From Pleomorphomonas diazotrophica (GTDB taxonomy: Bacteria; Pseudomonadota; Alphaproteobacteria; Rhizobiales; Pleomorphomonadaceae): DNA of 64,000 nucleotides. The notes under the pieces are model-generated. The model was not told where the DNA came from and did no database searches. It worked only from the letters and a program-made list of their open reading frames with translations. The first letter of the stretch is position 1, and every line of letters begins with the position of its first letter. Below are positions 1 through 64,000 of this stretch, one piece after another. The position numbers were made by a program, and so were the translations under genes. Where the stretch lies: contig NZ_PJNW01000014.1 in assembly GCF_002844595.1 (NCBI RefSeq), forward strand, positions 124,001-188,000, written 5' to 3'.

Positions 1-115
1 CGCACTGTTTCGGCCTTGCGAGAGAGGCTGCAGGGAGAGTAGGCAGAAAGTCTAACCTCTCGCCGATTTCCGACGCGCCGCAGGGCCGCCGGCCTTCTCT
101 CGGCTCCAGCGCCGG

Positions 116-1069
116 TTGCCGCCCGTGATCGCCATTGCCCTCGACGTTCTGCCGATCTTCCTGCTGATCCTGGTCGGTTATCTTCTCGTCCGTTTCGGTG
201 TGATGAAGGCGGAGGTTGGCGACGGCCTGTCGGACTTCGTCTTCACCATCGCCATGCCGACGCTGCTGTTCAAGACGGTGGCGACCGCGCATGTCCAGGG
301 CAGCTCGCCCTGGATGATCTGGGTGGCCTATTTTGCCGGCGTCGCCGTCACCTGGGCGGCCGGGCACTATGCGATCACCCGGCTGTTCGGCCGTGACGCC
401 CGCATCGGCGTGCTGGCAGGCGTCAGTTCCGCCTTCGCCAACAACCTGTTCATCGGCCTGCCGCTGGTTCAGCGCATCGTCGGCGACGACGGCGTGGTGG
501 CCCTGTCCATCCTGCTCTGCGCCCACCTGCCGGTGATGATGATCGCCGGCACCGTGCTGATGGAGCAGGCCGAACGGAGCACCGGCGGCCGGGCCGCCCA
601 GCCGGTCAGCGCCGTGCTCAAGCAGGTCGGCCGCAACCTTCTACGCAATCCGTTGGTGGTGGGCTTGGTGCTCGGCTCGCTCTGGCAAATGTCGGGTCTG
701 CCGCTCACCGGCGTCGTCGGCATCGTGGTGAACGACATCGGCGACATCGCCGGCTCGGCGGCGTTGATCTCGCTCGGCATGGCCTTGCTGAAATACGGCA
801 TCTCCGACGGCATCAAGCCGGCTCTGGTCACCTCGCTGTTCAAGCTGTTCCTGCTGCCGGCTTCCGTCTACGCGGCGAGCCGCCTGCTCGGTCTCGACGC
901 TACCTGGACGGCGGCTCTGGTGCTGACCTCGTCGGTGCCGACGGGCATCAACGCCTGGCTGATCGCCAACCGTTTCGGCGTCGGCCACGGCCTCGCCTCA
1001 TCGTCAATCACCATCACCACGGCCGTCGGGGTGGTGACCACCACCTTCTGGGCCTGGCTTTTAGGGTAA
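116..1069 (+). CDS. AEC-family (auxin efflux carrier / malate permease-like) transporter
   Basis: Integral membrane protein of 317 residues, the usual length for the AEC family, which exports or exchanges organic acids or auxin-like compounds across the inner membrane. It is hydrophobic almost throughout, about ten membrane segments, with the family's two-halved layout: a first bundle starting at residues 7-25 and a second after the charged loop near residues 150-170. The start is uncertain. TTG at 116 is the longest option and GTG at 125 is nearly equivalent; neither has a clear ribosome binding site. It stands alone, 100 bp ahead of hisC on the same strand. The substrate cannot be read from sequence. 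Confidence 0.85.
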
Positions 1070-1169
1070 GGATGCGCTGGAACGGCAGCCCGCGGCCCGT
1101 TCCTGCTTTTCCTTTGCACGGTCGCAGCGCCTGCCGTATGACGGGCGCCGGTATTTTCGAGGCGTTCCC

Positions 1170-2276
1170 ATGTCCGACACTTCTCTCGTGCCTGTCCCTC
1201 GTAGCGGCATCCTCGACATCGACCTTTACGTTCCCGGCGGGTCGAAGGCGGCGCCGGGCAAGAAGCTCCACAAGCTGTCTTCCAACGAGACGCCGCTCGG
1301 GCCGAGCCCGAAGGCGGTGGAGGCTTTTCAGGCGACGGCGAGAAAGCTCGAGCTCTATCCCGACGGATCGGCCACCGAGCTCCGGCAGGCGATCGCCGAG
1401 ACCCACGGCCTCAACATCGACCGCATCATCTGCGGCAACGGTTCGGACGAGCTCCTGCACCTCGTCGCCGAGTGCTATCTGTCGCCCGGCGACGAGGCGA
1501 TCTATTCCGAGCACGGCTTTCTGGTCTATCGCATCTCCATCCTCGCCGCCGGCGCGACGCCGGTGGTGGCCAAGGAGACCGCCTACACCACCGACGTCGA
1601 CGCCATTCTCGCTGCCGTGACGCCACGGACGCGCATGGTGTTTCTCGCCAACCCGAACAACCCCACGGGCACCTACATTCCGATGGCCGAGGTGCGGCGG
1701 CTGCACGCCGGCCTGCCGGGCAACGTGCTCCTGGTGCTCGATGCCGCCTATGCCGAATACGTCCGCCGCAACGACTACGAGAGCGGCGTCGAACTCGTGG
1801 CCTCGGCCGGCAACGTGGTGATGACGCGCACCTTCTCGAAGATCCATGGTCTCGCGGCGCTGCGCATCGGCTGGCTTTACGGTCCCAAGGCTGTTGTCGA
1901 CGTTCTGGAGCGGGTGCGCGGGCCGTTCAACCTCAACGCGGCGGCCATTTCCGCCGGCGCCGCCTCCATGCGTGACCGCGCCTTCGTCGAGGCGGCGGCC
2001 GAGCATAACAGCCGCTGGAGCGCCTGGCTGACGGCCGAGCTCGGCAAGATCGGGCTCAAGGTGACGCCGTCCGTTGCCAACTTCCTCTTGGTGCATTTTC
2101 CGGAAACGGGCAAGACGGCGGATGCCGCCGACAAGGCGCTGCTGGCCGAAGGCGTGGTGGTGCGCAAGGTGGGCGGCTACGGCCTGCCCAACGCGCTCCG
2201 CATGACCGTGGGATCGGAGGAGGCCTGCCGCCGGCTCGTCGAGGTGCTGACGGCTTTCATGAAGGGGGCGGCATGA
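1170..2276 (+). CDS. hisC: Histidinol-phosphate aminotransferase
   Basis: Class I/II PLP-dependent aminotransferase of 368 residues. It transfers an amino group between glutamate and imidazole-acetol phosphate in histidine synthesis, and enzymes of this subgroup often also serve aromatic amino acids. Visible marks are the substrate-loop motif NPNNPTG at 161-167, DAAYAEY at 191-197 with the PLP-contacting Asp and Tyr, and the Schiff-base lysine in [14 protein letters not shown] (K224). The downstream tyrC start overlaps its stop by four bases (ATGA), so the two are translationally coupled. This pairing with prephenate dehydrogenase suggests that the enzyme works in tyrosine/phenylalanine formation as well as histidine synthesis (inference). 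Confidence 0.93.
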
Positions 2277-3214
2277 CCGACGCACTTTTTCCCCGCCTTG
2301 CCATCATCGGCATCGGCCTGATCGGTTCATCGATCGCCCGGGCGGCTCGCCTCAACGGCCTTGTCGATGACATCGCCATTTCCGATCTGTCGCCGGTCAT
2401 CCTGAAGCGGGCCGAAGAGCTGTCTCTGGGCGACAGCTATCATGCGGCCGCCGGCGATGCCGTGGCAAACGCCGATCTGGTGATCGCCTGCGTGCCGGTG
2501 GGCGCCGCCGAGGCGGTGGCTGAGGCGATCGCCCCGCGCCTCAAGCCGGGCGCCATCGTCTCCGACGTCGGCTCGGTGAAGGGGTCGGTGGTCAGGCAGA
2601 TGAAGCCGCACCTGCCGGACAACGTGCAGTTCATCCCGGCTCATCCGGTGGCGGGTACAGAATACTCGGGTCCCGATGCCGGCTTCGCCGAGTTGTTCGT
2701 CAACCGCTGGTCGATCGTCTGTCCGGACGAGGACACCGAGCCGGGATCGCTGGACCGGCTGGTCGCCTTCTGGGCCGGCATGGGCGCCAACGTGGAATGC
2801 ATGAGCGCCGAGCGGCACGATCTGGTGCTGGCGATCACCAGTCACCTGCCGCATCTCATCGCCTACAACATCGTCGGCACCGCCGCCGATCTCGAGAAGG
2901 TCACCGAATCCGAGGTGATGAAGTTCTCGGCCGGCGGCTTCCGCGATTTCACCCGTATCGCCGCCTCCGACCCCACTATGTGGCGCGACGTGTTCCTGCA
3001 CAACAGGGACGCCGTGCTGGAGGTGCTGGGGCGCTTCCAGGAGGATCTGTTCGCGCTGCAGCGGCAGATCCGCTGGGGCGAGGGCGATCGGCTCTACGAC
3101 CTGTTCAGTCGCACGCGCGCCATTCGCCGCGGCATCCTGACGCTTGGCCAGGATGCGCCGGAGGCCGACTTCGGTCGCTCTCACAAGGCACCGTCGAAAC
3201 CCTCGTCAGAATAG
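2273..3214 (+). CDS. tyrC: Prephenate/arogenate dehydrogenase
   Basis: NAD(P)-dependent dehydrogenase of tyrosine synthesis, 313 residues. The N-terminal Rossmann motif [10 protein letters not shown] (residues 13-22) is followed by the TyrA-specific segment [11 protein letters not shown] and the helical dimerisation domain containing [16 protein letters not shown], which carries the conserved substrate-binding histidines. There is no fused chorismate mutase or ACT domain, as usual in rhizobia. It overlaps hisC by 4 bp and converges on the DUF2125 gene with a 9-bp overlap of the two 3' ends. Whether prephenate or arogenate is preferred cannot be decided by eye; the cyclohexadienyl dehydrogenase (TyrC) label is the usual one for this context. 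Confidence 0.92.
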
Positions 3215-4204
3215 CGGGGCGAGCCGCCCGATCTCGCGGCCATTGGCCGAGACGACGCCGTTCTCGACCCTGAGGCCGATCGAACGGCCACCGTCGTCGG
3301 CCGCCGTTCCCATCAAGACGAAGGCCATGACGAGGCCGGCGAGTTCCGGCGTCAGGCTCACGCCGCCGGCCGCGGCGGACGCCGCGAGAGCGTTGAGGTC
3401 GCGGCCGGTCACCTGACCTTCGGCTTCGATGAGGCCGGTCTCGGTCACCGTTCCCTCGCCGTTGAGCGTCAACGTGGCGCCACCGAGCTCAGCGGCGAGC
3501 CGGTGCAGCGTCAGCCTGCCGCCTGCCGCCCGCCAGCCGGCGAGCGCCGCCGGACCGGCGGTGGCCATGTCGGCCTGGGCAAGGGTAGCGGCCAGCGTGA
3601 GGCGGACCGGCAGAGGCGTCAGTGCCGTGTCGCCGACGGCAAGGTTGAGGCCATCAACGGTGGCGGCAAGGTCCGCGTCATCGGGGTGCTCGGTGGTGCG
3701 CGCCAGCAACAGGTCGCCACGCCCCATGGTCAGCTTGCCCTCCGTGCCGCCGGCGAGCGGGCCGGTGGCGGAGAGGTCCACCGTCTTGAGAGAAAGCCGA
3801 TTGGCCTGCCCCTTGGCAAAGCCGATGCTGGCGGTGAGATCGCTGGCGGCGAGATCGAGCCGCCGGCCGTCGGGGGCGGTGTAGGAAGTCGGCGCATCGA
3901 AACGGAAGTCCAGCCGGTGCAGATTGAAAATCTGACCCTCGCCATGGGCGCCGGCGGTTTGGAGTTTGCCGCCGTCGGGAAGCGTGACGCCAAGCCCGCC
4001 CGGGCAGGTGAGAACCAGCCGGAAGGGCCATCCGCCGATCCGCTCGTCGGTGCATTCAACGGTGATGCCATTCCTGGCCTGGAGGTCGGCGACCGATTTG
4101 TGCAGGGTATCGCCGAGCCACCAGCGGGCGCCGAACCATGCGACGGTCCACAGAATGGCAACCGTGACGACCGTAGAGAGAGCCCATCGTATCGTCCGAT
4201 TCAT
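3206..4204 (-). CDS. DUF2125 family membrane-anchored protein
   Basis: Protein of 332 residues with one N-terminal membrane anchor (about residues 6-27, MNRTIRWAL then a hydrophobic run) and a long periplasmic beta-rich part; two cysteines lie early in the periplasmic domain (EC, TC). This matches DUF2125, a family of unknown function seen next to tyrC in Rhizobiales. The reading frame extends 18 codons further upstream, but MNRTIRW at 4204 puts the anchor at the very N-terminus as in homologues. The 3' end overlaps that of tyrC. The repeated 'glycine-threonine-leucine' strands resemble AsmA-like or outer-membrane-biogenesis folds; that is only an impression. Confidence 0.75.
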   Translation of the reverse strand: MNRTIRWALSTVVTVAILWTVAWFGARWWLGDTLHKSVADLQARNGITVECTDERIGGWPFRLVLTCPGGLGVTLPDGGKLQTAGAHGEGQIFNLHRLDFRFDAPTSYTAPDGRRLDLAASDLTASIGFAKGQANRLSLKTVDLSATGPLAGGTEGKLTMGRGDLLLARTTEHPDDADLAATVDGLNLAVGDTALTPLPVRLTLAATLAQADMATAGPAALAGWRAAGGRLTLHRLAAELGGATLTLNGEGTVTETGLIEAEGQVTGRDLNALAASAAAGGVSLTPELAGLVMAFVLMGTAADDGGRSIGLRVENGVVSANGREIGRLAPLF

Positions 4205-4357
4205 GACGCATCCCCGCGAGGTGGAGGCGCGTCGGTGGACGCACCGTTCATCGTCCATCCACTAGAGCAATGTGGCAAAAGATGGAATCGTCTTCCTGGA
4301 CGTTGCATTCACCGGCTGGGATGCTACGCATTCGGCAACAGGGAACGGAGCGGACGG

Positions 4358-4894
4358 ATGGACGCGAGCATCTGGGTGTTCGGCTACGGCTCGCTGATGT
4401 GGAACCCCGGCTTTCCTCATTTGAGGGCGGTGCAGGCGCGGATGCATGGCGTCCGTCGCGCCCTCTGCATCCGTTCGACGCACTATCGAGGCACGCCCGA
4501 GAACCCAGGGCTGGTGTTCGGCCTCGATCGCGGCGGGTCCTGTCACGGTGTCGCCTTCGAGGTGGCCGAGGCGGACCGGGAGGCCGTGGTCGCCTATCTC
4601 CGGGCACGCGAGCAGATCTCCATGGTCTATCACGAGGTGGTCCGCCCGGCGCGGCTCCTGACCGGCGAGACGGTCGGGGCGCTGGTTTACGTCGCCAACC
4701 AGGCGCACGAGCAATATGCTGGCGGTCTCAGTTTCGAGGAGACGCTCGACATCATTCGCCAGAGCGCCGGCGAGATGGGGCCGAACGTCGACTATGTCAC
4801 GGCAACGCTCCGGCGGCTGCAGGATATGGGCATCCGCGATCAGGCGCTGGAACGGGTGGTGGCGGCACTTGCAGGCGCGGTCGGGCCGGCCTGA
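4358..4894 (+). CDS. ChaC-like gamma-glutamylcyclotransferase
   Basis: Protein of 178 residues with the ChaC/GGCT signature FGYGSLMWNPGF near the N-terminus (YGSL forms the substrate loop) and downstream GVAFEV and acidic residues typical of the fold. Family members cleave glutathione to 5-oxoproline and Cys-Gly in the cytosol. The start MDASIWVFGYGSL at 4358 was chosen because the YGSL strand always sits within the first 15 residues; the much longer upstream open frame is only the shadow of the opposite-strand DUF2125 gene. It is divergent from that gene and 13 bp from the convergent plsC. Confidence 0.85.
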   Translation: MDASIWVFGYGSLMWNPGFPHLRAVQARMHGVRRALCIRSTHYRGTPENPGLVFGLDRGGSCHGVAFEVAEADREAVVAYLRAREQISMVYHEVVRPARLLTGETVGALVYVANQAHEQYAGGLSFEETLDIIRQSAGEMGPNVDYVTATLRRLQDMGIRDQALERVVAALAGAVGPA

Positions 4895-4907
4895 CCCGCG
4901 CCTCGCT

Positions 4908-5702
4908 TCAAGCCTTCGCTTCGGCTGGCGACTGGGGCGCCGTGAGATCGGCGACGCGCGCCCGTGCCGTCGGCGGCAGATCGTCGCCGCGCGCTGCCGC
5001 CTCGACCAGCAAGCGGTCGCAGGCCGCCTCGATGTCGCCTTCCAGCTTCTGGAACATGTCGCGGGGCTTCATTCCGGGCGGGATGGGGTCGAGGAACTCG
5101 ACGACGATGGTGCCCCGCCGGTGCACGCGCGCCTTACGCGGCCAGACGGTGCCGGCGTTGTGGGCAACCGGCACCACCGGCGCATCGAGCGACTTGTAGA
5201 TCTGGGCGATGCCCTGCTTGTAGTCGGGTTTGGCGCCGGCCTCGGCGCGAGTCCCTTCCGGGAAGATGATCACCTGTCGGCCGGCGGCCACGGCGGCGCG
5301 GGTGCCTTCGATCACCTTCCTGAGGGCGGCGGTGGGGCTGCCGCGATCGATGGCAATGTTGCCGGCGAGCTTGAGCCACCAGCCGAACACCGGGATCCAG
5401 GTCAGCTCGCGCTTCAGGATGAAGGCGGGGTCGGCGAGCAGCGGCACGAGCGCCAGCGTCTCGAAGGTCGACTGATGCTTGGACGCCAGGATAAATCCGC
5501 CCGGCGGAATGCGTTCGAGATGGCGATATTCGTGGCGTGTGCCGGTGATGAGGCCGTGCAGGCGGATCAGCGTCCATGTCCAGGATTTGACGACGATCAT
5601 CACGCCGCGATGGCCGCCGAGCGCGAAAGGCGCGCCGAGAATGGCCATGACGGCAGTCACCGAGAAGAAGGCAAAGCTGTAGAGATAGGAGCGGATCAGC
5701 AT
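4908..5702 (-). CDS. plsC: 1-acyl-sn-glycerol-3-phosphate acyltransferase
   Basis: Inner-membrane acyltransferase of 264 residues that makes phosphatidic acid from lysophosphatidic acid. An N-terminal hydrophobic segment (residues 8-27) leads into the acyltransferase motif I, here KHQSTFET: His76 followed by four residues and Glu81, an HX4E variant of the textbook HX4D. Motif III FPEGTR is at 147-152 with the phosphate-binding arginine. The charge-relay acid being Glu rather than Asp is a conservative change. It lies 30 bp downstream of the YdcF-family gene on the same strand. Together with ydcF and ftsEX it belongs to an envelope/cell-division neighbourhood. Confidence 0.9.
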   Translation of the reverse strand: MLIRSYLYSFAFFSVTAVMAILGAPFALGGHRGVMIVVKSWTWTLIRLHGLITGTRHEYRHLERIPPGGFILASKHQSTFETLALVPLLADPAFILKRELTWIPVFGWWLKLAGNIAIDRGSPTAALRKVIEGTRAAVAAGRQVIIFPEGTRAEAGAKPDYKQGIAQIYKSLDAPVVPVAHNAGTVWPRKARVHRRGTIVVEFLDPIPPGMKPRDMFQKLEGDIEAACDRLLVEAAARGDDLPPTARARVADLTAPQSPAEAKA

Positions 5703-5732
5703 GAATCGTCTTCCAGCTTTTTGGGTGGCGGC

Positions 5733-6431
5733 TTAGCCAAAAACGCCGCCGATGACGTCGGCAAGGCCGTCGATACCGCCCAGCGACAGGCGAAGGCGCG
5801 TTGCCGTATACTTCAGGTATTCCTGCAGGAGAAGCACGATCATGCCCTGGTCCTCGGACCAGTTGTTCAGTGTCAGGCCGGGCCGGGTCACCGGATAGGG
5901 GATGAGGCGGATATCCGGCATGACATGCGACAGCTCCAGCATGGAGCGCGGCATATGGTAGGCCGAGGTGACCACGATCAGCGACAGGAAACCGTTGCGC
6001 CGTGCCCACTTGGCCGTTTCGAGAGCGTTACCGATGGTGTTGGCGGCGCGGCGGTCGAGATCGACGCAGCAGGCCATCATGTCCGGCTCCGCCTCGACCA
6101 TGCGACCGAGCCGGGAGGCCGACGTGTCGGGGTGGACGCCGGAGATCAGCAGGCGGCGTGCCTTGCCGGCGGTCATCAGTTCTACGGCACCGGTGATGCG
6201 TTCGGCGCCACCGGTGAGAACGACGATGCCGTCGGCGGCCAGCGGCGATGGCGTCTGATAGTTGACGATGGTGTCGACGAAGCGGAAGAAACCGCCGAAG
6301 AAAAAACCGCTTCCGATGAGCAGGGCGGCGGCGATGATGATGCCGATCGACCGGCGGGCGCGGGTACGCTCGCCGACGGCCTCCTCTGGGCTGCCTGCCG
6401 TCTCTCTCAGGGGAGCGGACGATTCCATCAT
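5733..6431 (-). CDS. YdcF/ElyC (DUF218) family membrane protein
   Basis: Protein of 232 residues: cytoplasmic charged start, one membrane span (about 28-52, rich in Ile/Ala/Gly then FFFGGFFRF), then a DUF218 domain opening with the typical strand GIVVLTGGAERITGAVEL and LLISGVHPD. The DUF218 family includes E. coli SanA, YdcF and ElyC, the last involved in peptidoglycan/lipid-carrier homeostasis. Gene order ftsE-ftsX-ydcF-plsC on one strand suggests that it is co-expressed with divisome genes (60 bp from ftsX). The exact reaction is unknown. Confidence 0.82.
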   Translation of the reverse strand: MMESSAPLRETAGSPEEAVGERTRARRSIGIIIAAALLIGSGFFFGGFFRFVDTIVNYQTPSPLAADGIVVLTGGAERITGAVELMTAGKARRLLISGVHPDTSASRLGRMVEAEPDMMACCVDLDRRAANTIGNALETAKWARRNGFLSLIVVTSAYHMPRSMLELSHVMPDIRLIPYPVTRPGLTLNNWSEDQGMIVLLLQEYLKYTATRLRLSLGGIDGLADVIGGVFG

Positions 6432-6491
6432 GCGCTCATTTTAGGAAATTGGTCGACGGTTGACAAATCCCGGTGACCTCGGCCCGTTCGT

Positions 6492-7457
6492 TCAATCGAG
6501 CGCCGACAAGGACCGCCGTACTGCAAGGCGCGAGGTCAGCGCCGTCAGAAGCGCCACCGCCACGATGAGCGCCATCACCAGACCGTAGGCCATGCCGGGC
6601 AGCTCGAAGCGGCCGAACAGTGCTTCGATCTGGTCGGCTCCCGGTCGACCGGCCGAGCCGCCGATCGCCCAGGCGGCAATCATCATGGCCAGGAGCGCCA
6701 GGGCGCCGCCGATGGCGCCACCCTCGACGCCGAACAGCAGGAAGCGGCGCTGGAACTGACCGGCGATGAAGCGATCCTCGGCGCCGCAGAAGTGCAGCAC
6801 CTCGATGACGTCGCGGTTCCCGGCCATGGCGGCGCGTGTCGCGAACACCACCGATAGCACCAGGGCTATGAGCATCAAGGTCATCAAGCCGATGCCGGCG
6901 AATACCATGGAGGACGCCATGGCCGAGAGGCGGTCGATCCAGAGGGCGTGATCATCGACGCTGCCGCCGCGAATGTCGCGCCCCACCGTGTCGGCGAGCG
7001 CCTTGGCATCGAAGGCTGCGGCATCATCGATCGATACGACGACGAGGCGCGGCACCGGCAGGGCGGAAAGATCGGCGTCCGGGCCGAGCCAGGGCTCCAG
7101 CAGCCGCTTCGTCTCGTCGTCGCTGATGCTTCGGGCGCCGCCGACGCCCGGGAACTCCTGGGCGAGCGCCACCGCCTTTTCCACCTCGGCGTCGACGGCG
7201 ACACCGTCAAGCGGCCTGATCTCGATGGTCACCTCGCGGCCGATGTCGGAGGCCCAGGCATCGGCGGCCCGTTCGATCACCGAGACGACCGCAATGGTGA
7301 AACCGGCCAGGAAGGTCATGATGGCGATGACCAGCACCAGGGTACGGCCGGCAATGGCCTGCGGCGGCACGATCGGCGAAGCGGCTGCCGCATCGGCGTT
7401 CGGCCTGGTCTTGGAGGCGCTGGCGGCTCGCGTGGGTCTGGGGGTCGCCGGTTTCAT
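6492..7457 (-). CDS. ftsX: Cell-division ABC transporter permease FtsX
   Basis: Membrane subunit of the FtsEX complex, 321 residues, which relays ATP hydrolysis in the cytoplasm to peptidoglycan hydrolases at the septum. The layout is canonical: an Ala/Pro-rich cytoplasmic tail (1-37), first membrane span (about 39-62), a large periplasmic domain, then three more spans with the FtsX/MacB core near the C-terminus. Its start overlaps the ftsE stop by 4 bp, so the two are coupled. The long low-complexity N-terminal tail is common in alphaproteobacterial FtsX. Confidence 0.93.
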   Translation of the reverse strand: MKPATPRPTRAASASKTRPNADAAAASPIVPPQAIAGRTLVLVIAIMTFLAGFTIAVVSVIERAADAWASDIGREVTIEIRPLDGVAVDAEVEKAVALAQEFPGVGGARSISDDETKRLLEPWLGPDADLSALPVPRLVVVSIDDAAAFDAKALADTVGRDIRGGSVDDHALWIDRLSAMASSMVFAGIGLMTLMLIALVLSVVFATRAAMAGNRDVIEVLHFCGAEDRFIAGQFQRRFLLFGVEGGAIGGALALLAMMIAAWAIGGSAGRPGADQIEALFGRFELPGMAYGLVMALIVAVALLTALTSRLAVRRSLSALD

Positions 7458-8113
7458 TCGTAGATCTCGAGATGGCCGCCTTCGATGACCATGCGCCGCG
7501 CGTCGAGCTGGTCCATCAGGCCGATGTCGTGGGTGGCGATGAGCACCGCGGTGCCGAGGCGGTTGAGTTCAAGGAAGAGGCGCAACAGACGGCGGGCGAG
7601 CGGCGGATCGACGTTGCCGGTGGGCTCGTCGGCGAGCAGGAATTCCGGCTTGGTGATCAGGGCGCGGGCGATGGCGGCCCGCTGCTTCTCGCCGCCTGAG
7701 AGCACCGGCGGATAGACGTGCTTGCGGTCGCCGAGGCCGACCCAGTCCAGGAGGTCGGTGACATCGGCGCGATAGCTCGCCTCGTCCTTGCCGAGCACGC
7801 GGTAGGGCAGCGCGACGTTCTCGTAGGTGGTGAGATGGTCGAGCAGGCGAAAATCCTGAAAGACCACGCCGATGCGGCGTCGCAGCGCCGGCATGTCGGC
7901 GCGTCGCAACAGGGCGGTATCCTTGCCGAATATGGAGATGAGACCGCGCGTCGGCTTGAGATTGAGAAACAGCAGGCGGATGAGCGTCGTCTTGCCGGCG
8001 CCCGAGGGGCCGGTCAGGAACTGAAAGGAATGTGGCGCGATCGAGAAGGTCAGGTCGCTCAGGACCTCCCGCCCCGCCCCGTAGCGGAGGCCGACATTTT
8101 CAAACCTGATCAT
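7454..8113 (-). CDS. ftsE: Cell-division ABC transporter ATP-binding protein FtsE
   Basis: ATPase of FtsEX, 219 residues. It has Walker A GPSGAGKTT (35-43), Q-loop VVFQDFRLL (84-91), ABC signature SGGEKQ (139-144) and Walker B LLADEPTGN (159-167). It is followed by ftsX with a 4-bp overlap. Upstream it is divergent from the zinc-ribbon protein across a 252-bp spacer that carries a TTAA-N7-TTAA motif, so the operon could be under CtrA control (inference). Confidence 0.95.
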   Translation of the reverse strand: MIRFENVGLRYGAGREVLSDLTFSIAPHSFQFLTGPSGAGKTTLIRLLFLNLKPTRGLISIFGKDTALLRRADMPALRRRIGVVFQDFRLLDHLTTYENVALPYRVLGKDEASYRADVTDLLDWVGLGDRKHVYPPVLSGGEKQRAAIARALITKPEFLLADEPTGNVDPPLARRLLRLFLELNRLGTAVLIATHDIGLMDQLDARRMVIEGGHLEIYE

Positions 8114-8365
8114 GCTTCATTCCGCCTCAGTCGCCGGCAGGCCTCCGGCCCCCAGGCCTTTGCTCCGCATGGTAGCCGCATGATGGACCCGCTTTGCGGC
8201 CTCTTGTCGTCGTTCAAGCCTCATAATTGATGTTGCAGTCCTTGTCCTTAACGTTTCATTAAGCATGTTGCAGCCATCCCTTGGGAAAGCCGCCGCGGCG
8301 GTGCGGGAGGTGCGTCGTCCGCCTCCCCTGAGGGATTCCGGCCGGCGGCCATTCGGGGGCCGAAG
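8114..8365. promoter_or_regulatory. Divergent promoter region of ftsEX and the zinc-ribbon gene
   Basis: A 252-bp spacer between two outward-facing genes, locally more AT-rich than its flanks around 8220-8265. The only clear motif is the TTAA-N7-TTAA box at 8248-8262, annotated separately. No convincing -35/-10 pair was identified by eye on either strand. Confidence 0.6.
8248..8262. promoter_or_regulatory. Candidate CtrA box (TTAA-N7-TTAA)
   Basis: The bases read TTAACGTTTCATTAA, with a G following, which is the full two-half-site spacing reported for the cell-cycle regulator CtrA. It lies about 135 bp upstream of ftsE and about 105 bp upstream of the zinc-ribbon gene. In this GC-rich sequence such a pair is rare by chance. 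Binding is inferred. Confidence 0.5.
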
Positions 8366-9370
8366 ATGAGAATTGTCTGCCCCGCCTGCGAGACGGGGTA
8401 TCAGGTTGCCGACGGCACACTCGGCGTCACCGGCCGCAAGGTGCGTTGCGCCCGTTGTGGTACCGTCTGGCATGCCACGCCGAACGACTATCCGGAAGCG
8501 CCGCATCCCGCTGCTCCCGTCTCCCGACCGGATGTTGGCGGACCCGAGCCCAGCGAGGATGAGTGGCGCGACGCCATCGCTGGCGACGGTCCGGGAAGCG
8601 CCTTCGATGCCGAAACGTCGGCCGAGGCCGAGGGCGGCGCCAATGACCAGTCGGCAATCGACGATCTGTTCTCGTCCGGCCCGGATGATGATGCGGAAGA
8701 GGCATCCTCCGCAGCGAGCGGCAACGACCAGTCGGCGGTCGACGATCTGTTTGCCGCTGGGGCCACCGATCAAGAGCCCAAGGCGGCTAGTGCAGGAGAG
8801 CCGTCGCCTCCCGACGCTGCCGACACGCCTCCCACCATCGATGCGCCGCCTGCCGGTTTCGAGGGCCGCCGTCGCAAGACGCGCGGCAAGGCGGCACGAC
8901 GGGGTGCCTCGACCTTCATGCTGATCGACCGCCACCTGTCGACTCCGGTCGCTTCGGTACTGCTGATCAGTTTCCTGGTGCTGTTCTCGGTGGTCGCGGT
9001 GGTCGGCCGCGAACGGATCGTCGCCATTTTCCCCGATTTTGCGGGGATCTACGAGATGATCGGCTTGAAGGTCAATCTGAGGGGGCTCGACTTTCAGAAC
9101 GTCACCGCCAGCCAGGAGATGGATGGATCGACGCCGGTGCTGTTGGTGGAGGGGGACATCATCAACCTTCACAGCGAATCCAAGGGCTTGCCGGCGGTCC
9201 GCGTCACCCTGAAGTCGTCGACCGGACGCGACGTCTACGCCTGGAACTATGCGCTGCCGCAGCTCAGCATCGACCAGATGGGCAAGGTGCATTTCAAAAC
9301 GCGGTTGCTGGCGCCACCGGAAGCGTCGGTCACCGTGGAAGTGCGGTTTACAGACCAGCGTCAGCCGTAA
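8366..9370 (+). CDS. MJ0042-type zinc-ribbon, DUF3426 membrane protein
   Basis: Protein of 334 residues. It opens with a zinc ribbon: C5-x2-C8 (MRIVCPACETGY) and C28-x2-C31 (VRCARCGTVW). An acidic, disordered middle (45-165) contains two copies of NDQSA(I/V)DDLF at residues 93-102 and 120-129. A basic stretch (168-180) precedes one membrane span (193-213), and the C-terminus is the DUF3426 beta-sandwich, presumably periplasmic. Topology is therefore zinc ribbon inside, sandwich outside. The molecular role of this family is unknown; its place opposite ftsEX is conserved in Rhizobiales to my knowledge. The duplicated acidic motif resembles the short FliM-type docking peptide. Confidence 0.85.
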   Translation: MRIVCPACETGYQVADGTLGVTGRKVRCARCGTVWHATPNDYPEAPHPAAPVSRPDVGGPEPSEDEWRDAIAGDGPGSAFDAETSAEAEGGANDQSAIDDLFSSGPDDDAEEASSAASGNDQSAVDDLFAAGATDQEPKAASAGEPSPPDAADTPPTIDAPPAGFEGRRRKTRGKAARRGASTFMLIDRHLSTPVASVLLISFLVLFSVVAVVGRERIVAIFPDFAGIYEMIGLKVNLRGLDFQNVTASQEMDGSTPVLLVEGDIINLHSESKGLPAVRVTLKSSTGRDVYAWNYALPQLSIDQMGKVHFKTRLLAPPEASVTVEVRFTDQRQP

Positions 9371-9484
9371 TATAGGTCCGCCCGAAAGCGGCCGGGGCTT
9401 TGCGACGGTTCCGGATGCGCGACCTTTGCCGGTCCGCGGCGAATCTGGGCTCATCGGCCGTCGCGACCTCATGAGGAGACCGGG

Positions 9485-10015
9485 ATGACGGGCAGAACCA
9501 TCGACGTGCTGTTTTCGGAAGAAACGATCGCCGCGCGCGTCGACGCCATGGCCAAGGAGATCGCTGCCTCCCGCCCCGACGACCTGATGGTGATCGCCAT
9601 CCTCAAGGGCAGCTTCATGTTCGCGGCCGATCTCTTGCGTGCCCTGCACCGGGAGGGCCTCGAGCCGCAGGTGGAGTTCATGATGCTGTCGAGCTACGGC
9701 ACGGGCACCACCTCGTCCGGCATCGTCAAGATCATTCGCGACATCGACACCGATGTCGCCGGCCGCTCGGTGCTGATCATCGACGACATCCTCGAATCGG
9801 GTCGGACGCTGGCCTTCGCTCGCCGCCTCACCGAGGATCGGGGCGCGAAGGAGGTCAAGGTGGCCGTGCTGCTCGACAAGCCGGGCAAGCGCAAGGCCGA
9901 GATCGAGGCGGATATCGTCGGCTTTTCCTGCGCCGACGTGTTCGTGGTCGGCTACGGCATGGACGCTGCGCATGCCTACCGGCAGTTGCCATTTGTCGGG
10001 GTTGTCACCGGCTGA
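9485..10015 (+). CDS. hpt: Hypoxanthine(-guanine) phosphoribosyltransferase
   Basis: Purine salvage enzyme of 176 residues that joins hypoxanthine or guanine to PRPP in the cytosol. The PRPP-binding loop IIDDILESGRT is at 98-108, and the flexible-loop serine/tyrosine pair SSYG lies at 69-72. Length fits the short bacterial Hpt type. A ribosome binding site GAGGAGACCGGG precedes the ATG. The gene is 88 bp upstream of cpdR on the same strand. It complements the nucleoside-degradation operon at 41-51 kb, which releases free hypoxanthine. Confidence 0.93.
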   Translation: MTGRTIDVLFSEETIAARVDAMAKEIAASRPDDLMVIAILKGSFMFAADLLRALHREGLEPQVEFMMLSSYGTGTTSSGIVKIIRDIDTDVAGRSVLIIDDILESGRTLAFARRLTEDRGAKEVKVAVLLDKPGKRKAEIEADIVGFSCADVFVVGYGMDAAHAYRQLPFVGVVTG

Positions 10016-10058
10016 GTGCATTCGTCTGGTACGAACCGCCCACTTGTGTAACAATCAT

Positions 10059-10075
10059 ATCGAATTTGCTTCGAT
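10059..10075. promoter_or_regulatory. Inverted repeat upstream of cpdR
   Basis: ATCGAA and TTCGAT arms are separated by five bases, 29 bp before the cpdR start, in a short AT-rich island between hpt and cpdR. It may be an operator or part of a cpdR promoter. There is no direct evidence of the binder. Confidence 0.3.
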
Positions 10076-10103
10076 TCCAACGGGTGTGTCCCTGGGGGCG
10101 GCC

Positions 10104-10493
10104 ATGGCGCGCATTCTGCTGACTGAGGACGACGAGTCGGTCCGGGCCTTCGTGAAGAGGGCACTGGAGCTCGACGGCCATGAGATCACCGAGGCCGAGG
10201 ACGGCGGCATCGCGCTCGAAGTTCTCGACGCAAGGCGGGGCGGCTTCGATCTGCTGCTGTCCGATATCATGATGCCAGTGATGGACGGCATTGCCCTGGC
10301 GCTTGCCGTCGCGCGCGATTATCCCAACCTGCCGATCCTGCTGATGACCGGCTTCGCCGACCAGCGCGAGCGTGCCTTCGGCCTCGACAGCCTGGTGCGC
10401 GACGTCATTTCCAAGCCGTTCACCCTCGCCGAGATTCGCGCCGCCGTTGCGCGGGCGTTGATCGAACGGTCGGCCGCCGAGAAGATCGCCTGA
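10104..10493 (+). CDS. cpdR: Single-domain response regulator CpdR
   Basis: Stand-alone receiver domain of 129 residues. The acidic pocket D9/D10, the phosphoacceptor D54 in LLLSDIMMPVMDG, the T/S switch position in LMTGFADQ and the conserved lysine in ISKPF are all present. In Caulobacter and rhizobia unphosphorylated CpdR delivers ClpXP to the pole and so drives degradation of cell-cycle proteins including CtrA. The start MARILLTEDD at 10104 was taken because the receiver fold begins there; the upstream in-frame extension is the hpt 3' end and spacer. It matters for the CtrA-like boxes found elsewhere in this window. Confidence 0.9.
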   Translation: MARILLTEDDESVRAFVKRALELDGHEITEAEDGGIALEVLDARRGGFDLLLSDIMMPVMDGIALALAVARDYPNLPILLMTGFADQRERAFGLDSLVRDVISKPFTLAEIRAAVARALIERSAAEKIA

Positions 10494-10511
10494 GGCTCTG
10501 GCGCGTCGGGC

Positions 10512-11093
10512 TCACTCCCGGTTCTGGCCGGGCACCCACAGCACGTCGCGGCCCCCGAGGTCGTTGGCCCAGCGGCTCGCCACGAACAGGAAGTCGGACA
10601 GGCGGTTGAGATAGCGCACCGCTTCCGGATTGACCGGCTCGCCCGGTGTTCGAGACAGGGTCACGGCCGCCCGTTCGGCCCGCCGGCAGATGGTGCGCGC
10701 CATGTGGAGATGGGCTGCGGCGGCGCTGCCGCCGGGCAGCACGAAGGTGGTGAGCGGGGCGAGGCCGCGATTGAGGTAGTCGATTTCCTTCTCGAGCCGC
10801 TCGACCTGGACGGCCAGGATGCGCAGGGGCTCGAAGGGCGGTGGCGTTGCAGCCTCCGGCGTTGCAAGGTCGGCGCCGAGATCGAACAGGTCGTTCTGGA
10901 TGGCACCCAGCATCAGATCGAGGTCGGGATACTCGGCGACATGCAGCCGAGCGGTGCCGATGGCCGCATTGGTCTCGTCGACGCCGCCAATCGCCTCGAA
11001 GCGAGGATCGTCCTTAAGCCGGCGTTCGCCGGTTGAAAGGCCGCTCGTGCCGTCGTCCCCGGTGCGAGTATAGATGCGATTGAGCCGAACCAT
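10512..11093 (-). CDS. pduO: PduO-type cob(I)alamin adenosyltransferase
   Basis: Enzyme of 193 residues that transfers adenosyl from ATP to cob(I)alamin. The N-terminal ATP-binding signature YTRTGDDGTSGL (residues 7-18), the GGVDETNAAIG motif and the C-terminal RRAERAAVTLSR and NRLSDFLFVASR helices identify the PduO fold rather than CobA. Start at 11093 (MVRLNRIYTRTGDDG) fits family length; the open frame continues 19 codons upstream. It converges on cpdR with an 18-bp gap. It supplies coenzyme B12 for mutases or B12-dependent ribonucleotide reductase elsewhere in the genome (inference). Confidence 0.92.
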   Translation of the reverse strand: MVRLNRIYTRTGDDGTSGLSTGERRLKDDPRFEAIGGVDETNAAIGTARLHVAEYPDLDLMLGAIQNDLFDLGADLATPEAATPPPFEPLRILAVQVERLEKEIDYLNRGLAPLTTFVLPGGSAAAAHLHMARTICRRAERAAVTLSRTPGEPVNPEAVRYLNRLSDFLFVASRWANDLGGRDVLWVPGQNRE

Positions 11094-11197
11094 GCTGCCT
11101 CCAGACCAAGCCACCCTCCGCATATTCGCGTAGTTGGAAGGGGGGCTCAATCCGTCATTGGGTGGCGATTGCCGTGCTGCACAGATTGTCAGCGAGC

Positions 11198-11857
11198 TCA
11201 GCCCGGAAGGTCGACACCAAGTGCCTCGGCGATGGCCCTGAGGCCGAGGACCAGACCCATGCGGTCGATGCCGTGGCCAAGGCCCGGAGAGATATGGAGC
11301 GACACCGGCAGTCCGGCGGCGGTGAGCGCTGCGGCGGCGGTTCGGCTGCTTTCGACGGGCAGTACCTGATCGGCCGTGCCGTGAACGAGCAGGACCTTGG
11401 GTTTGGCCGTGATCTCGCCGAGGTGATCGGCGCCGGCGAGATAGCCCGAATAGCCGACGATCAGCGCCGGGGCCATCTTGCGCCTCAGGCCGACGTGCAG
11501 CGCCATCATGGTGCCCTGGCTGAAACCCACCAGTACCAGACGATCGGGGGACACGCCGCAGCGTTCAAGCTCGGCGTCGAGGAAGCGGTCGAGGTCCGGA
11601 CCGGCGGACAGAACGCCACGCCAGCGTTCGGATTCGTCGCGCATGGTCAGCGGGAACCACTGGCGCCCGCCCGGCGCCATCGGGCAGGCGTCCGGCGCGT
11701 GCGGCGAGGCGAAGGCGACATCCGGCAGAAAGGGCGCCCAGCTCTCGGCGATGTCGTAGAGATCCTCGCCGTTGGCGCCGTAGCCGTGAAGCAGGACAAC
11801 GAGGGCATCGGCCTTGCCGCTTGCCGCCTCGAGGCGCGGGCCGTCGATTTCCGCCAT
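11198..11857 (-). CDS. Phospholipase/carboxylesterase family alpha/beta hydrolase
   Basis: Serine hydrolase of 219 residues in the YpfH/carboxylesterase family. The oxyanion region LLHGYGANGEDL (22-33), nucleophile elbow GFSQG with Ser113, Asp163 in HGTADQV and His195 in GLGHGI form a complete catalytic triad. It is cytosolic with no signal peptide. Start MAEIDGPRLE at 11857 follows GGAACTCCC and fits homologues; a longer upstream frame is antisense to nothing useful and lacks motifs. It is 19 bp downstream of the DNA glycosylase, likely co-transcribed. The natural substrate is unknown; esters of short acyl chains are typical. Confidence 0.87.
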   Translation of the reverse strand: MAEIDGPRLEAASGKADALVVLLHGYGANGEDLYDIAESWAPFLPDVAFASPHAPDACPMAPGGRQWFPLTMRDESERWRGVLSAGPDLDRFLDAELERCGVSPDRLVLVGFSQGTMMALHVGLRRKMAPALIVGYSGYLAGADHLGEITAKPKVLLVHGTADQVLPVESSRTAAAALTAAGLPVSLHISPGLGHGIDRMGLVLGLRAIAEALGVDLPG

Positions 11858-11876
11858 GGGAGTTCCTTCCGGGAGT

Positions 11877-12518
11877 TCAGACCGGGAGGACGTTCCTGCC
11901 CTGTCGCATCGCCTTGTAATAGGCCCAAAGCAGTTTTGCCGCAACGCCGCGCCAGGGTGACCAAAGCTCTGATATCGCCCGCAATTCCTTTTCGGTTGGA
12001 CGGCCTTGCAGGGCCAGTGCCTCGGCGGCGGCCACTTGCAGCGCAAGATCGCCGGCCGGCAGCACGTCGGCATGGCGGGCACAGAACAGTAGGAAAATCT
12101 CCGCCGTCCAGCGGCCGATGCCGTGGATCGCCATCAGTTTCTCGGTTGCGGCTTCGGGCGATTCGTCGGCCAGTCCCGCGAGGTCCAGTCCGGCCACTTC
12201 GGCTTCCGCAAGGGCGCTGAGCGTCCTGACCTTGCCACGCGACAGTCCGGCCGCGCGCAGCGCCTCCTCGCTCTGGCGGAGGTAGTTGACGGCCGTCGCC
12301 GCGCCAAGCAACGCCTCGAAACGGCCCCAGATGGCATCGGCGCTCGACACTGAAAGCTGCTGCGCCACGACAATGCGTGCAATACCCTCGAAGCCGGGTG
12401 GGCGGTAGCGGATATCGACCGGGCCGGCGATCGCCCTGACCGGCACGAGGCGCGGATCGACGCGCTCCAGATAGTCGAGGCCCTCGACCATGTCGGCGTC
12501 ACTGAGGATAAGGCGCAT
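11877..12518 (-). CDS. DNA-3-methyladenine glycosylase (AlkA-type HhH-GPD)
   Basis: Base-excision repair enzyme of 213 residues, the compact AlkA form without the N-terminal TATA-like domain. The helix-hairpin-helix LMAIHGIGRWTAEIFLLF (128-145) is followed by the catalytic aspartate D157 in LPAGDLALQ, where AlkA has its Asp238. VVAQQLSVSSADAIW near residue 50 is the substrate-pocket helix. The start at 12518 (MRLILSDAD) gives the normal length; the open frame runs far upstream only as antisense to gluQ. It is divergent from gluQ (105 bp spacer) and upstream of the hydrolase gene. Confidence 0.92.
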   Translation of the reverse strand: MRLILSDADMVEGLDYLERVDPRLVPVRAIAGPVDIRYRPPGFEGIARIVVAQQLSVSSADAIWGRFEALLGAATAVNYLRQSEEALRAAGLSRGKVRTLSALAEAEVAGLDLAGLADESPEAATEKLMAIHGIGRWTAEIFLLFCARHADVLPAGDLALQVAAAEALALQGRPTEKELRAISELWSPWRGVAAKLLWAYYKAMRQGRNVLPV

Positions 12519-12623
12519 GGCGGGTCCCTCCTTCGATGCGAGACTTCGGCATCCCAAGCGTATACTGTCCGGCGCGCCAGAAGCCGGCAGCAGCGCCGGA
12601 CAGCTTGCAAACCCTTTTGAGAC

Positions 12624-13502
12624 ATGAGCGTTCCCGTCTTTCGTTTTGCGCCGTCGCCCAATGGACCGTTGCACCTCGGCCATGCTCTCTCGGCACTCCT
12701 CAACGCCGACATGGCTACCGAGGCCGGCGGTCGCATGCTGGTCCGCATCGAGGACGTCGACGTCACTCGTGCGCGGCCGGAGCACGAGCGCGCCATCCTC
12801 AGCGATCTCGATTGGTTGGGCATCGCCTACGAGAGGCCCGTTCGCCGCCAGTCGGACCACGCCGAAGACTATGCCGCCGCCCTCGACCATCTTGCTGCCC
12901 TCGGGCTCATTTACCGCTCCTTCCTGAGCCGGACCGAGATCGCCGCAGCCATCGCCGCCGAGGAGGCGCAAAGCGGTCGGGCGTGGCCGCGGGATCCGGA
13001 TGGCGCGCCGCGCTATCCCGATATCGATCGTCACCGGTCGGCAGAGGAGGCTGAAGCCCTTGCAGCCAACGGAAAGCCCTTTGCGGTGCGGCTCGACATG
13101 ACCAAGGCCATTCACCTTGCCGGTCCGCTTTCCTGGCAGGAGTTCGGCGACAGCCTCCATGGACCGGGCGAGACGATCATCGCCGATCCGGCTGCCTGGG
13201 GCGATGTCGTGCTGGCCGGCAAGTTCACGCCCGCCGCCTATCATCTCGCGGTGGTCGTCGATGACGCGTTGCAGGACGTGACCGACGTGGTGCGCGGCCG
13301 CGATCTCTATTTCGCCACGTCGGTGCACCGTCTGCTGCAGACGCTGCTCGGACTGCCGGCACCGCGCTATCACCACCATCGGCTGATCCTTGGCCCCGAT
13401 GGGGGCAAGCTGTCGAAGTCCAAGGGGGCGGAGGGTCTGGCGGCCTTGCGAGCGGCCGGGTCCACGGTTGCCGACGTCAGGCGGATGGTCGGACTGCCCT
13501 AG
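12624..13502 (+). CDS. gluQ: Glutamyl-Q tRNA(Asp) synthetase
   Basis: Truncated glutamyl-tRNA synthetase paralogue, 292 residues, that attaches glutamate to queuosine at position 34 of tRNA(Asp). Class I signatures are present: HLGHA (17-21, HIGH box) in FAPSPNGPLHLGHAL, and KLSKS (262-266, KMSKS box). There is no anticodon-binding domain, as expected. Unlike E. coli GluQ-RS, the region IYRSFLSRTEI (96-106) has no CxC zinc ligands, so the zinc finger seems lost. A short open frame in another phase lies inside and is noise. Confidence 0.92.
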   Translation: MSVPVFRFAPSPNGPLHLGHALSALLNADMATEAGGRMLVRIEDVDVTRARPEHERAILSDLDWLGIAYERPVRRQSDHAEDYAAALDHLAALGLIYRSFLSRTEIAAAIAAEEAQSGRAWPRDPDGAPRYPDIDRHRSAEEAEALAANGKPFAVRLDMTKAIHLAGPLSWQEFGDSLHGPGETIIADPAAWGDVVLAGKFTPAAYHLAVVVDDALQDVTDVVRGRDLYFATSVHRLLQTLLGLPAPRYHHHRLILGPDGGKLSKSKGAEGLAALRAAGSTVADVRRMVGLP

Positions 13503-13640
13503 CGGTGCTGATCGGCAGGCAGGCGGCAGCCCTCAAGGGAGCGGGCTTAAGGGCGATCTTGTGCGGGAGGCGCGGCTGGGCGAATAATCATGCAGCCGGT
13601 CGGCCGCCTGCGGGACCGAGCCGGCTTTCGGAGCGTCTTC

Positions 13641-14066
13641 ATGCGTGTGCTGTTCCTCGCTCTTCTTCTCGCCCTTTTCGCGAACACGCCGGCCGCCTTT
13701 GCCGCCGACCGCATGCCGGCCTATGCCGACCTTCTTGCCGATTGCACCACCGTGAGCGAAGCTGCCTGCCCGGGGCAGCAGACCGCGCTGGCGCCGCAAT
13801 GGCCGAAGGCGCTTGCCGGCAATCTTCAAGCCCTCCGGAACTTCGCCTTCTGTTTCGCCGATGGCTGCTATGGCGCTTTCAAGGTCAATCCCGTCAGGGC
13901 CTGCGCTCTGCGCATCGTCGTCGCGGCGATCGGCGAGCGGCCGATTCCCGACGAAGACAGCGCCAACTTCGAGCGGGATTGCGGGCCGCTCGGCGTCGAG
14001 GACCAGCAGACCGCCAAAGTGGCGGCGCGCGACATGGTGCGGGCGATTCGTCAGGGTACGCCCTGA
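13641..14066 (+). CDS. Secreted six-cysteine protein of unknown function
   Basis: Small protein of 141 residues from the chosen start MRVLFLALLL, which begins a textbook signal peptide (hydrophobic core LALLLALFA, cleavage probably after FAA-D near residue 23). The mature part of about 118 residues has six cysteines in the contexts ADC, AAC, AFC, DGC, RAC and RDC, enough for three disulfides, so it is probably periplasmic or secreted. An ATG 17 codons upstream is possible but would bury the signal peptide. No family was recognised. Neighbours gluQ and metX give no hint. Confidence 0.65.
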   Translation: MRVLFLALLLALFANTPAAFAADRMPAYADLLADCTTVSEAACPGQQTALAPQWPKALAGNLQALRNFAFCFADGCYGAFKVNPVRACALRIVVAAIGERPIPDEDSANFERDCGPLGVEDQQTAKVAARDMVRAIRQGTP

Positions 14067-14191
14067 GGGCCGATCCGGGTCCGACTGCCGATTTCCTTGA
14101 CATTTGGCCTTCGCGTTCCGATAGCTAACCACCTTCGCGGCGGCAGGCGTGATGCTTGGCGCCGCTGACGCTGCCGGAAGCCGAAGAGACG

Positions 14192-15403
14192 ATGCTGGAC
14201 GCCACACTCACCGAGACCGATGCGCAGGCAAGCCTGCGCCGCAGCGAGGCCGACACCCCTTCGAGCCTTGTCATGCGCTTCGGCACGGATGCGCCACTCA
14301 CCCTCGATGCCGGCCCGGCGATCGCCCCCTGGCAGATCGCCTACCAGACCTATGGCGAACTCAACGCCGACAGGTCCAACGCCATTCTCATCTGCCACGC
14401 GTTGACCGGTGACCAGCATGTCGCCAGCACCAATCCGGTGACCGGCAAGCCGGGCTGGTGGACGCTGATGGTCGGCCCCGGCAAGCCGATCGACACCGAC
14501 CGGTTCTTCGTCATCTGCTCCAACGTGCTCGGCGGCTGCCTCGGCACCACCGGGCCGGCCAGCACCAACCCGGAAACCGGCCGGCCCTACGGTCTCGACC
14601 TGCCGGTTGTGACCATCGCCGATATGGTCCGGGCGCAGGCGATGCTGGTCACCTCGCTCGGCATCGAGCAGTTGTTCGCGGTGGTCGGCGGCTCGATGGG
14701 CGGCATGCAGGCGCTGCAATGGGCGGCAAGCTATCCCGATCGGGTGTTCTCGACGATAGCCATCGCCACCAGCTATCGCCACTCCTCGCAGAACATCGCC
14801 TTCCACGAGGTCGGCCGGCAGGCCGTGATGGCCGATCCCGACTGGTGCGGCGGTCGCTATCTGGAAGCGGGGCGCAACCCCAAGAAGGGCCTCGCCGTGG
14901 CGCGCATGGCGGCCCACATCACCTATATGTCCGATCGGTCGCTGCACCAGAAATTCGGCCGTAATCTGCAGGATCGGGACGCGCTGGCCTTCGGCTTCGA
15001 CGCGGATTTCCAGATCGAGAGCTACCTTCGCCATCAAGGCATGACCTTCGTCGACCGCTTCGACGCCAACTCTTATCTCTACGTCACCCGTGCCACCGAC
15101 TATTTCGACCTCGCCGCCGATCATGGCGGCGTGCTCGCCAACGTCTTCAAGGGAACGAAGACGCGCTTCTGCGTGCTGTCCTTCACCTCCGATTGGCTCT
15201 ATCCGACGTCGGAGAGCCGGGCGGTGGTGCACGCGCTCAACGCGGCGGGCGCGCCGGTCAGCTTCGTCGAGATCGACAGCGATCGCGGCCACGACAGTTT
15301 CCTGCTCGACATTCCCGAACAGTATCGCATCGTGCGCGGCTTCCTGACCGGCGCGGCGCGGGCGCGCGGCATTGCCGGACCGGCGGCAGAGGACAAGCCA
15401 TGA
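14192..15403 (+). CDS. metX: Homoserine O-acetyltransferase (MetX)
   Basis: Alpha/beta hydrolase-fold acyltransferase of 403 residues making O-acetylhomoserine (or O-succinylhomoserine) for methionine synthesis. Clear marks are [25 protein letters not shown], nucleophile elbow [10 protein letters not shown] with Ser168, and C-terminal SDWLYP and DRGHDSFL, which bring the catalytic Asp and His. Start [10 protein letters not shown] is preferred; a TTG 36 bases upstream is an alternative. Its stop overlaps the metW start (ATGA), giving the conserved metX-metW pair. Acyl-CoA preference cannot be told by eye. Confidence 0.94.
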
Positions 15404-16035
15404 CCGACCTCGCCGACCTCACCTCCGACGTCCGCATCGACCTCAAGCTGATCGCCGGGCTGATCGAGCCGGGCTCGCGCGTGCTCGATATCGGCTGCGG
15501 CGACGGCGCGCTGCTGGAACTCCTGGAGCGGACACGCGGTGTCGATGCGCGCGGTATCGAGATCAGCCAGGAGGGCGTCAACGCTGCCGTCGGGCGCGGC
15601 CTGTCGGTGATCCAGGGCGACGCCGACAGCGACCTCGTCCAGTATCCCGACCAGTCTTTCGACTATGTGGTGCTGAGCCACACCATCCAGGCGACGCGCA
15701 ACGCGCGCCGGGTGCTCGAGGAGATGCTGCGCATCGGCCGCCGCGTGGTGGTGTCATTGCCGAACTTCGGCCACCTCGACGTGCGTTTTCGGCTGATGTT
15801 CCTCGGACGCATGCCGGTCAGCAAGCGTCTGCCCTATTCCTGGTACGACACGCCCAACATCCATTTCTGCACCATTCGCGATTTCGTCGAACTGGCCCGG
15901 GATGTCGGCGCCCGCGTCGATCAGGCGATCGTCCTTGACGGCGCCGGCAAGCGGCTGCCGTTCAGCTTGCCGTGGATCGTCTGGAACCTTCTGGGCGCGC
16001 AGGCGGTGTTCCTGCTGTCGCGCGATGGACGATAG
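15400..16035 (+). CDS. metW: Methionine biosynthesis protein MetW
   Basis: SAM-dependent methyltransferase-like protein of 211 residues with motif [15 protein letters not shown], acidic [14 protein letters not shown] and [12 protein letters not shown], followed by the MetW-specific [10 protein letters not shown]. It acts with MetX in the first committed step of methionine synthesis; recent models hold that MetW activates MetX (family knowledge). Starts inside the metX stop by a 4-bp overlap, so a fixed ratio of the two proteins is expected. Its 3' end is 2 bp from that of the convergent methyltransferase gene. Confidence 0.94.
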
Positions 16036-16037
16036 CC

Positions 16038-16796
16038 TCAGGCAACCGGGCCTGTGCGGTGCGGGCTCGGCAGGCCGGCCGGCGAGGGGAGCAAGACCGG
16101 GCGGATGGCCGGCGAGCGGACGCGTCGGATCACCGGCACGCCCTGGTGCAGGTGCTTGGCGGCCTCCACCAGAATGACACCGGCAAAGGCCGGCCATAGG
16201 CGCGAGCCGATCGCCTCCCAGCGGGCGCTGGCGTGCATGAAGTGCCGGCGCGGCACCGGCATCACGTAGAGCGCTTCGTCCCAGGCAGTCGGCGAGAACG
16301 ACGTCTCGCGCAAGAGCTTGGTGATCTGGCCGCGCGAGAAGGGTCGGCCGTAACCGAAAGGCGAGGTATCGACGCGCGCCCAAAGGCCGCGCCGGTTGGG
16401 CACGACGGCCAGCACCCGCCCGCCCGGCGACAGCACCCTCCAGGCTTCCTTGAGAAGTTCCGCCGGGTCGTTGGCCATTTCCAGGGCGTGGACGATCAAC
16501 AACCGGTCGATCGAGGCGTCGGGCAGGGGGAGCATGTCGTCGCAGACGAGCGCCGAGGCGGAGGGGCCGCCGGCCGGCCAGTTGACGGCGCCCTGCGCGG
16601 CCGGCATCAGCGCCAGCGTGCGGTCGGCTTCGTCGCGGAACGGGGCGAGATAGGGCGTCGCAAAGCCGAGCCCGGCCAGGCGATCACCGGAGACGCTCGG
16701 CCAAATCTTGCGGAAGTGGTCGGAGAGGATGGGGCGGATGACGCGGCCGAGGTCGCTCGAATAAAAGTCCCTGAGGTCGACGACGTCGAGAAACAT
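16038..16796 (-). CDS. Class I SAM-dependent methyltransferase
   Basis: Protein of 252 residues with a degenerate methyltransferase core: LAGLGFATPYLAPF replaces the glycine-rich loop, followed by DRLLIVHALEMANDPAELL and the post-core segment RVLSPGGRVLAVVPNRRGLW typical of type-11 methyltransferases. Glycine motif I is weak, so SAM binding should not be assumed. It is divergent from gloB, an arrangement common in Rhizobiales, which led earlier annotators to suspect a role near methylglyoxal metabolism; that is context only. Confidence 0.8.
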   Translation of the reverse strand: MFLDVVDLRDFYSSDLGRVIRPILSDHFRKIWPSVSGDRLAGLGFATPYLAPFRDEADRTLALMPAAQGAVNWPAGGPSASALVCDDMLPLPDASIDRLLIVHALEMANDPAELLKEAWRVLSPGGRVLAVVPNRRGLWARVDTSPFGYGRPFSRGQITKLLRETSFSPTAWDEALYVMPVPRRHFMHASARWEAIGSRLWPAFAGVILVEAAKHLHQGVPVIRRVRSPAIRPVLLPSPAGLPSPHRTGPVA

Positions 16797-16903
16797 GCGC
16801 GGCTCCTGGGCGCCCTTGCCCTTTCCGCCATATTGATCGACTGTGCCGCTACCGCAATGGCGGGCGCTGCCTTTTTTCGCGAGGGCGGTAAAGGAGGCTA
16901 AAG

Positions 16904-17674
16904 ATGGTCCCGAAGATCGATGTCATCGCCTGTCTCAGCGACAACTATGCCTATCTTCTTCGCGACGAGGACAGCGGCTCGGTCGTGGTTGTCGATGCGC
17001 CGGAGGCGGCGCCCATCCTTGCAGCCGTCGAGGCATCCGGCGGGCGGCTCGACGCCCTGCTCCTGACCCATCACCATGGCGACCATATCGAGGGCGCGGC
17101 CGAAATCGTCGAGCGTACCGGGGCGCAGCTTGTCGGCGCTGCCGCCGATGCCCATCGCCTGCCGCCGCTCGACCGGTCCGTGAGCGATGGCGAAGCCTTT
17201 TCCGTCGGTCCGCTCGATTTTCGGGTGATTGCCACCCCCGGACACACCCGGGGCCACATCGTCTACCACGCACCGGCGGCGCGGGCGCTGTTCTCCGGCG
17301 ACACGCTGTTTTCGCTCGGCTGCGGCCGATTGTTCGAGGGCAGCGCCGCGGAGATGTGGGATGCGCTGATCCGCCTCGCTGCGTTGCCCCCGGATACCGC
17401 CATCTGCCCGGGGCACGAATACACCGCGTCGAACGGCCGTTTCGCGCTGACCGTCGACCCCGACAACGCGGCCTTGGCCGAGCGGCTCACTGAGGTGGCG
17501 GCGCTGCGTGCCGAAGGGCAGCCAACGGTACCGGTGACGCTCAAGCGGGAGTTGCTCACCAACCCGTTCCTGAGGGCCGGCGATCCTCGGCTCGCCGAGA
17601 GGTTGGGCCTGTCGGGCCGACCGGCGGTCGAGGTGTTCGCCGAACTGCGGCGCCGGAAAGACGATTTCAGGTGA
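16904..17674 (+). CDS. gloB: Hydroxyacylglutathione hydrolase (glyoxalase II)
   Basis: Metallo-beta-lactamase-fold thioesterase of 256 residues that hydrolyses S-lactoylglutathione to lactate, completing methylglyoxal detoxification. The dinuclear metal motif THHHGDH is at 55-61; further ligands appear in TPGHTRGHI (His), FSGDTLFSLGCGRLFEG (Asp) and CPGHEYT (His). C-terminal HAGH domain is present with LKRELLTNPFLR. Start MVPKIDVIAC follows AGGAGGCTAAAG. It makes sense with the methylglyoxal synthase gene at 40.4 kb. Its last 8 bp overlap the convergent DMT exporter gene. Confidence 0.94.
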   Translation: MVPKIDVIACLSDNYAYLLRDEDSGSVVVVDAPEAAPILAAVEASGGRLDALLLTHHHGDHIEGAAEIVERTGAQLVGAAADAHRLPPLDRSVSDGEAFSVGPLDFRVIATPGHTRGHIVYHAPAARALFSGDTLFSLGCGRLFEGSAAEMWDALIRLAALPPDTAICPGHEYTASNGRFALTVDPDNAALAERLTEVAALRAEGQPTVPVTLKRELLTNPFLRAGDPRLAERLGLSGRPAVEVFAELRRRKDDFR

Positions 17675-18566
17675 GGGCTTTGCTGGCCGCAGCGCGGCGG
17701 CGGAAGGGCAGCGCATCCCAGGCGACGACGACGGCGCCGAGAGTGACGAGGGCGCAGGCCACCACCGTTGTCCAGCCGAGCGTGCCGTAGCCGGTGAGCG
17801 TCAGCAGCAGGGTCGACAGCACCGGCGTTGCATAGGCGGCGGTGCCGATGAGCTGGATATCCCCGTGCTTGACCCCATGGTCCCAGACGAAAAAGGCGAG
17901 CCCGACCGGGAAGGCGCCGAGCAGCAGCACCATCAACCATTCGAGCGGGGCAGCCGGCAGAACCGTTTGCTCGAAAGCCAGGTGGCAGACGAGGCTGAGG
18001 AGAGCGGTGGCAAGGCAAAAACCGGCGACTGCTTCCGAGGGGACGCCACCAAAGCGCCTCGAGACCACCGAGTAACCGGCCCAGACCACGGCGGCCAGGA
18101 AAGCCGCGAGGTAGCCGAAGGCGTAGCCGCCGTCCAGCGTCAGCGACCGGCCGGCCGTCACCAGAAGCGCCGCACCGGAAAAGCCGAGGATCACGCCGGC
18201 AAGGTGGTGCGGCCGCAGGCGTTCGCCCGGCAGGAAACCGGAGAACAGCACGATCAGCAGCGGCCAGAGGTAGTTGATGAGGCCGGCCTCGACCAGCGGC
18301 GCCGTGCGCAGAGCCGTGAAATAGAGCGCGTGATAGCCGAACAGGCCGAGCGTGCCGACCACCCATACCTTGAAAGGCTGCCTCAACACGCCGGCACGCC
18401 CCCTGGCGATCAGCCAGATCGTGGCGAGCGAGCCGGACAGGCCGAAGCAGAGGGCGTTGAGCAGGAAGGGCGGCACGGCCCCCGACCCGCCGGTGAACAC
18501 GCCGAGCATCGACCACATGAGAATGGCGGTGAGACCGATCAGGGTGGCGCGCGTGCGGCTCGGCAT
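17667..18566 (-). CDS. EamA/DMT-family exporter (YddG-like)
   Basis: Ten-span membrane protein of 299 residues made of two EamA repeats (about 8-140 and 150-285), with the family features LMWSMLGVFTGGSG at the first span and LINYLWPLLIVLFSGF in the middle. Relatives export amino acids or aromatic compounds (YddG exports aromatic amino acids). The substrate here is unknown. The 3' end overlaps gloB. Upstream spacer to the GGDEF-EAL gene is 147 bp. Confidence 0.85.
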   Translation of the reverse strand: MPSRTRATLIGLTAILMWSMLGVFTGGSGAVPPFLLNALCFGLSGSLATIWLIARGRAGVLRQPFKVWVVGTLGLFGYHALYFTALRTAPLVEAGLINYLWPLLIVLFSGFLPGERLRPHHLAGVILGFSGAALLVTAGRSLTLDGGYAFGYLAAFLAAVVWAGYSVVSRRFGGVPSEAVAGFCLATALLSLVCHLAFEQTVLPAAPLEWLMVLLLGAFPVGLAFFVWDHGVKHGDIQLIGTAAYATPVLSTLLLTLTGYGTLGWTTVVACALVTLGAVVVAWDALPFRRRAAASKALT

Positions 18567-18713
18567 GAATCACCTGTGCCCGGAGATTTCGTGGTCGCCC
18601 TCGGCGGAAGGGCAATACCGGATCTGTATTTTCCCTGAGGATGCCAGACGAGTTTGCGAGCCTTTAACGGTATCGCGCTAGTCTGCGCAAGATAGAACCG
18701 ACGGATCGTTGCC

Positions 18714-20849
18714 TTGTTTTTCGCCAATCGCCGCTGGATGGAATTTGTCTTCGGGGTGGTCGTTCCGACCATGCTGACAGCGATCGCCGCTGCGGCGGTG
18801 GTCAACCTGGCCATGGCGCGCATGGCGACCGAGGTAAACGATATCGACCGGCAAGGCATCGGGCGGGTGGTCGAGGTGCTGAAGGACGAGGCACTTGCCC
18901 GGATGAGCCTCGCCGTCAGCGAGTTTGCTGCCTGGAACGGCACGGCGCTCGACGAGGTCAACGCCGCCCAGGTCGGTGACGAGCTGCACCTCCCCGCTGG
19001 CAGCAACCATGTTTTCGATACGCTGTTGATCGTCGATGCGGAGGGGGCGCCGATCCGCGCCTACCACAAGGGGCGGGCGGCCGGGATCGATGCCATAGGC
19101 ATCAGCCGGACGGATGTTGCCGTCCTTGTCGCGGAGGCACGGCAGCACCCGCACCTGCCGGCGTCCGGCTTCGTCCAGTCGCGCCTTGGGCCGCTGATGG
19201 CCGGGTTGCGCGAGACCGAGCCGCGCACCGGCGATGTGTCGGCCGGCGCTCCGCACTTTCTTCTGGTCGGACGGCCGATGACCGGAACGGAGTTCATGGC
19301 CATTGCCAAGGCGCTCGGCGTGAAGCACCTGACCTTTGGCCCGGCGCCGGTCGAGGCCGATGCCGTGCCGCTGGTCTCCGCGGCGGGCGCCCTTCTCGGC
19401 TTCATCGGCTGGGATCCACGGGTATCCGGCACCGAGGCGATGGAACGGGCGCGCTTGCCGGTGCTCGCCGTCCTTCTGCTGCTGTTCGTGGTGATGGGCG
19501 TCCTCGTCGTCACCATCTGGAAGATGATGAGCGGCCTGCGCCACGATGAAACGGCAGCTCGCCACGCGGCCAGCCACGATCCGTTGTCGGGCCTGCCGAA
19601 CCGTGCCTCCTTCAACCAACGTCTTGCTGCCGCTTATGCCAGCCCAGGTCAGCCGATCGCCGTGTTGTTCGCCGACCTCGATGGCTTCAAGGAGGTGAAC
19701 GACACCTATGGCCACGACGTCGGCGACCGGCTGATCCGGGCCGCGGCGGCCGGATTCCGCACGCTGGTCGGCGGCGAAGCCGTACTGGCTCGTCTCGGCG
19801 GGGACGAGTTCGCCGTGGTGATCGAGGGAGCACAGGCGGTCGCGCGTGCCCGGGCTCTTGGGGAGAGTTTCGTCGATTTCCTCGACGAGGCTTTCGACTT
19901 CGACGGCAGGCCGGTGAAGGTCGGCTGCTCGGTGGGCGTTGCTGGCGATATCGAGGGCAAACTGACCCCGGGCGAGTTGGTGCGCCGGGCCGATGTCGCC
20001 ATGTATGTCGCCAAGGCCGGCGGCAAGAACCGCGTCGACCTCTATGACGCTGGCATGGATGCCGACCGGCAGGCGCGGGCGACATTGGCCGCCGAACTGC
20101 GCGAGGCGGTGGCCAACGACGTCCTTCAGGTCCATTACCAACCGGTCGTGTCGGCCAGGACGGGTGGCATCTTGGCCGTCGAAGCGTTGGTCCGCTGGAT
20201 TCGTCCGGCCGGCCCGGTCAGCCCGGCGGTTTTCCTGGCTGTTGCCGAAGAAGCGGGTATGAGCGACCTGATCGGCACCTATGTGTTGCGCCGCGTCGCG
20301 CGAGATGCCAAGGGGTTCGGTGATCTCAAGATGGTCGTCAACGTCTTTGCCGCGCAGTTCCGCAATCCCGGCTTTCCAGATATGCTCGGGACCATCCTCA
20401 AGGCGGCGGGCATGGCGCCGGAACGGCTGGAAATCGACATCACCGAGAGCTTCCTGGCATCCGAGCCTGAGCGGGCACGCTGTAGCGTCGAGGCGCTGCA
20501 TGCGCTCGGCGTGTCGGTGGCGCTCGACGATTTCGGTACGGGCTTCTCGTCGGTGGCCTACCTGCGCCGGTTCGCCTTCGACAAGGTGAAGATCGATCGC
20601 TCGGTGGTGATCGACGTCATTCGCGATCCGGCGTCACAAAGCCTCGTGCAGGCTGCGGTGGCGCTCGCTGAAACGCTCGGTGCCGAGGTGACGGCCGAAG
20701 GCATCGAGATGGCCGAGGAGGCCGAGGCGCTGAAACGGGCCGGTTGCCACGAGTTGCAGGGCTATTACTTCGGCGCGCCGACCGTACGCTCGGAAATCCT
20801 GCGCCGGATCTCCCGCGAGCGGCAGGCGGCCGAACAGCTGCTGGCCTGA
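18714..20849 (+). CDS. CHASE4-like membrane sensor GGDEF-EAL cyclic-di-GMP protein
   Basis: Protein of 711 residues. A first membrane span (about 12-32) and a second (about 253-275, LPVLAVLLLLFVVMGVLVV) bracket a periplasmic sensor resembling CHASE4 (starting ...VLKDEALARMSLAVSEFAAWNG). GGDEF domain about 290-450 has an intact RLGGDEF near 362-366 but no RxxD inhibitory site just ahead. EAL domain about 465-705 keeps EAL near 490, EIDITES, LDDFGTGFSS, KID and ELQGYYFG, so both activities look possible. Start is TTG at 18714; ATG at 18738 is an alternative. It probably reads an external signal to set c-di-GMP. Confidence 0.88.
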   Translation: MFFANRRWMEFVFGVVVPTMLTAIAAAAVVNLAMARMATEVNDIDRQGIGRVVEVLKDEALARMSLAVSEFAAWNGTALDEVNAAQVGDELHLPAGSNHVFDTLLIVDAEGAPIRAYHKGRAAGIDAIGISRTDVAVLVAEARQHPHLPASGFVQSRLGPLMAGLRETEPRTGDVSAGAPHFLLVGRPMTGTEFMAIAKALGVKHLTFGPAPVEADAVPLVSAAGALLGFIGWDPRVSGTEAMERARLPVLAVLLLLFVVMGVLVVTIWKMMSGLRHDETAARHAASHDPLSGLPNRASFNQRLAAAYASPGQPIAVLFADLDGFKEVNDTYGHDVGDRLIRAAAAGFRTLVGGEAVLARLGGDEFAVVIEGAQAVARARALGESFVDFLDEAFDFDGRPVKVGCSVGVAGDIEGKLTPGELVRRADVAMYVAKAGGKNRVDLYDAGMDADRQARATLAAELREAVANDVLQVHYQPVVSARTGGILAVEALVRWIRPAGPVSPAVFLAVAEEAGMSDLIGTYVLRRVARDAKGFGDLKMVVNVFAAQFRNPGFPDMLGTILKAAGMAPERLEIDITESFLASEPERARCSVEALHALGVSVALDDFGTGFSSVAYLRRFAFDKVKIDRSVVIDVIRDPASQSLVQAAVALAETLGAEVTAEGIEMAEEAEALKRAGCHELQGYYFGAPTVRSEILRRISRERQAAEQLLA

Positions 20850-20862
20850 TGCCTCGCGAGCC

Positions 20863-21420
20863 TCACGGATCGAGTTCGACGTCCCAGTAGAGAAAGTCCA
20901 GCCAGCTTTCATGCAGATGGTTGGGCGGGAACAGCCGGCCGTTGTTGTGAAGGTCGTGGACGGTGGGCGCAAAGGGCTTGCCGGTCAGCGTCATGCCCAC
21001 TTCCGACACCGTTTTGTCGGCCTTCCTGAGATTGCAGGGCGAACAGGCGGCGACCACGTTCTCCCAGGTGGTCTGGCCGCCCTTGGACCGCGGGATCAGG
21101 TGGTCGAAGGTCAGATCCTCGTGGCTGCCGCAATACTGGCACTGGAAGCGGTCGCGCAGGAAGACGTTGAAGCGGGTGAAAGCCGGCTGGCGCGACGGCT
21201 TGACGAAGGTCTTCAGCGAAACGACCGAGGGCAGGTGAAACTCGAAGCTGGGGCTGCGCACCAGCACGTCATATTCTGAGACGATGTTCACCCGGTCGAG
21301 GAAGACCGCCTTGATCGCATCCTGCCAGGACCAAAGCGACAAGGGGAAATAGCTCAGGGGGCGGTAGTCCGCATTCAACACCAGCGCCGGGTGTGCGTCC
21401 GGCGAGACGGCGATCGTCAC
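20863..21420 (-). CDS. HNH endonuclease
   Basis: Protein of 185 residues with an HNH nuclease module: zinc knuckle C94-x2-C97 (QCQYCG), catalytic D106-H107 in TFDHLIPRSKGG, and second knuckle C126-x2-C129 (CSPCN). The N-terminal part (ALVLNADYRPLSYFPLSLWSWQDAI) is typical of a widespread alphaproteobacterial HNH family encoded in core genomes. The start was set at GTG 21420 because AAGGAGAG sits six bases ahead of it and the resulting length matches the family; the open frame reaches 66 codons further upstream without motifs. Not linked to any mobile element here; the role is unknown. Confidence 0.85.
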   Translation of the reverse strand: MTIAVSPDAHPALVLNADYRPLSYFPLSLWSWQDAIKAVFLDRVNIVSEYDVLVRSPSFEFHLPSVVSLKTFVKPSRQPAFTRFNVFLRDRFQCQYCGSHEDLTFDHLIPRSKGGQTTWENVVAACSPCNLRKADKTVSEVGMTLTGKPFAPTVHDLHNNGRLFPPNHLHESWLDFLYWDVELDP

Positions 21421-21595
21421 CTCACGCTCTCCTTCACCGAGGCGGGCATCCGATCCCACCCCACGCAAGGGATACTCTACGCTGATGATGTCGCTGATGT
21501 GAAGCCGGAAGCGGAGGTTTTCCGCCCGTTTCACGAATGGTGTGGCGATCGAGGGCTGCGAAGCCGGCGGCCGTCCAAATCTTTGCCTCGGCTCA

Positions 21596-22453
21596 TCAAT
21601 TGCCGGCCTTGGCGGCACGGTGCAGCAAGGCGACGAACCAGGATGCCGGCAGGAGGTGCTTGACGACCGCCGCCCCCTTGGTGAGCCAGGTCACGCGGTA
21701 GTAGGGGCGCGGCCGGTCTGATTCGCAGGCATGGACAAGGCAGTCCACCACGGCCTCGGGCGGCTTGCGGAAGAATGAGGCTTCCGGCGGCCGGCGCATG
21801 TCGGCGAGGCGCTGGCGGTAGCCTTCTGCGTTGGCGGAGCCCTCGACATCGACATTGTCGTGGAACTTCCTCATCGCCGTCGACGAGAAGTTGGTGGCAA
21901 TCGGCCCTGGTTGGATGGTGGCCACGTGGATGCCGGCATCGATCAGTTCCAACCGCCAGCTGTCGGCAAGGCCTTCGATGGCGTGCTTGGAAGCGTTGTA
22001 GGCGCCCCGGTAGGGCATCGACAGGAAGCCGAGAACGGACGAGCACATGACGATGCGCCCGGCGCCCGCCCGGCGCATGGCTGGGATCAGTCGGCGCGTG
22101 AGGTCGTGCCAGCCGAGCACGTTGACCTCGAACACGTGGCGCAGCACCTCGGTGGAGAGGTCCTCCAGCGCACCGGGTTGACCGTAGGCGCCGTTGTTGT
22201 AGAGGGCGCCGAGCCGTCCGCCAGTCGCCTCGAGCACAGCGTCGGCGGTGGCGGCGATCGAGGCGGGGTCGGCATAGTCCATGAAAAGCGGGGTCACGCC
22301 GGCGATGGTCGCGAGCCTCTGCCGATCCTCCTCGCGGCGGACCGTCGCGAACACCCGCCAGCCGCGCCCGGCCATGATGGTGGCGGCGGCAAGGCCGATG
22401 CCCGAGGAGGCACCGGTGATCAGGATGCTGCGGTCGACGGCGGGAAAGCGCAT
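21596..22453 (-). CDS. Short-chain dehydrogenase/reductase (SDR)
   Basis: Classical SDR of 285 residues: cofactor motif TGASSGIG (about 14-21), NNGAYG, and the catalytic YNASK (Y and K) after [14 protein letters not shown]. Substrate probably a hydrophobic alcohol or ketone; the C-terminus includes [20 protein letters not shown], similar to enzymes acting on lipids or steroids (weak). Start at ATG 22453 ([14 protein letters not shown]) follows GAGGCCCACC; a GTG 15 bases upstream is less likely. Divergent from zur with a 104-bp spacer. Confidence 0.87.
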
Positions 22454-22557
22454 GGTGGGCCTCGGCACGGAAGGATGGGGTGCGTCCAGCGCGACAATCA
22501 GTCTTTCTCCGGACGGCAGGGCCGACTATATACTGGGGCGGGCGCTTGGAGAGAACC

Positions 22558-23079
22558 TTGCTCGACGATTCCGACCACGATCATCAGGTTTGCCGCAGCC
22601 GTGCCGTGGCGCGCGCCGAGGAGCGCTGCCGCGACGAGGGCCTGCGGCTCACCGAACAGCGTCGTCAGGTGCTTGAGGCGATGCTGGAGAGCCATGCGCC
22701 GGTGTCGGCCTACGAGATCATGGACCGGATCGCCGAAAAGGCGCGCCGTCCCAGCCCCATCTCGGTTTACCGCGCCCTGGATTTCCTGGTTGCCCACCGT
22801 TTTGCCCACCGCATCGAGAGCCGCAACGCCTTCCTTGCCTGCATCGACGAACACGGCCATGCAGCGTCCGGCCCGGAGGCGCCCCTGGTGTTCCTGCTCT
22901 GCGAGGGTTGCGGCTCGGCGACCGAGGCCGAGCCGGCCGAACTCGGCGGACTGTTGGCCGGCATCGCGGCGGCCGAAGGTTTTGCGCCGTCGGCCTCGGT
23001 GCTGGAAGTGCGCGGCCTCTGCGCCGCCTGTCGATCGGCCGGCCAGCATCATCACGTCCACTCGCACAGTCACAGTTGA
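22558..23079 (+). CDS. zur: Fur-family zinc uptake regulator
   Basis: Transcriptional repressor of 173 residues. Winged-helix part with [13 protein letters not shown] and [24 protein letters not shown], then a dimer/metal domain with CEGCGS and CAAC pairs for the structural zinc and a histidine-rich tail. Absence of the Fur-specific HHDH pattern and the HGHA motif favour Zur. Start is proposed as TTG 22558 since GGAGAG lies four bases ahead; GTG 22480 gives a longer form. A TATACT -10-like hexamer is at 22529-22534. It is 7 bp upstream of ispG and may be co-transcribed with it, a common rhizobial order. Confidence 0.85.
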
Positions 23080-23086
23080 GGATTGC

Positions 23087-24343
23087 ATGCTCAGTTCCTT
23101 CGGTCCGGCGCCGCGCCGCCGCTCGGTTCCCGTCGCCGTCGGCAAGGTGACGATCGGCGGCAGCGCGCCGGTGGTCGTCCAGTCGATGACAAACACCGAC
23201 ACCGCCGATGTCGACGCCACCGTGGCGCAGGTGATGGCGCTCGCCCGGGCCGGCTCGGAACTCGTTCGCATCACCGTCGACCGTGACGAGAGCGCCGCCG
23301 CCGTGCCACGCATTCGCGAGCGGCTCGACCGGGTCGGCGTCGACGTGCCGCTGATCGGCGACTTCCACTTCATCGGTCATCGGTTGCTCGCCGAGTTCCC
23401 GGGCTGCGCCGAGGCGCTCGCCAAATACCGCATCAATCCCGGCAACGTCGGCGTCCGCGCCAAGCGCGACCGCCATTTCAGCGATATCGTCGAGATCGCC
23501 GCCCGGCACGGCAAGGCGGTGCGGATCGGCGTCAACTGGGGCTCGCTCGACCAGGAACTGGCAACGCGGCTGATGGACGAGAACAAGGCCAAGGGCTCGC
23601 CGATGACGGCGCAGGAGGTGATGCGCGAGGCCATGGTGCAGTCGGCGCTGCTGTCGGCCGCCCGCGCCGAGGAGATCGGCCTGCCGCGCGATCGCATCGT
23701 GCTGTCGGCCAAGGTCAGCCAGGTACAGGACCTCATCGCCGTCTATGGCGAGCTGGCGTCGCGCGGCGATTATGCGCTGCATCTCGGTCTCACCGAGGCC
23801 GGCATGGGCAGCAAGGGCATCGTCGCCTCATCGGCTTCGATGGGCTATCTCCTGCAGAATGGCATCGGCGACACCATCCGCGTGTCGTTGACGCCGGAGC
23901 CGGGTGGCGACCGTACCCGCGAGGTGATGGTGGCGCAGGAGCTGTTGCAGGTCATGGGCTTCCGCAGCTTCGTGCCGATCGTTGCCGCCTGCCCCGGCTG
24001 CGGCCGCACCACCTCGACGGTGTTCCAGGAGCTGGCCAAGACCATCCAGGACCAGATCCGCGATGCCATGCCGGAGTGGCGGCAGCGCTATCCGGGCGTC
24101 GAGGCGCTGCAGGTGGCGGTGATGGGCTGCATCGTCAATGGCCCCGGCGAGTCCAAGCACGCGGACATCGGCATCTCCCTGCCGGGCACTGGCGAGAACC
24201 CGGCAGCGCCGGTGTTCATCGACGGGCAGAAGGCGGCCACACTGCGCGGCCCGACCATCGCTCGCGACTTCCAGGCGCTGGTGCTGGACTATATCGAGCA
24301 ACGGTTCGGCGACGGCGCCAACCGCAAGCCGGCGGCGGAGTAA
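23087..24343 (+). CDS. ispG: 4-hydroxy-3-methylbut-2-enyl-diphosphate synthase (GcpE)
   Basis: 4Fe-4S enzyme of the MEP isoprenoid pathway, 418 residues, converting MEcPP to HMBPP. The TIM-barrel start [20 protein letters not shown] is diagnostic; the three cluster cysteines are C302 and C305 in ACPGCGRTT and C348 in [10 protein letters not shown]. Start is ATG 23087, seven bases after the zur stop; the in-frame region upstream is non-coding antisense to the SDR gene. With ispA just downstream (convergent) it forms an isoprenoid neighbourhood. Confidence 0.95.
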
Positions 24344-24406
24344 TCGGGTCATTTTGGTTGGGCGCATCCGCTTATCCGAAAAGTCTGCAACTTTTCGGGC
24401 GGATGC

Positions 24407-25345
24407 TTAACGCCTCCGTTCGGCGACGAAACGGGCGGCGGCCGCAAGCGTCGCGGAGCGAGCGCCCCAGGGGGAAAGCAGCTCTGTCGCCTCGGCGACG
24501 AGCCTATCCAGTTCGGCGCGCACGGCGTCGATGCCGAGGCGCGCGACCAGCGTCCCCTTGCCGTGGGCGGCGTCCTTGGCGACGGCCTTGCCCATTTCGC
24601 TCTCAGTGGCCGTGACGTCGAGCAGGTCGTCGGCAAGCTGGAAGGCAAGGCCAAGGACATCGCCGAACCGGCCGAAGCGATGCAGCACGTCGTCACTGCC
24701 GCCGCCGAGCCGGGCGCCCATCACCGTGGCGGCGCGGATCAGCGCGCCGGTCTTCATCGCCTGCAGCTTGCGAATCTCGGCTTCGTCGGGGCGCGCGCCA
24801 TCGCCGAAACGGCCTTCCGCCGCAAGGTCGAGCATCTGGCCGCCGACCATGCCGCCGAGGCCGCCGGCGCGGGCGAGGTCGAGCACCAGCGCCGCCCGTA
24901 CCGCCGGGTCGGCGTGGCAGGCGGGATCGGCGAGAAGGTCGAAGGCTAGCGTCAGGAGGCCGTCACCCACCAGGATTGCCGTCGCCTCGTCAAAGGCGAC
25001 ATGGACGGTGGGACGGCCGCGGCGAAGCGCGTCGTCGTCCATAGCCGGCAGGTCGTCGTGGACCAGCGAGTAACAGTGCAAGCACTCGATGGCCGCCGAT
25101 GCCGGCATTAGCGCATCAACCGTCAGGCCGGGGTTGAGAAGCCGGGCGACTTCGGTGAGCAGAAAGGGCCTCAACCGCTTGCCGCCGGCAAGCACGGCGT
25201 GCCGCATGGCGGCGAGCAGGCGGGCGGGCCGGGCGATTTCGCCGGGGCGTGGAGTCGCGTTAAGACGCGCCGCGAGCCCCGCCTCGAGCGCGGCGGCGAA
25301 ATCGGACAGGGCGGTTTCAAGACGGACGTGCGGGGCGGCGGTCAT
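24407..25345 (-). CDS. ispA: Polyprenyl (farnesyl/geranylgeranyl) diphosphate synthase
   Basis: Trans-prenyltransferase of 312 residues. First aspartate-rich motif is DDLPAMDDD and the second DDLLD (QLADDLLDVTATES), with GGKRLRPFL at the N-terminus. The FARM region before the first motif (CLHCYSLVH) fits the short-chain FPP synthase class with an insertion of two residues (DDLPAMDD), as in bacterial IspA. Start MTAAPHVRLE at 25345 follows CGGAGTC; 20 more upstream codons are open but rich in Arg/Gly/Pro. Chain length is inferred only. Confidence 0.9.
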   Translation of the reverse strand: MTAAPHVRLETALSDFAAALEAGLAARLNATPRPGEIARPARLLAAMRHAVLAGGKRLRPFLLTEVARLLNPGLTVDALMPASAAIECLHCYSLVHDDLPAMDDDALRRGRPTVHVAFDEATAILVGDGLLTLAFDLLADPACHADPAVRAALVLDLARAGGLGGMVGGQMLDLAAEGRFGDGARPDEAEIRKLQAMKTGALIRAATVMGARLGGGSDDVLHRFGRFGDVLGLAFQLADDLLDVTATESEMGKAVAKDAAHGKGTLVARLGIDAVRAELDRLVAEATELLSPWGARSATLAAAARFVAERRR

Positions 25346-25420
25346 CGAGACTCCGAACGGACGAGGGCCGCCGCTGTGGTAGCGCCGGCCCCGCTGCCCG
25401 GTCAAGGCGCCGAAAGTGCG

Positions 25421-25924
25421 TCACACCGGCAGCATGGTGGTGTTCTTGACCTCTTCCATCACCGGATAGGTGTGGGTCTCACGCACACCGGGCAGCGTCA
25501 TCAGCACCTCGGACAGGAACTCGCGATAGGCCTCCATGTCGCGAACGCGCGCCTTGACGAGATAGTCGAAGCCGCCGGCGATCAGGTGGCACTCCAGCAC
25601 CTCGGGCGCCTTCTTCACCGCCGCCGCAAAGGTGGTGAACACCTCCGGGTTCATGCGGTCGAGCTTGATCTCGACGAAGACCAGCAGGCCGCGCTGGAGA
25701 TGCAGCGGATCGAGGCGCGCCGTATAACCGAGAATGAAGCCATCGCGCGACAGTCGTTTGACGCGTTCGGCGGTCGCTGTCGCAGACATGCCGATCTTCT
25801 CGGCAAGTTCCAGATTGGTGATCCGCCCGTCTTCCTGAAGTGCGGCGAGAATCCGGCGGTCGATGCGATCGAGGCCGGGAATATCCCTGCCGTGATAGGA
25901 ACGGTCACCCCCTGCTGCTGCCAT
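25421..25924 (-). CDS. putR: Lrp/AsnC-family regulator, proline-responsive (PutR)
   Basis: Regulator of 167 residues: N-terminal helix-turn-helix (LDRIDRRILAALQEDGRITNLELAEKI and ATAERVKRL) and C-terminal RAM ligand domain with GGFDYLVKARVRDM. It is divergent from putA, the standard place of PutR, which activates putA in response to proline. The start was set at ATG 25924 because GGAGG stands seven bases ahead; the ATG at 25948 has no ribosome binding site. Since PutA here lacks its own DNA-binding domain, a separate regulator is expected. Confidence 0.9.
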   Translation of the reverse strand: MAAAGGDRSYHGRDIPGLDRIDRRILAALQEDGRITNLELAEKIGMSATATAERVKRLSRDGFILGYTARLDPLHLQRGLLVFVEIKLDRMNPEVFTTFAAAVKKAPEVLECHLIAGGFDYLVKARVRDMEAYREFLSEVLMTLPGVRETHTYPVMEEVKNTTMLPV

Positions 25925-25948
25925 TCCAAGCCTCCAAGACAGGTCCAT

Positions 25949-26096
25949 CCGGAAGATTCACGGAAACAAACGGTTCATTCCGCGATTAGTCCCGATTCTA
26001 TACGTCAATAAGGAGAGTGTCACTGAAAGCCTACTGCTATCCTGAGGATTATAAACAGAAGCCGCCTCCGAAAGGCGGCAATCTTCCGGAGATCAG
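25949..26096. promoter_or_regulatory. putR-putA divergent control region with leader hairpin
   Basis: 148-bp AT-rich spacer. A perfect hairpin GCCGCCT-ccgaa-AGGCGGC lies at 26061-26079, just before the putA ribosome binding site (CCGGAG at 26086-26091), with no T-run, so it is a leader structure rather than a terminator. A TATACG-like hexamer near 25999 could be a -10 for putA. Lrp-type sites are too degenerate to place by eye. Confidence 0.5.
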
Positions 26097-29000
26097 ATGT
26101 CTGCAGTTCTTTCCGAGCCCCTCAGGGCTCCGCGCTTTTCGCCGCCCTATGCAGAGGATGAGACGGCGGTGGTCCGCCGCCTTCTGGCAGCGCGGCCCGA
26201 GGATGCCGAGGGGCGAGCGCGGGTCGATGCGCATGCCAGCCGTCTCATTGCCGCCATTCGCGACGGCAAGTCGGCGATCGGCGGCGTCGAGGACTTCCTG
26301 AAAGCCTATTCGCTGACGACGCGTGAGGGGCTTGCCATCATGGTGATGGCCGAGGCGCTGCTGCGCGTGCCCGATGGCGCCACTGCCGACAAGCTGATCG
26401 AGGACAAGCTGGCCTCCGCCGCCTTCGGCTTCCACGGCAAGGGGGAGGATCCCTGGCTGGTGGCCGCCTCCGGCTGGGCGCTGGGCGTGACGACGCGCGT
26501 GCTGCAACCGGGCGAGACGCCGGAGAATGTCGTCACCGGTCTCGTCAAGCGCCTGGGCATGCCGGCGGTGCGCGCCGCAACGCGTCAGGCCATGAAGATC
26601 ATGGGCCACCAGTTCGTGCTGGGCACCTCGATCGAGGCGGCGCTGTCGCGCGCCAGAAGCCTTGCCGGCAAGGGCTATCGCCATTCCTACGACATGCTGG
26701 GAGAGGGCGCCCGCACGGCGGTCGATGCCGAGCGTTACTTCGCCGATTACGCCAGGGCGATCGAAGCGATCGGCCGGTCGGCAGGTTCCGAGGCGCTGCC
26801 GGCCCGGCCGGGCATTTCTGTCAAGCTCTCCGCCCTGCATCCGCGCTACGAGGCGCTGAACGCCGAACGGGTGGTGACCGAACTGGTGCCAAAGCTGCTG
26901 GAGTTGTCGCGGGCGGCCAAGGCCTATGACCTCAACCTGACCGTCGATGCCGAGGAGGCGGACCGCCTCAAGCTGTCGCTCGACGTCATTGCCGCCGTGG
27001 CCGGCGATCCGTCGCTCGCCGGCTGGGATGGCTTCGGCCTTGCGGTGCAGGCCTATCAGAAGCGGGCGCCGGCGGTGATCGACTATCTGATCGAGCTCGC
27101 CGAAAGCCTCAACCGTCGCTTCATGGTCCGCCTCGTCAAGGGCGCCTATTGGGACACCGAGATGAAGCGCGGGCAGGAGCGCGGCCTTGCCGACTATCCG
27201 CTGTTCACTCGCAAGGCGTCGACCGATCTGTCCTATCTCGTCTGCGCAGACAAGCTGCTCAGAGCCCGGCCGCGCCTCTATCCGCAGTTCGCGACGCACA
27301 ACGCGTTGACCGTGGCCGAGGTGTCGGAGATCGCCGGCACCAACAGGCATTTCGAGTTCCAGCGGCTGCATGGCATGGGAGACACGCTCTATCGCGAGGT
27401 CACCGAGAAGGACGGCCAGCCCTGTCGCATCTACGCGCCGGTCGGCGGCCACAAGGATTTGCTCGCCTATCTCGTCCGCCGTCTTCTGGAAAATGGTGCC
27501 AACTCATCCTTCGTCGCCGCCGTCGGCGATGCCAAAGTGGAGATCTCGACCTTGCTGAAACGTCCCGCCGACGTTCTGGATGGCGGCGACCGCGCCCGTC
27601 ACGCCCGTATTCCGCTGCCTGCCGATCTCTTCGGCTCTCGCCGCAACTCGCGCGGGTTGGAGCTTGCCGACGAGCAGGTGCTTGAGCCACTGTTGACTGC
27701 CATTTCGATGGCGGGCAGCAACTTCGGCACCGCCGCCTCGATCATCGACGGCGTGGACGTGAAGGGCGCGTCGCGTATCCTCCTGTCGCCGATCGATGGC
27801 AAGACGGAAATCGGCCGGGTCATTGACGCCGATGCGGAGACGGCAAGCAAGGCTGTCGCCGCAATGGCGGCCGGCTTCCGTCCATGGTCCGAGACGCTGG
27901 CGGAGACCCGGGCGAGCGTGCTCGAGCGGGCGGCTGACATTCTCGAGGAGCGGCTGCCGGCCTTCCTGGCCGTGTTGGCGCTGGAAGCCGGCAAGACGCT
28001 GGCCGACGGTATCGCCGAAGTGCGCGAGGCCGTCGACTTCTGCCGCTATTACGCCGCCGAGGCGCGGCGGCTGTTCGGGGCGCCGGTCGCCATGCCCGGC
28101 CCGACCGGCGAGGAAAACCGTCTGACCTATCGGGGACGCGGCGTCTTCGCGGCCATCGCTCCTTGGAACTTCCCGCTGGCCATCTTCATGGGCCAGACGG
28201 CGGCAGCGCTGGCCGCCGGCAATACGGTGGTGGCAAAACCCGCCGAGCAGACGCCGCTTGTCGGCGCCATGGCGGTGCGGCTGCTGCACGAGGCCGGCGT
28301 GCCGGCCTCGGCGCTCGCCCTTCTGGTTGGCGACGGCACGGCCGGCGCGGCGCTCACCGCCGATCCGCGCATTGCCGGTGTCGCCTTTACCGGGTCGACC
28401 GACACCGCCTTCGCCATCAACCGGACGCTTGCCGCCAAGCGCGGGCCGATCGTGCCGCTGATCGCCGAGACCGGCGGCCTCAACGCCATGATCGTTGATG
28501 CCACGGCGCTCGGCGAGCAGGTGACCGACGACGTCATCACCTCGGCCTTCCGTTCGGCCGGCCAGCGCTGCTCGGCGCTCAGGCTGCTGTTCGTGCAGGA
28601 GGATGTCGCGGACCACATGATCGGCCTCATCAAGGGCGCGGCAGCCGAGCTCAAGGTCGGTGACCCGCGCCGCCCGGACACCGACCTGGGCCCGATCATC
28701 GATCGCGAGCAGACCGAGAAGCTCGCCATTCACGTGGCGGCCTGGCAGGGCAAGGGCGGCGTGCTGTTCTCGGGCGAGGCGCCCGGAGACACCTTGGCGG
28801 GCGGTACCTATTTCCCGCCGGTGATCATCGAACTGCCGGACGCCGAGGCGCTCGATCGCGAGGTGTTCGGCCCGGTGCTGCATGTCGTCCGCTACAAGGC
28901 GAAGGATCTCGACAGGATCATCGAGAGCATCGCGGCGAGCGGCTACGGCCTGACGCTCGGCATCCACTCGCGCATCGAGGCGACGGTGAAGCGCATCGTC

Positions 29001-29213
29001 GAGCGTCTGCCGGTCGGCAACGTCTACGTCAATCGCAACATGATTGGCGCGGTGGTCGGTTCGCAGCCCTTCGGTGGTTCGGGGCTTTCCGGCACCGGTC
29101 CCAAGGCGGGCGGACCCAACTATCTCACCCGCTTCGCGCTGGAACAGGTGGTGTCGATCAACACGGCGGCGGCCGGCGGCAATGCGACGCTGGTCGCCAT
29201 GGGTGACGACTGA
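26097..29213 (+). CDS. putA: Bifunctional proline dehydrogenase / L-glutamate-gamma-semialdehyde dehydrogenase
   Basis: Protein of 1038 residues that oxidises proline to glutamate in two coupled steps at the inner-membrane face. The FAD barrel domain spans about 80-480 with KLSALHPRYE, RLVKGAYWD and QRLHGMG; the NAD-linked aldehyde dehydrogenase fills about 550-1030 with APWNFPLAIF, FTGSTDTAF, general-base Glu near 791 (AETGGLNAM) and nucleophile Cys near 825 (GQRCSALR). No ribbon-helix-helix domain at the N-terminus, so this is the non-autoregulating type. A terminator follows at 29241. Confidence 0.96.
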   Translation: MSAVLSEPLRAPRFSPPYAEDETAVVRRLLAARPEDAEGRARVDAHASRLIAAIRDGKSAIGGVEDFLKAYSLTTREGLAIMVMAEALLRVPDGATADKLIEDKLASAAFGFHGKGEDPWLVAASGWALGVTTRVLQPGETPENVVTGLVKRLGMPAVRAATRQAMKIMGHQFVLGTSIEAALSRARSLAGKGYRHSYDMLGEGARTAVDAERYFADYARAIEAIGRSAGSEALPARPGISVKLSALHPRYEALNAERVVTELVPKLLELSRAAKAYDLNLTVDAEEADRLKLSLDVIAAVAGDPSLAGWDGFGLAVQAYQKRAPAVIDYLIELAESLNRRFMVRLVKGAYWDTEMKRGQERGLADYPLFTRKASTDLSYLVCADKLLRARPRLYPQFATHNALTVAEVSEIAGTNRHFEFQRLHGMGDTLYREVTEKDGQPCRIYAPVGGHKDLLAYLVRRLLENGANSSFVAAVGDAKVEISTLLKRPADVLDGGDRARHARIPLPADLFGSRRNSRGLELADEQVLEPLLTAISMAGSNFGTAASIIDGVDVKGASRILLSPIDGKTEIGRVIDADAETASKAVAAMAAGFRPWSETLAETRASVLERAADILEERLPAFLAVLALEAGKTLADGIAEVREAVDFCRYYAAEARRLFGAPVAMPGPTGEENRLTYRGRGVFAAIAPWNFPLAIFMGQTAAALAAGNTVVAKPAEQTPLVGAMAVRLLHEAGVPASALALLVGDGTAGAALTADPRIAGVAFTGSTDTAFAINRTLAAKRGPIVPLIAETGGLNAMIVDATALGEQVTDDVITSAFRSAGQRCSALRLLFVQEDVADHMIGLIKGAAAELKVGDPRRPDTDLGPIIDREQTEKLAIHVAAWQGKGGVLFSGEAPGDTLAGGTYFPPVIIELPDAEALDREVFGPVLHVVRYKAKDLDRIIESIAASGYGLTLGIHSRIEATVKRIVERLPVGNVYVNRNMIGAVVGSQPFGGSGLSGTGPKAGGPNYLTRFALEQVVSINTAAAGGNATLVAMGDD

Positions 29214-29240
29214 ACGAACAAGAGACAAGGGGGCGGGATG

Positions 29241-29270
29241 GGCCGGGGAGCGATCCTCGGCCTTTCCTTT
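29241..29270 (+). terminator. Rho-independent terminator of putA
   Basis: GGCCGGGGA pairs with TCCTCGGCC through one G-T wobble (loop GCGA), followed by TTTCCTTTG. It lies 27 bp after the putA stop. Confidence 0.7.
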
Positions 29271-29290
29271 GTTGCCAACTGCAACCGAAC

Positions 29291-29318
29291 AAAAAAACAG
29301 GCCGGGGTTACCGGCCTG
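29291..29318 (-). terminator. Minus-strand intrinsic terminator
   Basis: Perfect 8-bp stem CAGGCCGG/CCGGCCTG with a TAACC loop on the minus strand followed by seven Ts. It is pointed away from mtgA and against putA, so neither neighbour explains it. Confidence 0.85.
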
Positions 29319-29402
29319 AGTTCTGGGAGGAAAGCTGGAGTGCCACGGTGGATCAGGAGGAAGATCCAGACGGAAGACCGACGAAGCAGCGCTCACAAGT
29401 CA
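29291..29402 (-). ncRNA. Candidate anti-Shine-Dalgarno small RNA
   Basis: Read on the minus strand, a hairpin TGGATC-TTCCTCCT-GATCCA (29368-29349) presents an eight-base loop complementary to ribosome binding sites. A second pyrimidine run CTTTCCTCCCAG (29334-29323, containing CTCCCA) follows, then an 8-bp perfect hairpin CAGGCCGG/CCGGCCTG and seven Ts (29297-29291), a textbook intrinsic terminator. No minus-strand protein gene lies upstream, so the terminator must serve a transcript starting in this gap. TTGACA at 29437-29432 suggests a start near 29402, but the matching -10 is poor. Layout resembles the alphaproteobacterial AbcR/ar14/ar15-type or CcsR-like RNAs; family membership is unproven. 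Confidence 0.6.
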
Positions 29403-29615
29403 AAGGTCTCACGCTGCCTTAATTCGCGCCATGTCAAAATTGAAGCATCGCCGTATAAAAAGCGGGCACTTGCTGTTTTTCTCGGCTAACTGGGCACCTC
29501 GCCTCCGAAAAACGGCTCCATGTCGATTGGGACCGAACGAGCTCCCGACCGTTTTTCCCCTTGTTTGCCGGGTCGGCGCTGTTGGTTTATGAGAACACGG
29601 ACAGGCGGGTGGAGC

Positions 29616-30359
29616 ATGAGCGATCTCAGCGAGGCGATGGCCGAGGGCGAGCCGACGGCGGATGATGGGGAGGCGGCGGCTGTGAGGCGGGCTGGCTGGC
29701 GGATCTGGCTCAAACGGCTGTCACTGGCCGCGGCCGTGGTGGTCGTGCTGCCTTTCGTGCTGACGCCGCTTTATCTCTTTGCCCGCCCCGTTTCGACGCT
29801 GATGGTCTGGGACCTTCTGACGCTTCAAGGCTACAGCCGGCAATGGGTCGATCTCGACGACATTTCGCCAAGCATGAAGCAGGCCGTGGTCATGAGCGAG
29901 GACGGGCAGTTCTGCTTTCACGACGGGGTCGATTGGGAACAGCTTCGCTCGGTGCTGAGCCGCGACGGTGGACCAAGCCGGGGGGCGAGCACCATCACCA
30001 TGCAGACGGTGAAGAACGTCTTCCTGTGGCCGTCGCGTTCCTATATCCGCAAGGGCCTCGAAATCCCGCTGGCGCTCTACGCCGATCTCGTCTGGTCGAA
30101 GCGCCGAACGCTGGAGATCTATCTCAACATCGCCGAGCTCGGTCCCAACGTCTACGGCGTCGAGGCGGCGGCGCAGCATTACTACAAGAAGCCGGCGTCC
30201 AAGCTGAGCCGGCGCGAGGCGGCGCTGATTGCGGCTGCCCTGCCCAATCCGGCCATCCGCAATCCCCTGAAGCCCAGCCGCGCGCAGAAGACGCTGTCGC
30301 GCATCATCGAGCGCCGCGTCAGCCAATCGGGCGCCTATGTCGAGTGCCTGCAGCCATGA
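29616..30359 (+). CDS. mtgA: Monofunctional biosynthetic peptidoglycan transglycosylase
   Basis: Glycosyltransferase family 51 enzyme of 247 residues that polymerises lipid II into glycan strands. A cytoplasmic tail and single membrane anchor (about 36-58) precede the GT51 domain, which shows the catalytic Glu in VVMSEDGQFCFHDGVDW, then RGASTITMQTVKNVFLWPSRSYIRKGLEIPLA, and EIYLNIAELGPNVYGVEAAAQHYY (each motif as separate blocks in the standard order). No transpeptidase domain. Start MSDLSEAMAEGEP at 29616 gives family length; an ATG 32 codons upstream is open but lacks support. Confidence 0.92.
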   Translation: MSDLSEAMAEGEPTADDGEAAAVRRAGWRIWLKRLSLAAAVVVVLPFVLTPLYLFARPVSTLMVWDLLTLQGYSRQWVDLDDISPSMKQAVVMSEDGQFCFHDGVDWEQLRSVLSRDGGPSRGASTITMQTVKNVFLWPSRSYIRKGLEIPLALYADLVWSKRRTLEIYLNIAELGPNVYGVEAAAQHYYKKPASKLSRREAALIAAALPNPAIRNPLKPSRAQKTLSRIIERRVSQSGAYVECLQP

Positions 30360-30527
30360 TGCCGGCCATCGGGATTGCGACGGAGAGGCGCACTTTTTTC
30401 CGGGCAGGCACTGGCAAAGTGGCGCGTCAGTCTGTATAAGGCCGCATCTTTAGGAACGAGCGCCCGCGCGCCCGAACGGTGGACCATTGCGGTTCCCTCT
30501 TCAGAGCGGGCGATGGAGTAGAAGACA

Positions 30528-30710
30528 ATGGCAGTTCCCAAGCGAAAGACCTCGCCGTCCAAGCGGGGCATGCGTCGGTCCGCCGATGCCCTGAAGCAGC
30601 CGACCTACGTCGAGGACAAGACCTCGGGTGAGCTGCGTCGTCCGCATCACGTCGATCTCAAGACCGGCATGTACCGCGGCCGCCAGATCCTGGCGCCGAA
30701 GGAAGCCTGA
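30528..30710 (+). CDS. rpmF: 50S ribosomal protein L32
   Basis: Ribosomal protein of 60 residues beginning [20 protein letters not shown], the alphaproteobacterial L32 pattern; like other members of this class it lacks the zinc-binding cysteines. Ribosome binding site is GGAG 14 bases upstream (GATGGAGTAGAAGACA). A TATAAG hexamer at 30435-30440 may be the -10 of its promoter in the 168-bp gap after mtgA. It is monocistronic with a terminator 50 bp downstream. Confidence 0.97.
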
Positions 30711-30760
30711 CAAGAGATTGCTCGGCCGTCCTCGACGGCCGGGATGTCGACCTGAAAAGA

Positions 30761-30790
30761 GCCGGTGCATTGCGCCGGCCTTTTTGTTTT
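30761..30790 (+). terminator. Rho-independent terminator of rpmF
   Basis: GCCGGTGC-att-GCGCCGGC stem (one T-G wobble) followed by CTTTTTGTTTTT. Confidence 0.9.
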
Positions 30791-30803
30791 TGTGCTGTGT
30801 CGA

Positions 30804-31190
30804 TCAGTATTCGGCGGCGCCGAAGAAGCCGGGCTCGAGGTCGGTGACGCGGCGATAGCCGTCACGATAGAGCGCGTCGGCCCGGGCGACGATCAGCGAG
30901 GGATCGCGGCGGACGCGGCGCTCGCCGGTAGCGGAATCGCCGAGACCAAGGGCGGCGAGCTGGGCAACGAAGGGCGCCGAGGCGGGGTTGCCCAAGGATA
31001 TCGCGGTCGGATGGCGATAGGTTTCCTTCCAGGCGTCGGCGGGAAGGTCGACGATGGCGAGTTCCTGCCGACGATCGCCGCCGGCGGACGCACCCTCGGT
31101 CGCCTCGACGTAACGACCGGATGCGCGGCGGGCTGCCCTTTCGAGGCCTTGGCCGCTGGTGCTGCCGATGGAGCCGACCGATCCGATCAT
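30804..31190 (-). CDS. Small protein of unknown function
   Basis: Protein of 128 residues starting MIGSVGSIGSTSGQG, preceded by GAAAGG 11 bases upstream; the open frame extends much further up but loses coding character. Composition: a flexible Gly/Ser/Ala N-terminal third, then a compact part (AIVDLPADAWKETYRHPTA... and DALYRDGYRRVTDLEPGFF). No signal peptide, membrane span or known domain was recognised. The striking point is its upstream region, which holds a near-perfect CtrA-type site about 95 bp before the start. It converges on rpmF, whose terminator separates them. Confidence 0.6.
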   Translation of the reverse strand: MIGSVGSIGSTSGQGLERAARRASGRYVEATEGASAGGDRRQELAIVDLPADAWKETYRHPTAISLGNPASAPFVAQLAALGLGDSATGERRVRRDPSLIVARADALYRDGYRRVTDLEPGFFGAAEY

Positions 31191-31272
31191 TGTCGCGGAC
31201 CTTTCAGGAACTGTGCCGTTTCGGCACGAACAAACCAATGTGAGGAGAGCCGAGCAACCGGCGCGCCAGATC

Positions 31273-31297
31273 TTAAGGATGGTTAAGAAAGGGTTAA
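31273..31297 (-). promoter_or_regulatory. Candidate CtrA-binding cluster (three TTAA elements)
   Basis: On the minus strand the bases read TTAA-CCCTTTC-TTAAC followed by CAT (31297-31279) and a third TTAA at 31276-31273. This is the full published CtrA consensus TTAA-N7-TTAAC and also contains the TTAACCAT half-site. It sits between the small unknown gene (start 31190) and the EAL gene (start 31435) and could act on either. Confidence 0.6.
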
Positions 31298-31434
31298 TGC
31301 GCAAGGCTGCGCCCGAAAATTTCGCCGGTCTGCCGGAGATTTCCGGCGTGGATCGATGACCGGCGAACCAAAATGGCGGTTCCCGTGACGGGGGTGTTGC
31401 GGTAGGTGTTCCAAAACGGCGAGGACGGCGGCAA

Positions 31435-33186
31435 ATGGATGACGAACTCGTTTCCCCGGACGGACACAAACTGATCGGCAGCGCCGCCGGCGCGGCCATG
31501 GCGGCGGCCGGCATTGCCGCCTACGAGCACGACTATGCCGGGGATCGTCTGCGCTGGTCGCCCAATGCCGGCGAGGTCCTCGATCTTCCGGACTACGAGG
31601 TGCCGCTTTCGATGCGCGCGCTGCACCGCCTGATTGGGCCGCAGGCTGAAACGTTGCGGCTCGCCGCGACGCCGCCGGCGGCGCTGTCCGCCGACCGCAT
31701 CGGTCCCGACTATCGGCTCGTCTACGACCTGATGCCGCGCGGCGGTAAGCCGCAGGGCATCCGTGTCGAGGAGAGCGGCAGCTGGTACGGGCCGGACGGC
31801 CAGCCGGCGCTCGGCGCGCGCGGCACCGTGAGGGTTTTGCCGCGCGGCACCGAGATGGCGGCGCCGGTTCGTCTCTACGGGCCGGATCGGCGGCTCGACC
31901 GCGACGAGCTGCTGCAAACCCTCGACGATCGGCTGAAGCTCCTGGAGGCTGACGGCGGTTCGGCGGTGTTCCTGATCATCGCCGTGCTGGACATCGGCCG
32001 CATCAACGCCAACTTCGGCTATGAGGCCGGCGACCGGGTGATCGACGCCGCCGGCCAGCGCATTCTCCGCCGGATGCGGCAAGGCGACGTGTTCGGTTCG
32101 TTTTCAGGCCACAAGTTTGGCGCCATCCTCAACGACTGCGACGAGCACGCGCTGATCATTGCCGCCGAACGCTTCCGCGAAGCGGTGCGCGGTGAGCCGA
32201 TCGACTGCGACGGCGCCGCCGTACGCGCCGACATCGCCTTCGGCGCGGTGATGCTGCCGCAGCATGCGCTGTCTGGCGCGATGGCCGCCAACCGCGCCGA
32301 GGAGGCGCTGGGCGATGCCCGGCGCGACGCCGACCGTCACCTCTCCCTCTACGAGCCGTCGGCGGCCCGCGATGCCCTTCGCCGCCGCAATGTCGAGATC
32401 GCCGAGGCGATCCAGCGCGGCCTTGCTGAGGAGCGCTTCGTGCTGGCCTACCAACCGATCGCTTCCGCCGACGACCGCTCGATCCTGTCCTACGAGGCGC
32501 TCAGCCGGCTGGTGCTGCCGTCCGGGGAGGTGGTGTCCGGCGGTCCCTATGTCGAGGCGGCGGAAAAGCTCGGTCTCATCCGGCGGCTCGACATGCGGGC
32601 CCTGACGCTGGTGATGGCCGACCTCCAGGCCTCGGCGTCCCTCAGGCTGTCCGTCAACGTGTCGCCGGAAACGCTGGCCGATCCGGCCTGGCTCAGCATG
32701 CTGGTGGCCGGTGCCCGCCGCGACAGCGATGCCCTCAGGCGGTTGACCATCGAGATCACCGAAACGGCGGCGCTATCGCGCCTCGATGATCTCAGACACA
32801 TGGTCGCCACGGTCCGCGACATCGGCTGCCGCATCGCCATCGACGACTTCGGCTCGGGGCACACCTCGCTTCGGATGCTGCGCGACATCAAGCCGGACTG
32901 GTTGAAGATCGACGGTGCCTTCATCCGCGACATCGGCCGCGATGCCGACGCCGTGGTGTTTGTCCGGGCCCTCACCACGCTGGCCGGGCATTTTGGCATC
33001 CGGACCGTTGCCGAGTTCGTGCAGGACGAGGCATCGGCGGTGCTGCTCGCCGAGCTTGGCATCTCCGCCTTCCAGGGGAAGCTGATCGGCGAACCGCGCC
33101 TCAGGGCCGGGCCGGGCGCCACGGTGCTGGATGGCCTCGACGGGGAGGGTTGGCTTCGCGGGCCGCTCGATGTCGCACCGGCCTGA
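31435..33186 (+). CDS. EAL phosphodiesterase with degenerate GGDEF domain
   Basis: Cytosolic protein of 583 residues. The N-terminal third (about 20-140) looks PAS-like (AYEHDYAGDRLRWSPNAGEVLDL). The GGDEF domain (about 155-310) is inactive by motif: SGHKF near residue 224 in place of GGDEF. The EAL domain (about 325-565) keeps YEALSR near 352, NVSPETL, EITETA, AIDDFGSGHTSL, WLKID and FQGK, so c-di-GMP hydrolysis seems intact. The dead GGDEF probably serves as a GTP sensor, as in other hybrids. A CtrA-type box lies about 140 bp upstream. Confidence 0.88.
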   Translation: MDDELVSPDGHKLIGSAAGAAMAAAGIAAYEHDYAGDRLRWSPNAGEVLDLPDYEVPLSMRALHRLIGPQAETLRLAATPPAALSADRIGPDYRLVYDLMPRGGKPQGIRVEESGSWYGPDGQPALGARGTVRVLPRGTEMAAPVRLYGPDRRLDRDELLQTLDDRLKLLEADGGSAVFLIIAVLDIGRINANFGYEAGDRVIDAAGQRILRRMRQGDVFGSFSGHKFGAILNDCDEHALIIAAERFREAVRGEPIDCDGAAVRADIAFGAVMLPQHALSGAMAANRAEEALGDARRDADRHLSLYEPSAARDALRRRNVEIAEAIQRGLAEERFVLAYQPIASADDRSILSYEALSRLVLPSGEVVSGGPYVEAAEKLGLIRRLDMRALTLVMADLQASASLRLSVNVSPETLADPAWLSMLVAGARRDSDALRRLTIEITETAALSRLDDLRHMVATVRDIGCRIAIDDFGSGHTSLRMLRDIKPDWLKIDGAFIRDIGRDADAVVFVRALTTLAGHFGIRTVAEFVQDEASAVLLAELGISAFQGKLIGEPRLRAGPGATVLDGLDGEGWLRGPLDVAPA

Positions 33187-33244
33187 TCAGATGCGAAGAC
33201 CTCCGGCGCCGCCAATGCGCCGACCGTGAAGCGCCGGCTTCGGT

Positions 33245-33811
33245 CTACTTGGTTTCCGGCGCCAGCCGGTCGAGTCGCCGCCGCATGGCCTCCAGTTCGT
33301 CGCGCAGCGCGTCGATGTCGGCGGCGCGGCTTTCGGCGGGGCTCGCCTCTTCCTCCGGGGCCTCGCCGGGCAGTGCGGCGCGCACCGCCCGCTCAAAGGA
33401 TTCGGCGTTGAGCCGGACCTGTTCCCCCAGCTTCTCGCTGAGGGCGGGGGCACCGAGCGCCTCACCGGCGATGCCGCGCATCTTGCCCTGCTCCCGGGCG
33501 AACTGGCCGATCGAATACTCGAGAAAGGCCGGCACCATGGCCTGCAACTCGTCGCCATAGAAGCGGATGAGCTGGCGCAGGAAGTTGACGGGCAGCAGAT
33601 GGGGCCCCCGCGTCTCTTCCTCGAGGATGATCTGGGTCAGCACCTCATGGGTGATCTCCTGGTCGCTTCGGGCGTCGATCACCACGAAGTCGGTGTTGGC
33701 GCGCACCATGGCGGCGAGATCCTGCAGCGTGACGTAGCTCGACGTACCCGTGTCGTAGAGACGCCGGTTGGCGTATTTCCGGATGACGGTGCCTTGCCTC
33801 GTCCTGGACAT
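33245..33811 (-). CDS. phaR: Polyhydroxyalkanoate synthesis repressor PhaR
   Basis: Regulator of 188 residues that binds PHB granules and DNA. N-terminal PHB accumulation domain VIRKYANRRLYDTGTSSYVTL and FVVIDARSDQEITHEVLTQII are unmistakable; a second domain LPVNFLRQLIRFYGDELQAMVPAFLEYS follows, then an acidic/Arg coiled tail. Start MSRTRQGTVIRKYANRR at 33811; the reading frame stays open far upstream without coding features. No phasin or PHB synthase gene is nearby; the repressor probably acts elsewhere and on itself. Confidence 0.93.
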   Translation of the reverse strand: MSRTRQGTVIRKYANRRLYDTGTSSYVTLQDLAAMVRANTDFVVIDARSDQEITHEVLTQIILEEETRGPHLLPVNFLRQLIRFYGDELQAMVPAFLEYSIGQFAREQGKMRGIAGEALGAPALSEKLGEQVRLNAESFERAVRAALPGEAPEEEASPAESRAADIDALRDELEAMRRRLDRLAPETK

Positions 33812-33870
33812 CGGGAGCCTCTTGAACTTCGCCGCGCTCCACCGCGACGCACCCCAACATAGGCGTAATG

Positions 33871-33881
33871 GTGCAGCGCAG
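33871..33881. promoter_or_regulatory. Candidate PhaR operator
   Basis: GTGCAGCGCAG differs by one base from the CTGC-N3-GCAG element described for PhaR of phototrophic alphaproteobacteria. It lies 60 bp upstream of phaR, fitting autoregulation. A single short site in GC-rich DNA is weak evidence. Confidence 0.3.
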
Positions 33882-34052
33882 CCAAGCCTTTCGCTTTGCA
33901 CCTGTCGTTCTTTTGCAGTGCGGTAGAAGGCTTCTCCCAACGGATAGGCAGAGAAAGATGCCAAAAGCTGAAAGGACTGGTATTGTCGATGCTTGCACCG
34001 GATTTCGGAGGGAAAACGGTGCGGCCAGAGGGCGTCGGGGGATCGGGGAGGC

Positions 34053-36995
34053 ATGGTTCGCGTCATCACGGCCTTGTCGGGGCTGGTGTTGGTCGTCCTG
34101 GTGTTGCGCCTGGCGATGGCGCCGCTCTTTCCGCTCGACAAGTTCGTGGCGCCGGCGATCACTGCCTTCGAGGCCGATACCGGCACGGCGGTCCGGATCG
34201 CCGACGCCGATCTGCAACTCCTGCCGACGCCGCGCGTCGTAGCCACAGACGTGGCCATCGAACTGCCGGACGGCCTGGGGACCGTGCATGCGGAGCGTCT
34301 TCTGCTCGCCCTCAACCCGCTCCCCTTCCTGTCTGGTTCGGCAGAGCTCGACAGCGTGACGGTCGAGAGGCCGGTGTTGCGTCTTGCGCTCGGGGACGGA
34401 GATATCGACCCGGCCAAGGCGATCGGAGCCTTGGCTGGCCTTGCCGACCGGGCGGCCGTCCGGCAGTTCCAGGCGGCGGAGGGGCTGCTCACGCTTCAGG
34501 CGGGCGGCAGGGAAGCCAAGCTGAACGGGTTGACGGTGGCGGCCACCCGCGCCGGTGACGTCGATCGTCTTGCCTTCAAGGCGACGCTGAACGGCACGCC
34601 GCTGTCGCTGACCGTAGAGGCCGGATCGGCGGGGGCCGCGCGGGCGAAGCTCGCTGCGCCGGCATTGAACGTCGACCTTGATGGAGGAATGGCGGGCGGT
34701 GCCTTTGCCGGCCACCTCGACCTGTCGGTTCCGGACGCCACTGCGCTCGGCGGTCCCTCGGGGCCGGTGCAGCTCAAGGGCGCCATCACGCTGTCATCCG
34801 GACGGGTCGAGATGGTCGACGCTTCGGCCAGCGTCTTCGGCAGTTCCGGCCGGCTGTCCGCTGCGCTCGATCTTGCCGCGCCGCGTGCATCCGTCGACCT
34901 CCACGCCGATTTCGGGCGGTTGCCGGCCGGCTCGCTGGCGACGCTGGCCGCGCTTGCTGCAGACATCGGTTTCGATCCGATCAATGGAAGGGCGCCCTTT
35001 GATGCGGGTTTTGACCTCAAACTTGCCGAGGTCGCTCTTTCCGGCGGAAACGTCCGCCAGCTTCACGTTACCGCCGTCGATCGTGGCGGGCGCTTTGGCG
35101 CTCGGGTTGACGGGACGACGGGCGGAGGCATGCTGACGGGCCGGGTCGACCTCTTTCCCGACGGCAATGGCCGGCGGCTCGGCGCGTCCTTCATCGCCAA
35201 GAATGTCGCCATCGGTGAGGTCGCGGCGCTTGCCGGTCTCGAGTCGCCGCTCACCGGACGTCTCGCCGCCGACCTTCGTCTATCGGCTCATGGTCGGTCG
35301 GCCGATGAACTGGCGGCGACGCTTGCGGTCGACGGTGCCGGCCAACTTCGGGAGGGACGGCTTGGCGGGCTGCCGCTTGTCGGCAAGATCATGCTGCCGG
35401 CTCTGACCGAACTGTCTGCTGATCTCTCGGTGACGGGCCTCGACAAGCCGGCACTGCTCATCGGGCAGGCCAAGGCGGCATCCGGTATCGTCACATTCGA
35501 GGCGACAGCGGCGCCGCGCCGGCTGCTCGACGGTGGCTCGACACCCATCTCGGCCAAGCTCGATGGTTCCCTGCTCTCCGCCGATTTCGAAGGTGGGGTC
35601 GATCCCGTTGCCATCACGGCCAATGGCAGCCTGGCACTGGCGAGCCACAGGCTGGCGGCGCTCGCGGGAGTCTCCGGCCTGCCGGACAGCGCGTCGCTGG
35701 ACGGTCGCATTGAGGCCGGGATTGGCCGTCTGACCCTGTCGGACGCACGCCTGATGCTCGGCGACCGTGCCTTTGGCGGCCTGCTGGATCTCGCAACCGC
35801 CGGCGAGCGCAGCCGGCTCACCGGCCGTCTCAGCGGCGATAGGGTTGATGTCGCCGTTCTGGCTGGGGCGCTGTCCAACGCCGGCCAACGGCTTCCGGCT
35901 GCCCTCGATGCCGACCTGCGCATCGATGCGGGTGGTATTGCTGCCGGTCCGGTGGCGGCAACAGGCGGCCCGGTCGATCTTCGATTTGATGACAAGGGCG
36001 CCGAAATCGGGCTGCCGCGCCTGTCGCTCGGTGGGGGCAGCGGCGCGGTAACGCTGAGGGTCAAGGCGGGCGATCGGCCGAGTTTCGTCGTCAAGGGGCG
36101 AGTGGACGATGTGCGTCTTGCCAGCCTCGCGCCGCTCATCGGAACGGCCGTCGATGGCGAGTTCGATCTTGCCGCCGATATCACGGCCGAGGGCGGGGCG
36201 CGGACCGATCTTTTCAAGTCGGCCACCGGCACGGCCGACTTTTCCGTTTCACGTGGCGTGCTCGATGGCGTCGATCCCATGGCGCTGCTCGGTCGACTGG
36301 CCCGGGCGGTGCAGCATGGCTTCGGTTCAGGCACCGGGCAGGTCGGCTTCGACGCCCTGTCCGGACATCTGACAATCTCCAAGGGCGTGGCGATGAGCGA
36401 CGACCTCGCCTTTTCCGCTAGCGACCTTCAGCTGTCGGGTTCCGGCAGCCTCGGCCTCGCGGCCGGCACCTTGGATCTGCGGCTCAAGCCAAAGCTGAAG
36501 GGCTATCCCGATTTCGAGGCGCCGGTGGCTGTCGTCGGCCCGCTTGCCGCGCCGCGTCTCTATCCCGACTTGCCGGGGCTCGTGAGCGATCCTGTGGCCG
36601 GCTATGCGCGCCTTTCCGCCATGGCCGGCGGTTTTGCCCGCCTTGTCGAGGCGGACGCGCCGCCGAAGCTGGACGTCGTCAAGCCGGACGCCGTGACGTC
36701 TATGATCGACCGGCTCTCCTCCAAGCCGGCTAATGAGTCGGTCACCGAGACGGCGCCTCACGCGGACAAGGCACCGGTCAATGCACCCGTTGCCGAGGTC
36801 GCGCCAGCGGCAACGGTTGCGCCGCCGGCGCGCCTGCCGCCGCTTCCATTGGCGCGGCCCTCGTCTCGCCCGGCCGGCCGGGCCGGCGGGCCGCTCGACC
36901 TCGGGGCACTCAGCCGGATTCCCAGTAGCGCCGCACCGGCCAGCGCAGCGGCCAACGCGTGCCGACCGGGCCGCGACGGCCGCTGCATTCCCTGA
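34053..36995 (+). CDS. AsmA-family envelope protein
   Basis: Protein of 980 residues with an N-terminal membrane anchor (about 4-22, VITALSGLVLVVLVLRLAMAP) and a very long periplasmic region of repeating beta strands, the AsmA/TamB-like lipid-transfer architecture. AsmA signatures: AITAFEADTGTAVRIADADLQLLPTPRVVATDVAIELP (as successive short blocks) at the start, and LSGSGSLGLAAGTLDLRLKPKLKG near residue 810. The last 90 residues are Pro/Ala-rich and disordered. Start at 34053 after GGGGAGGC. It probably helps phospholipid movement to the outer membrane (family knowledge). Confidence 0.85.
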   Translation: MVRVITALSGLVLVVLVLRLAMAPLFPLDKFVAPAITAFEADTGTAVRIADADLQLLPTPRVVATDVAIELPDGLGTVHAERLLLALNPLPFLSGSAELDSVTVERPVLRLALGDGDIDPAKAIGALAGLADRAAVRQFQAAEGLLTLQAGGREAKLNGLTVAATRAGDVDRLAFKATLNGTPLSLTVEAGSAGAARAKLAAPALNVDLDGGMAGGAFAGHLDLSVPDATALGGPSGPVQLKGAITLSSGRVEMVDASASVFGSSGRLSAALDLAAPRASVDLHADFGRLPAGSLATLAALAADIGFDPINGRAPFDAGFDLKLAEVALSGGNVRQLHVTAVDRGGRFGARVDGTTGGGMLTGRVDLFPDGNGRRLGASFIAKNVAIGEVAALAGLESPLTGRLAADLRLSAHGRSADELAATLAVDGAGQLREGRLGGLPLVGKIMLPALTELSADLSVTGLDKPALLIGQAKAASGIVTFEATAAPRRLLDGGSTPISAKLDGSLLSADFEGGVDPVAITANGSLALASHRLAALAGVSGLPDSASLDGRIEAGIGRLTLSDARLMLGDRAFGGLLDLATAGERSRLTGRLSGDRVDVAVLAGALSNAGQRLPAALDADLRIDAGGIAAGPVAATGGPVDLRFDDKGAEIGLPRLSLGGGSGAVTLRVKAGDRPSFVVKGRVDDVRLASLAPLIGTAVDGEFDLAADITAEGGARTDLFKSATGTADFSVSRGVLDGVDPMALLGRLARAVQHGFGSGTGQVGFDALSGHLTISKGVAMSDDLAFSASDLQLSGSGSLGLAAGTLDLRLKPKLKGYPDFEAPVAVVGPLAAPRLYPDLPGLVSDPVAGYARLSAMAGGFARLVEADAPPKLDVVKPDAVTSMIDRLSSKPANESVTETAPHADKAPVNAPVAEVAPAATVAPPARLPPLPLARPSSRPAGRAGGPLDLGALSRIPSSAAPASAAANACRPGRDGRCIP

Positions 36996-37005
36996 CGGGA
37001 AAGGC

Positions 37006-39246
37006 TCAGCCCTTGTTTATCCCCACCGGTGGCAGTTTCGGCGCCCAGCGGGTGAGCAGGCCGGCGTTGGTCACCACGGACACCGAGCTCATGGCCATGG
37101 CGGCGCCGGCCAGCGCCGGCGTCAGCAGGCCGAAGGCGGCGAGCGGAATGCCGATGACATTGTAGATGAAGGCCCAGAACAGGTTCTGACGGATCTTCAG
37201 CGACGTGGCGGCAGCAATATCAAGGGCGGCGGCGACGAGGCGCGGATCGGGGCGCATCAGGGTGATGCCGGCCGTTTCCATGGCGACGTCGGTACCCGAA
37301 CCCATGGCAATGCCGACATCGGCGGCGGCCAGCGCCGGCGCGTCGTTGACGCCGTCGCCGACCATGGCAAGGCGGCCGCCGGCGGTGCGCAGGCTTTCCA
37401 CCTCGGCGGCCTTGCCTTCCGGCAGCACCTCGGCCCGCCAATCGTCGAGGCCGGCGGCACCGGCGATGGCGCGCCCGGCGGGTGGGCGGTCACCGGTCAG
37501 CAGCAGCGTGCGGATGCCGCGGCGGCGCAGTTCGGTGACGGCGGCGGGCGCTTCCGCGCGCAGGGCATCGGCATAACCGAACAGGCCGATGGCCCGGCCG
37601 TTCTCGGCGACATAGGCGAGCGTCATTTCCGGCCGGAGGCGGCCGAGGCCAGCCCTTTCGACCTCGGCATAATCAATGCCGTGTTCATCCATGAGGGCGG
37701 CGGTGCCGATGAAGACGTCGGCGCCCTCGACGCTCCCGGTGAGCCCTTTGCCCGGCACGGCTCTGACGTTTTCCGCGGCACGAGGCACGATGCCGTCGGC
37801 CACGGCGCGCCCAAGCGTGGCGCGGGCGAGCGGATGCTCCGACCCCGCCTGTGCGGCGGCCGCGACCGCCAGGAGGTGGGCCGGCTCGATCCCCTCGGCG
37901 GCGACGAGTTCCAAGAGCTCCGGATGGCCGACGGTAAGCGTGCCAGTCTTGTCGAACACGACGGTCTCGATATGGGCAGCGCGTTCCAGTACCTCGATGT
38001 CCTTGATGAGGATGCCGGCGCGGGCGGCGGCGCCGGTGCCGGCCACCAGGGCGGTCGGCGTGGCAAGGCCGAGAGCGCAGGGGCAGGCAATGACCAGAAC
38101 GGCAACCGCCGCGGCAAGCGCCTGCTCGATGCCGCCTCCAAGGATAACCCAGAGCACGAAGGCAATGGCGGCGACGACAACCACGGTCGGCACGAAGACG
38201 GTCGACACGCGGTCGACGAGGCGCTGCACCGGCGCCTTGCCGGATTGGGCGTTCTCGACGAGGCGGGTGATGCGGCCGAGCGTCGAATCCTCGCCGACTG
38301 CGCCCACCTCCACGGTGACGGCGCCTTCGCCATTGACGGCGCCGGTGACGACGGGCTCGCCGGAGGTCCGTCGCACGGGCAGGCTCTCGCCGGTGATGAC
38401 CGCTTCGTCGAAATGGCTCTCGCCGCCCAGGATGCGGCCGTCCACCGGAACGCGCTCACCGGGGCGGATCAGCACGCGGTCACCGGGCAACAGGCTGCTG
38501 ACCGGGACGACGGTCTGGCTGCCGTCGTCGGCGAGCTTGGTCGCCGTCTCGGGTCGCAGCGCCATCAGCGATCGGACCGCCCGGGTAGTGGAGGCCTTGG
38601 CGCGCTCTTCCAGGAACTTGCCGAGAAGGACCAGCGTCAGCACGACGGCGGATGCCTCGAAATAGAGGTGTTCCTCGACCATGTGGTGGATGGTCGCCAT
38701 CATGTAGACCGAAAAGCCCCAGGCGGCGGTGGTGCCGAGCGACACCAGCACATCCATGTTGGCGCCGCCGCCCCGGATCGCATTCCAGGCACCGCGATAG
38801 AAGCGGTGGCCAGCCAGAATCTGCACGGCGGTGGCAAGCACAAGCTGGATGGAGGCGGGCAGGATGTGGCCGAAGCCGGCCATCATCGCCACCATGGCAA
38901 CGACGAAAGGCAGTGTCAGCAGGGCGCAGACGAGGAGAAGCCAGCCGGTACGGCGACGGGCGGCAGCGGCTTCGGCCTCGCGCGCTTCCCGCTCGGCGCG
39001 CGCGATGACGGGATCGTCCGATCTCAGCGTTGCCGAGAAGCCGGCCCCGTCGACAGCTGCGACGACGGCGTCGGGCGTTATCTCCGGCCCGACCGCCACG
39101 TCGGCGCGCTCAAGGGCGAGGTTGACGCGCGCGTCGAGTATGCCCGGCGTCTTCTTCAGCACGCGTTCGAGGCGGGCCGAGCAGGCGGCGCAGGTCATGC
39201 CGCGGATATCGAAGGAACGAACGGAGTTTTCGGCGGGTTCGGTCAT
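37006..39246 (-). CDS. copA: Copper-exporting P1B-type ATPase
   Basis: Heavy-metal P-type ATPase of 746 residues. One N-terminal metal-binding domain with GMTCAAC (16-22), transport-site CPC in ACPCALGLATP, phosphorylation loop DKTGTLT, hinge GDGVNDAPAL, and in the last two spans FIYNVIGIPLAAF plus MAMSSVSVV; the YN and MxxSS residues place it in the Cu(I) subclass P1B-1. It probably pumps Cu+ to the periplasm. It lies 83 bp downstream of glk on the same strand but has a promoter-like spacer of its own. Confidence 0.95.
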   Translation of the reverse strand: MTEPAENSVRSFDIRGMTCAACSARLERVLKKTPGILDARVNLALERADVAVGPEITPDAVVAAVDGAGFSATLRSDDPVIARAEREAREAEAAAARRRTGWLLLVCALLTLPFVVAMVAMMAGFGHILPASIQLVLATAVQILAGHRFYRGAWNAIRGGGANMDVLVSLGTTAAWGFSVYMMATIHHMVEEHLYFEASAVVLTLVLLGKFLEERAKASTTRAVRSLMALRPETATKLADDGSQTVVPVSSLLPGDRVLIRPGERVPVDGRILGGESHFDEAVITGESLPVRRTSGEPVVTGAVNGEGAVTVEVGAVGEDSTLGRITRLVENAQSGKAPVQRLVDRVSTVFVPTVVVVAAIAFVLWVILGGGIEQALAAAVAVLVIACPCALGLATPTALVAGTGAAARAGILIKDIEVLERAAHIETVVFDKTGTLTVGHPELLELVAAEGIEPAHLLAVAAAAQAGSEHPLARATLGRAVADGIVPRAAENVRAVPGKGLTGSVEGADVFIGTAALMDEHGIDYAEVERAGLGRLRPEMTLAYVAENGRAIGLFGYADALRAEAPAAVTELRRRGIRTLLLTGDRPPAGRAIAGAAGLDDWRAEVLPEGKAAEVESLRTAGGRLAMVGDGVNDAPALAAADVGIAMGSGTDVAMETAGITLMRPDPRLVAAALDIAAATSLKIRQNLFWAFIYNVIGIPLAAFGLLTPALAGAAMAMSSVSVVTNAGLLTRWAPKLPPVGINKG

Positions 39247-39254
39247 GTCACACC

Positions 39255-39274
39255 TCTGCTGGTCCTATAGCAGA
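39255..39274 (-). promoter_or_regulatory. Inverted repeat overlapping the copA promoter
   Basis: TCTGCT-N8-AGCAGA arms lie 9-28 bp before the copA start and enclose CTATAG (39270-39265 on the minus strand), which could be a -10. A metal-responsive repressor or MerR/CueR-type activator is possible, but no -35 element was found. Confidence 0.35.
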
Positions 39275-39329
39275 TGATGGCTTCCGAACGCGCCGGTCCC
39301 ATTCACTTTGTCGTTTGCTCGTCAGCCGT

Positions 39330-40346
39330 TCAGCCGCGCCAGTGCCGCCCGTCGAGGCGCAGGCCGAAGGTGGAGGGGCGACGGGCGAAATCGACGAGGC
39401 CGGCCAGCGCCGGGCGGTCGTGGACGATGATCGCCGTCGGCAGCGAGGCCATCAGGCCCTGATGCGGATACTTGTCCTCGAAGGCGGCGCGGAAGCCGCC
39501 CTGCTGCAACACCTTGACGATGCGAGGCGCGATGCCGCCGGCCAGATAGACGCCGCCATGGGCGAGGAAAGTCAGGGCAAGGTTGCCGGCGATGCGGCCG
39601 AGATGCTCGGCGAACAGCGCGACGGTCTCGACGGCCAGCGGGTCGCCCGCCTCGGCGGCGGCGGTGACCGCGGCCGGCGTGTCACAGGCGGCAAAGGACT
39701 TGCCGGCGGCGGCAACCGCCCGGTAAAGGCGCAGAAGGCCGGAGCCGCAGATGATGGTCTCGCCGGTCACCCGGCCGCCGGCCCGCTCGATATGCGGCCA
39801 GATGTCATAATCGCGGGCCGTTACCGGCGCGAGGTCGATGTGGCCGCCCTCGCCGGGCACGGGCACCCAGAGGCCGGCGGCATCGACGAGGCCGGCGGCG
39901 CCGAGGCCGGTACCAGGGCCGATCACTACCTTGGTGCCGCGCTCGGGCGGAAGGGCGCCGCCGACGGCAACCAAATCCTTCGGCTTGAGACCGGGCAGGC
40001 AGAGGCCGAGCGCCTCGAAGTCGTTGAACAGGATGACATGCTCGAGCGCGAAGCGCTCGACGAGGCGCCTCGGGGTGACCACCCAGGGGCAGTTGGTGAG
40101 CTGGGTGCTCTCCTCGCCGATCGGCCCGGCCAGCGCGAAGACCAACGATTTCGGGACCGGCGCGCCGGCGTCGATCACCGCGCCCTGGATGGCGTCCTCG
40201 ACAGTCGGAAACAGCCGCGTTTCGACGGTGTCGAAATGGCGGATGTCGCCCTCGGCGTCGGCCAGGAGAGCGAAGCGGGCGTTGGTGCCGCCGATGTCGG
40301 CGAACAGGACCGGAAAGGTGACGACGCTGGAGGCGCTCTGGGACAT
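39330..40346 (-). CDS. glk: Glucokinase
   Basis: Glucokinase of the bacterial Glk (ROK-distant) family, 338 residues. The phosphate-binding motif FADIGGTNARFALL is at 15-28, the sugar region FNDFEALGLCLPGL and the ATP loop VIGPGTGLGAAGLV follow, with the metal-binding EGGHIDLAP. It phosphorylates glucose at C6 in the cytosol. It starts 12 bp after the mgsA stop, so the two form an operon, a pairing common in Rhizobiales: one enzyme feeds glycolysis, the other drains triose phosphate. Confidence 0.95.
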   Translation of the reverse strand: MSQSASSVVTFPVLFADIGGTNARFALLADAEGDIRHFDTVETRLFPTVEDAIQGAVIDAGAPVPKSLVFALAGPIGEESTQLTNCPWVVTPRRLVERFALEHVILFNDFEALGLCLPGLKPKDLVAVGGALPPERGTKVVIGPGTGLGAAGLVDAAGLWVPVPGEGGHIDLAPVTARDYDIWPHIERAGGRVTGETIICGSGLLRLYRAVAAAGKSFAACDTPAAVTAAAEAGDPLAVETVALFAEHLGRIAGNLALTFLAHGGVYLAGGIAPRIVKVLQQGGFRAAFEDKYPHQGLMASLPTAIIVHDRPALAGLVDFARRPSTFGLRLDGRHWRG

Positions 40347-40358
40347 CGTGATCTTCGC

Positions 40359-40781
40359 TCAGTCGGAGGAAACGGGGGCGGGGTGGAAACCGTCGGCGCG
40401 GATCAACAGCTCCGCCGTCGCACGGTTGAGGGCCATCGGAATGTCATAGACGACCGACAGGCGGGTCAGGGCCTTGACGTCGACGTCGTGCGGCATGGGT
40501 GACAGCGGGTCGATGAAGAAGATGAGTCCACTGAGCCGCGCCTCGGCGATCATGGCGCCGATCTGCTGGTCGCCGCCGAGCGGACCGCTCTTCAGGCGGG
40601 TGACGTCGAGGGCGGGGCAGGCATCCTTGATGCGGCCGCCGGTGGTGCCGGTGGCAAACAGGCGGAAGGCGGAAAGCCAAGCTTCGTGGGCGCGCGCGAA
40701 GGCAACCATCTCGTCCTTCTTGGCGTCGTGGGCGACGAGCGCGATGGCCGGGGGAACGGCAGATGCGATGGGCGCGGTCAT
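40359..40781 (-). CDS. mgsA: Methylglyoxal synthase
   Basis: Enzyme of 140 residues that turns dihydroxyacetone phosphate into methylglyoxal and phosphate. All key residues fall in the same positions as in E. coli: H18 and K22 ([10 protein letters not shown]), phosphate loop ATGTTG 43-48, catalytic D71 in GGDQQ and H98 in PMPHDVD. Start [11 protein letters not shown] at 40781 follows GAAGGAAACG; an ATG 12 codons upstream lacks this. First gene of the mgsA-glk operon; its toxic product is handled by gloB at 16.9 kb. Confidence 0.95.
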
Positions 40782-41205
40782 CGTTTCCTTCGGATGCAGC
40801 ATGGAACTCGCTGGCACGCTCTTAGCGCCTTTCCCCCTGAAACGGTATTGGTTTTGCTCCTCGCTCCTCTAAAATTTCAGAGGTAGAAGAAATTCTACCC
40901 CCGACTATTCTATGGGCAAATACGTAGTTTGAGGGCAGCCGCCGTAACTAAAACCGGCAAGTGGTGCCCTGTTGGTGCGTCGGTTGCGCGCGATTCCGCC
41001 TTTGCTGGTGCGTTTGGCGGCAGTGTGTGCCTCCACTAAAAGCGTAGTGCATCAATATTGTCCATTTGGTCAAAAACAGAAGAAAGACGATGCAATGGCG
41101 CAGAAAGCATGCTTAGGTATGCGCCACTCGGGGGAGGGGCATATTGGGGTTTCCTCCACCGATCAGCCCGAACGGGGGCTCCTTCCAAAAGGGGTGAGGA
41201 ACACG
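40782..41205. promoter_or_regulatory. mgsA / nucleoside-operon divergent control region
   Basis: A 424-bp gap. It holds two stacked inverted repeats: CCTCT-N8-AGAGG at 40866-40883 and GGTAGAA-gaaa-TTCTACC at 40882-40899, overlapping by two bases, followed by TATTCT at 40906-40911 that might be a -10. Further upstream CTGGCACG-N4-TAGC (40811-40826) keeps GG-N10-GC spacing like a sigma-54 site. From about 40920 to 41205 there is a long potential leader with GC-rich partial hairpins near the ribosome binding site but no riboswitch class I could recognise. Confidence 0.5.
40882..40899. promoter_or_regulatory. Perfect inverted repeat, likely operator of the nucleoside operon
   Basis: GGTAGAA and TTCTACC, 7-bp arms with a 4-bp spacer, in the divergent gap upstream of the BMP-type binding protein. 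It has the size of a LacI/TetR/GntR-type site. The cognate regulator is not in the window. Confidence 0.5.
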
Positions 41206-42201
41206 ATGATCAACAAACTGATCGGCGCTACCTTTGTCGCAGCCATGCTCACGAGCACGGCCATGGCGGCGGACATCAAGCCGGCGCTCGTCTATGGCAC
41301 CGGTGGCAAGTTCGACAAGTCCTTCAACGAGGCGGCCTATGGCGGCGCCGAGAAGTTCAAGGCCGAAACCGGTATCGAATACCGTGACTTCGAGCCGACC
41401 GGCGACACCCAGGGCGAGCAGGCGATTCGCAACTTTGCCTCCAAGGGCTTCAACCCGGTGGTGGCCGTCTCCTTCGCCTGGACCTCGGCCATCGAGAAGG
41501 TGGCTGCCGAGTTCCCCGACACCAAGTTCGTCATCGTCGACGCCGTCGTCGACAAGCCGAACGTCCGCTCGGTGGTCTACAAGGAAGAAGAGGGCTCCTA
41601 CCTCGTCGGCACCGTGGCCGGCCTGTTCTCGAAGACCGGCAAGGTCGGCTTCGTCGGCGGCATGGACATTCCGCTGATCCGCAAGTTCGAGTGCGGCTAT
41701 GAGCAGGGCGCCCGCGCGGCCAAGGCCGGCAACGAGGTGCTGCAGAACTTCATCGGCACCACCGGCGCCGCCTGGAGCGATCCGGTGCGCGGCGGCGAGC
41801 TCGCCAAGGGCCAGATCGACCAGGGCGCGGACGTCATCTACGCTGCGGCCGGCGCGTCCGGCATCGGCGTGCTGCAGACGGCTGCCGACCAGGGCAAGTA
41901 CTCGATCGGCGTCGACAGCAACCAGAACTACCTGCATCCGGGTTCGGTGCTGACCTCGATGGTCAAGCGCGTCGACCTCGCCGTCTACAACGCCTTCGCC
42001 GATGCCAAGGGTGACAAGTTCACCGCCGGCGTGCAGGCGCTCGGCATCAAGGAAGACGGCGTCGCCTGGGCCTATGACGACAACAACAAGCCGCTGATCA
42101 CGCCCGAGATCCTGGCGGCGGTCGAGAAGGCCAAGGCCGACATCGTGTCCGGCTCGGTCAAGGTTCACGACTACATGTCGGACAACTCCTGCCCGAAGTG
42201 A
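41206..42201 (+). CDS. BMP-family nucleoside-binding protein of an ABC importer
   Basis: Periplasmic binding protein of 331 residues, exported by a signal peptide MINKLIGATFVAAMLTSTAMA and cut before ADIKPALV. The BMP/PnrA (Med) family binds purine or other nucleosides; the marks are YGTGGKFDKSFNEAAYGGAEKF, GFNPVVAVSFAW and VGFVGGMDIPLIRKFECGYEQG (each as separate blocks). No lipobox, so soluble. Start at 41206 after GTGAGGAACACG; the open frame extends 78 codons upstream but is non-coding. First gene of the nucleoside operon, followed by a strong hairpin. Confidence 0.93.
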   Translation: MINKLIGATFVAAMLTSTAMAADIKPALVYGTGGKFDKSFNEAAYGGAEKFKAETGIEYRDFEPTGDTQGEQAIRNFASKGFNPVVAVSFAWTSAIEKVAAEFPDTKFVIVDAVVDKPNVRSVVYKEEEGSYLVGTVAGLFSKTGKVGFVGGMDIPLIRKFECGYEQGARAAKAGNEVLQNFIGTTGAAWSDPVRGGELAKGQIDQGADVIYAAAGASGIGVLQTAADQGKYSIGVDSNQNYLHPGSVLTSMVKRVDLAVYNAFADAKGDKFTAGVQALGIKEDGVAWAYDDNNKPLITPEILAAVEKAKADIVSGSVKVHDYMSDNSCPK

Positions 42202-42216
42202 TTCCACAATCGTGAG

Positions 42217-42260
42217 GGCGCAAGGCATGGCCGGTTTTCGGGCGTGCCTTGCGCCTTTTT
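42217..42260 (+). terminator. Intercistronic terminator/attenuator in the nucleoside operon
   Basis: GGCGCAAGGCA pairs perfectly with TGCCTTGCGCC (11 bp, 17-base loop) and is followed by five Ts. It stands between the binding-protein gene and the ATPase gene. Partial read-through would give more binding protein than transporter, a known pattern for ABC importers. Confidence 0.85.
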
Positions 42261-42281
42261 CGTATCCGGAGCCGTCAAGCC

Positions 42282-43805
42282 GTGAGCCCAACACCGACCG
42301 CAGCGCCCGCCATCGAACTGATCGGCATCGACAAGAAGTTTGGCGCCGTCCACGCCAACAAGAACATCAACCTTACCGTCGCCAAGGGCTCGATCCACGG
42401 CATCATCGGCGAAAACGGCGCCGGCAAGTCGACGCTGATGTCGATCCTCTACGGCTTCTATCATGCAGACGCCGGCTCGATCCGCATCAACGGCAAGGAC
42501 ACCGTCATTCATGACAGCCAGGCGGCCATTTCCGCCGGCATCGGCATGGTCCACCAGCACTTCATGCTGGTCGAGAATTTCTCCGTGCTCGAGAACGTCA
42601 TACTCGGCGTCGAGGGCGGTGCGCTGCTCGGCCGGGGCGTCTCCGAGGCGCGGACGGCGCTGAAGCGCCTCGAAGCCGACTACGGCCTCGAAGTCGATCC
42701 CGACGCCATCATCGAGGAGCTGCCGGTCGGCCTGCAGCAGCGCGTCGAAATCCTGAAGGCGCTCTATCGCGGCGCCGAGATCCTGATCCTCGACGAGCCC
42801 ACCGGCGTGCTGACGCCGGCCGAGGCCGATCATTTGTTCAAGATCCTCGGGGTGCTGCGCGACCAGGGCAAGACCATCGTCCTCATCACCCACAAGCTGC
42901 GCGAGATCATGGCGATCACCGACACCGTCTCGGTGATGCGGCGCGGCGAGATGGTGGCGACCCGCAACACCTCCGAAACGACGGTGGAAGAGCTCGCCGA
43001 GCTGATGGTCGGCCGCCGCGTGCTCTTGCGCGTCGAAAAGGGGCCGGCGGCGCCGAGCGACGTCGTGCTGTCGGTCAGGAACCTCACCGTCAAGGACGGC
43101 CGCGGTGTCACCATGGTCGACAACGTCTCCTTCGACGTGCGCGCCGGCGAGGTGGTCGGCATCGCCGGTGTTGCCGGCAACGGCCAGTCGGAACTCCTGG
43201 AAGCGATCACGGGCATTCGCAAGCCGGCCTCTGGCGAGATCCTGATGCACGGCCAGCCGGTGACCGGCTTCGATTCCGCCCGCCTCCGGGCGCTGGGACT
43301 CGGCCACATCCCGGAAGACCGCCATCACATGGGGCTGGTGCTGGGCTTCGAGGAGAATGAGAACTCCATCCTCGGCTATCATCGCGACCCGCGCTATGGC
43401 CGGGGCATGCTGCTGGACCTCGACGCCTGCCGTGACGATGCCAAGGCCAAGATCGAGAAATACGACATCCGGCCGCCCAACTGCCGGCTGAAGACCGCCA
43501 ACTTCTCCGGCGGCAACCAGCAGAAGATCGTCGTCGCCCGCGAGATCGAGCGCGACCCGTCGCTTCTGGTGGTGGGACAGCCGACGCGCGGCGTCGACAT
43601 CGGTGCCATCGAGTTCATCCATCGCCGGCTGATCGCCATGCGCGACGCCGGCAAGGCGGTGCTCCTGGTGTCGGTGGAACTCGACGAGATCCGCTCGCTG
43701 TCCGACCGCATCCTCGTGATGTTTGCCGGCCGTGTGGTTGGCGAAAAGACGCCGGATACCGGCGAACAGACCCTCGGCCTGATGATGGCCGGCATTGCCG
43801 CGTGA
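42282..43805 (+). CDS. ABC transporter ATP-binding protein (nucleoside importer, two NBDs)
   Basis: Duplicated ATPase of 507 residues from the GTG at 42282 (VSPTPTAAPAIELIG). First NBD: Walker A GENGAGKST, signature-like LPVGLQQRVEILKAL, Walker B ILILDEPTGVLTP. Second NBD: Walker A degenerate (GVAGNGQSE), signature FSGGNQQK, Walker B LLVVGQPTRGVD with Gln in place of Glu, as in RbsA/YufO-type proteins where only one site is fully competent. A TTG at 42249 is possible but would overlap the terminator. Next gene begins 7 bp after its stop. Confidence 0.93.
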   Translation: MSPTPTAAPAIELIGIDKKFGAVHANKNINLTVAKGSIHGIIGENGAGKSTLMSILYGFYHADAGSIRINGKDTVIHDSQAAISAGIGMVHQHFMLVENFSVLENVILGVEGGALLGRGVSEARTALKRLEADYGLEVDPDAIIEELPVGLQQRVEILKALYRGAEILILDEPTGVLTPAEADHLFKILGVLRDQGKTIVLITHKLREIMAITDTVSVMRRGEMVATRNTSETTVEELAELMVGRRVLLRVEKGPAAPSDVVLSVRNLTVKDGRGVTMVDNVSFDVRAGEVVGIAGVAGNGQSELLEAITGIRKPASGEILMHGQPVTGFDSARLRALGLGHIPEDRHHMGLVLGFEENENSILGYHRDPRYGRGMLLDLDACRDDAKAKIEKYDIRPPNCRLKTANFSGGNQQKIVVAREIERDPSLLVVGQPTRGVDIGAIEFIHRRLIAMRDAGKAVLLVSVELDEIRSLSDRILVMFAGRVVGEKTPDTGEQTLGLMMAGIAA

Positions 43806-43812
43806 GGCCGAG

Positions 43813-44916
43813 ATGAGCACCGCGTCCGTACCGCTTCCCAACTGGATCACCTACGGCCTGATGCCGTTCCTCAACCTCGTGGTCGCCTTCCTGATCTCCG
43901 GCGTCGTCGTCTGGTTCATCGGCGAAAGCCCGCTCGATGCCGTGACGCTGCTGCTGCAGGGGGCGCTCGGCAACGGTGAGGGCATCGGCTTCACGCTCTA
44001 TTACGCCACCAACTTCATCTTCACAGGGCTGTCGGTGGCCGTCGCCTATCACGCCGGTCTGTTCAACATCGGCTCGGAAGGGCAGGCCTATGTCGGCGGC
44101 CTCGGCGCGGCGCTCGCCTCGCTCGCCCTCGACCATTACGTGCCCTGGTATGTGACGATGCCCTTCGCGGTGGTCGGCGCGGCGATCTTCGGCGCCGCCT
44201 GGGCGCTGATCCCGGCGTGGCTGCAAGCCAAGCGCGGCAGCCACATCGTCATCACCACCATCATGTTCAACTTCATCGGCGCGGCGATGATGGTCTACCT
44301 CCTCGTTCACGTGCTGATCGTGCCGGGAAAGATGGCGCCGGAAACTCGGGTCTTCCTGGAAGGCGGCCAGTTGCCAAAGCTCGACTGGCTGATCGCCATG
44401 TTCGGCGGCAAGCTCGGTCCGGCGCCGTTCAACGCGTCCTTCCTCATCGCGCTCTTCATGTGCGTCGTGGTCTGGGTGCTGATCTGGCGGACCAAGCTCG
44501 GCTATGAGATCCGCACGCTGGGCGCCAACCCGACGGCTGCCGTCTACGCCGGCATTCCCTATGTGAAGACGGTGATCATCACCATGCTGATCTCCGGCGG
44601 TCTCGCCGGCATGATGGCGCTCAATCCGGTGCTCGGCGCCTCGGCCCGCCTGCAGGTGGAGTTCGTCGGCGGTGCCGGTTTCGTCGGCATCGCGGTGTCG
44701 CTGATGGGGCGGAGCCATCCGCTCGGCATCGTGCTCGCGGCCATCCTGTTCGGCGTGCTCTATCAGGGCGGCGACGCTCTGTCCTTCGACATGCCGAAGA
44801 TCACCCGCGACATGATCGTCGTCATCCAGGGTCTGGTGATCCTGTTCGCCGGCGCCCTCGAATACCTGTTCCGCCCGACCATCGTCCGGGTGTGGCAGCG
44901 GTTCGGCAAGGCCTGA
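43813..44916 (+). CDS. ABC transporter permease (nucleoside importer subunit 1)
   Basis: Inner-membrane permease of 367 residues in the BPD_transp_2 (YufP/NupP) family, about ten spans, beginning NWITYGLMPFLNLVVAFLISG. Family motif AGLFNIGSEGQAYVGGLGAA (loop after span 3) and GANPTAAVYAGIPY near residue 235 are visible. Start MSTASVPLPNW at 43813 follows GAGGCCGAG. Forms the membrane pore with the product of the next gene. Confidence 0.92.
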   Translation: MSTASVPLPNWITYGLMPFLNLVVAFLISGVVVWFIGESPLDAVTLLLQGALGNGEGIGFTLYYATNFIFTGLSVAVAYHAGLFNIGSEGQAYVGGLGAALASLALDHYVPWYVTMPFAVVGAAIFGAAWALIPAWLQAKRGSHIVITTIMFNFIGAAMMVYLLVHVLIVPGKMAPETRVFLEGGQLPKLDWLIAMFGGKLGPAPFNASFLIALFMCVVVWVLIWRTKLGYEIRTLGANPTAAVYAGIPYVKTVIITMLISGGLAGMMALNPVLGASARLQVEFVGGAGFVGIAVSLMGRSHPLGIVLAAILFGVLYQGGDALSFDMPKITRDMIVVIQGLVILFAGALEYLFRPTIVRVWQRFGKA

Positions 44917-44927
44917 GGAGGAGATCC

Positions 44928-45896
44928 ATGGAAAACCTCGACCTCATCTCGATCCTCGGCTCGACCATTCGTCTGTCGATCCCGCTGATCTTCACCGCCC
45001 TCGCGGGTCTCTTCACCGAGCGGGCCGGCGTGTTCGACATCGGCCTCGAAGGCAAGATGCTGTTCTCGGCCTTCGCCGCTGCCGTCGCCGCCTTCATGAC
45101 CGGCTCGCCCTGGCTCGGCCTGCTCGCCGGCATCACCGTATCGGTGCTGATCTCGCTGATCCACGGCTTCGCCTCGATCACCAATCGCGGCAACCAGATC
45201 GTGTCGGGCGTCGCCATCAACTTCCTGGCGTCGGGCCTGACGGCGGTGCTGGGGCAGGCCTGGTTCAGCCAGGGCGGTCGCACGCCGCCTCTGGCCGCCT
45301 CGGCCCGCTTCACCGAGATCGTCTTCCCCTATGCCGCCGAACTCCGGGATACCGGCTTTATCGGCCGCTTCTATGCCAATATCATCTCCGGCCATAACAT
45401 CCTGACCTATCTGGCCTTCCTTGCCGTGCCGGCCTCCTGGTGGGTGCTCTACCGCACCCGCTTCGGCCTGCGCCTCCGCGCGGTGGGCGAGAATCCGGGC
45501 GCCGTAGACACCGCCGGCATCTCGGTGACCTTCCTGCGCTACCGGGCGACCATCTGCGCCGGCATTCTCTGCGGCTGCGCGGGCACCTATCTCGCCATCG
45601 CCCAGTCGGCCGGCTTCGTGAAGGACATGTCGGCCGGCAAGGGCTACATCGCGCTCGCCGCGCTGATCTTCGCCAAGTGGCGGCCGGTGCCGGTGATGCT
45701 GGCCTGCCTGCTGTTCGGCTTCCTCGATGCCTTCGCCAACTTCATGCAGGGCAAGAGCGTGCCGGGCATCGGCGAGGTGCCGGTGCAGATCTTCCAGGCG
45801 CTGCCCTATGTGCTGACCTGCGTGCTGCTCGCCGGCTTCATCGGCGTGGCGCGGCCGCCGAAGGCCGGTGGCGTGCCCTACGTCAAGGAGCGCTGA
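44928..45896 (+). CDS. ABC transporter permease (nucleoside importer subunit 2)
   Basis: Partner permease of 322 residues in the YufQ/NupQ branch: opening MENLDLISILGSTIRLSIPLI, family loop RAGVFDIGLEGKMLFSAF, and RAVGENPGAVDTAGISVTFLRY. Ribosome binding site GAGGAGGAGATCC is the strongest of the operon. Followed after one base by cdd, so import and the first deamination are tightly coupled. Confidence 0.92.
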   Translation: MENLDLISILGSTIRLSIPLIFTALAGLFTERAGVFDIGLEGKMLFSAFAAAVAAFMTGSPWLGLLAGITVSVLISLIHGFASITNRGNQIVSGVAINFLASGLTAVLGQAWFSQGGRTPPLAASARFTEIVFPYAAELRDTGFIGRFYANIISGHNILTYLAFLAVPASWWVLYRTRFGLRLRAVGENPGAVDTAGISVTFLRYRATICAGILCGCAGTYLAIAQSAGFVKDMSAGKGYIALAALIFAKWRPVPVMLACLLFGFLDAFANFMQGKSVPGIGEVPVQIFQALPYVLTCVLLAGFIGVARPPKAGGVPYVKER

Positions 45897-45897
45897 G

Positions 45898-46317
45898 ATG
45901 GACGATTTCCACAGGTTGTTCACAGCCGCGAGCGCCGCTCGCGCCAAGGCGCACGCGCCCTATTCCAACTATGCCGTCGGTGCCGCCCTGCTTGCAGACG
46001 ACGGGAACATCTACGCGGGTTGCAACGTCGAGAACGCTGCCTTTCCCGAGGGGTGGTGCGCCGAGACGACGGCCATCGGCCATCTGGTGATGGGCGGCGC
46101 CAAGCGCATCGTCAGCGCTGTGGTGGTGGCGAGCCGCATCGACGGCGAGCGCGTGCCGGGCGGCCGTTTCTGCACGCCCTGCGGCGGCTGTCGCCAGCGC
46201 CTTTCAGAGTTCGCCGCCTCGCCGGCCACCGAAATCTGGGCTGCCGATCCCGAGGGCGCCAGTCAGCGCTTTACAATGGCCGAGCTGTTGCCGGCCGGTT
46301 TCGTTCTGGAGGAGTGA
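45898..46317 (+). CDS. cdd: Cytidine deaminase
   Basis: Enzyme of 139 residues that deaminates cytidine and deoxycytidine to uridine forms. Zinc ligands C54, C95 and C98 appear in WCAETTAIG (E56 is the proton shuttle) and TPCGGCRQ; substrate residues NVENAAF (43-49) are in place. It is the short homotetrameric type. Starts one base after the permease stop. The uridine produced can be cleaved by downstream phosphorylases and salvaged by upp. Confidence 0.95.
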   Translation: MDDFHRLFTAASAARAKAHAPYSNYAVGAALLADDGNIYAGCNVENAAFPEGWCAETTAIGHLVMGGAKRIVSAVVVASRIDGERVPGGRFCTPCGGCRQRLSEFAASPATEIWAADPEGASQRFTMAELLPAGFVLEE

Positions 46318-46323
46318 ACGAAC

Positions 46324-47145
46324 ATGTCCGAACTATCCAACGCCGCCCGCGCGGCGGCGATGATCGCTGCCAAGACCGACCTGAAGCCGATCGTCGGCAT
46401 GGTGCTCGGTTCCGGCCTCGGCTCGTTCGCCGACAGCGTCGAGGACGCCGTCCGCTTCTCCTTCGCCGACCTGCCCGGCTTCCCTGTTTCCACAGTTTCG
46501 AGCCACAAGGGCGAACTGGTCATCGGCCGCATTGCCGGCCAGCCGGTGGCGGTGCTGTCCGGCCGTGCCCACTACTATGAGCATGGCGAGGCGGCGATCA
46601 TGAAGACGCCGATCGAAGTGCTGAAGCTGCTCGGCTGCAAGGCGGTGATCCTGACCAATGCGGCCGGCGGGCTGCATCTCGAGGTCGGTCCGGGCGAGCT
46701 GATGCTGATCACCGATCACATCAACTTCACCGGCTCCAACCCGCTGGTCGGCGAACTCGGCGACGAGCGCTTCGTCGGCATGTCGCAGGCCTATGATCTC
46801 CGCCTGCAGGCGCTGTTCCGCGAGGCGGCCGCCGCCGAGGGCATCACGCTGCATTCCGGCGTCTACGTCTGGTTCACCGGCCCGTCCTTCGAGACGCCGG
46901 CCGAAATCCGCGCCGCCAAGATCCTGGGCGGCGATGCCGTGGGCATGTCGACGGTGCCGGAGGTGATCCTTGCCCGCTACATGGGCCTCGAAGTCGCGGC
47001 CGTTTCCACGGTCACCAACCCGGCCGCCGGCCTCACCGACCAGGAGCTCAGCCATGAGGAGGTGAAGGAGGCTGCACCGAAGGGAGCCGAGAAGCTCCGG
47101 CGTATGCTGCCGCGCGTAATCGCTGCCTATGGAGCACACGCATGA
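46324..47145 (+). CDS. Purine-nucleoside phosphorylase (trimeric type)
   Basis: Enzyme of 273 residues that splits inosine/guanosine and deoxy forms to base and (deoxy)ribose-1-phosphate. Phosphate loop [20 protein letters not shown], the Glu-bearing [13 protein letters not shown], and base-site [10 protein letters not shown] with Asn place it in the trimeric PNP family (PunA/XapA-like) rather than hexameric DeoD. Its stop overlaps the deoA start by 4 bp. Confidence 0.93.
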
Positions 47146-48458
47146 GCTTCCTGCCGCAGGAGATCATCCGCCGCAAACGCGACGGCGGCGTGCTCAGCCG
47201 CGAAGAGATCGCCTTCATGGTCGAGGGGCTGACGGCTGGCTCGGTGACAGAGGGACAAGTGGCGGCCTTCGCCATGGCCACCTTCTTCAAGGGCATGACC
47301 ATCGACGAGCGCGTGGCGCTGACTCTTGCCATGCGCGATTCGGGCACCGTGCTCGACTGGTCGGACCTGCCGGGTCCGGCGCTCGACAAGCATTCGACCG
47401 GCGGCATCGGCGATACGGTGTCGCTGATGCTGGCGCCGGCCATTGCCGCCTGCGGTGGTTATGTGCCGATGATCTCCGGCCGTGGCCTCGGCCATACCGG
47501 CGGCACGCTCGACAAGCTGGACACGGTGCCGGGCTATAGGACGCAGCCCGACAACGCACTGTTCCGCAAGGTGGTCCGCGAAGTTGGCTGTGCCGTCATC
47601 GGCCAGACCGCCGATCTCGCGCCGGCCGATAAGCGGGTCTACGCCATTCGTGACGTGACTGGCACGGTGGAGAGTATCGACCTCATCACCGCCTCGATCC
47701 TGTCCAAGAAACTGGCCGCCGGCCTGCATGGCCTCGTCCTCGACGTCAAGACCGGCACCGGCGCCTTCATGGCGACGCTCGACGATTCACGCGCCCTGGC
47801 TGAAAGTCTCGTTCATGTGGCGAACGGCGCGGGCTTGCCGACTGTCGGCCTCATCACCGACATGAACGAGCCGCTCGGTACGGCCGCCGGCAACGCGCTG
47901 GAAGTGCAGCTCGCCGTCGATTTCCTGACCGGCAAGCGCATCGACCCGCGCATGTGGGAGGTGACGGTGGCGCTGTCGGCGGAAATGCTGGTGATCGGCG
48001 GCCTTCGTCCGGATGTTGCCGAGGCGCGGGTGGCGATCGAGGAAGCCTTCACCTCCGGACGGGCGGCGGAAATCTTCGGCAGCATGGTCAGCGTGCTGGG
48101 CGGACCGATCGATTTCGTCACCAAGGCCGACAGCTATCTAGCCAAGGCGCCGGTGGTGAAGCCGGTCTATGCGCCTGAGGCCGGCACGATCGCGGCGATC
48201 GACGCACGGGCGATCGGCGTTGCCGTTGTCGGCCTTGGCGGTGGTCGCACCCGGCCGCAGGACGCCATAGATCCGTCGGTCGGCTTCTCGGCGCTGGCCG
48301 GTCTTGGTGAGGACGTCGGTCCTGACCATCCTCTCGGCTTCGTGCATGCGGCGAACGATGCGGCCGCTGACGCCGCCTCGGCCGCGCTGATCGCCGCCTA
48401 TCGGCTCGGCGACCGGCCGGACCGCGGTCCGTCGGTGATCGAGCGGGTCGGCGGTTGA
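47142..48458 (+). CDS. deoA: Thymidine phosphorylase
   Basis: Pyrimidine-nucleoside phosphorylase family II, 438 residues. The phosphate-binding [14 protein letters not shown] (86-99) and [14 protein letters not shown] are diagnostic; the three-domain layout with C-terminal alpha/beta hammerhead is intact. Produces deoxyribose-1-phosphate for DeoB. Coupled to the purine phosphorylase gene by a 4-bp overlap; an 81-bp spacer with two hairpins separates it from deoB. Confidence 0.95.
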
Positions 48459-48464
48459 TGTTCC

Positions 48465-48528
48465 CCTGGGGCGGTCGCGGACGGCACCGCCCCGGGCAAG
48501 ACCAAAGGTGAGGCACTGCTTGAGTGCC
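48465..48528 (+). other. Two hairpins in the deoA-deoB spacer
   Basis: First hairpin CCTGGGGCGGT/ACCGCCCCGGG (48465-48475 with 48486-48496, one wobble), second GGCACT-gcttg-AGTGCC (48512-48528), directly ahead of the deoB ribosome binding site GAGGAGGACGC. There is no T-run, so they are more likely mRNA-stability or processing elements than terminators. Confidence 0.55.
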
Positions 48529-48539
48529 GAGGAGGACGC

Positions 48540-49757
48540 ATGAAACGAGCCATGATCATTGTGCTCGACAGCTTCGGCATCGGTGGCGCGCCGGATGCCG
48601 CCCGCTTCGGCGACGAGGGCTCGGACACGCTGGGTCATATCGCCGCCGCCTGCGCTGCCGGGAAAGGCGATCAAGAGGGTCTGCGATCGGGGCCGCTTTC
48701 ACTGCCCAACCTCGAACGCCTGGGCCTCGGTCTTGCCGCCGAACTCGCCACCGGCCAGAAGCCGGCCGGCTTTACCCGCACGACCGCCGAGGGGCGTTAC
48801 GCCGCCCCCGCCGAGGTATCGAGCGGCAAGGACACGCCGTCCGGACATTGGGAAATCGCCGGCGTGCCGGTGCCTTTCGAGTGGGGCTATTTCCCGCCGG
48901 AACCGCCGAGCTTCCCGGCCGAGCTGATCGACGCCTATGTGCGTGAGACGGGCGTGCCGGGCATCCTCGGCAACTGCCACGCATCCGGCACCGAGGTCAT
49001 CGCCCGCTTCGGCGAGGAGCACATCCGCACCGGCAAGCCGATCGTCTACACGTCGGCCGACTCGGTGCTGCAGATTGCCGCCCACGAGACGCATTTCGGT
49101 TTGGCCAAGTTGCTCGCCGACTGCGAGATCGCCCGCAAGCTGGTCGATAAGTATCGCGTCGGGCGGGTGATCGCCCGTCCCTTTGTCGGCGAGACCAGGG
49201 ACAGCTTCAAGCGCACCGCCAATCGGCGCGACTACGCCGTGCCGCCGCCGGAGCCGACGCTGCTCACCCGCGTCGAGGCGGCAGGCAGCAAGGTCTGGGG
49301 TATCGGCAAGATCGGCGATATCTTCGCCCATCAGAACATCACCGTGACCCGCAAGGGCAAGTCCAACGACGGCAACCTCGATCTCGGCATCGCCGCCCTG
49401 GGCGAAGCCGGTGCCGGCGACCTCGTCTTCGTCAACCTCGTCGACTTCGACACCGAGTACGGCCACCGGCGCGATGTTGCCGGCTATGCCGCCTGCCTCG
49501 AGGCCTTCGACCGGCGCCTGCCGGAAGTGGAGGCGGCGATGGGCGAGGGCGACATGCTGCTGATCACCGCCGACCATGGCTGCGACCCGACCTGGCGCGG
49601 CAGCGACCACACGCGCGAACGCGTGCCGGCGTTGTTTGCCGGCCGCGGCGTACCCCCCGGACCGGCCGGACGACCGGATACCTTTGCCGACATGGCCGAG
49701 ACCGTCGCCGCCTGGCTCGGCCTCGCGCCCGGCCTGCACGGCCGCTCACTGATCTGA
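48540..49757 (+). CDS. deoB: Phosphopentomutase
   Basis: Alkaline-phosphatase superfamily mutase of 405 residues that interconverts (deoxy)ribose 1- and 5-phosphates. Metal site [14 protein letters not shown] at the N-terminus, the phospho-threonine motif [11 protein letters not shown] near residue 98, and the C-terminal metal ligands [14 protein letters not shown] and TADHGCDPT are present. It links the phosphorylases to central carbon metabolism. Ten bases separate it from add. Confidence 0.96.
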
Positions 49758-49767
49758 AAGATAGTCC

Positions 49768-50754
49768 ATGACCGAACCGACCGCCGCGCCTTCGGTGCCG
49801 AAGGCCGAACTGCACGTTCATCTCGAAGCCGGCGCCGCGCCGGATCTCGTCCGCCGCAATGCCTCCCGCTATGGGGTGGACGTTTCGCGCCTGTTCGACG
49901 ACGAGGGGCGTTATCTCTGGACGGACTTCTCCGCCTTCATCGTCGCCTATGACTTGGCAGCCTCGGTGTTCCGGACGCCGGAGGATTTCGCGGAGATCGC
50001 CGAGACCTATCAGCGGCAGGCGGCGGCGGCCGGCTCGATCTACACCGAGTTCTTCGTGTCGCCGGATTTCGGCGAACGGTCCGGCCTCGGCTATCGCGCC
50101 TATCTCGATGGGATCGTCGAGGGGCTGCGCCGGGCCGAAGCGGCGACGGGCATCGTCGGCCGGGTTATTCCGCTTGTGGAGCGGCACTATGGTCCCGAAC
50201 GTGGCGTCGAGGCGGCGCGGGCCGCCGTGAACAACCTCGTTCCGGAGGTTGTCGGCTTCGGCATGGCCGGCGAAGAGCGTCTTCACGCGCCGCACGAGTT
50301 CAGCGCCGCCTTCGAGATTGCCGCCGAAGCCGGTCTGCCGCTGACCTGCCATGCCGGCGAGTGGTGCCCATGGGAAGGCGTTCAGGCGACGCTCGACGCC
50401 ATTCCGGTGAAGCGCATCGGCCATGGCGTGCGCGCCATCGAAAATGCAGATCTCATCCGTCGCATCGTCGAAGAGGGCATACACCTTGAGGTCTGCCCGG
50501 TGTCCAACGTCACGCTCGGTGTCTACAAGAGCTATGCCGACCATCCGTTGCCGGCGCTCCGGGCGGCGGGGGTGCGTCACTCGCTCAACACCGACGATCC
50601 GCCCTTCTTCTGGACGTCGGTCGGCCACGAATATGGCGTGGCGCGTGATGTCTTCGGCTTGACCGAGATCGACCTTGCCGGGGTGACGCGGACGGCGATC
50701 GAGGACGCCTTCTGCGATGCGGCAACCAAAGCAAGGCTTCTCGCCCTGGTATGA
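49768..50754 (+). CDS. add: Adenosine deaminase
   Basis: Amidohydrolase of 328 residues that converts adenosine to inosine. Zinc ligands H16 and H18 in ELHVHLEAG, then CHAGEW with catalytic Glu, RIGHGVR, and the [11 protein letters not shown] motif with paired aspartates. The canonical substrate loop of adenosine-specific enzymes appears, but related adenine deaminases share these motifs, so adenosine is inferred from the operon context. Confidence 0.92.
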
Positions 50755-50846
50755 GCGGAAATCTGGTGGAGATCGGGGAAAATGCCGGTTTCGCGGCCGG
50801 CTCTGAATCTCTATGGTCGCCGAAACCTAAAGCCCGCGAGGAACCA

Positions 50847-51473
50847 ATGAGCGTCAAGGTCATCGATCATCCGCTGGTGCAGCACAAGCTCACCATCATG
50901 CGCAAACAGGAAACCTCGACGGCAAGCTTCCGGCGGCTGTTGCGCGAAATCTCGACGCTTCTCTGCTACGAGGTGACGCGCGACCTGGCGCTGACCGAGG
51001 TGGAGATCGAGACGCCGCTTCAGACCATGATAGCGCCCACGCTCGAAGGCAAGAAACTGGTGTTCGCCTCGGTGCTGCGCGCCGGCAACGGCCTTCTTGA
51101 AGGCATGCTCGACCTGGTGCCGGCTGCCCGCGTGTCGCATATCGGCATCTACCGCGATCATGAGACGCTGCAGCCGGTCGAGTATTACTTCAAGGCGCCG
51201 GCTGATCTGTCCGACCGCCTCACCATCGTCGTCGACCCAATGCTGGCCACCGGCAACTCGTCGATCGCCGCCGTCGACAAGCTGAAGGAGCGCGGCGCCC
51301 GCGACATCCGCTTCGTCTGCCTGCTGGCGGCCCCCGAGGGCGTCAAGAACTTCACCGATGCGCATCCCGATGTGCCGGTGTTCACGGCGGCCATCGATAG
51401 CCATCTCAACGAGAAGGGCTACATCGTGCCCGGTCTCGGCGACGCCGGCGACCGCATGTACGGCACCAAGTAA
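50847..51473 (+). CDS. upp: Uracil phosphoribosyltransferase
   Basis: Pyrimidine salvage enzyme of 208 residues making UMP from uracil and PRPP. PRPP loop [17 protein letters not shown], the N-terminal [20 protein letters not shown] and C-terminal [14 protein letters not shown] are family signatures. Start [12 protein letters not shown] at 50847 after CGAGGAACCA; the open frame continues upstream into the add 3' end. Last gene of the operon, followed by a terminator. Confidence 0.96.
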
Positions 51474-51500
51474 GAGCCTCGATATCGTCGAGCCAAGGCA

Positions 51501-51526
51501 AGCCCCGGCGGTCGGCCGGGGCTTTT
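51501..51526 (+). terminator. Rho-independent terminator of the nucleoside operon
   Basis: AGCCCCGGC-ggtcg-GCCGGGGCT, a 9-bp perfect stem followed by TTT, between upp and the convergent tadC. Confidence 0.85.
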
Positions 51527-51542
51527 CCATTTGTAGGGCGTT

Positions 51543-52514
51543 CTACAGCGAGCTGATCTTGATGATGGCCGGCGCCATGATGACGGCGAACAGCACCGGC
51601 AGGAAGAACACGATCATCGGCACCGTCAGCTTGGGCGGCAGCGCCGCCGCCTTCTTCTCGGCCTCGTTCATCCGCATGTCGCGGTTTTCCTGGCTGAGAA
51701 CGCGCAACGTCTGGCCCAGCGGCGTGCCGTAGCGTTCCGATTGGATGAGCGCGAGACAAACCGCCTTGACGCCGTCGAGACCGGTGCGGTTTGCCAGGTT
51801 CTCATAGGCCTGGCGGCGATCGGACAGGAAGGATAGCTCGGCCGTGGTCAGGCTCAGCTCCTCGGCCAGCGGCAGCGACTGGCTGCCGATCTCCTCGGAG
51901 ACGCGACGGAATGCGTGCTCGATCGACATGCCGCTTTCGACGCAGATGAGCAGAAGGTCGAGGGAATCGGGGAAGGCGCGCTTGATCGACTGCTGACGCT
52001 TCTGCAAGGCGTTGGAGACGATGATCACCGGCAGGTAGAAGCCGGCATAGGCAATGACCAGGCAGATGCCGGCCTTGAAGGGCAGGGGGCGGTCTATCTT
52101 CAGGACGACGAAGATGTAGAAGACCGCCATGATCAGGAAGCCGAAGGGCAGCACGAAGCGAGCGAACAAATAGGTCGTGGTGGCGGCTTCGCTGCGGAAG
52201 CCGGCCTGCTTCAGCTTTTCCTGCCCCTTGTCGTCGAGCAGCGCCTTTCTGAGCGACAGCCGGTCGACAAGGCTGCGCATGTAGGCCTTGGATTCCTTGC
52301 CACGCAACGAGCTGCGCCCTTCCTCGGCGAGGCGGGCACGCTCGCGCTGGCGGATCTTCTCGCGCTCGTCGGCCACGGCTCGCATGCGCGCCGGCAACCG
52401 GTCGCCAGACAGGAGCGGCATGGCAAGGCTGACAATGGTGGCGAAGATGGCGAGCGACACCAGGATGGCCATCAGGGCCACCGGATCGCGCAGGGTGTCG
52501 ATGATCGCGTTCAT
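51543..52514 (-). CDS. tadC: Tad pilus inner-membrane platform protein TadC
   Basis: Type II secretion F-domain protein of 323 residues. Membrane spans at the N-terminus (about 10-30), in the middle (two spans, 125-165) and at the C-terminus (about 295-318) enclose the F domain with ICVESGMSIEHAFRRVSEE and LRVLSQENRDMRMNEAEKKA. Platform partner of TadB for the pilus ATPase. It is the last gene of the minus-strand operon here; no tadD follows, since the convergent nucleoside operon begins. Confidence 0.92.
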   Translation of the reverse strand: MNAIIDTLRDPVALMAILVSLAIFATIVSLAMPLLSGDRLPARMRAVADEREKIRQRERARLAEEGRSSLRGKESKAYMRSLVDRLSLRKALLDDKGQEKLKQAGFRSEAATTTYLFARFVLPFGFLIMAVFYIFVVLKIDRPLPFKAGICLVIAYAGFYLPVIIVSNALQKRQQSIKRAFPDSLDLLLICVESGMSIEHAFRRVSEEIGSQSLPLAEELSLTTAELSFLSDRRQAYENLANRTGLDGVKAVCLALIQSERYGTPLGQTLRVLSQENRDMRMNEAEKKAAALPPKLTVPMIVFFLPVLFAVIMAPAIIKISSL

Positions 52515-52524
52515 GAATGGTCCC

Positions 52525-53517
52525 TCAGAAATCGAAGGCGATCATGCGCTTCATGATGAAGATGCCGACCAGCATCCAGAGAAGGGAGATGCCGACGACG
52601 ATCTGCCCGATCGGCGTGACGAACAGCACCATGATGTAGTCTGGGCTGGTCAGGTAGACGAGAACGGTGACGATGATCGGCAGCGATCCGATGATTGCGG
52701 CCGAGGACTTCGCCTCCATGCTCATCGCCTGGATCTTGGCGCGCATCTTCTTGCGTTCACGCAGGACCTTGGCGAGATTTCCAAGGGCTTCGGAGAGGTT
52801 GCCGCCGGCCTTCGACTGGATGGCCAGCACGATGCCGAAGAAGTTGGTCTCCGGCAGGGGCACGCGTTCATACATGCGGGTGACCGCCTCATCGATCGGC
52901 ATGCCGAGCTGCATGGCCTCGATGACAAGGCGGAACTCGCTCTTGACCGGCTCCTTGGCCTCGCTGGCGATCATCCGGAGACAGTCGTTGAGCGGCAAGC
53001 CGGCCTTGACGCCGCGGACGATCACCTCGACGGCATTGGCGAGCTCATCGATGAAGGCGGCGTGGCGCTTCTTGCGGATGAAGTTGACCACGAAGCGCGG
53101 CAGGCCCACGGCACCGACGAAGCCGGCGCCGAGCACCAGAAGAAGCGGCAGGCCGGCGAGAAAGCAGACGGCCATTATGACGACGCCCGTCAGGGCACTG
53201 TACGCATAGAAGCGGCTGATAGGGAGGTTGAGTCCGGCCTGAGCGAGCCGGAGCTGCATCGGCGGGTTGGTGGACTTCGAGGCCTTGTGCTTCTGCTTGA
53301 CCTCCAGATCCTTCAGCGTGTCCTGAACGGTGCGGCGGCGGGCGCTGGGCGCTGCCGCTGCCCTGGCTCGCTCGGCGTCGATGGATGGGGCGGCCACCTG
53401 CGTCCGCCGCCGCTCGGCCGACGCCTGCCGCTCGATGCGGCCGTAGAGGAAGCCGTAGAGCAGCGCGGCGATCGAGAAGGCCACGAGGCCCATCATCGCA
53501 AGGACGCGGATGTCCAT
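52525..53517 (-). CDS. tadB: Tad pilus inner-membrane platform protein TadB
   Basis: F-domain protein of 330 residues, paralogue of TadC: an N-terminal span (about 5-24), a cytosolic Arg/Ala-rich linker, paired spans (about 105-140), the F domain VKAGLPLNDCLRMIASEAKEPVKSEF, then two C-terminal spans ending MIAFDF. Sits 24 bp after cpaF and 10 bp before tadC; all three form the pilus motor. Confidence 0.93.
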   Translation of the reverse strand: MDIRVLAMMGLVAFSIAALLYGFLYGRIERQASAERRRTQVAAPSIDAERARAAAAPSARRRTVQDTLKDLEVKQKHKASKSTNPPMQLRLAQAGLNLPISRFYAYSALTGVVIMAVCFLAGLPLLLVLGAGFVGAVGLPRFVVNFIRKKRHAAFIDELANAVEVIVRGVKAGLPLNDCLRMIASEAKEPVKSEFRLVIEAMQLGMPIDEAVTRMYERVPLPETNFFGIVLAIQSKAGGNLSEALGNLAKVLRERKKMRAKIQAMSMEAKSSAAIIGSLPIIVTVLVYLTSPDYIMVLFVTPIGQIVVGISLLWMLVGIFIMKRMIAFDF

Positions 53518-53541
53518 CTACATGCTTCCCTTCTGGTATCC

Positions 53542-55014
53542 TCAGGTGTAGGCGCCAGCCGGCGCAGGCGCTTCGGATGCGTCGAGAGCGGCGGCGAGCC
53601 GCCGCTCCTCGCCATAGTAGCGGGCTCTGTCCCAGAACTTCGGTCGGCCGATGCCGGTGGACCGGTGCCGGCCGATCAAACGACCGTCCGCCTCTTCGCC
53701 GACGATGTCGTAGACGAACAGATCCTGGGTGATCACCACGTCGCCTTCGAGGCCCATCACCTCGGTGATGTGGGTGATGCGACGCGAGCCGTCCCTGAGG
53801 CGCGCCGCCTGGATGATGACGTCGACCGACGTGACGATCATCTCGCGCACCGTCTTGGACGGCAGCGTATAGCCGCCCATGGAAATCATCGATTCGACGC
53901 GGGAAATCGCCTCGCGCGGCGAGTTGGCGTGCAGGGTGCCCATCGAGCCGTCGTGGCCGGTGTTCATGGCTTGCAGAAGATCGAAGGCCTCTGGGCCGCG
54001 CACTTCGCCGACGATGATCCGCTCGGGGCGCATGCGCAGGCAGTTCTTCACGAGATCGCGCATGGTCACCTGGCCCTCGCCCTCGAGATTGGGCGGGCGT
54101 GTTTCCAGGCGGACGACATGCGGCTGCTGCAACTGTAGCTCGGCGGCGTCTTCGCAGGTGATGATGCGCTCGGTCGGCTCGATATAGGCGGTGAGGCAGT
54201 TGAGCAGCGTCGTCTTGCCCGAACCCGTTCCGCCGGAGACCAGCACGTTGCAGCGGCACCGGCCGATGATCTCCAGGATGGTGGCACCTTCGGGGGTGAT
54301 CGACCCGAACTTGACGAGCTGCGGCAGCGTCAGCTTGTCCTTCTTGAACTTGCGGATGGTCAGTGTCGGCCCATCGATGGCAAGCGGCGGGGCAATGACG
54401 TTGACACGGCTGCCGTCGGGAAGGCGGGCGTCGCAGATCGGCGATGCCTCGTCGACGCGGCGACCGATCTGGCTGACGATACGCTGGCAGATGTTCATCA
54501 GCTGCACGTTGTCGCGGAAACGCACGCCGGTCTTGACCATCTTGCCAGCGACTTCGATGAAGGTGGCATTGGCACCGTTGACCATGATGTCGGCGATGTC
54601 GTCGCGGGCCAGCAGCGGTTCGAGCGGACCGTAGCCGAGCACGTCGTTGCAGATGTCGTCGAGCAGTTCCTCTTGCTCGGAGATCGACATCACCACGGCC
54701 TTCAGCGAGATGATGTCGCCGACGATGTCGCGAATCTCCTCGCGTGCCGTTTCGATGTCGAGCTTGGCAAGCTGGCTGAGGTCGATGGTTTCAATCAGCG
54801 CCGAGAAGATCGACGACTTGACGTCGTAATAGCTGTCGGACTTGCGCCGCTCCGGCACGTCCGGCGCCGGCGGCGGCACGGGTCGAGCCGCTGGGGCAGG
54901 CGCCGGCGTTGCCACCGGAGCGACCACGGGTGCCGTTTCGACCGCCCGCGATGCCGGGGCCGCCGCCGGTTTCTCCACAGCCGAACCAGATGAGCCACGC
55001 TTGCCAAACGACAT
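53542..55014 (-). CDS. cpaF: Tad pilus assembly ATPase CpaF/TadA
   Basis: Secretion ATPase of the GspE/VirB11 superfamily, 490 residues. A Pro/Ala-rich N-terminus (20-55) precedes the N-domain; Walker [14 protein letters not shown] is near residue 268, with the Asp/His boxes ([41 protein letters not shown]) following. It powers both extension and retraction in Tad systems (family knowledge). Starts after GGAGAGGTTCA. Confidence 0.96.
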
Positions 55015-55037
55015 TGAACCTCTCCGCGTCCTGACCG

Positions 55038-56309
55038 TCAGCGCGCCTTGAGGCGCGGCAGGCGGGCGAGCAGGGGAATGAGAGCCGACTTGCGGCCGCC
55101 ACGCGCCGCGCTGCGGCCGGTGAGCCGCGCAGCGAGCGTTTCAAACAACTGGGCGACCGGCGAGCGGGCGTTGATTTCGGCGATCATCTGACCGTTGTTG
55201 GTGGCCGTGCCGAACAGGGCGGCGTCGAAGGGAATGACGGCGGCCGGCTCGAGCTGCAACGCCTTCTGGAAGTCGGCCGGCTTGATCTCCGGCCGTTTCG
55301 GCAGTCCAACCTGATTGATGACGAGGCGCGGCGCCTCATCGTTGGGGCGGGCAAGCTTCAACTGGTCGATGAGATTCTTGGCGTTCCTCAGAGAGGCGAG
55401 ATCTGGCATGGCCGTGATCACCACTTCGTCGGCAGCACCGAGCAGCCGGCGGACCCAGGCCGTCCACAGATGTGGCAGATCGAGGATCACCGCAGGGGCG
55501 CTGACGCGGGCGGCATCGAGGATCGGCTCGAAGGCCATCTCGTCATGGTCGAAGGGGCGGTCGAGCGTCGCCGGCGCGGCGAGCAGGCTGAGATTGTCGG
55601 CGCATTTGGACAGCAGCCGGTCGAGGAAGACATCGTCCACCCGGTCACCTGCGGCAAGCGCATCGGCCAGGGTCTGCGGCGGCTCCTGGTTGAAGTCGAG
55701 GCTGGCCGTACCGAAGGGCAGATCGAGATCAGCCAACACCACGCCACCATCGAAACTGCGCGACAGCGCGAAGGCGACATTGTGGGCGACGGTGGACGAG
55801 CCGGCGCCGCCACGGGCGCCGACAAAGGCGATGGTCCTACCGACTGGCTTCACGTCCGGCGCAAGGTAGATTTCACCAATCTCGCGAATGACGTCGTAGA
55901 GATCGAACGGGGCGACCATGTACTCGGAAACGCCGCGACGCATCAGGTCCCGGTAGAGGGCGACGTCGTTATGATGGCCGATCAGCACCACCTTGGTACC
56001 GGCGTCGCAGACGGTGGCCAACTGGTCGACCAGCTCCAGCGCCTTTTCACGCCGCTCACGCGTTTCGACGAACAATAGGTTCGGCGTTGGCGCGGCAGCA
56101 TAGAAGTCGAGGGCTGCGGCCACGCCCCCTTGGTGAACCTTGACGTGCGCCTTGGCCATGCGGCGGTCGGCGGCGGCCTGCTCCAGCACGTCGGCGACCT
56201 CCTGCGTCTCGCAGAACGCCTGGATGGCGATGCGCGGCACGGGCTTCAGTCCGTCGACATCGACAGAGCGGCCGGAGGTGGTGGGAACGAGCGGGTCGTC
56301 GGTGGTCAT
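55038..56309 (-). CDS. cpaE: Tad pilus localisation protein CpaE/TadZ
   Basis: Protein of 423 residues with an atypical receiver-like N-terminal half (about 25-150) and a MinD/ParA-type ATPase domain. The Walker A reads GARGGAGSSTVAHN: both signature lysines of the deviant motif are replaced, as often found in TadZ, so hydrolysis may be weak. Family members place the pilus at a pole. It lies between cpaD and cpaF in the operon. Confidence 0.92.
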   Translation of the reverse strand: MTTDDPLVPTTSGRSVDVDGLKPVPRIAIQAFCETQEVADVLEQAAADRRMAKAHVKVHQGGVAAALDFYAAAPTPNLLFVETRERREKALELVDQLATVCDAGTKVVLIGHHNDVALYRDLMRRGVSEYMVAPFDLYDVIREIGEIYLAPDVKPVGRTIAFVGARGGAGSSTVAHNVAFALSRSFDGGVVLADLDLPFGTASLDFNQEPPQTLADALAAGDRVDDVFLDRLLSKCADNLSLLAAPATLDRPFDHDEMAFEPILDAARVSAPAVILDLPHLWTAWVRRLLGAADEVVITAMPDLASLRNAKNLIDQLKLARPNDEAPRLVINQVGLPKRPEIKPADFQKALQLEPAAVIPFDAALFGTATNNGQMIAEINARSPVAQLFETLAARLTGRSAARGGRKSALIPLLARLPRLKAR

Positions 56310-56321
56310 AGCCGTCGGTTC

Positions 56322-57032
56322 CTAGAAGGTCGAAGTCGGATAGGCAGCCGACGGGCTCGATCCCTTGGCAGCCTTCTGCATCATTTCCCAGCGTTGCCAG
56401 CCGCGCACCGGCGTTTCTGACCGGGGCATCAGCAAATCGTTCGGGCTTTCCACCATGGCCGCGAGATTGGCCTGGGTTGCGCAGCCGAACTCGGCACCGT
56501 CGGTGCCCTTCTGGCCGTCGGGCATGATGTCGGTCGTCCAGCGGCCACAGGGGGGGCTGACCGCCTTGATACGCGCGAAGCCGAGCCTGATTGGCGCGGG
56601 AACGCGTGGATCGGCGACTGCATAGGTCTGCGATCTCAGATAGGTGGCGGCAACGCCCGACTGCCGCAGCACGGTCCGGATCTCGCGGGCAAGATAGTCG
56701 GCAGCCGCCTGATTGACCGACCCTGCCGGGGTCATCACCACCACAGGTCCGGTCGCATTTCGCGCAGCGTCGGCACCGAAATCGGCGACCACCGCCCGGA
56801 GTTCGGATGAAAGACCTCCGGTGCCCATGCCGACCGGGATGTCCAGTGTCTGAGGCGCCTCGGTGACGGCGATTGGATAGGCGCTGCGATAGCCGTCGGC
56901 CGGCCGGCCGTCGGTCAGTGCCTGGCCCTGCTGGTTGCAGGCGGACAGAGCGAGCGCCAAGGCGATCGCCGCCAGCCTTGCGGCGCGGTGCGTCTGCCTT
57001 TCAGGGCGGGTAAGGGGATTCATCGCCTGCAT
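56322..57032 (-). CDS. cpaD: Tad pilus lipoprotein CpaD
   Basis: Outer-membrane lipoprotein of 236 residues, the presumed pilotin or helper of the CpaC secretin. Signal peptide ends in a lipobox LALSAC with Cys32. The CpaD family segment includes YPIAVTEAPQTLDIPVG and SPPCGRWTTDIMPDG and NFGCATQANLA-like FGCATQANLAAMV near the end. Start at ATG 57032 because GGAGGAG stands five bases ahead; the open frame upstream is spurious. Confidence 0.9.
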   Translation of the reverse strand: MQAMNPLTRPERQTHRAARLAAIALALALSACNQQGQALTDGRPADGYRSAYPIAVTEAPQTLDIPVGMGTGGLSSELRAVVADFGADAARNATGPVVVMTPAGSVNQAAADYLAREIRTVLRQSGVAATYLRSQTYAVADPRVPAPIRLGFARIKAVSPPCGRWTTDIMPDGQKGTDGAEFGCATQANLAAMVESPNDLLMPRSETPVRGWQRWEMMQKAAKGSSPSAAYPTSTF

Positions 57033-57054
57033 GGCACTCCTCCGATGCGCCGGC

Positions 57055-58440
57055 TCATTCATAGGAGAAGCCGTAGCGGCCCTGATAGGAACCGGAAGCG
57101 GCACCGTTGACGCGGTAGATGCGGTTGATCTGATTCAGGAAGTAGCTCTGGGCGTCGGCCTGGAAGTTGAGGTTCTGGTCGGGCCGGGTGATGGCCGACG
57201 ATGCGACCGGTTTCACGAGATAGGGCGTGACGAAGACCACCAGTTCGGTCTGCTGGCGCTGGTAGGCGTCGCTCTTGAAGAGAGCACCGAGGATGGGCAG
57301 ATCGGACAGGCCGGGCGTGCCGTTGATGGTCTTGGAAATGTTGTCACGCAACAGACCGCCGATGGCGATGGCGCCGCCTGACGGGACTTCGACGGTGGTT
57401 TCGGCGCCGCGCTTCTTGAGGGCGGGCACATCGCTGTTGAGCGAGGTATCGATGTCGCTCACCTCGGTGTTGATATTGAGGCTGATGCGTCCGGAACTCA
57501 GCACCACCGGCGTGAACTTCAGGATGACGCCATATTCCTTGAAGTTGACGGTGTTGCCGTTGTCGCTGATGATCGTGTAGGGGATCTCGCCGCCCACCAC
57601 CACCTTGGCGGGCTGGCCGGAAATGGCGGTGACGTTCGGTTCGGCCAGCGTCCGCACCACGCCCTGCGTCTTCAGGGCGTTGATCATCATGGAAAAGTGG
57701 TCTGTTCCGATGTTGAGCGCCGAACTGGCGGAGCCATCGGTAATCCCGAACAGCTTGGTCGGCGCCGACGACAATCCCGCCAGATTGTAGGCGAGGTTGT
57801 TGGGGGAACTCGCGGCGGCAACGGCGCCCACCGTGCCGGCCATGTCGATGCCGAGCTTCCTGACGGTGTTCTTTTCCACCTCGGCGATGACGACGCGGAG
57901 ATTGACCTGATCGGAGCCCGAAACGCTGATCGAGTTGACGATCTTGTCGGTCGAACCCACGAACTTGGCGGCGATGTTGGCCGCCGTGGCCGCCGCTTCC
58001 GGAGAGGTGACGGTGCCCGACAGCACCAGTGAATCACCGAGCGACTGCGCCCTGATGTGCGAGCCGGGAATCACCTCGGCGAGCGTGCTCTCGAGACCGA
58101 CCGTATCGCGGCCGATCACCAGCTCGAAATGGGCGATCTGGCGGTTGCCGTCGCCGAACAGGAAGACGTTGGCCTCGCCGACGCCCATGCCGATCAGGTA
58201 GATCTTCCGGTTGTTGCGGACGACCGCGTCGGCGACGGTCGGGTTGGATACCAGGACGTCGCGAATGTCCTCAGGCAGGTCGATCACCATCGACTTGTTG
58301 AGGCCGAGATTGACCACCCGTCCCTCGATCTCGGCAACCGAGCGAATGGCGGCGGGATCGGCGGCTCGGGCCGGCACGCTTGCGAGGCCGGCGGCAAGAA
58401 GGCCCGCGAGAGGAAGAATCAGCGCTAGGCAGCGGTTCAT
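57055..58440 (-). CDS. cpaC: Tad pilus secretin CpaC/RcpA
   Basis: Outer-membrane secretin of 461 residues. Signal peptide (MNRCLALILPLAGLL... cut after ARA), pilus-formation N domain (VNLGLNKSMVIDLPEDI, PTVADAVV), BON domain, then the secretin core with EVEKNTVRKLGID, VVGGEIPYT, GVILKFTPVV, ETTVEVPSGGAIAIGGLLRD. Start MNRCLALILP at 58440 after AGGAATCCC. The N domain is homologous to the stand-alone protein at 60.7 kb. Confidence 0.94.
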   Translation of the reverse strand: MNRCLALILPLAGLLAAGLASVPARAADPAAIRSVAEIEGRVVNLGLNKSMVIDLPEDIRDVLVSNPTVADAVVRNNRKIYLIGMGVGEANVFLFGDGNRQIAHFELVIGRDTVGLESTLAEVIPGSHIRAQSLGDSLVLSGTVTSPEAAATAANIAAKFVGSTDKIVNSISVSGSDQVNLRVVIAEVEKNTVRKLGIDMAGTVGAVAAASSPNNLAYNLAGLSSAPTKLFGITDGSASSALNIGTDHFSMMINALKTQGVVRTLAEPNVTAISGQPAKVVVGGEIPYTIISDNGNTVNFKEYGVILKFTPVVLSSGRISLNINTEVSDIDTSLNSDVPALKKRGAETTVEVPSGGAIAIGGLLRDNISKTINGTPGLSDLPILGALFKSDAYQRQQTELVVFVTPYLVKPVASSAITRPDQNLNFQADAQSYFLNQINRIYRVNGAASGSYQGRYGFSYE

Positions 58441-58481
58441 GACCGGGATTCCTGAAGTTGCGGTCGGTCGGGGCTTTCGGA

Positions 58482-59276
58482 TCATGGCGCTTGCTGGGCC
58501 GTGACGCGGGAAACGACGCCGAATTTCACGACGGCGATGCCGGTCGGTTTGCGCTGACGTGCGGCGGGCTGGTCGGCATCGACGAGGGGGCGTAGCGCCA
58601 GCGAGATCGAACCGATCTGCTGGGCCTGAGTGACGAGTTCGGTCTGGTCGGGCGTGAGCTCGAGAGTTGCCGTGTTCTGCGCCACGATCGACGGCTGCTT
58701 GTCATCACCGGTCTGCTGCACCGACTGGTCGATGGCGAGCACCCTTATGTCGGCGAGGATGGTTTCGGCGACTGCCTCGTTGGCATCTTTCTGGCGCACC
58801 AGCAGGATGTCGACGCGATCCTCCGGCAGGATGAAGCCGCCAGCGGTCGAGGCGGCGTTGACGCGCACGGCCACAGCGCGCATCCCCTCGGGCAGAACGG
58901 CGGACAGGAAGCCGCGGTCGGATCGCACCAGCTTGGCCTTGCGGATCGGCTCTCCGGCCAGGATGGGGCTGCGAGCCAGCATGCCCTTGAGATCGGTGAC
59001 GGCGTCCGGCTCGCCCGATCGCTGGATGTAGCCGTCGCTCAATCCATCCTTCGGCCATGGCTTCCAGACAAGACTGTCCGCGTCAACGCCCTTGCCGATG
59101 CCGATATCCTTTGCGGCGACGAGGACGTCCTCAAGGTCAATCGCCGGGACAGCCGGCTGGGCGGCAACCTCCTGCGGGGCGGCGGGGTCGCGCGTGCCGA
59201 TCCGGGTCGCGATGAGGCCGGCGCCGGCGGCTGCGGCACCGGCGGCGAGCAGGATGACCAATTGGATCGGGCGCAT
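58482..59276 (-). CDS. cpaB: Tad pilus assembly protein CpaB/RcpC
   Basis: Periplasmic SAF-domain protein of 264 residues with an N-terminal anchor ([20 protein letters not shown]). The SAF part is recognisable in VLVAAKDIGIGKGVDADSLVWKPWP and ARSPILAGEPIRKAKLV, followed by AVAVRVNAASTAGGFILPEDRVDILLV (blocks in family order). First gene of the cpaBCDEF-tadBC run, with a CtrA-like site about 64-80 bp upstream. Confidence 0.93.
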   Translation of the reverse strand: MRPIQLVILLAAGAAAAGAGLIATRIGTRDPAAPQEVAAQPAVPAIDLEDVLVAAKDIGIGKGVDADSLVWKPWPKDGLSDGYIQRSGEPDAVTDLKGMLARSPILAGEPIRKAKLVRSDRGFLSAVLPEGMRAVAVRVNAASTAGGFILPEDRVDILLVRQKDANEAVAETILADIRVLAIDQSVQQTGDDKQPSIVAQNTATLELTPDQTELVTQAQQIGSISLALRPLVDADQPAARQRKPTGIAVVKFGVVSRVTAQQAP

Positions 59277-59339
59277 GATGTTGCCTCGTTACACAGGACG
59301 GCGAGCGTTCCACTCAAGGTCCGAGTACACGGGGTAACG

Positions 59340-59355
59340 TTGAATTTATGGTTAA
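59340..59355 (-). promoter_or_regulatory. Candidate CtrA box upstream of cpaB
   Basis: On the minus strand TTAACCATAAATTCAA: the TTAACCAT half-site, and TTAA-N7-TTCAAC with one mismatch to the full consensus. It lies in the 151-bp gap between cpaA and cpaB, in an AT-rich stretch. Confidence 0.45.
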
Positions 59356-59427
59356 TAAGGTGTTTGAAATCGTCTCAGTTTGTTTCGGCTGTTCAGGAAT
59401 CGTCAGGAGTTAGCGACAAGCCTCGCG

Positions 59428-59982
59428 TCACAGCCTTGCAAATGCGGCGAACCATGGCGTTTCTGGAAAGACCATGAGCGCGGCGGCGGCGAGCGCCACG
59501 CCATAGGGAACGCCGGCGCCTTTCTCATGCAGCCGCAACGCCGGCGGCCAGCCGAGCATGAAGCCGGGCAGCGGTATCGACCGGAAGGCGAGCACGGTCA
59601 ACGACAGGGCGCCGCCAAACAGGGCGGTCAGCACCAGGAAAGGTAGCGCCTGTTCAATCCCGAGCCAGAGAGCGATGGCCGAGGCGAGCTTGGCGTCGCC
59701 ACCGCCGAGGTAGCCGAAGGCAAAGAGAGCAAAGGTGCCGATCAGGAGACCGAGGCCGGCGAGGACGTGGATGCCGAGGGCTGGAAGCGGCAGGCCTGTC
59801 AAAAGCGCCAGGGCCAGGAAGGCGATGGCGAGCGCGGCGGGGAAGCGGTTGGGGATCTGCATGGTCAGGAGGTCGTAGCTGGCGGCGACCGTGACCACGA
59901 TGGGGAAGACGGCGGTGAGGACGGTGGCGATGATGAGCAAGACGGCTTTTCTCCGGGTGTCTTCCGGAAGGAGGAACGGCAA
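59428..59982 (-). CDS. cpaA: Prepilin peptidase CpaA/TadV
   Basis: A24-type aspartic prepilin peptidase of 184 residues with about five spans. The catalytic aspartates are in YDLLTMQIPN after the first span and in GYLGGGDAKLASA. It cleaves the Flp pilin and TadE-like pseudopilins. Start at TTG 59982 is uncertain; TTG at 59940 (after GGAGAAAAG) would shorten the protein by 14 residues. It is separated from flp by a terminator and from cpaB by 151 bp, so it may be transcribed on its own. Confidence 0.9.
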   Translation of the reverse strand: MPFLLPEDTRRKAVLLIIATVLTAVFPIVVTVAASYDLLTMQIPNRFPAALAIAFLALALLTGLPLPALGIHVLAGLGLLIGTFALFAFGYLGGGDAKLASAIALWLGIEQALPFLVLTALFGGALSLTVLAFRSIPLPGFMLGWPPALRLHEKGAGVPYGVALAAAALMVFPETPWFAAFARL

Positions 59983-60044
59983 GCCAGACTAGACAAACAG
60001 GGTAAACGGCGGCTGAACAGCCGGCGCCGGCTTTTCGGAATCGA

Positions 60045-60073
60045 AAAGGGGAGGCCATCATGACCTCCCCTTT
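60045..60073. terminator. Terminator of flp
   Basis: AAAGGGGAGG-N9-CCTCCCCTTT, a 10-bp perfect stem, 71 bp after the flp stop on the minus strand and followed there by T-rich sequence. Its symmetry lets it act both ways. A second palindrome AGCCGGC/GCCGGCT lies at 60019-60032. Confidence 0.8.
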
Positions 60074-60143
60074 GCGGACCATGCTCAGCACATACGCGAC
60101 GAAAACAACCTTCCTGGCGTTTCGCTACGCTGCTCTCAAGCCA

Positions 60144-60317
60144 TCAACTGGCGGTCTTCAGCTTGCCGGCGATCGAGTTGAAGGTGTTGCTGACGTTGTT
60201 GCCGAGGGTGCCGGCGGCCGTGATGACGGCAACGGCGATCAGCGAAGCGATCAGACCATACTCGATGGCGGTGGCGCCGGACTCGTCCTTGAGGAAACGC
60301 GAAACGAGAGCCTTCAT
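60144..60317 (-). CDS. flp: Flp/Fap-type pilin
   Basis: Major pilin precursor of 57 residues. Short basic leader MKALVSRFLKDESG is cut after Gly14; the mature N-terminus ATAIEYGLIASLIAV carries Glu at +5 and Tyr at +6, the Flp motif, then a hydrophobic stretch and a short soluble tail ending KLKTAS. Start at ATG 60317 follows AGGAG by eight bases. It stands alone between a terminator and a 409-bp upstream region with a CtrA half-site, so it can be expressed strongly by itself. Only one pilin gene was found. Confidence 0.95.
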   Translation of the reverse strand: MKALVSRFLKDESGATAIEYGLIASLIAVAVITAAGTLGNNVSNTFNSIAGKLKTAS

Positions 60318-60470
60318 TTGAGGTACTCCTAAGCTCACTTATCTGACAGCACAGGTTCGAAGGTCTAATTTCGCCTGACCCGTCTGAACCGCATTCAATC
60401 TAGCCTGCGAGCTGTTTCCAGCGAGTTAAGGCGATCGTAGAAACTCGAGCCTATCGGCAGATGTCGCTGG

Positions 60471-60478
60471 ATGGTTAA
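60471..60478 (-). promoter_or_regulatory. Candidate CtrA half-site upstream of flp
   Basis: TTAACCAT on the minus strand, 154 bp upstream of the flp start, directly next to AGTTAACT. In Caulobacter the pilA promoter is CtrA-dependent, so the site makes sense, but it is a single half-site. Confidence 0.4.
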
Positions 60479-60509
60479 AGTTAACTGAACCACCAGGCAG
60501 AAAACTCTC

Positions 60510-60568
60510 CCTTTACCTTGTGGTAGAGACCAGTAAAGGCCAAGATTGGCCGAAACCGGTTTCTTTTT
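60510..60568 (+). other. Cluster of inverted repeats ending in a T-run
   Basis: In order: CCTTTAC-cttg-TGGT-agag-ACCA-GTAAAGG (11 bp paired with one 4-base bulge), GGCCAA-ga-TTGGCC, and the 12-bp palindrome GAAACCGGTTTC followed by TTTTT. It could be a short structured RNA or leader with terminator, or a set of protein-binding sites. Confidence 0.45.
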
Positions 60569-60726
60569 GCGGACGTGAGCCGACCCGATGCGCGTTTATT
60601 TTGACAGGTAGGCTTCATCTTGCCTGCTCCTGGGGGCGGCAAATGCCGGGAAGTGCGATAGCGTTGGCGCTTTGTTTACCATCTTCAGGGATGATCTCGG
60701 TGAACAGACGGTTACCGGAGCGTTCC

Positions 60727-61266
60727 ATGTCCCCAAGGCTCGTTCGTTCGGCTCTTCTGGCGACTGCGCTGGTCGGATCTGCCGCTACAGTCTTCGCGCC
60801 CGCCACCAGTCGCGCCGAAGACATGGTCAAGGTCGAGCTCGATCAGGCTCGGATCTATCGCCTCGCCGCGCCGGCGAGCACCATCGTGATCGGCAACCCG
60901 GCGATTGCCGACGCGACGCTGCAGGATGCTCAGACGCTGATCGTCACCGGGCGAGCCTATGGCCAGACCAATCTGATCGTCCTCGACGAGCAGGGCGAGA
61001 CCATTACCGACGTTCAGCTGGCCGTTCTGGCGGCGACGGAGAACCTCGTCACGGTCTACAAGGGGGCGAAACGGCAGTCGTTGAGCTGTCTGCCGGAGTG
61101 TCAGCCCGCCGCCGTGCCTGGTGACGATTCCACGCATTTCAGCGGTATCTTCGGGCAGGTCGCCCAGCACAACGGCTCAGGCAGCGGCAGTCCGGCCACC
61201 GCTTCGACTGGTGCGGGCGGTGGCACGTCCGCAGCCCCGGTGCCGGCGCCGCCGAACAGCCAATAG
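60727..61266 (+). CDS. Pilus-formation N-domain protein (stand-alone secretin N domain)
   Basis: Secreted protein of 179 residues. Signal peptide MSPRLVRSALLATALVGSA... ends at SRAED; the domain VKVELDQARIYRLAAPASTI, NPAIADATLQD, GQTNLIVLDEQG matches the N domain of CpaC but no secretin core follows; instead there is a cysteine pair (SCLPEC) and a Gly/Ser/Pro-rich tail. Start at 60727 after CCGGAG. It heads the plus-strand half of the pilus locus and may modify or cap the secretin (inference). Confidence 0.85.
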   Translation: MSPRLVRSALLATALVGSAATVFAPATSRAEDMVKVELDQARIYRLAAPASTIVIGNPAIADATLQDAQTLIVTGRAYGQTNLIVLDEQGETITDVQLAVLAATENLVTVYKGAKRQSLSCLPECQPAAVPGDDSTHFSGIFGQVAQHNGSGSGSPATASTGAGGGTSAAPVPAPPNSQ

Positions 61267-61346
61267 TTCATGTTCGGTTACACCGCTTGGTAAGGTGTTT
61301 GCGGCACACTCCGCCTTTGCGAGCGATCTCGCAGCGGGAGAAGCCA

Positions 61347-61919
61347 TTGCGCCCGATCTGGTCTTTCCGCCGTTCCAGCCAGGCCGTGGTGGCCGGCGAC
61401 GAAGCGCAGCCGCGCGCGCGGCTCCTTGCCGACCGCCGTGGCGCGGTGGCCATGGAATTTGCCATCGTCTCGATTCCATTCTTCCTGCTGCTCTTCGCCA
61501 TTCTCGAAATGGCTCTGATGTTTTTCGTCGGCCAGGTGCTCGACACAGCCACCGTCTCTGCGTCTCGACTGATCCGAACGGGCGAGGCCAAGGCCCAGTC
61601 GCTCAGCCAGGATCAGTTCAAGACCAAGATCTGCGAGGGCATGGTCAATCTCGTCGATTGCGGGACGAGGCTTTATGTCGACGTGCAGTCTTACTCGAGT
61701 TTTACCGCCTACGCGCCGACGAGCCCGCTCGACAAGGACGGCAAGATCTCCTCAACGAGATATACAAACGGCAACAAGAGCGAGATCATTGTCGTTCGCG
61801 CCTTTTACGCTTGGCCGATCCTGTTCGATTTTCTCGCCCGCAGCACGACGAGGTTGGCGAGCGGTGATCAGTTGCTGGGCGCTGTCGTCGCTTTTCAGAC
61901 GGAGCCCTTCCCATGGTAG
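61347..61919 (+). CDS. tadE: TadE-like pseudopilin
   Basis: Protein of 190 residues with a prepilin-type segment RRGAVAMEFAIVSIPFFLLLF: cleavage after Gly and Glu at +5, then the single hydrophobic helix. Periplasmic part of about 120 residues has two cysteines (KICEGMVNLVDCG). Start chosen as TTG 61347 since GGGAG stands six bases ahead; longer forms start at TTG 61287. It ends 7 bp inside the next gene, so the two are coupled. Confidence 0.85.
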   Translation: MRPIWSFRRSSQAVVAGDEAQPRARLLADRRGAVAMEFAIVSIPFFLLLFAILEMALMFFVGQVLDTATVSASRLIRTGEAKAQSLSQDQFKTKICEGMVNLVDCGTRLYVDVQSYSSFTAYAPTSPLDKDGKISSTRYTNGNKSEIIVVRAFYAWPILFDFLARSTTRLASGDQLLGAVVAFQTEPFPW

Positions 61920-62500
61920 TGCGGTTCCGGTCGTTGGCGGCCCGTTTCAGCCGGCTTGCGCGCCGTTTCGCGGTGGAGCGCCGCGGCGTGTCGGCGGTGG
62001 AGTTCGCCCTGATCCTGCCGCTGATGCTGGTGATCTATGCCGGGTGTGGCGAGGTGACCACGGCGCTCATTGTCGACCGCAAGGTGAGCCGTGCCGCCAG
62101 CACCATTTCCGATCTCGTGGCTCAGCAGACCTCCGTCAGCGCGGCGACCATGACCAACATATTCGACGCGACGGCGGCCATTCTCGAACCCTATGACGTC
62201 GCGGCAGTGAAGGTGGTGCTGGTCGTCGTCGATGTCACCTCTTCAGGACAGAAGGTCGCATGGTCCAAGGCGCGCAACGACACGGCTGCGACGCCCAATG
62301 TCGCCCCGCCGACCGGACTTGCGGTGCCGACTACCATAGCCTCGGTTGGCGACGAGATCGTGGTCGGCCGGGTGACCTATGCCTATACGTCGCCCTTCGC
62401 CAATGTCATGAAGAGCATTACCGGCGGTACGGTCTACAACCTCAAGCACGTGTTCTATCTGAAGCCCCGCCAGGGAACGACCATTGCCTTCACAGGCTAA
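61913..62500 (+). CDS. TadE/TadG-like pilus assembly protein
   Basis: Second pseudopilin-like protein, 195 residues: basic leader, RRGVSAVEFALILPLML with Gly cleavage site and Glu at +5, one hydrophobic helix (about 26-48), and a soluble domain without cysteines apart from the one in YAGCGEV. It overlaps the preceding tadE by 7 bp. Too short for a von Willebrand-containing TadG; TadF is a possible name. Confidence 0.82.
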   Translation: MVVRFRSLAARFSRLARRFAVERRGVSAVEFALILPLMLVIYAGCGEVTTALIVDRKVSRAASTISDLVAQQTSVSAATMTNIFDATAAILEPYDVAAVKVVLVVVDVTSSGQKVAWSKARNDTAATPNVAPPTGLAVPTTIASVGDEIVVGRVTYAYTSPFANVMKSITGGTVYNLKHVFYLKPRQGTTIAFTG

Positions 62501-62623
62501 CCGCCGTTGCGGGCACCAAAAGGCGAATGAGCGAGACGCGGCGGTTAACGAGCCGGCAAGACGGAGCTGATAGAATCGGCAAGAAAGTGCGGTCTGACGC
62601 CCTTCTCCGAGAGAGCATGCTCC

Positions 62624-64000
62624 GTGGCATCTGCGGCCTTCCACATTTCCACGATCCTGAGGCCGTCGGTACTGGCGTTCGGTGCCGTGCTCGCCGCCCT
62701 TCTGACGATCACCAGTCTTGTTCGCGATCGCGATGACCAGCATTACCTGGAGCGGCGATACGCGGACGTCGGCAAGATCCTGTCGGCGGCAATCGATCCC
62801 CGCTTCCAAAACAAGGCCGACGAGATCACCCGCGTTGCCGAGCGCCTGGTGGTGATCGGCGCCATTCGCGGCGGAGGCCTCTACGATGGCTCCGGGCATG
62901 AACAGCAGGTGTTCGGAGAGCGCATCGAGACAAGCTTCAATGCGGTGATGCGAACCGGGCGCACGGTGTTCCGGCCTGCAGGCAGCAGCAAGGCCGACTT
63001 CTATTATCCGCCGGAGGCGTCGCTGACGCCATTCCACATCTTTTTGCGGGTGGACGTTGGAGAGATCACCAGCCTGGAGACGGTTCGCGACGAACGGGCG
63101 GTTGCCATCGCGTTTGGAGGCGGGGCCGCGGCAGCGGTGATCACCGAGTTCGTCATGATGATGATGGTATGGTGGCCATTGCGCCGGGTGCGGGCGGGTG
63201 TGGAGGCCATGCTGCACGATCCCGCCTCGGCCGATCGCGGCCAACCGCTCAAGGCGTGGGGTGGCGAGGTCGGCAAACTGACCTTTGCCTTTGAATGCCT
63301 GCGCTCGATGCTGGCCGACGTCTGGCGGACGCGTGTCATGGTGGCAGACACCATCATCGAGTCCTCGCCTTTCGCGGTTCTGCAGATCAACACCGACGGC
63401 CATCCCTTCTTTGCCAACCCGTCCTGCGCCCGTCTGTTCGGCCGCGACATTCTCAGAACCAATGAAGTGTCGCCGCTGATGTTCCGGGACGTGACGAGCG
63501 GCGCGCGCCTCGGCCTGAAGGCCTATGTGGAAACCAACAAGAGCGGCATTCGCCCCGTGGAGTTTCCGACGCCGAACGGTCCGAAGCAGGCCTTGATGGC
63601 TTCGCTGGTGCTCGGCTCGGAAACGCGAGCGCCCGTCAATGTTCTGGTCGGCGTCGACATCAGCGCGATCTACGGGGCGCGCATCGCGGCCGAAGCGGCG
63701 CTCAAGTCCGGCATGGACGAGGTGGCTCGATCTACCACGCGGACCTTTGAGTACAAGCAGATGCTGGAGGCCTGCCTCGCATTGATGGGCGGCGGCAAGA
63801 AAGGCCACGAGCACGTGCAGGTCGCCGCCTTCGCGCGTGAATGGATCGACACCGCCGTCGAAGCCGGCGCCGTGCAGCTCTCGGAAGTGGGGGGCGAGGA
63901 TCCGGAAGTGTCCGGCGGCACGGACAATCTGCGCGCCGTGGTGCGGTTTGCCGCCTTCGCCGCCTATACTCAGCTGGGCACCTTGCCGATCGACATGAAG
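62624..64000 (+). CDS. Membrane PAS-domain sensor protein, 3' end outside window
   Basis: At least 459 residues, cut by the window end. GTG start at 62624 after GAGAGAGC. First span about 12-31, a periplasmic domain of about 125 residues (RRYADVGKILSAAIDPRFQN...), second span about 158-185 containing FVMMMMVWWPL, a HAMP-like linker, and a PAS domain about 245-330 (DTIIESSPFAVLQINTDG and CARLFGRD). What follows is helical without recognised output domain up to the edge; a histidine kinase or GGDEF/EAL output is likely beyond. It follows the pilus genes by 123 bp and may sense surface contact (speculation). Confidence 0.75.
   Translation, partial: MASAAFHISTILRPSVLAFGAVLAALLTITSLVRDRDDQHYLERRYADVGKILSAAIDPRFQNKADEITRVAERLVVIGAIRGGGLYDGSGHEQQVFGERIETSFNAVMRTGRTVFRPAGSSKADFYYPPEASLTPFHIFLRVDVGEITSLETVRDERAVAIAFGGGAAAAVITEFVMMMMVWWPLRRVRAGVEAMLHDPASADRGQPLKAWGGEVGKLTFAFECLRSMLADVWRTRVMVADTIIESSPFAVLQINTDGHPFFANPSCARLFGRDILRTNEVSPLMFRDVTSGARLGLKAYVETNKSGIRPVEFPTPNGPKQALMASLVLGSETRAPVNVLVGVDISAIYGARIAAEAALKSGMDEVARSTTRTFEYKQMLEACLALMGGGKKGHEHVQVAAFAREWIDTAVEAGAVQLSEVGGEDPEVSGGTDNLRAVVRFAAFAAYTQLGTLPIDMK

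Follow-up and report, generated by a model that had tools for sequence, protein, structure and literature searches.

The minus strand at positions 29291-29402 of the window (the whole 64,000-nucleotide stretch of Pleomorphomonas diazotrophica DNA that was analysed) is, judging from its sequence, very probably the gene for a small regulatory RNA. We consider it likely that this RNA is a divergent sibling of the alpha-r8 RNAs (MmgR/SisA) with two anti-Shine-Dalgarno (anti-SD) arms, which represses mRNAs for sugar import; among the genomes searched, only those of the Pleomorphomonas family yielded it. An annotation that relies on Rfam alone would overlook the RNA, because its score lies below the Rfam cut-off. 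An earlier note on this DNA had read the locus as an orphan small RNA with two exposed anti-SD stretches, of the ar14/ar15 family and linked to putA; the RNA and its anti-SD stretches agree with our analysis, and the family assignment and the putA link do not.

Structure and conservation of the mtgA-linked RNA

The gene body spans 29291..29405 on the minus strand, with the RNA start placed at about 29400-29406 and the end set at the T tract. The conserved block in same-genus genomes also ends at about 29291, and a covariance model of the RNA's own (window copy plus 13 relatives) matches 29291-29405. In the predicted structure, an outer stem (29335..29398, arms 29398-29386 and 29346-29335) encloses two hairpins. 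The 6-bp anti-SD hairpin TGGATC-TTCCTCCT-GATCCA (29349..29368) exposes the loop UUCCUCCU (29362-29355), which contains CCUCC, while a single-stranded, alpha-r8-like core, CUUUCCUCCCAGAACU (29319..29334), holds the second anti-SD run TTTCCTCCCA, the equivalent UUUCCUCCCA of the alpha-r8 10-mer (29333-29324). Then comes an intrinsic terminator (29291..29318) composed of the stem CAGGCCGG/CCGGCCTG at 29318-29298 and a 7-T tract at 29297-29291. All of these elements are read on the minus strand. The RNA folds at -39 kcal/mol (z -3.4), and none of 200 shuffles folded as well. A protein-coding reading was rejected on the basis of 1-2 nt indels among relatives and the lack of any ATG in the window copy.

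The terminator points leftwards on the minus strand, and both flanking genes lie on the plus strand: putA (26097..29213, NF008869 over cut-off), convergent with the RNA in this genome, and mtgA (29616..30359, monofunctional peptidoglycan transglycosylase, TIGR02070 over cut-off), divergent from it. The minus-strand orphan RNA of the earlier note, with a terminator directed away from nearby genes, is thus recovered here, as are its 6-bp hairpin (29368-29349) and its second anti-SD run.

A homology search with a 241-base query against 40 genomes found the RNA stretch in all 14 Pleomorphomonas genomes, the window's own counted, with E values no higher than 7e-18. Four further family genomes, G016-G019, match in the 3' part of the stretch with E of at most 1e-4; after the family genomes, the next best among the matches listed begin at E 0.046. 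There is one copy of the mtgA-linked RNA per genome. None of the 14 genus genomes shows any change in the core UUUCCUCCCAGAACU, in the terminator stem or in the loop's CCUCC. Over the whole structure, 98.3% of cells are paired in the alignment of the 14 genus rows, 12 of them distinct, a percentage biased toward the structure because the latter was derived from the window's own sequence. Changes on both sides of a pair, of the compensatory kind that the earlier note had proposed to look for in relatives, occur in five pairs among the 12 distinct rows, and four of these five are among the six pairs of the anti-SD hairpin; they stem from three rows (L013 and L014 with two each, L008 with one). 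None of 500 shuffles scored as high, and slid controls gave 0-1. The outer stem is paired in 98.5% of cells and has no pair changed on both sides. The RNAalifold consensus consists of the same stems plus a four-pair extension of the terminator that uses the U tract.

This conservation bears on the simplest alternative, that a stray terminator beside a chance C-rich sequence gives the appearance of an RNA gene. Terminator-like sites are not rare here: the pattern scan that found the terminator reported three such sites in 1.7 kb where 1.1 would be expected, and the terminator by itself would thus not be significant. However, the structure, the core and the promoter element are conserved over the genus, and we regard a stray terminator as extremely improbable.

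Beyond the genus, our model of the 14 genus copies picks up the copies in G016 (E 4e-8), in G014, which belongs to another genus of the same family (E 2e-7), and in G017 (E 0.002). Seven of 150 genomes of the order match our own model under strict filters, by which weak homologues may be lost: G014, G016, G017, the window's own and three more (G116, G155 and G080), which we did not count because each is just a terminator that lacks the core. The folds predicted for G016 and G017 have the core partly paired, and genus g6 (G018, G019) keeps the core and not the 5' CCUCC. The family RNA was not found in G015, whose genome is 86% complete; upstream of mtgA in that genome, a CCCUCCCAGACUU stretch with a terminator (L159) lies in the same orientation as mtgA.

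In 17 of 20 family genomes the RNA and mtgA are divergent neighbours; in G016 and G017 the homologous RNA, which retains most of the core, is located away from mtgA. Among the nine neighbourhoods examined besides the window's own, putA adjoins the RNA in four (G003, G005, G007 and G012); it is absent beside the RNA in three of eight mtgA-linked genomes (G006, G018 and G019, with the window's own counted in the eight). Since the mtgA linkage is kept where putA is missing, the stable neighbour is mtgA, not putA, and the link with proline metabolism that the earlier note drew from putA is not supported. The linkage appears to be confined to the family: 42 non-family genomes had an MtgA match, and a motif scan of 27 loci taken from among them (L170-L196) found no RNA beside mtgA, cmscan covering 16 of the 27.

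These neighbourhoods also speak to a cis-acting element, i.e. a leader, attenuator or antisense RNA of putA, mtgA or lrp. The RNA does adjoin putA and mtgA, and in the three genomes without putA, lrp is the next recognised downstream gene on the RNA's strand. However, the two genes that flank it in the window lie on the opposite strand, its terminator comes ahead of any gene, lrp is still some 0.3-0.7 kb away in the genomes that lack putA there, and the homologue in G016 and G017 is away from mtgA altogether. We consider a cis element very improbable.

Two other features of the region were seen in passing. Some genomes have putA between lrp and mtgA and others lack it there (window 26097-29213; L133, L135, L136), so it has been gained or lost at that place. 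A gene for PhaR, the polyhydroxyalkanoate synthesis repressor (33245-33940, minus strand, TIGR01848 132.9 bits), lies at a distance of 4 kb; in Sinorhizobium, MmgR acts on PHB.

Upstream of the RNA, a promoter-like element TTTGACATGGCGCGAATTAAGGCA (29415..29438, minus strand) contains a -35-like TTGACA (29437-29432) and no good -10, as had been noted before, and a pattern scan found no sigma-70-type promoter at the locus. Where a -10 would be expected there is a conserved TTGACATGGC..GGCA element. Of the 13 genus genomes searched, 12 (all but G007) contain TTTGACATGGCGCGAATTGAGGCA exactly once, at the RNA gene, when up to three mismatches are allowed, and 8 genomes of other families do not contain it at all; the alignment places the element in G013 too, which was outside that search, and the G014 copy has a similar one. 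TGGC..GGCA resembles a sigma-54 -24/-12 pair, in which the GG-GC spacing is 10. We do not claim a sigma-54 promoter, as the spacing here is 11.

Further upstream, an exact TGC-N11-GCA dyad is present in 9 of 19 homologous upstream regions, two of them near-identical and the window's own not among the nine; its distance from the RNA varies, and spacings of 7-10 and 12-15 give 0-1. The TGC-N11-GCA spacing resembles that of NtrC sites. At the corresponding place in the window (29452..29468, minus strand) the right half is degenerate, for which reason we treat the NtrC-like dyad as a hint alone. The accessible part of one report describes induction of MmgR by NtrC (PMC7143759). We presume that the RNA is transcribed and that a signal controls it.

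Kinship with alpha-r8

The whole window has no match at Rfam gathering scores. In a permissive scan of 361 nt with all Rfam 15 families, the best match was suhB (RF00519, MmgR) at 25.2 bits (E 0.0032), short of the suhB gathering score of 41 bits; when 28 kb were scanned, the same match had E 0.25, so the suhB score alone is weak evidence of kinship. At least 10 genus copies score 22.8-28.5 bits against suhB among the matches listed. The core and the ACU align to UUUcCUCCCUAgACUU of the suhB model.

The argument for kinship comes from the distribution of a core pattern, from a bridging copy in G014 and from the matches of our own model described above. The pattern TTTCCTCCC-N1-4-ACT-N15-45-T6 matches in 28 of 40 genomes and its reverse in none. 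Each of the pattern matches listed is either the mtgA-linked RNA or a suhB match over cut-off, though the pattern misses some copies, such as the canonical alpha-r8 of the window's genome with its broken T run. In G014, the RNA likewise lies next to mtgA and is divergent from it, carries the exact alpha-r8 10-mer UUUCCUCCCU, followed by GACUU, and a long 5' hairpin with CCUCCC, and scores 37.6 bits against suhB.

Compared with that 10-mer, the window copy (UUUCCUCCCA) has 9 of 10 bases, the tenth being A instead of U, and continues with GAACU. This last base is not strict in alpha-r8, since a 70.5-bit suhB match in G018 also has A. A Rho-independent terminator stands shortly 3' of the core, as in alpha-r8. 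The weak hairpin that alpha-r8 RNAs have directly 5' of the 10-mer is missing (in alignments it is poorly formed or cut out), its position being occupied by the outer stem of another domain. On these sequence features we regard the RNA as kin to alpha-r8, and we do not file it as a member because it failed three of the features tested: the gathering score, the exact 10-mer and the weak hairpin.

The earlier note had favoured an AbcR/ar15, ar14 or CcsR-type RNA, with which the anti-SD loops and importer-type sites would be features in common. Neither ar14 nor ar15 matched in the 361-nt scan, which went up to E 10 (the Rfam 15 library presumably includes the ar14 model), and the closest family was suhB/MmgR/alpha-r8. 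The locus falls short of ar15/AbcR (RF02345, gathering score 40 bits), whose own gene has another place in this genome and scores 42.5 bits, over cut-off (G000:C38:73895-74030:+, L312). We therefore find an RNA of these types very improbable. The L312 locus also gives a weak suhB match.

The window's genome contains further loci of this kind. A canonical alpha-r8 RNA (G000:C37:120077-120153:-, L311) scores 62 bits, and by eye its upstream region is unlike that of the mtgA-linked RNA. A sub-threshold suhB match of 29.8 bits (G000:C37:38387-38463:-, L313) has two hairpins, a CGCCUCCCU stretch and a terminator, and is perhaps another anti-SD RNA.

Predicted targets and mode of action

To the core side of the RNA corresponds the 13-mer TTCTGGGAGGAAA, complement of UUUCCUCCCAGAA, which occurs at 26 places in the 14 genus genomes; the reversed pattern occurs at none. 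Fourteen of these places are the RNA gene itself. The other 12 all lie 2-6 nt before the ATG of open frames of at least 355 aa, and 11 of the 12 precede transporter genes. Seven belong to one orthologous gene for a 431-aa binding protein, and these seven are not independent, as they may be alike by descent. The protein matches SBP_bac_8 over cut-off in two of four orthologues scanned, the other two having no Pfam match at E 1e-5; there is a weak NCBIfam MalE match, far below cut-off, and an ABC permease gene is adjacent. One further orthologue was seen, in G002, where the match is 10 bases. The remaining five sites precede genes for two other binding proteins, an ABC ATPase, an MFS transporter and one Rieske oxygenase. 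Complementary sites before transporter genes are what the trans action on importer mRNAs suggested by the earlier note would predict, and such action is probable.

The core alone gives a larger set. The pattern TGGGAGGAAA-N2-9-ATG has 33 matches in 8 genomes; 30 loci were examined and one frame was too short, leaving 29 proteins, of which 20 are involved in transport and four are L-rhamnose isomerase. A one-letter control, AGGGAGGAAA, has 28 matches, and after five short frames were dropped, 4 of 23 proteins are involved in transport (Fisher p 0.0003); with orthologues merged by eye, the comparison is 13/19 against 4/18 (p 0.008). The control set also includes sugar-catabolism genes, and strong SDs such as GGGAGGAAA may in any case be frequent ahead of importer genes. 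TTC precedes the core match at 7 of 30 T sites and at 1 of 51 control sites (p 0.003), three of the seven being orthologues. The four T sites in the window's genome lie before genes for two binding proteins, an ABC ATPase and L-rhamnose isomerase.

For the loop, the complement TCAGGAGGAA-N2-9-ATG was matched 23 times in 8 genomes; in 7 of these cases the frame that follows is shorter than 50 aa. Two genes recur behind such sites, both of them in 5 of 8 genomes: one for an RbsD/FucU-family protein and one for a lactaldehyde reductase. The window's genome has loop sites before these two genes and nowhere else.

Pairing energies were computed for the two exposed segments and not for the full length, since full-length duplex energies are driven by the GC-rich terminator arms. 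Against 173 background sites, which have guessed starts and include some targets, the core ranks putA 136, mtgA 47 and lrp 122, and the loop ranks them 104, 20 and 92, respectively. Neither putA nor lrp pairs better than background with either arm, and mtgA is only a moderate candidate target for the loop. The canonical alpha-r8 RNA of the same genome also pairs with the target sites, mostly less well; the sites were picked by complementarity, so their energies are partly by construction.

We propose that 29291-29405 (minus strand) encodes a trans-acting small RNA whose first exposed anti-SD arm would be the hairpin loop and whose second would be the single-stranded core before the terminator. 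The core, and perhaps the loop too, would base-pair with the ribosome-binding sites of mRNAs for sugar uptake and catabolism, presumably with the help of Hfq, and mRNAs for the substrate-binding proteins of importers would be the first targets. Pairing there would block translation. By analogy with SisA, blocked ribosome binding on importer and sugar-catabolism mRNAs is the most likely mechanism: the accessible part of a Caulobacter study reports that SisA represses transporter mRNAs through the core, and represses 8 of 10 tested fusions with predicted pairing through that same core (PMC12559287).

The same source, as far as it is available, describes CrfA as a sponge RNA for SisA that acts on the same core (PMC12559287), and such precedents favour a real RNA that mainly serves as a sponge or decoy for another RNA, or sequesters something else. 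However, the RNA described here carries the C-rich side, as SisA does, rather than the G/A-rich side of a sponge such as CrfA, and the complement of its 13-mer occurs before transporter start codons. We judge a sponge role unlikely and retain repression of sugar-import mRNAs by an alpha-r8 sibling as our reading.

A further step is possible but doubtful. The shift of the core end from UUUCCUCCCU to UUUCCUCCCA-GAA may have re-aimed the RNA from A-GGGAGGAAA to T-GGGAGGAAA sites, which would tend to mark importer genes in Pleomorphomonas. The added, structurally maintained anti-SD loop may have widened its targets to the FucU-like and lactaldehyde reductase genes, a further set with TCAGGAGGAA sites. 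A single RNA under an unusual promoter of its own could then tune sugar import and deoxysugar catabolism jointly, apart from standard alpha-r8 and AbcR. This reading is made less likely by the canonical alpha-r8 RNA of G018, whose tenth core base is likewise A.

Comparison with known small RNAs

On sequence grounds, we regard the RNA as a lineage-specific relative of a known RNA family, not a new kind. An open-literature search found no publication on small RNAs of Pleomorphomonas and, among the matches listed, none pairing mtgA with mmgR.

AbcR targets ABC-importer mRNAs. AbcR/alpha-r15 (RF02345) has anti-SD elements in common with the mtgA-linked RNA, but it is a separate gene elsewhere in the same genome and gives no match at the locus. 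CcsR RNAs come in several tandem copies with CCUCCUCCC loops. PmaR of Agrobacterium, as described in the accessible part of its report, shares lineage restriction and a C-rich loop with our RNA, whereas its structure and targets are unlike, and its interacting sequence is there stated not to be an anti-SD region (PMC6234868); we rejected it as a relative.

The closest comparison is with alpha-r8 itself (MmgR of Sinorhizobium meliloti, SisA-D of Caulobacter crescentus; RF00519). Both have the UUUCCUCCC core, single-stranded after a structured 5' part, with the ACU and then an intrinsic terminator; genomes with alpha-r8 RNAs commonly hold more than one copy, as here, and SisA has transporter targets, as predicted for the mtgA-linked RNA. 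Unlike alpha-r8, the mtgA-linked RNA is without the weak GCCC..GGGC hairpin directly 5' of the core, has a different 5' half with an extra domain that bears its own anti-SD loop, and adjoins mtgA with its own promoter element. The available text of the Caulobacter study describes alpha-r8 RNAs as widespread in Alphaproteobacteria and the redundancy of siblings as an open question (PMC12559287). The mtgA-linked locus offers a natural experiment in which a changed core end, a second seed and a separate promoter element would come together, along with a short list of predicted targets that have a 13-base match.
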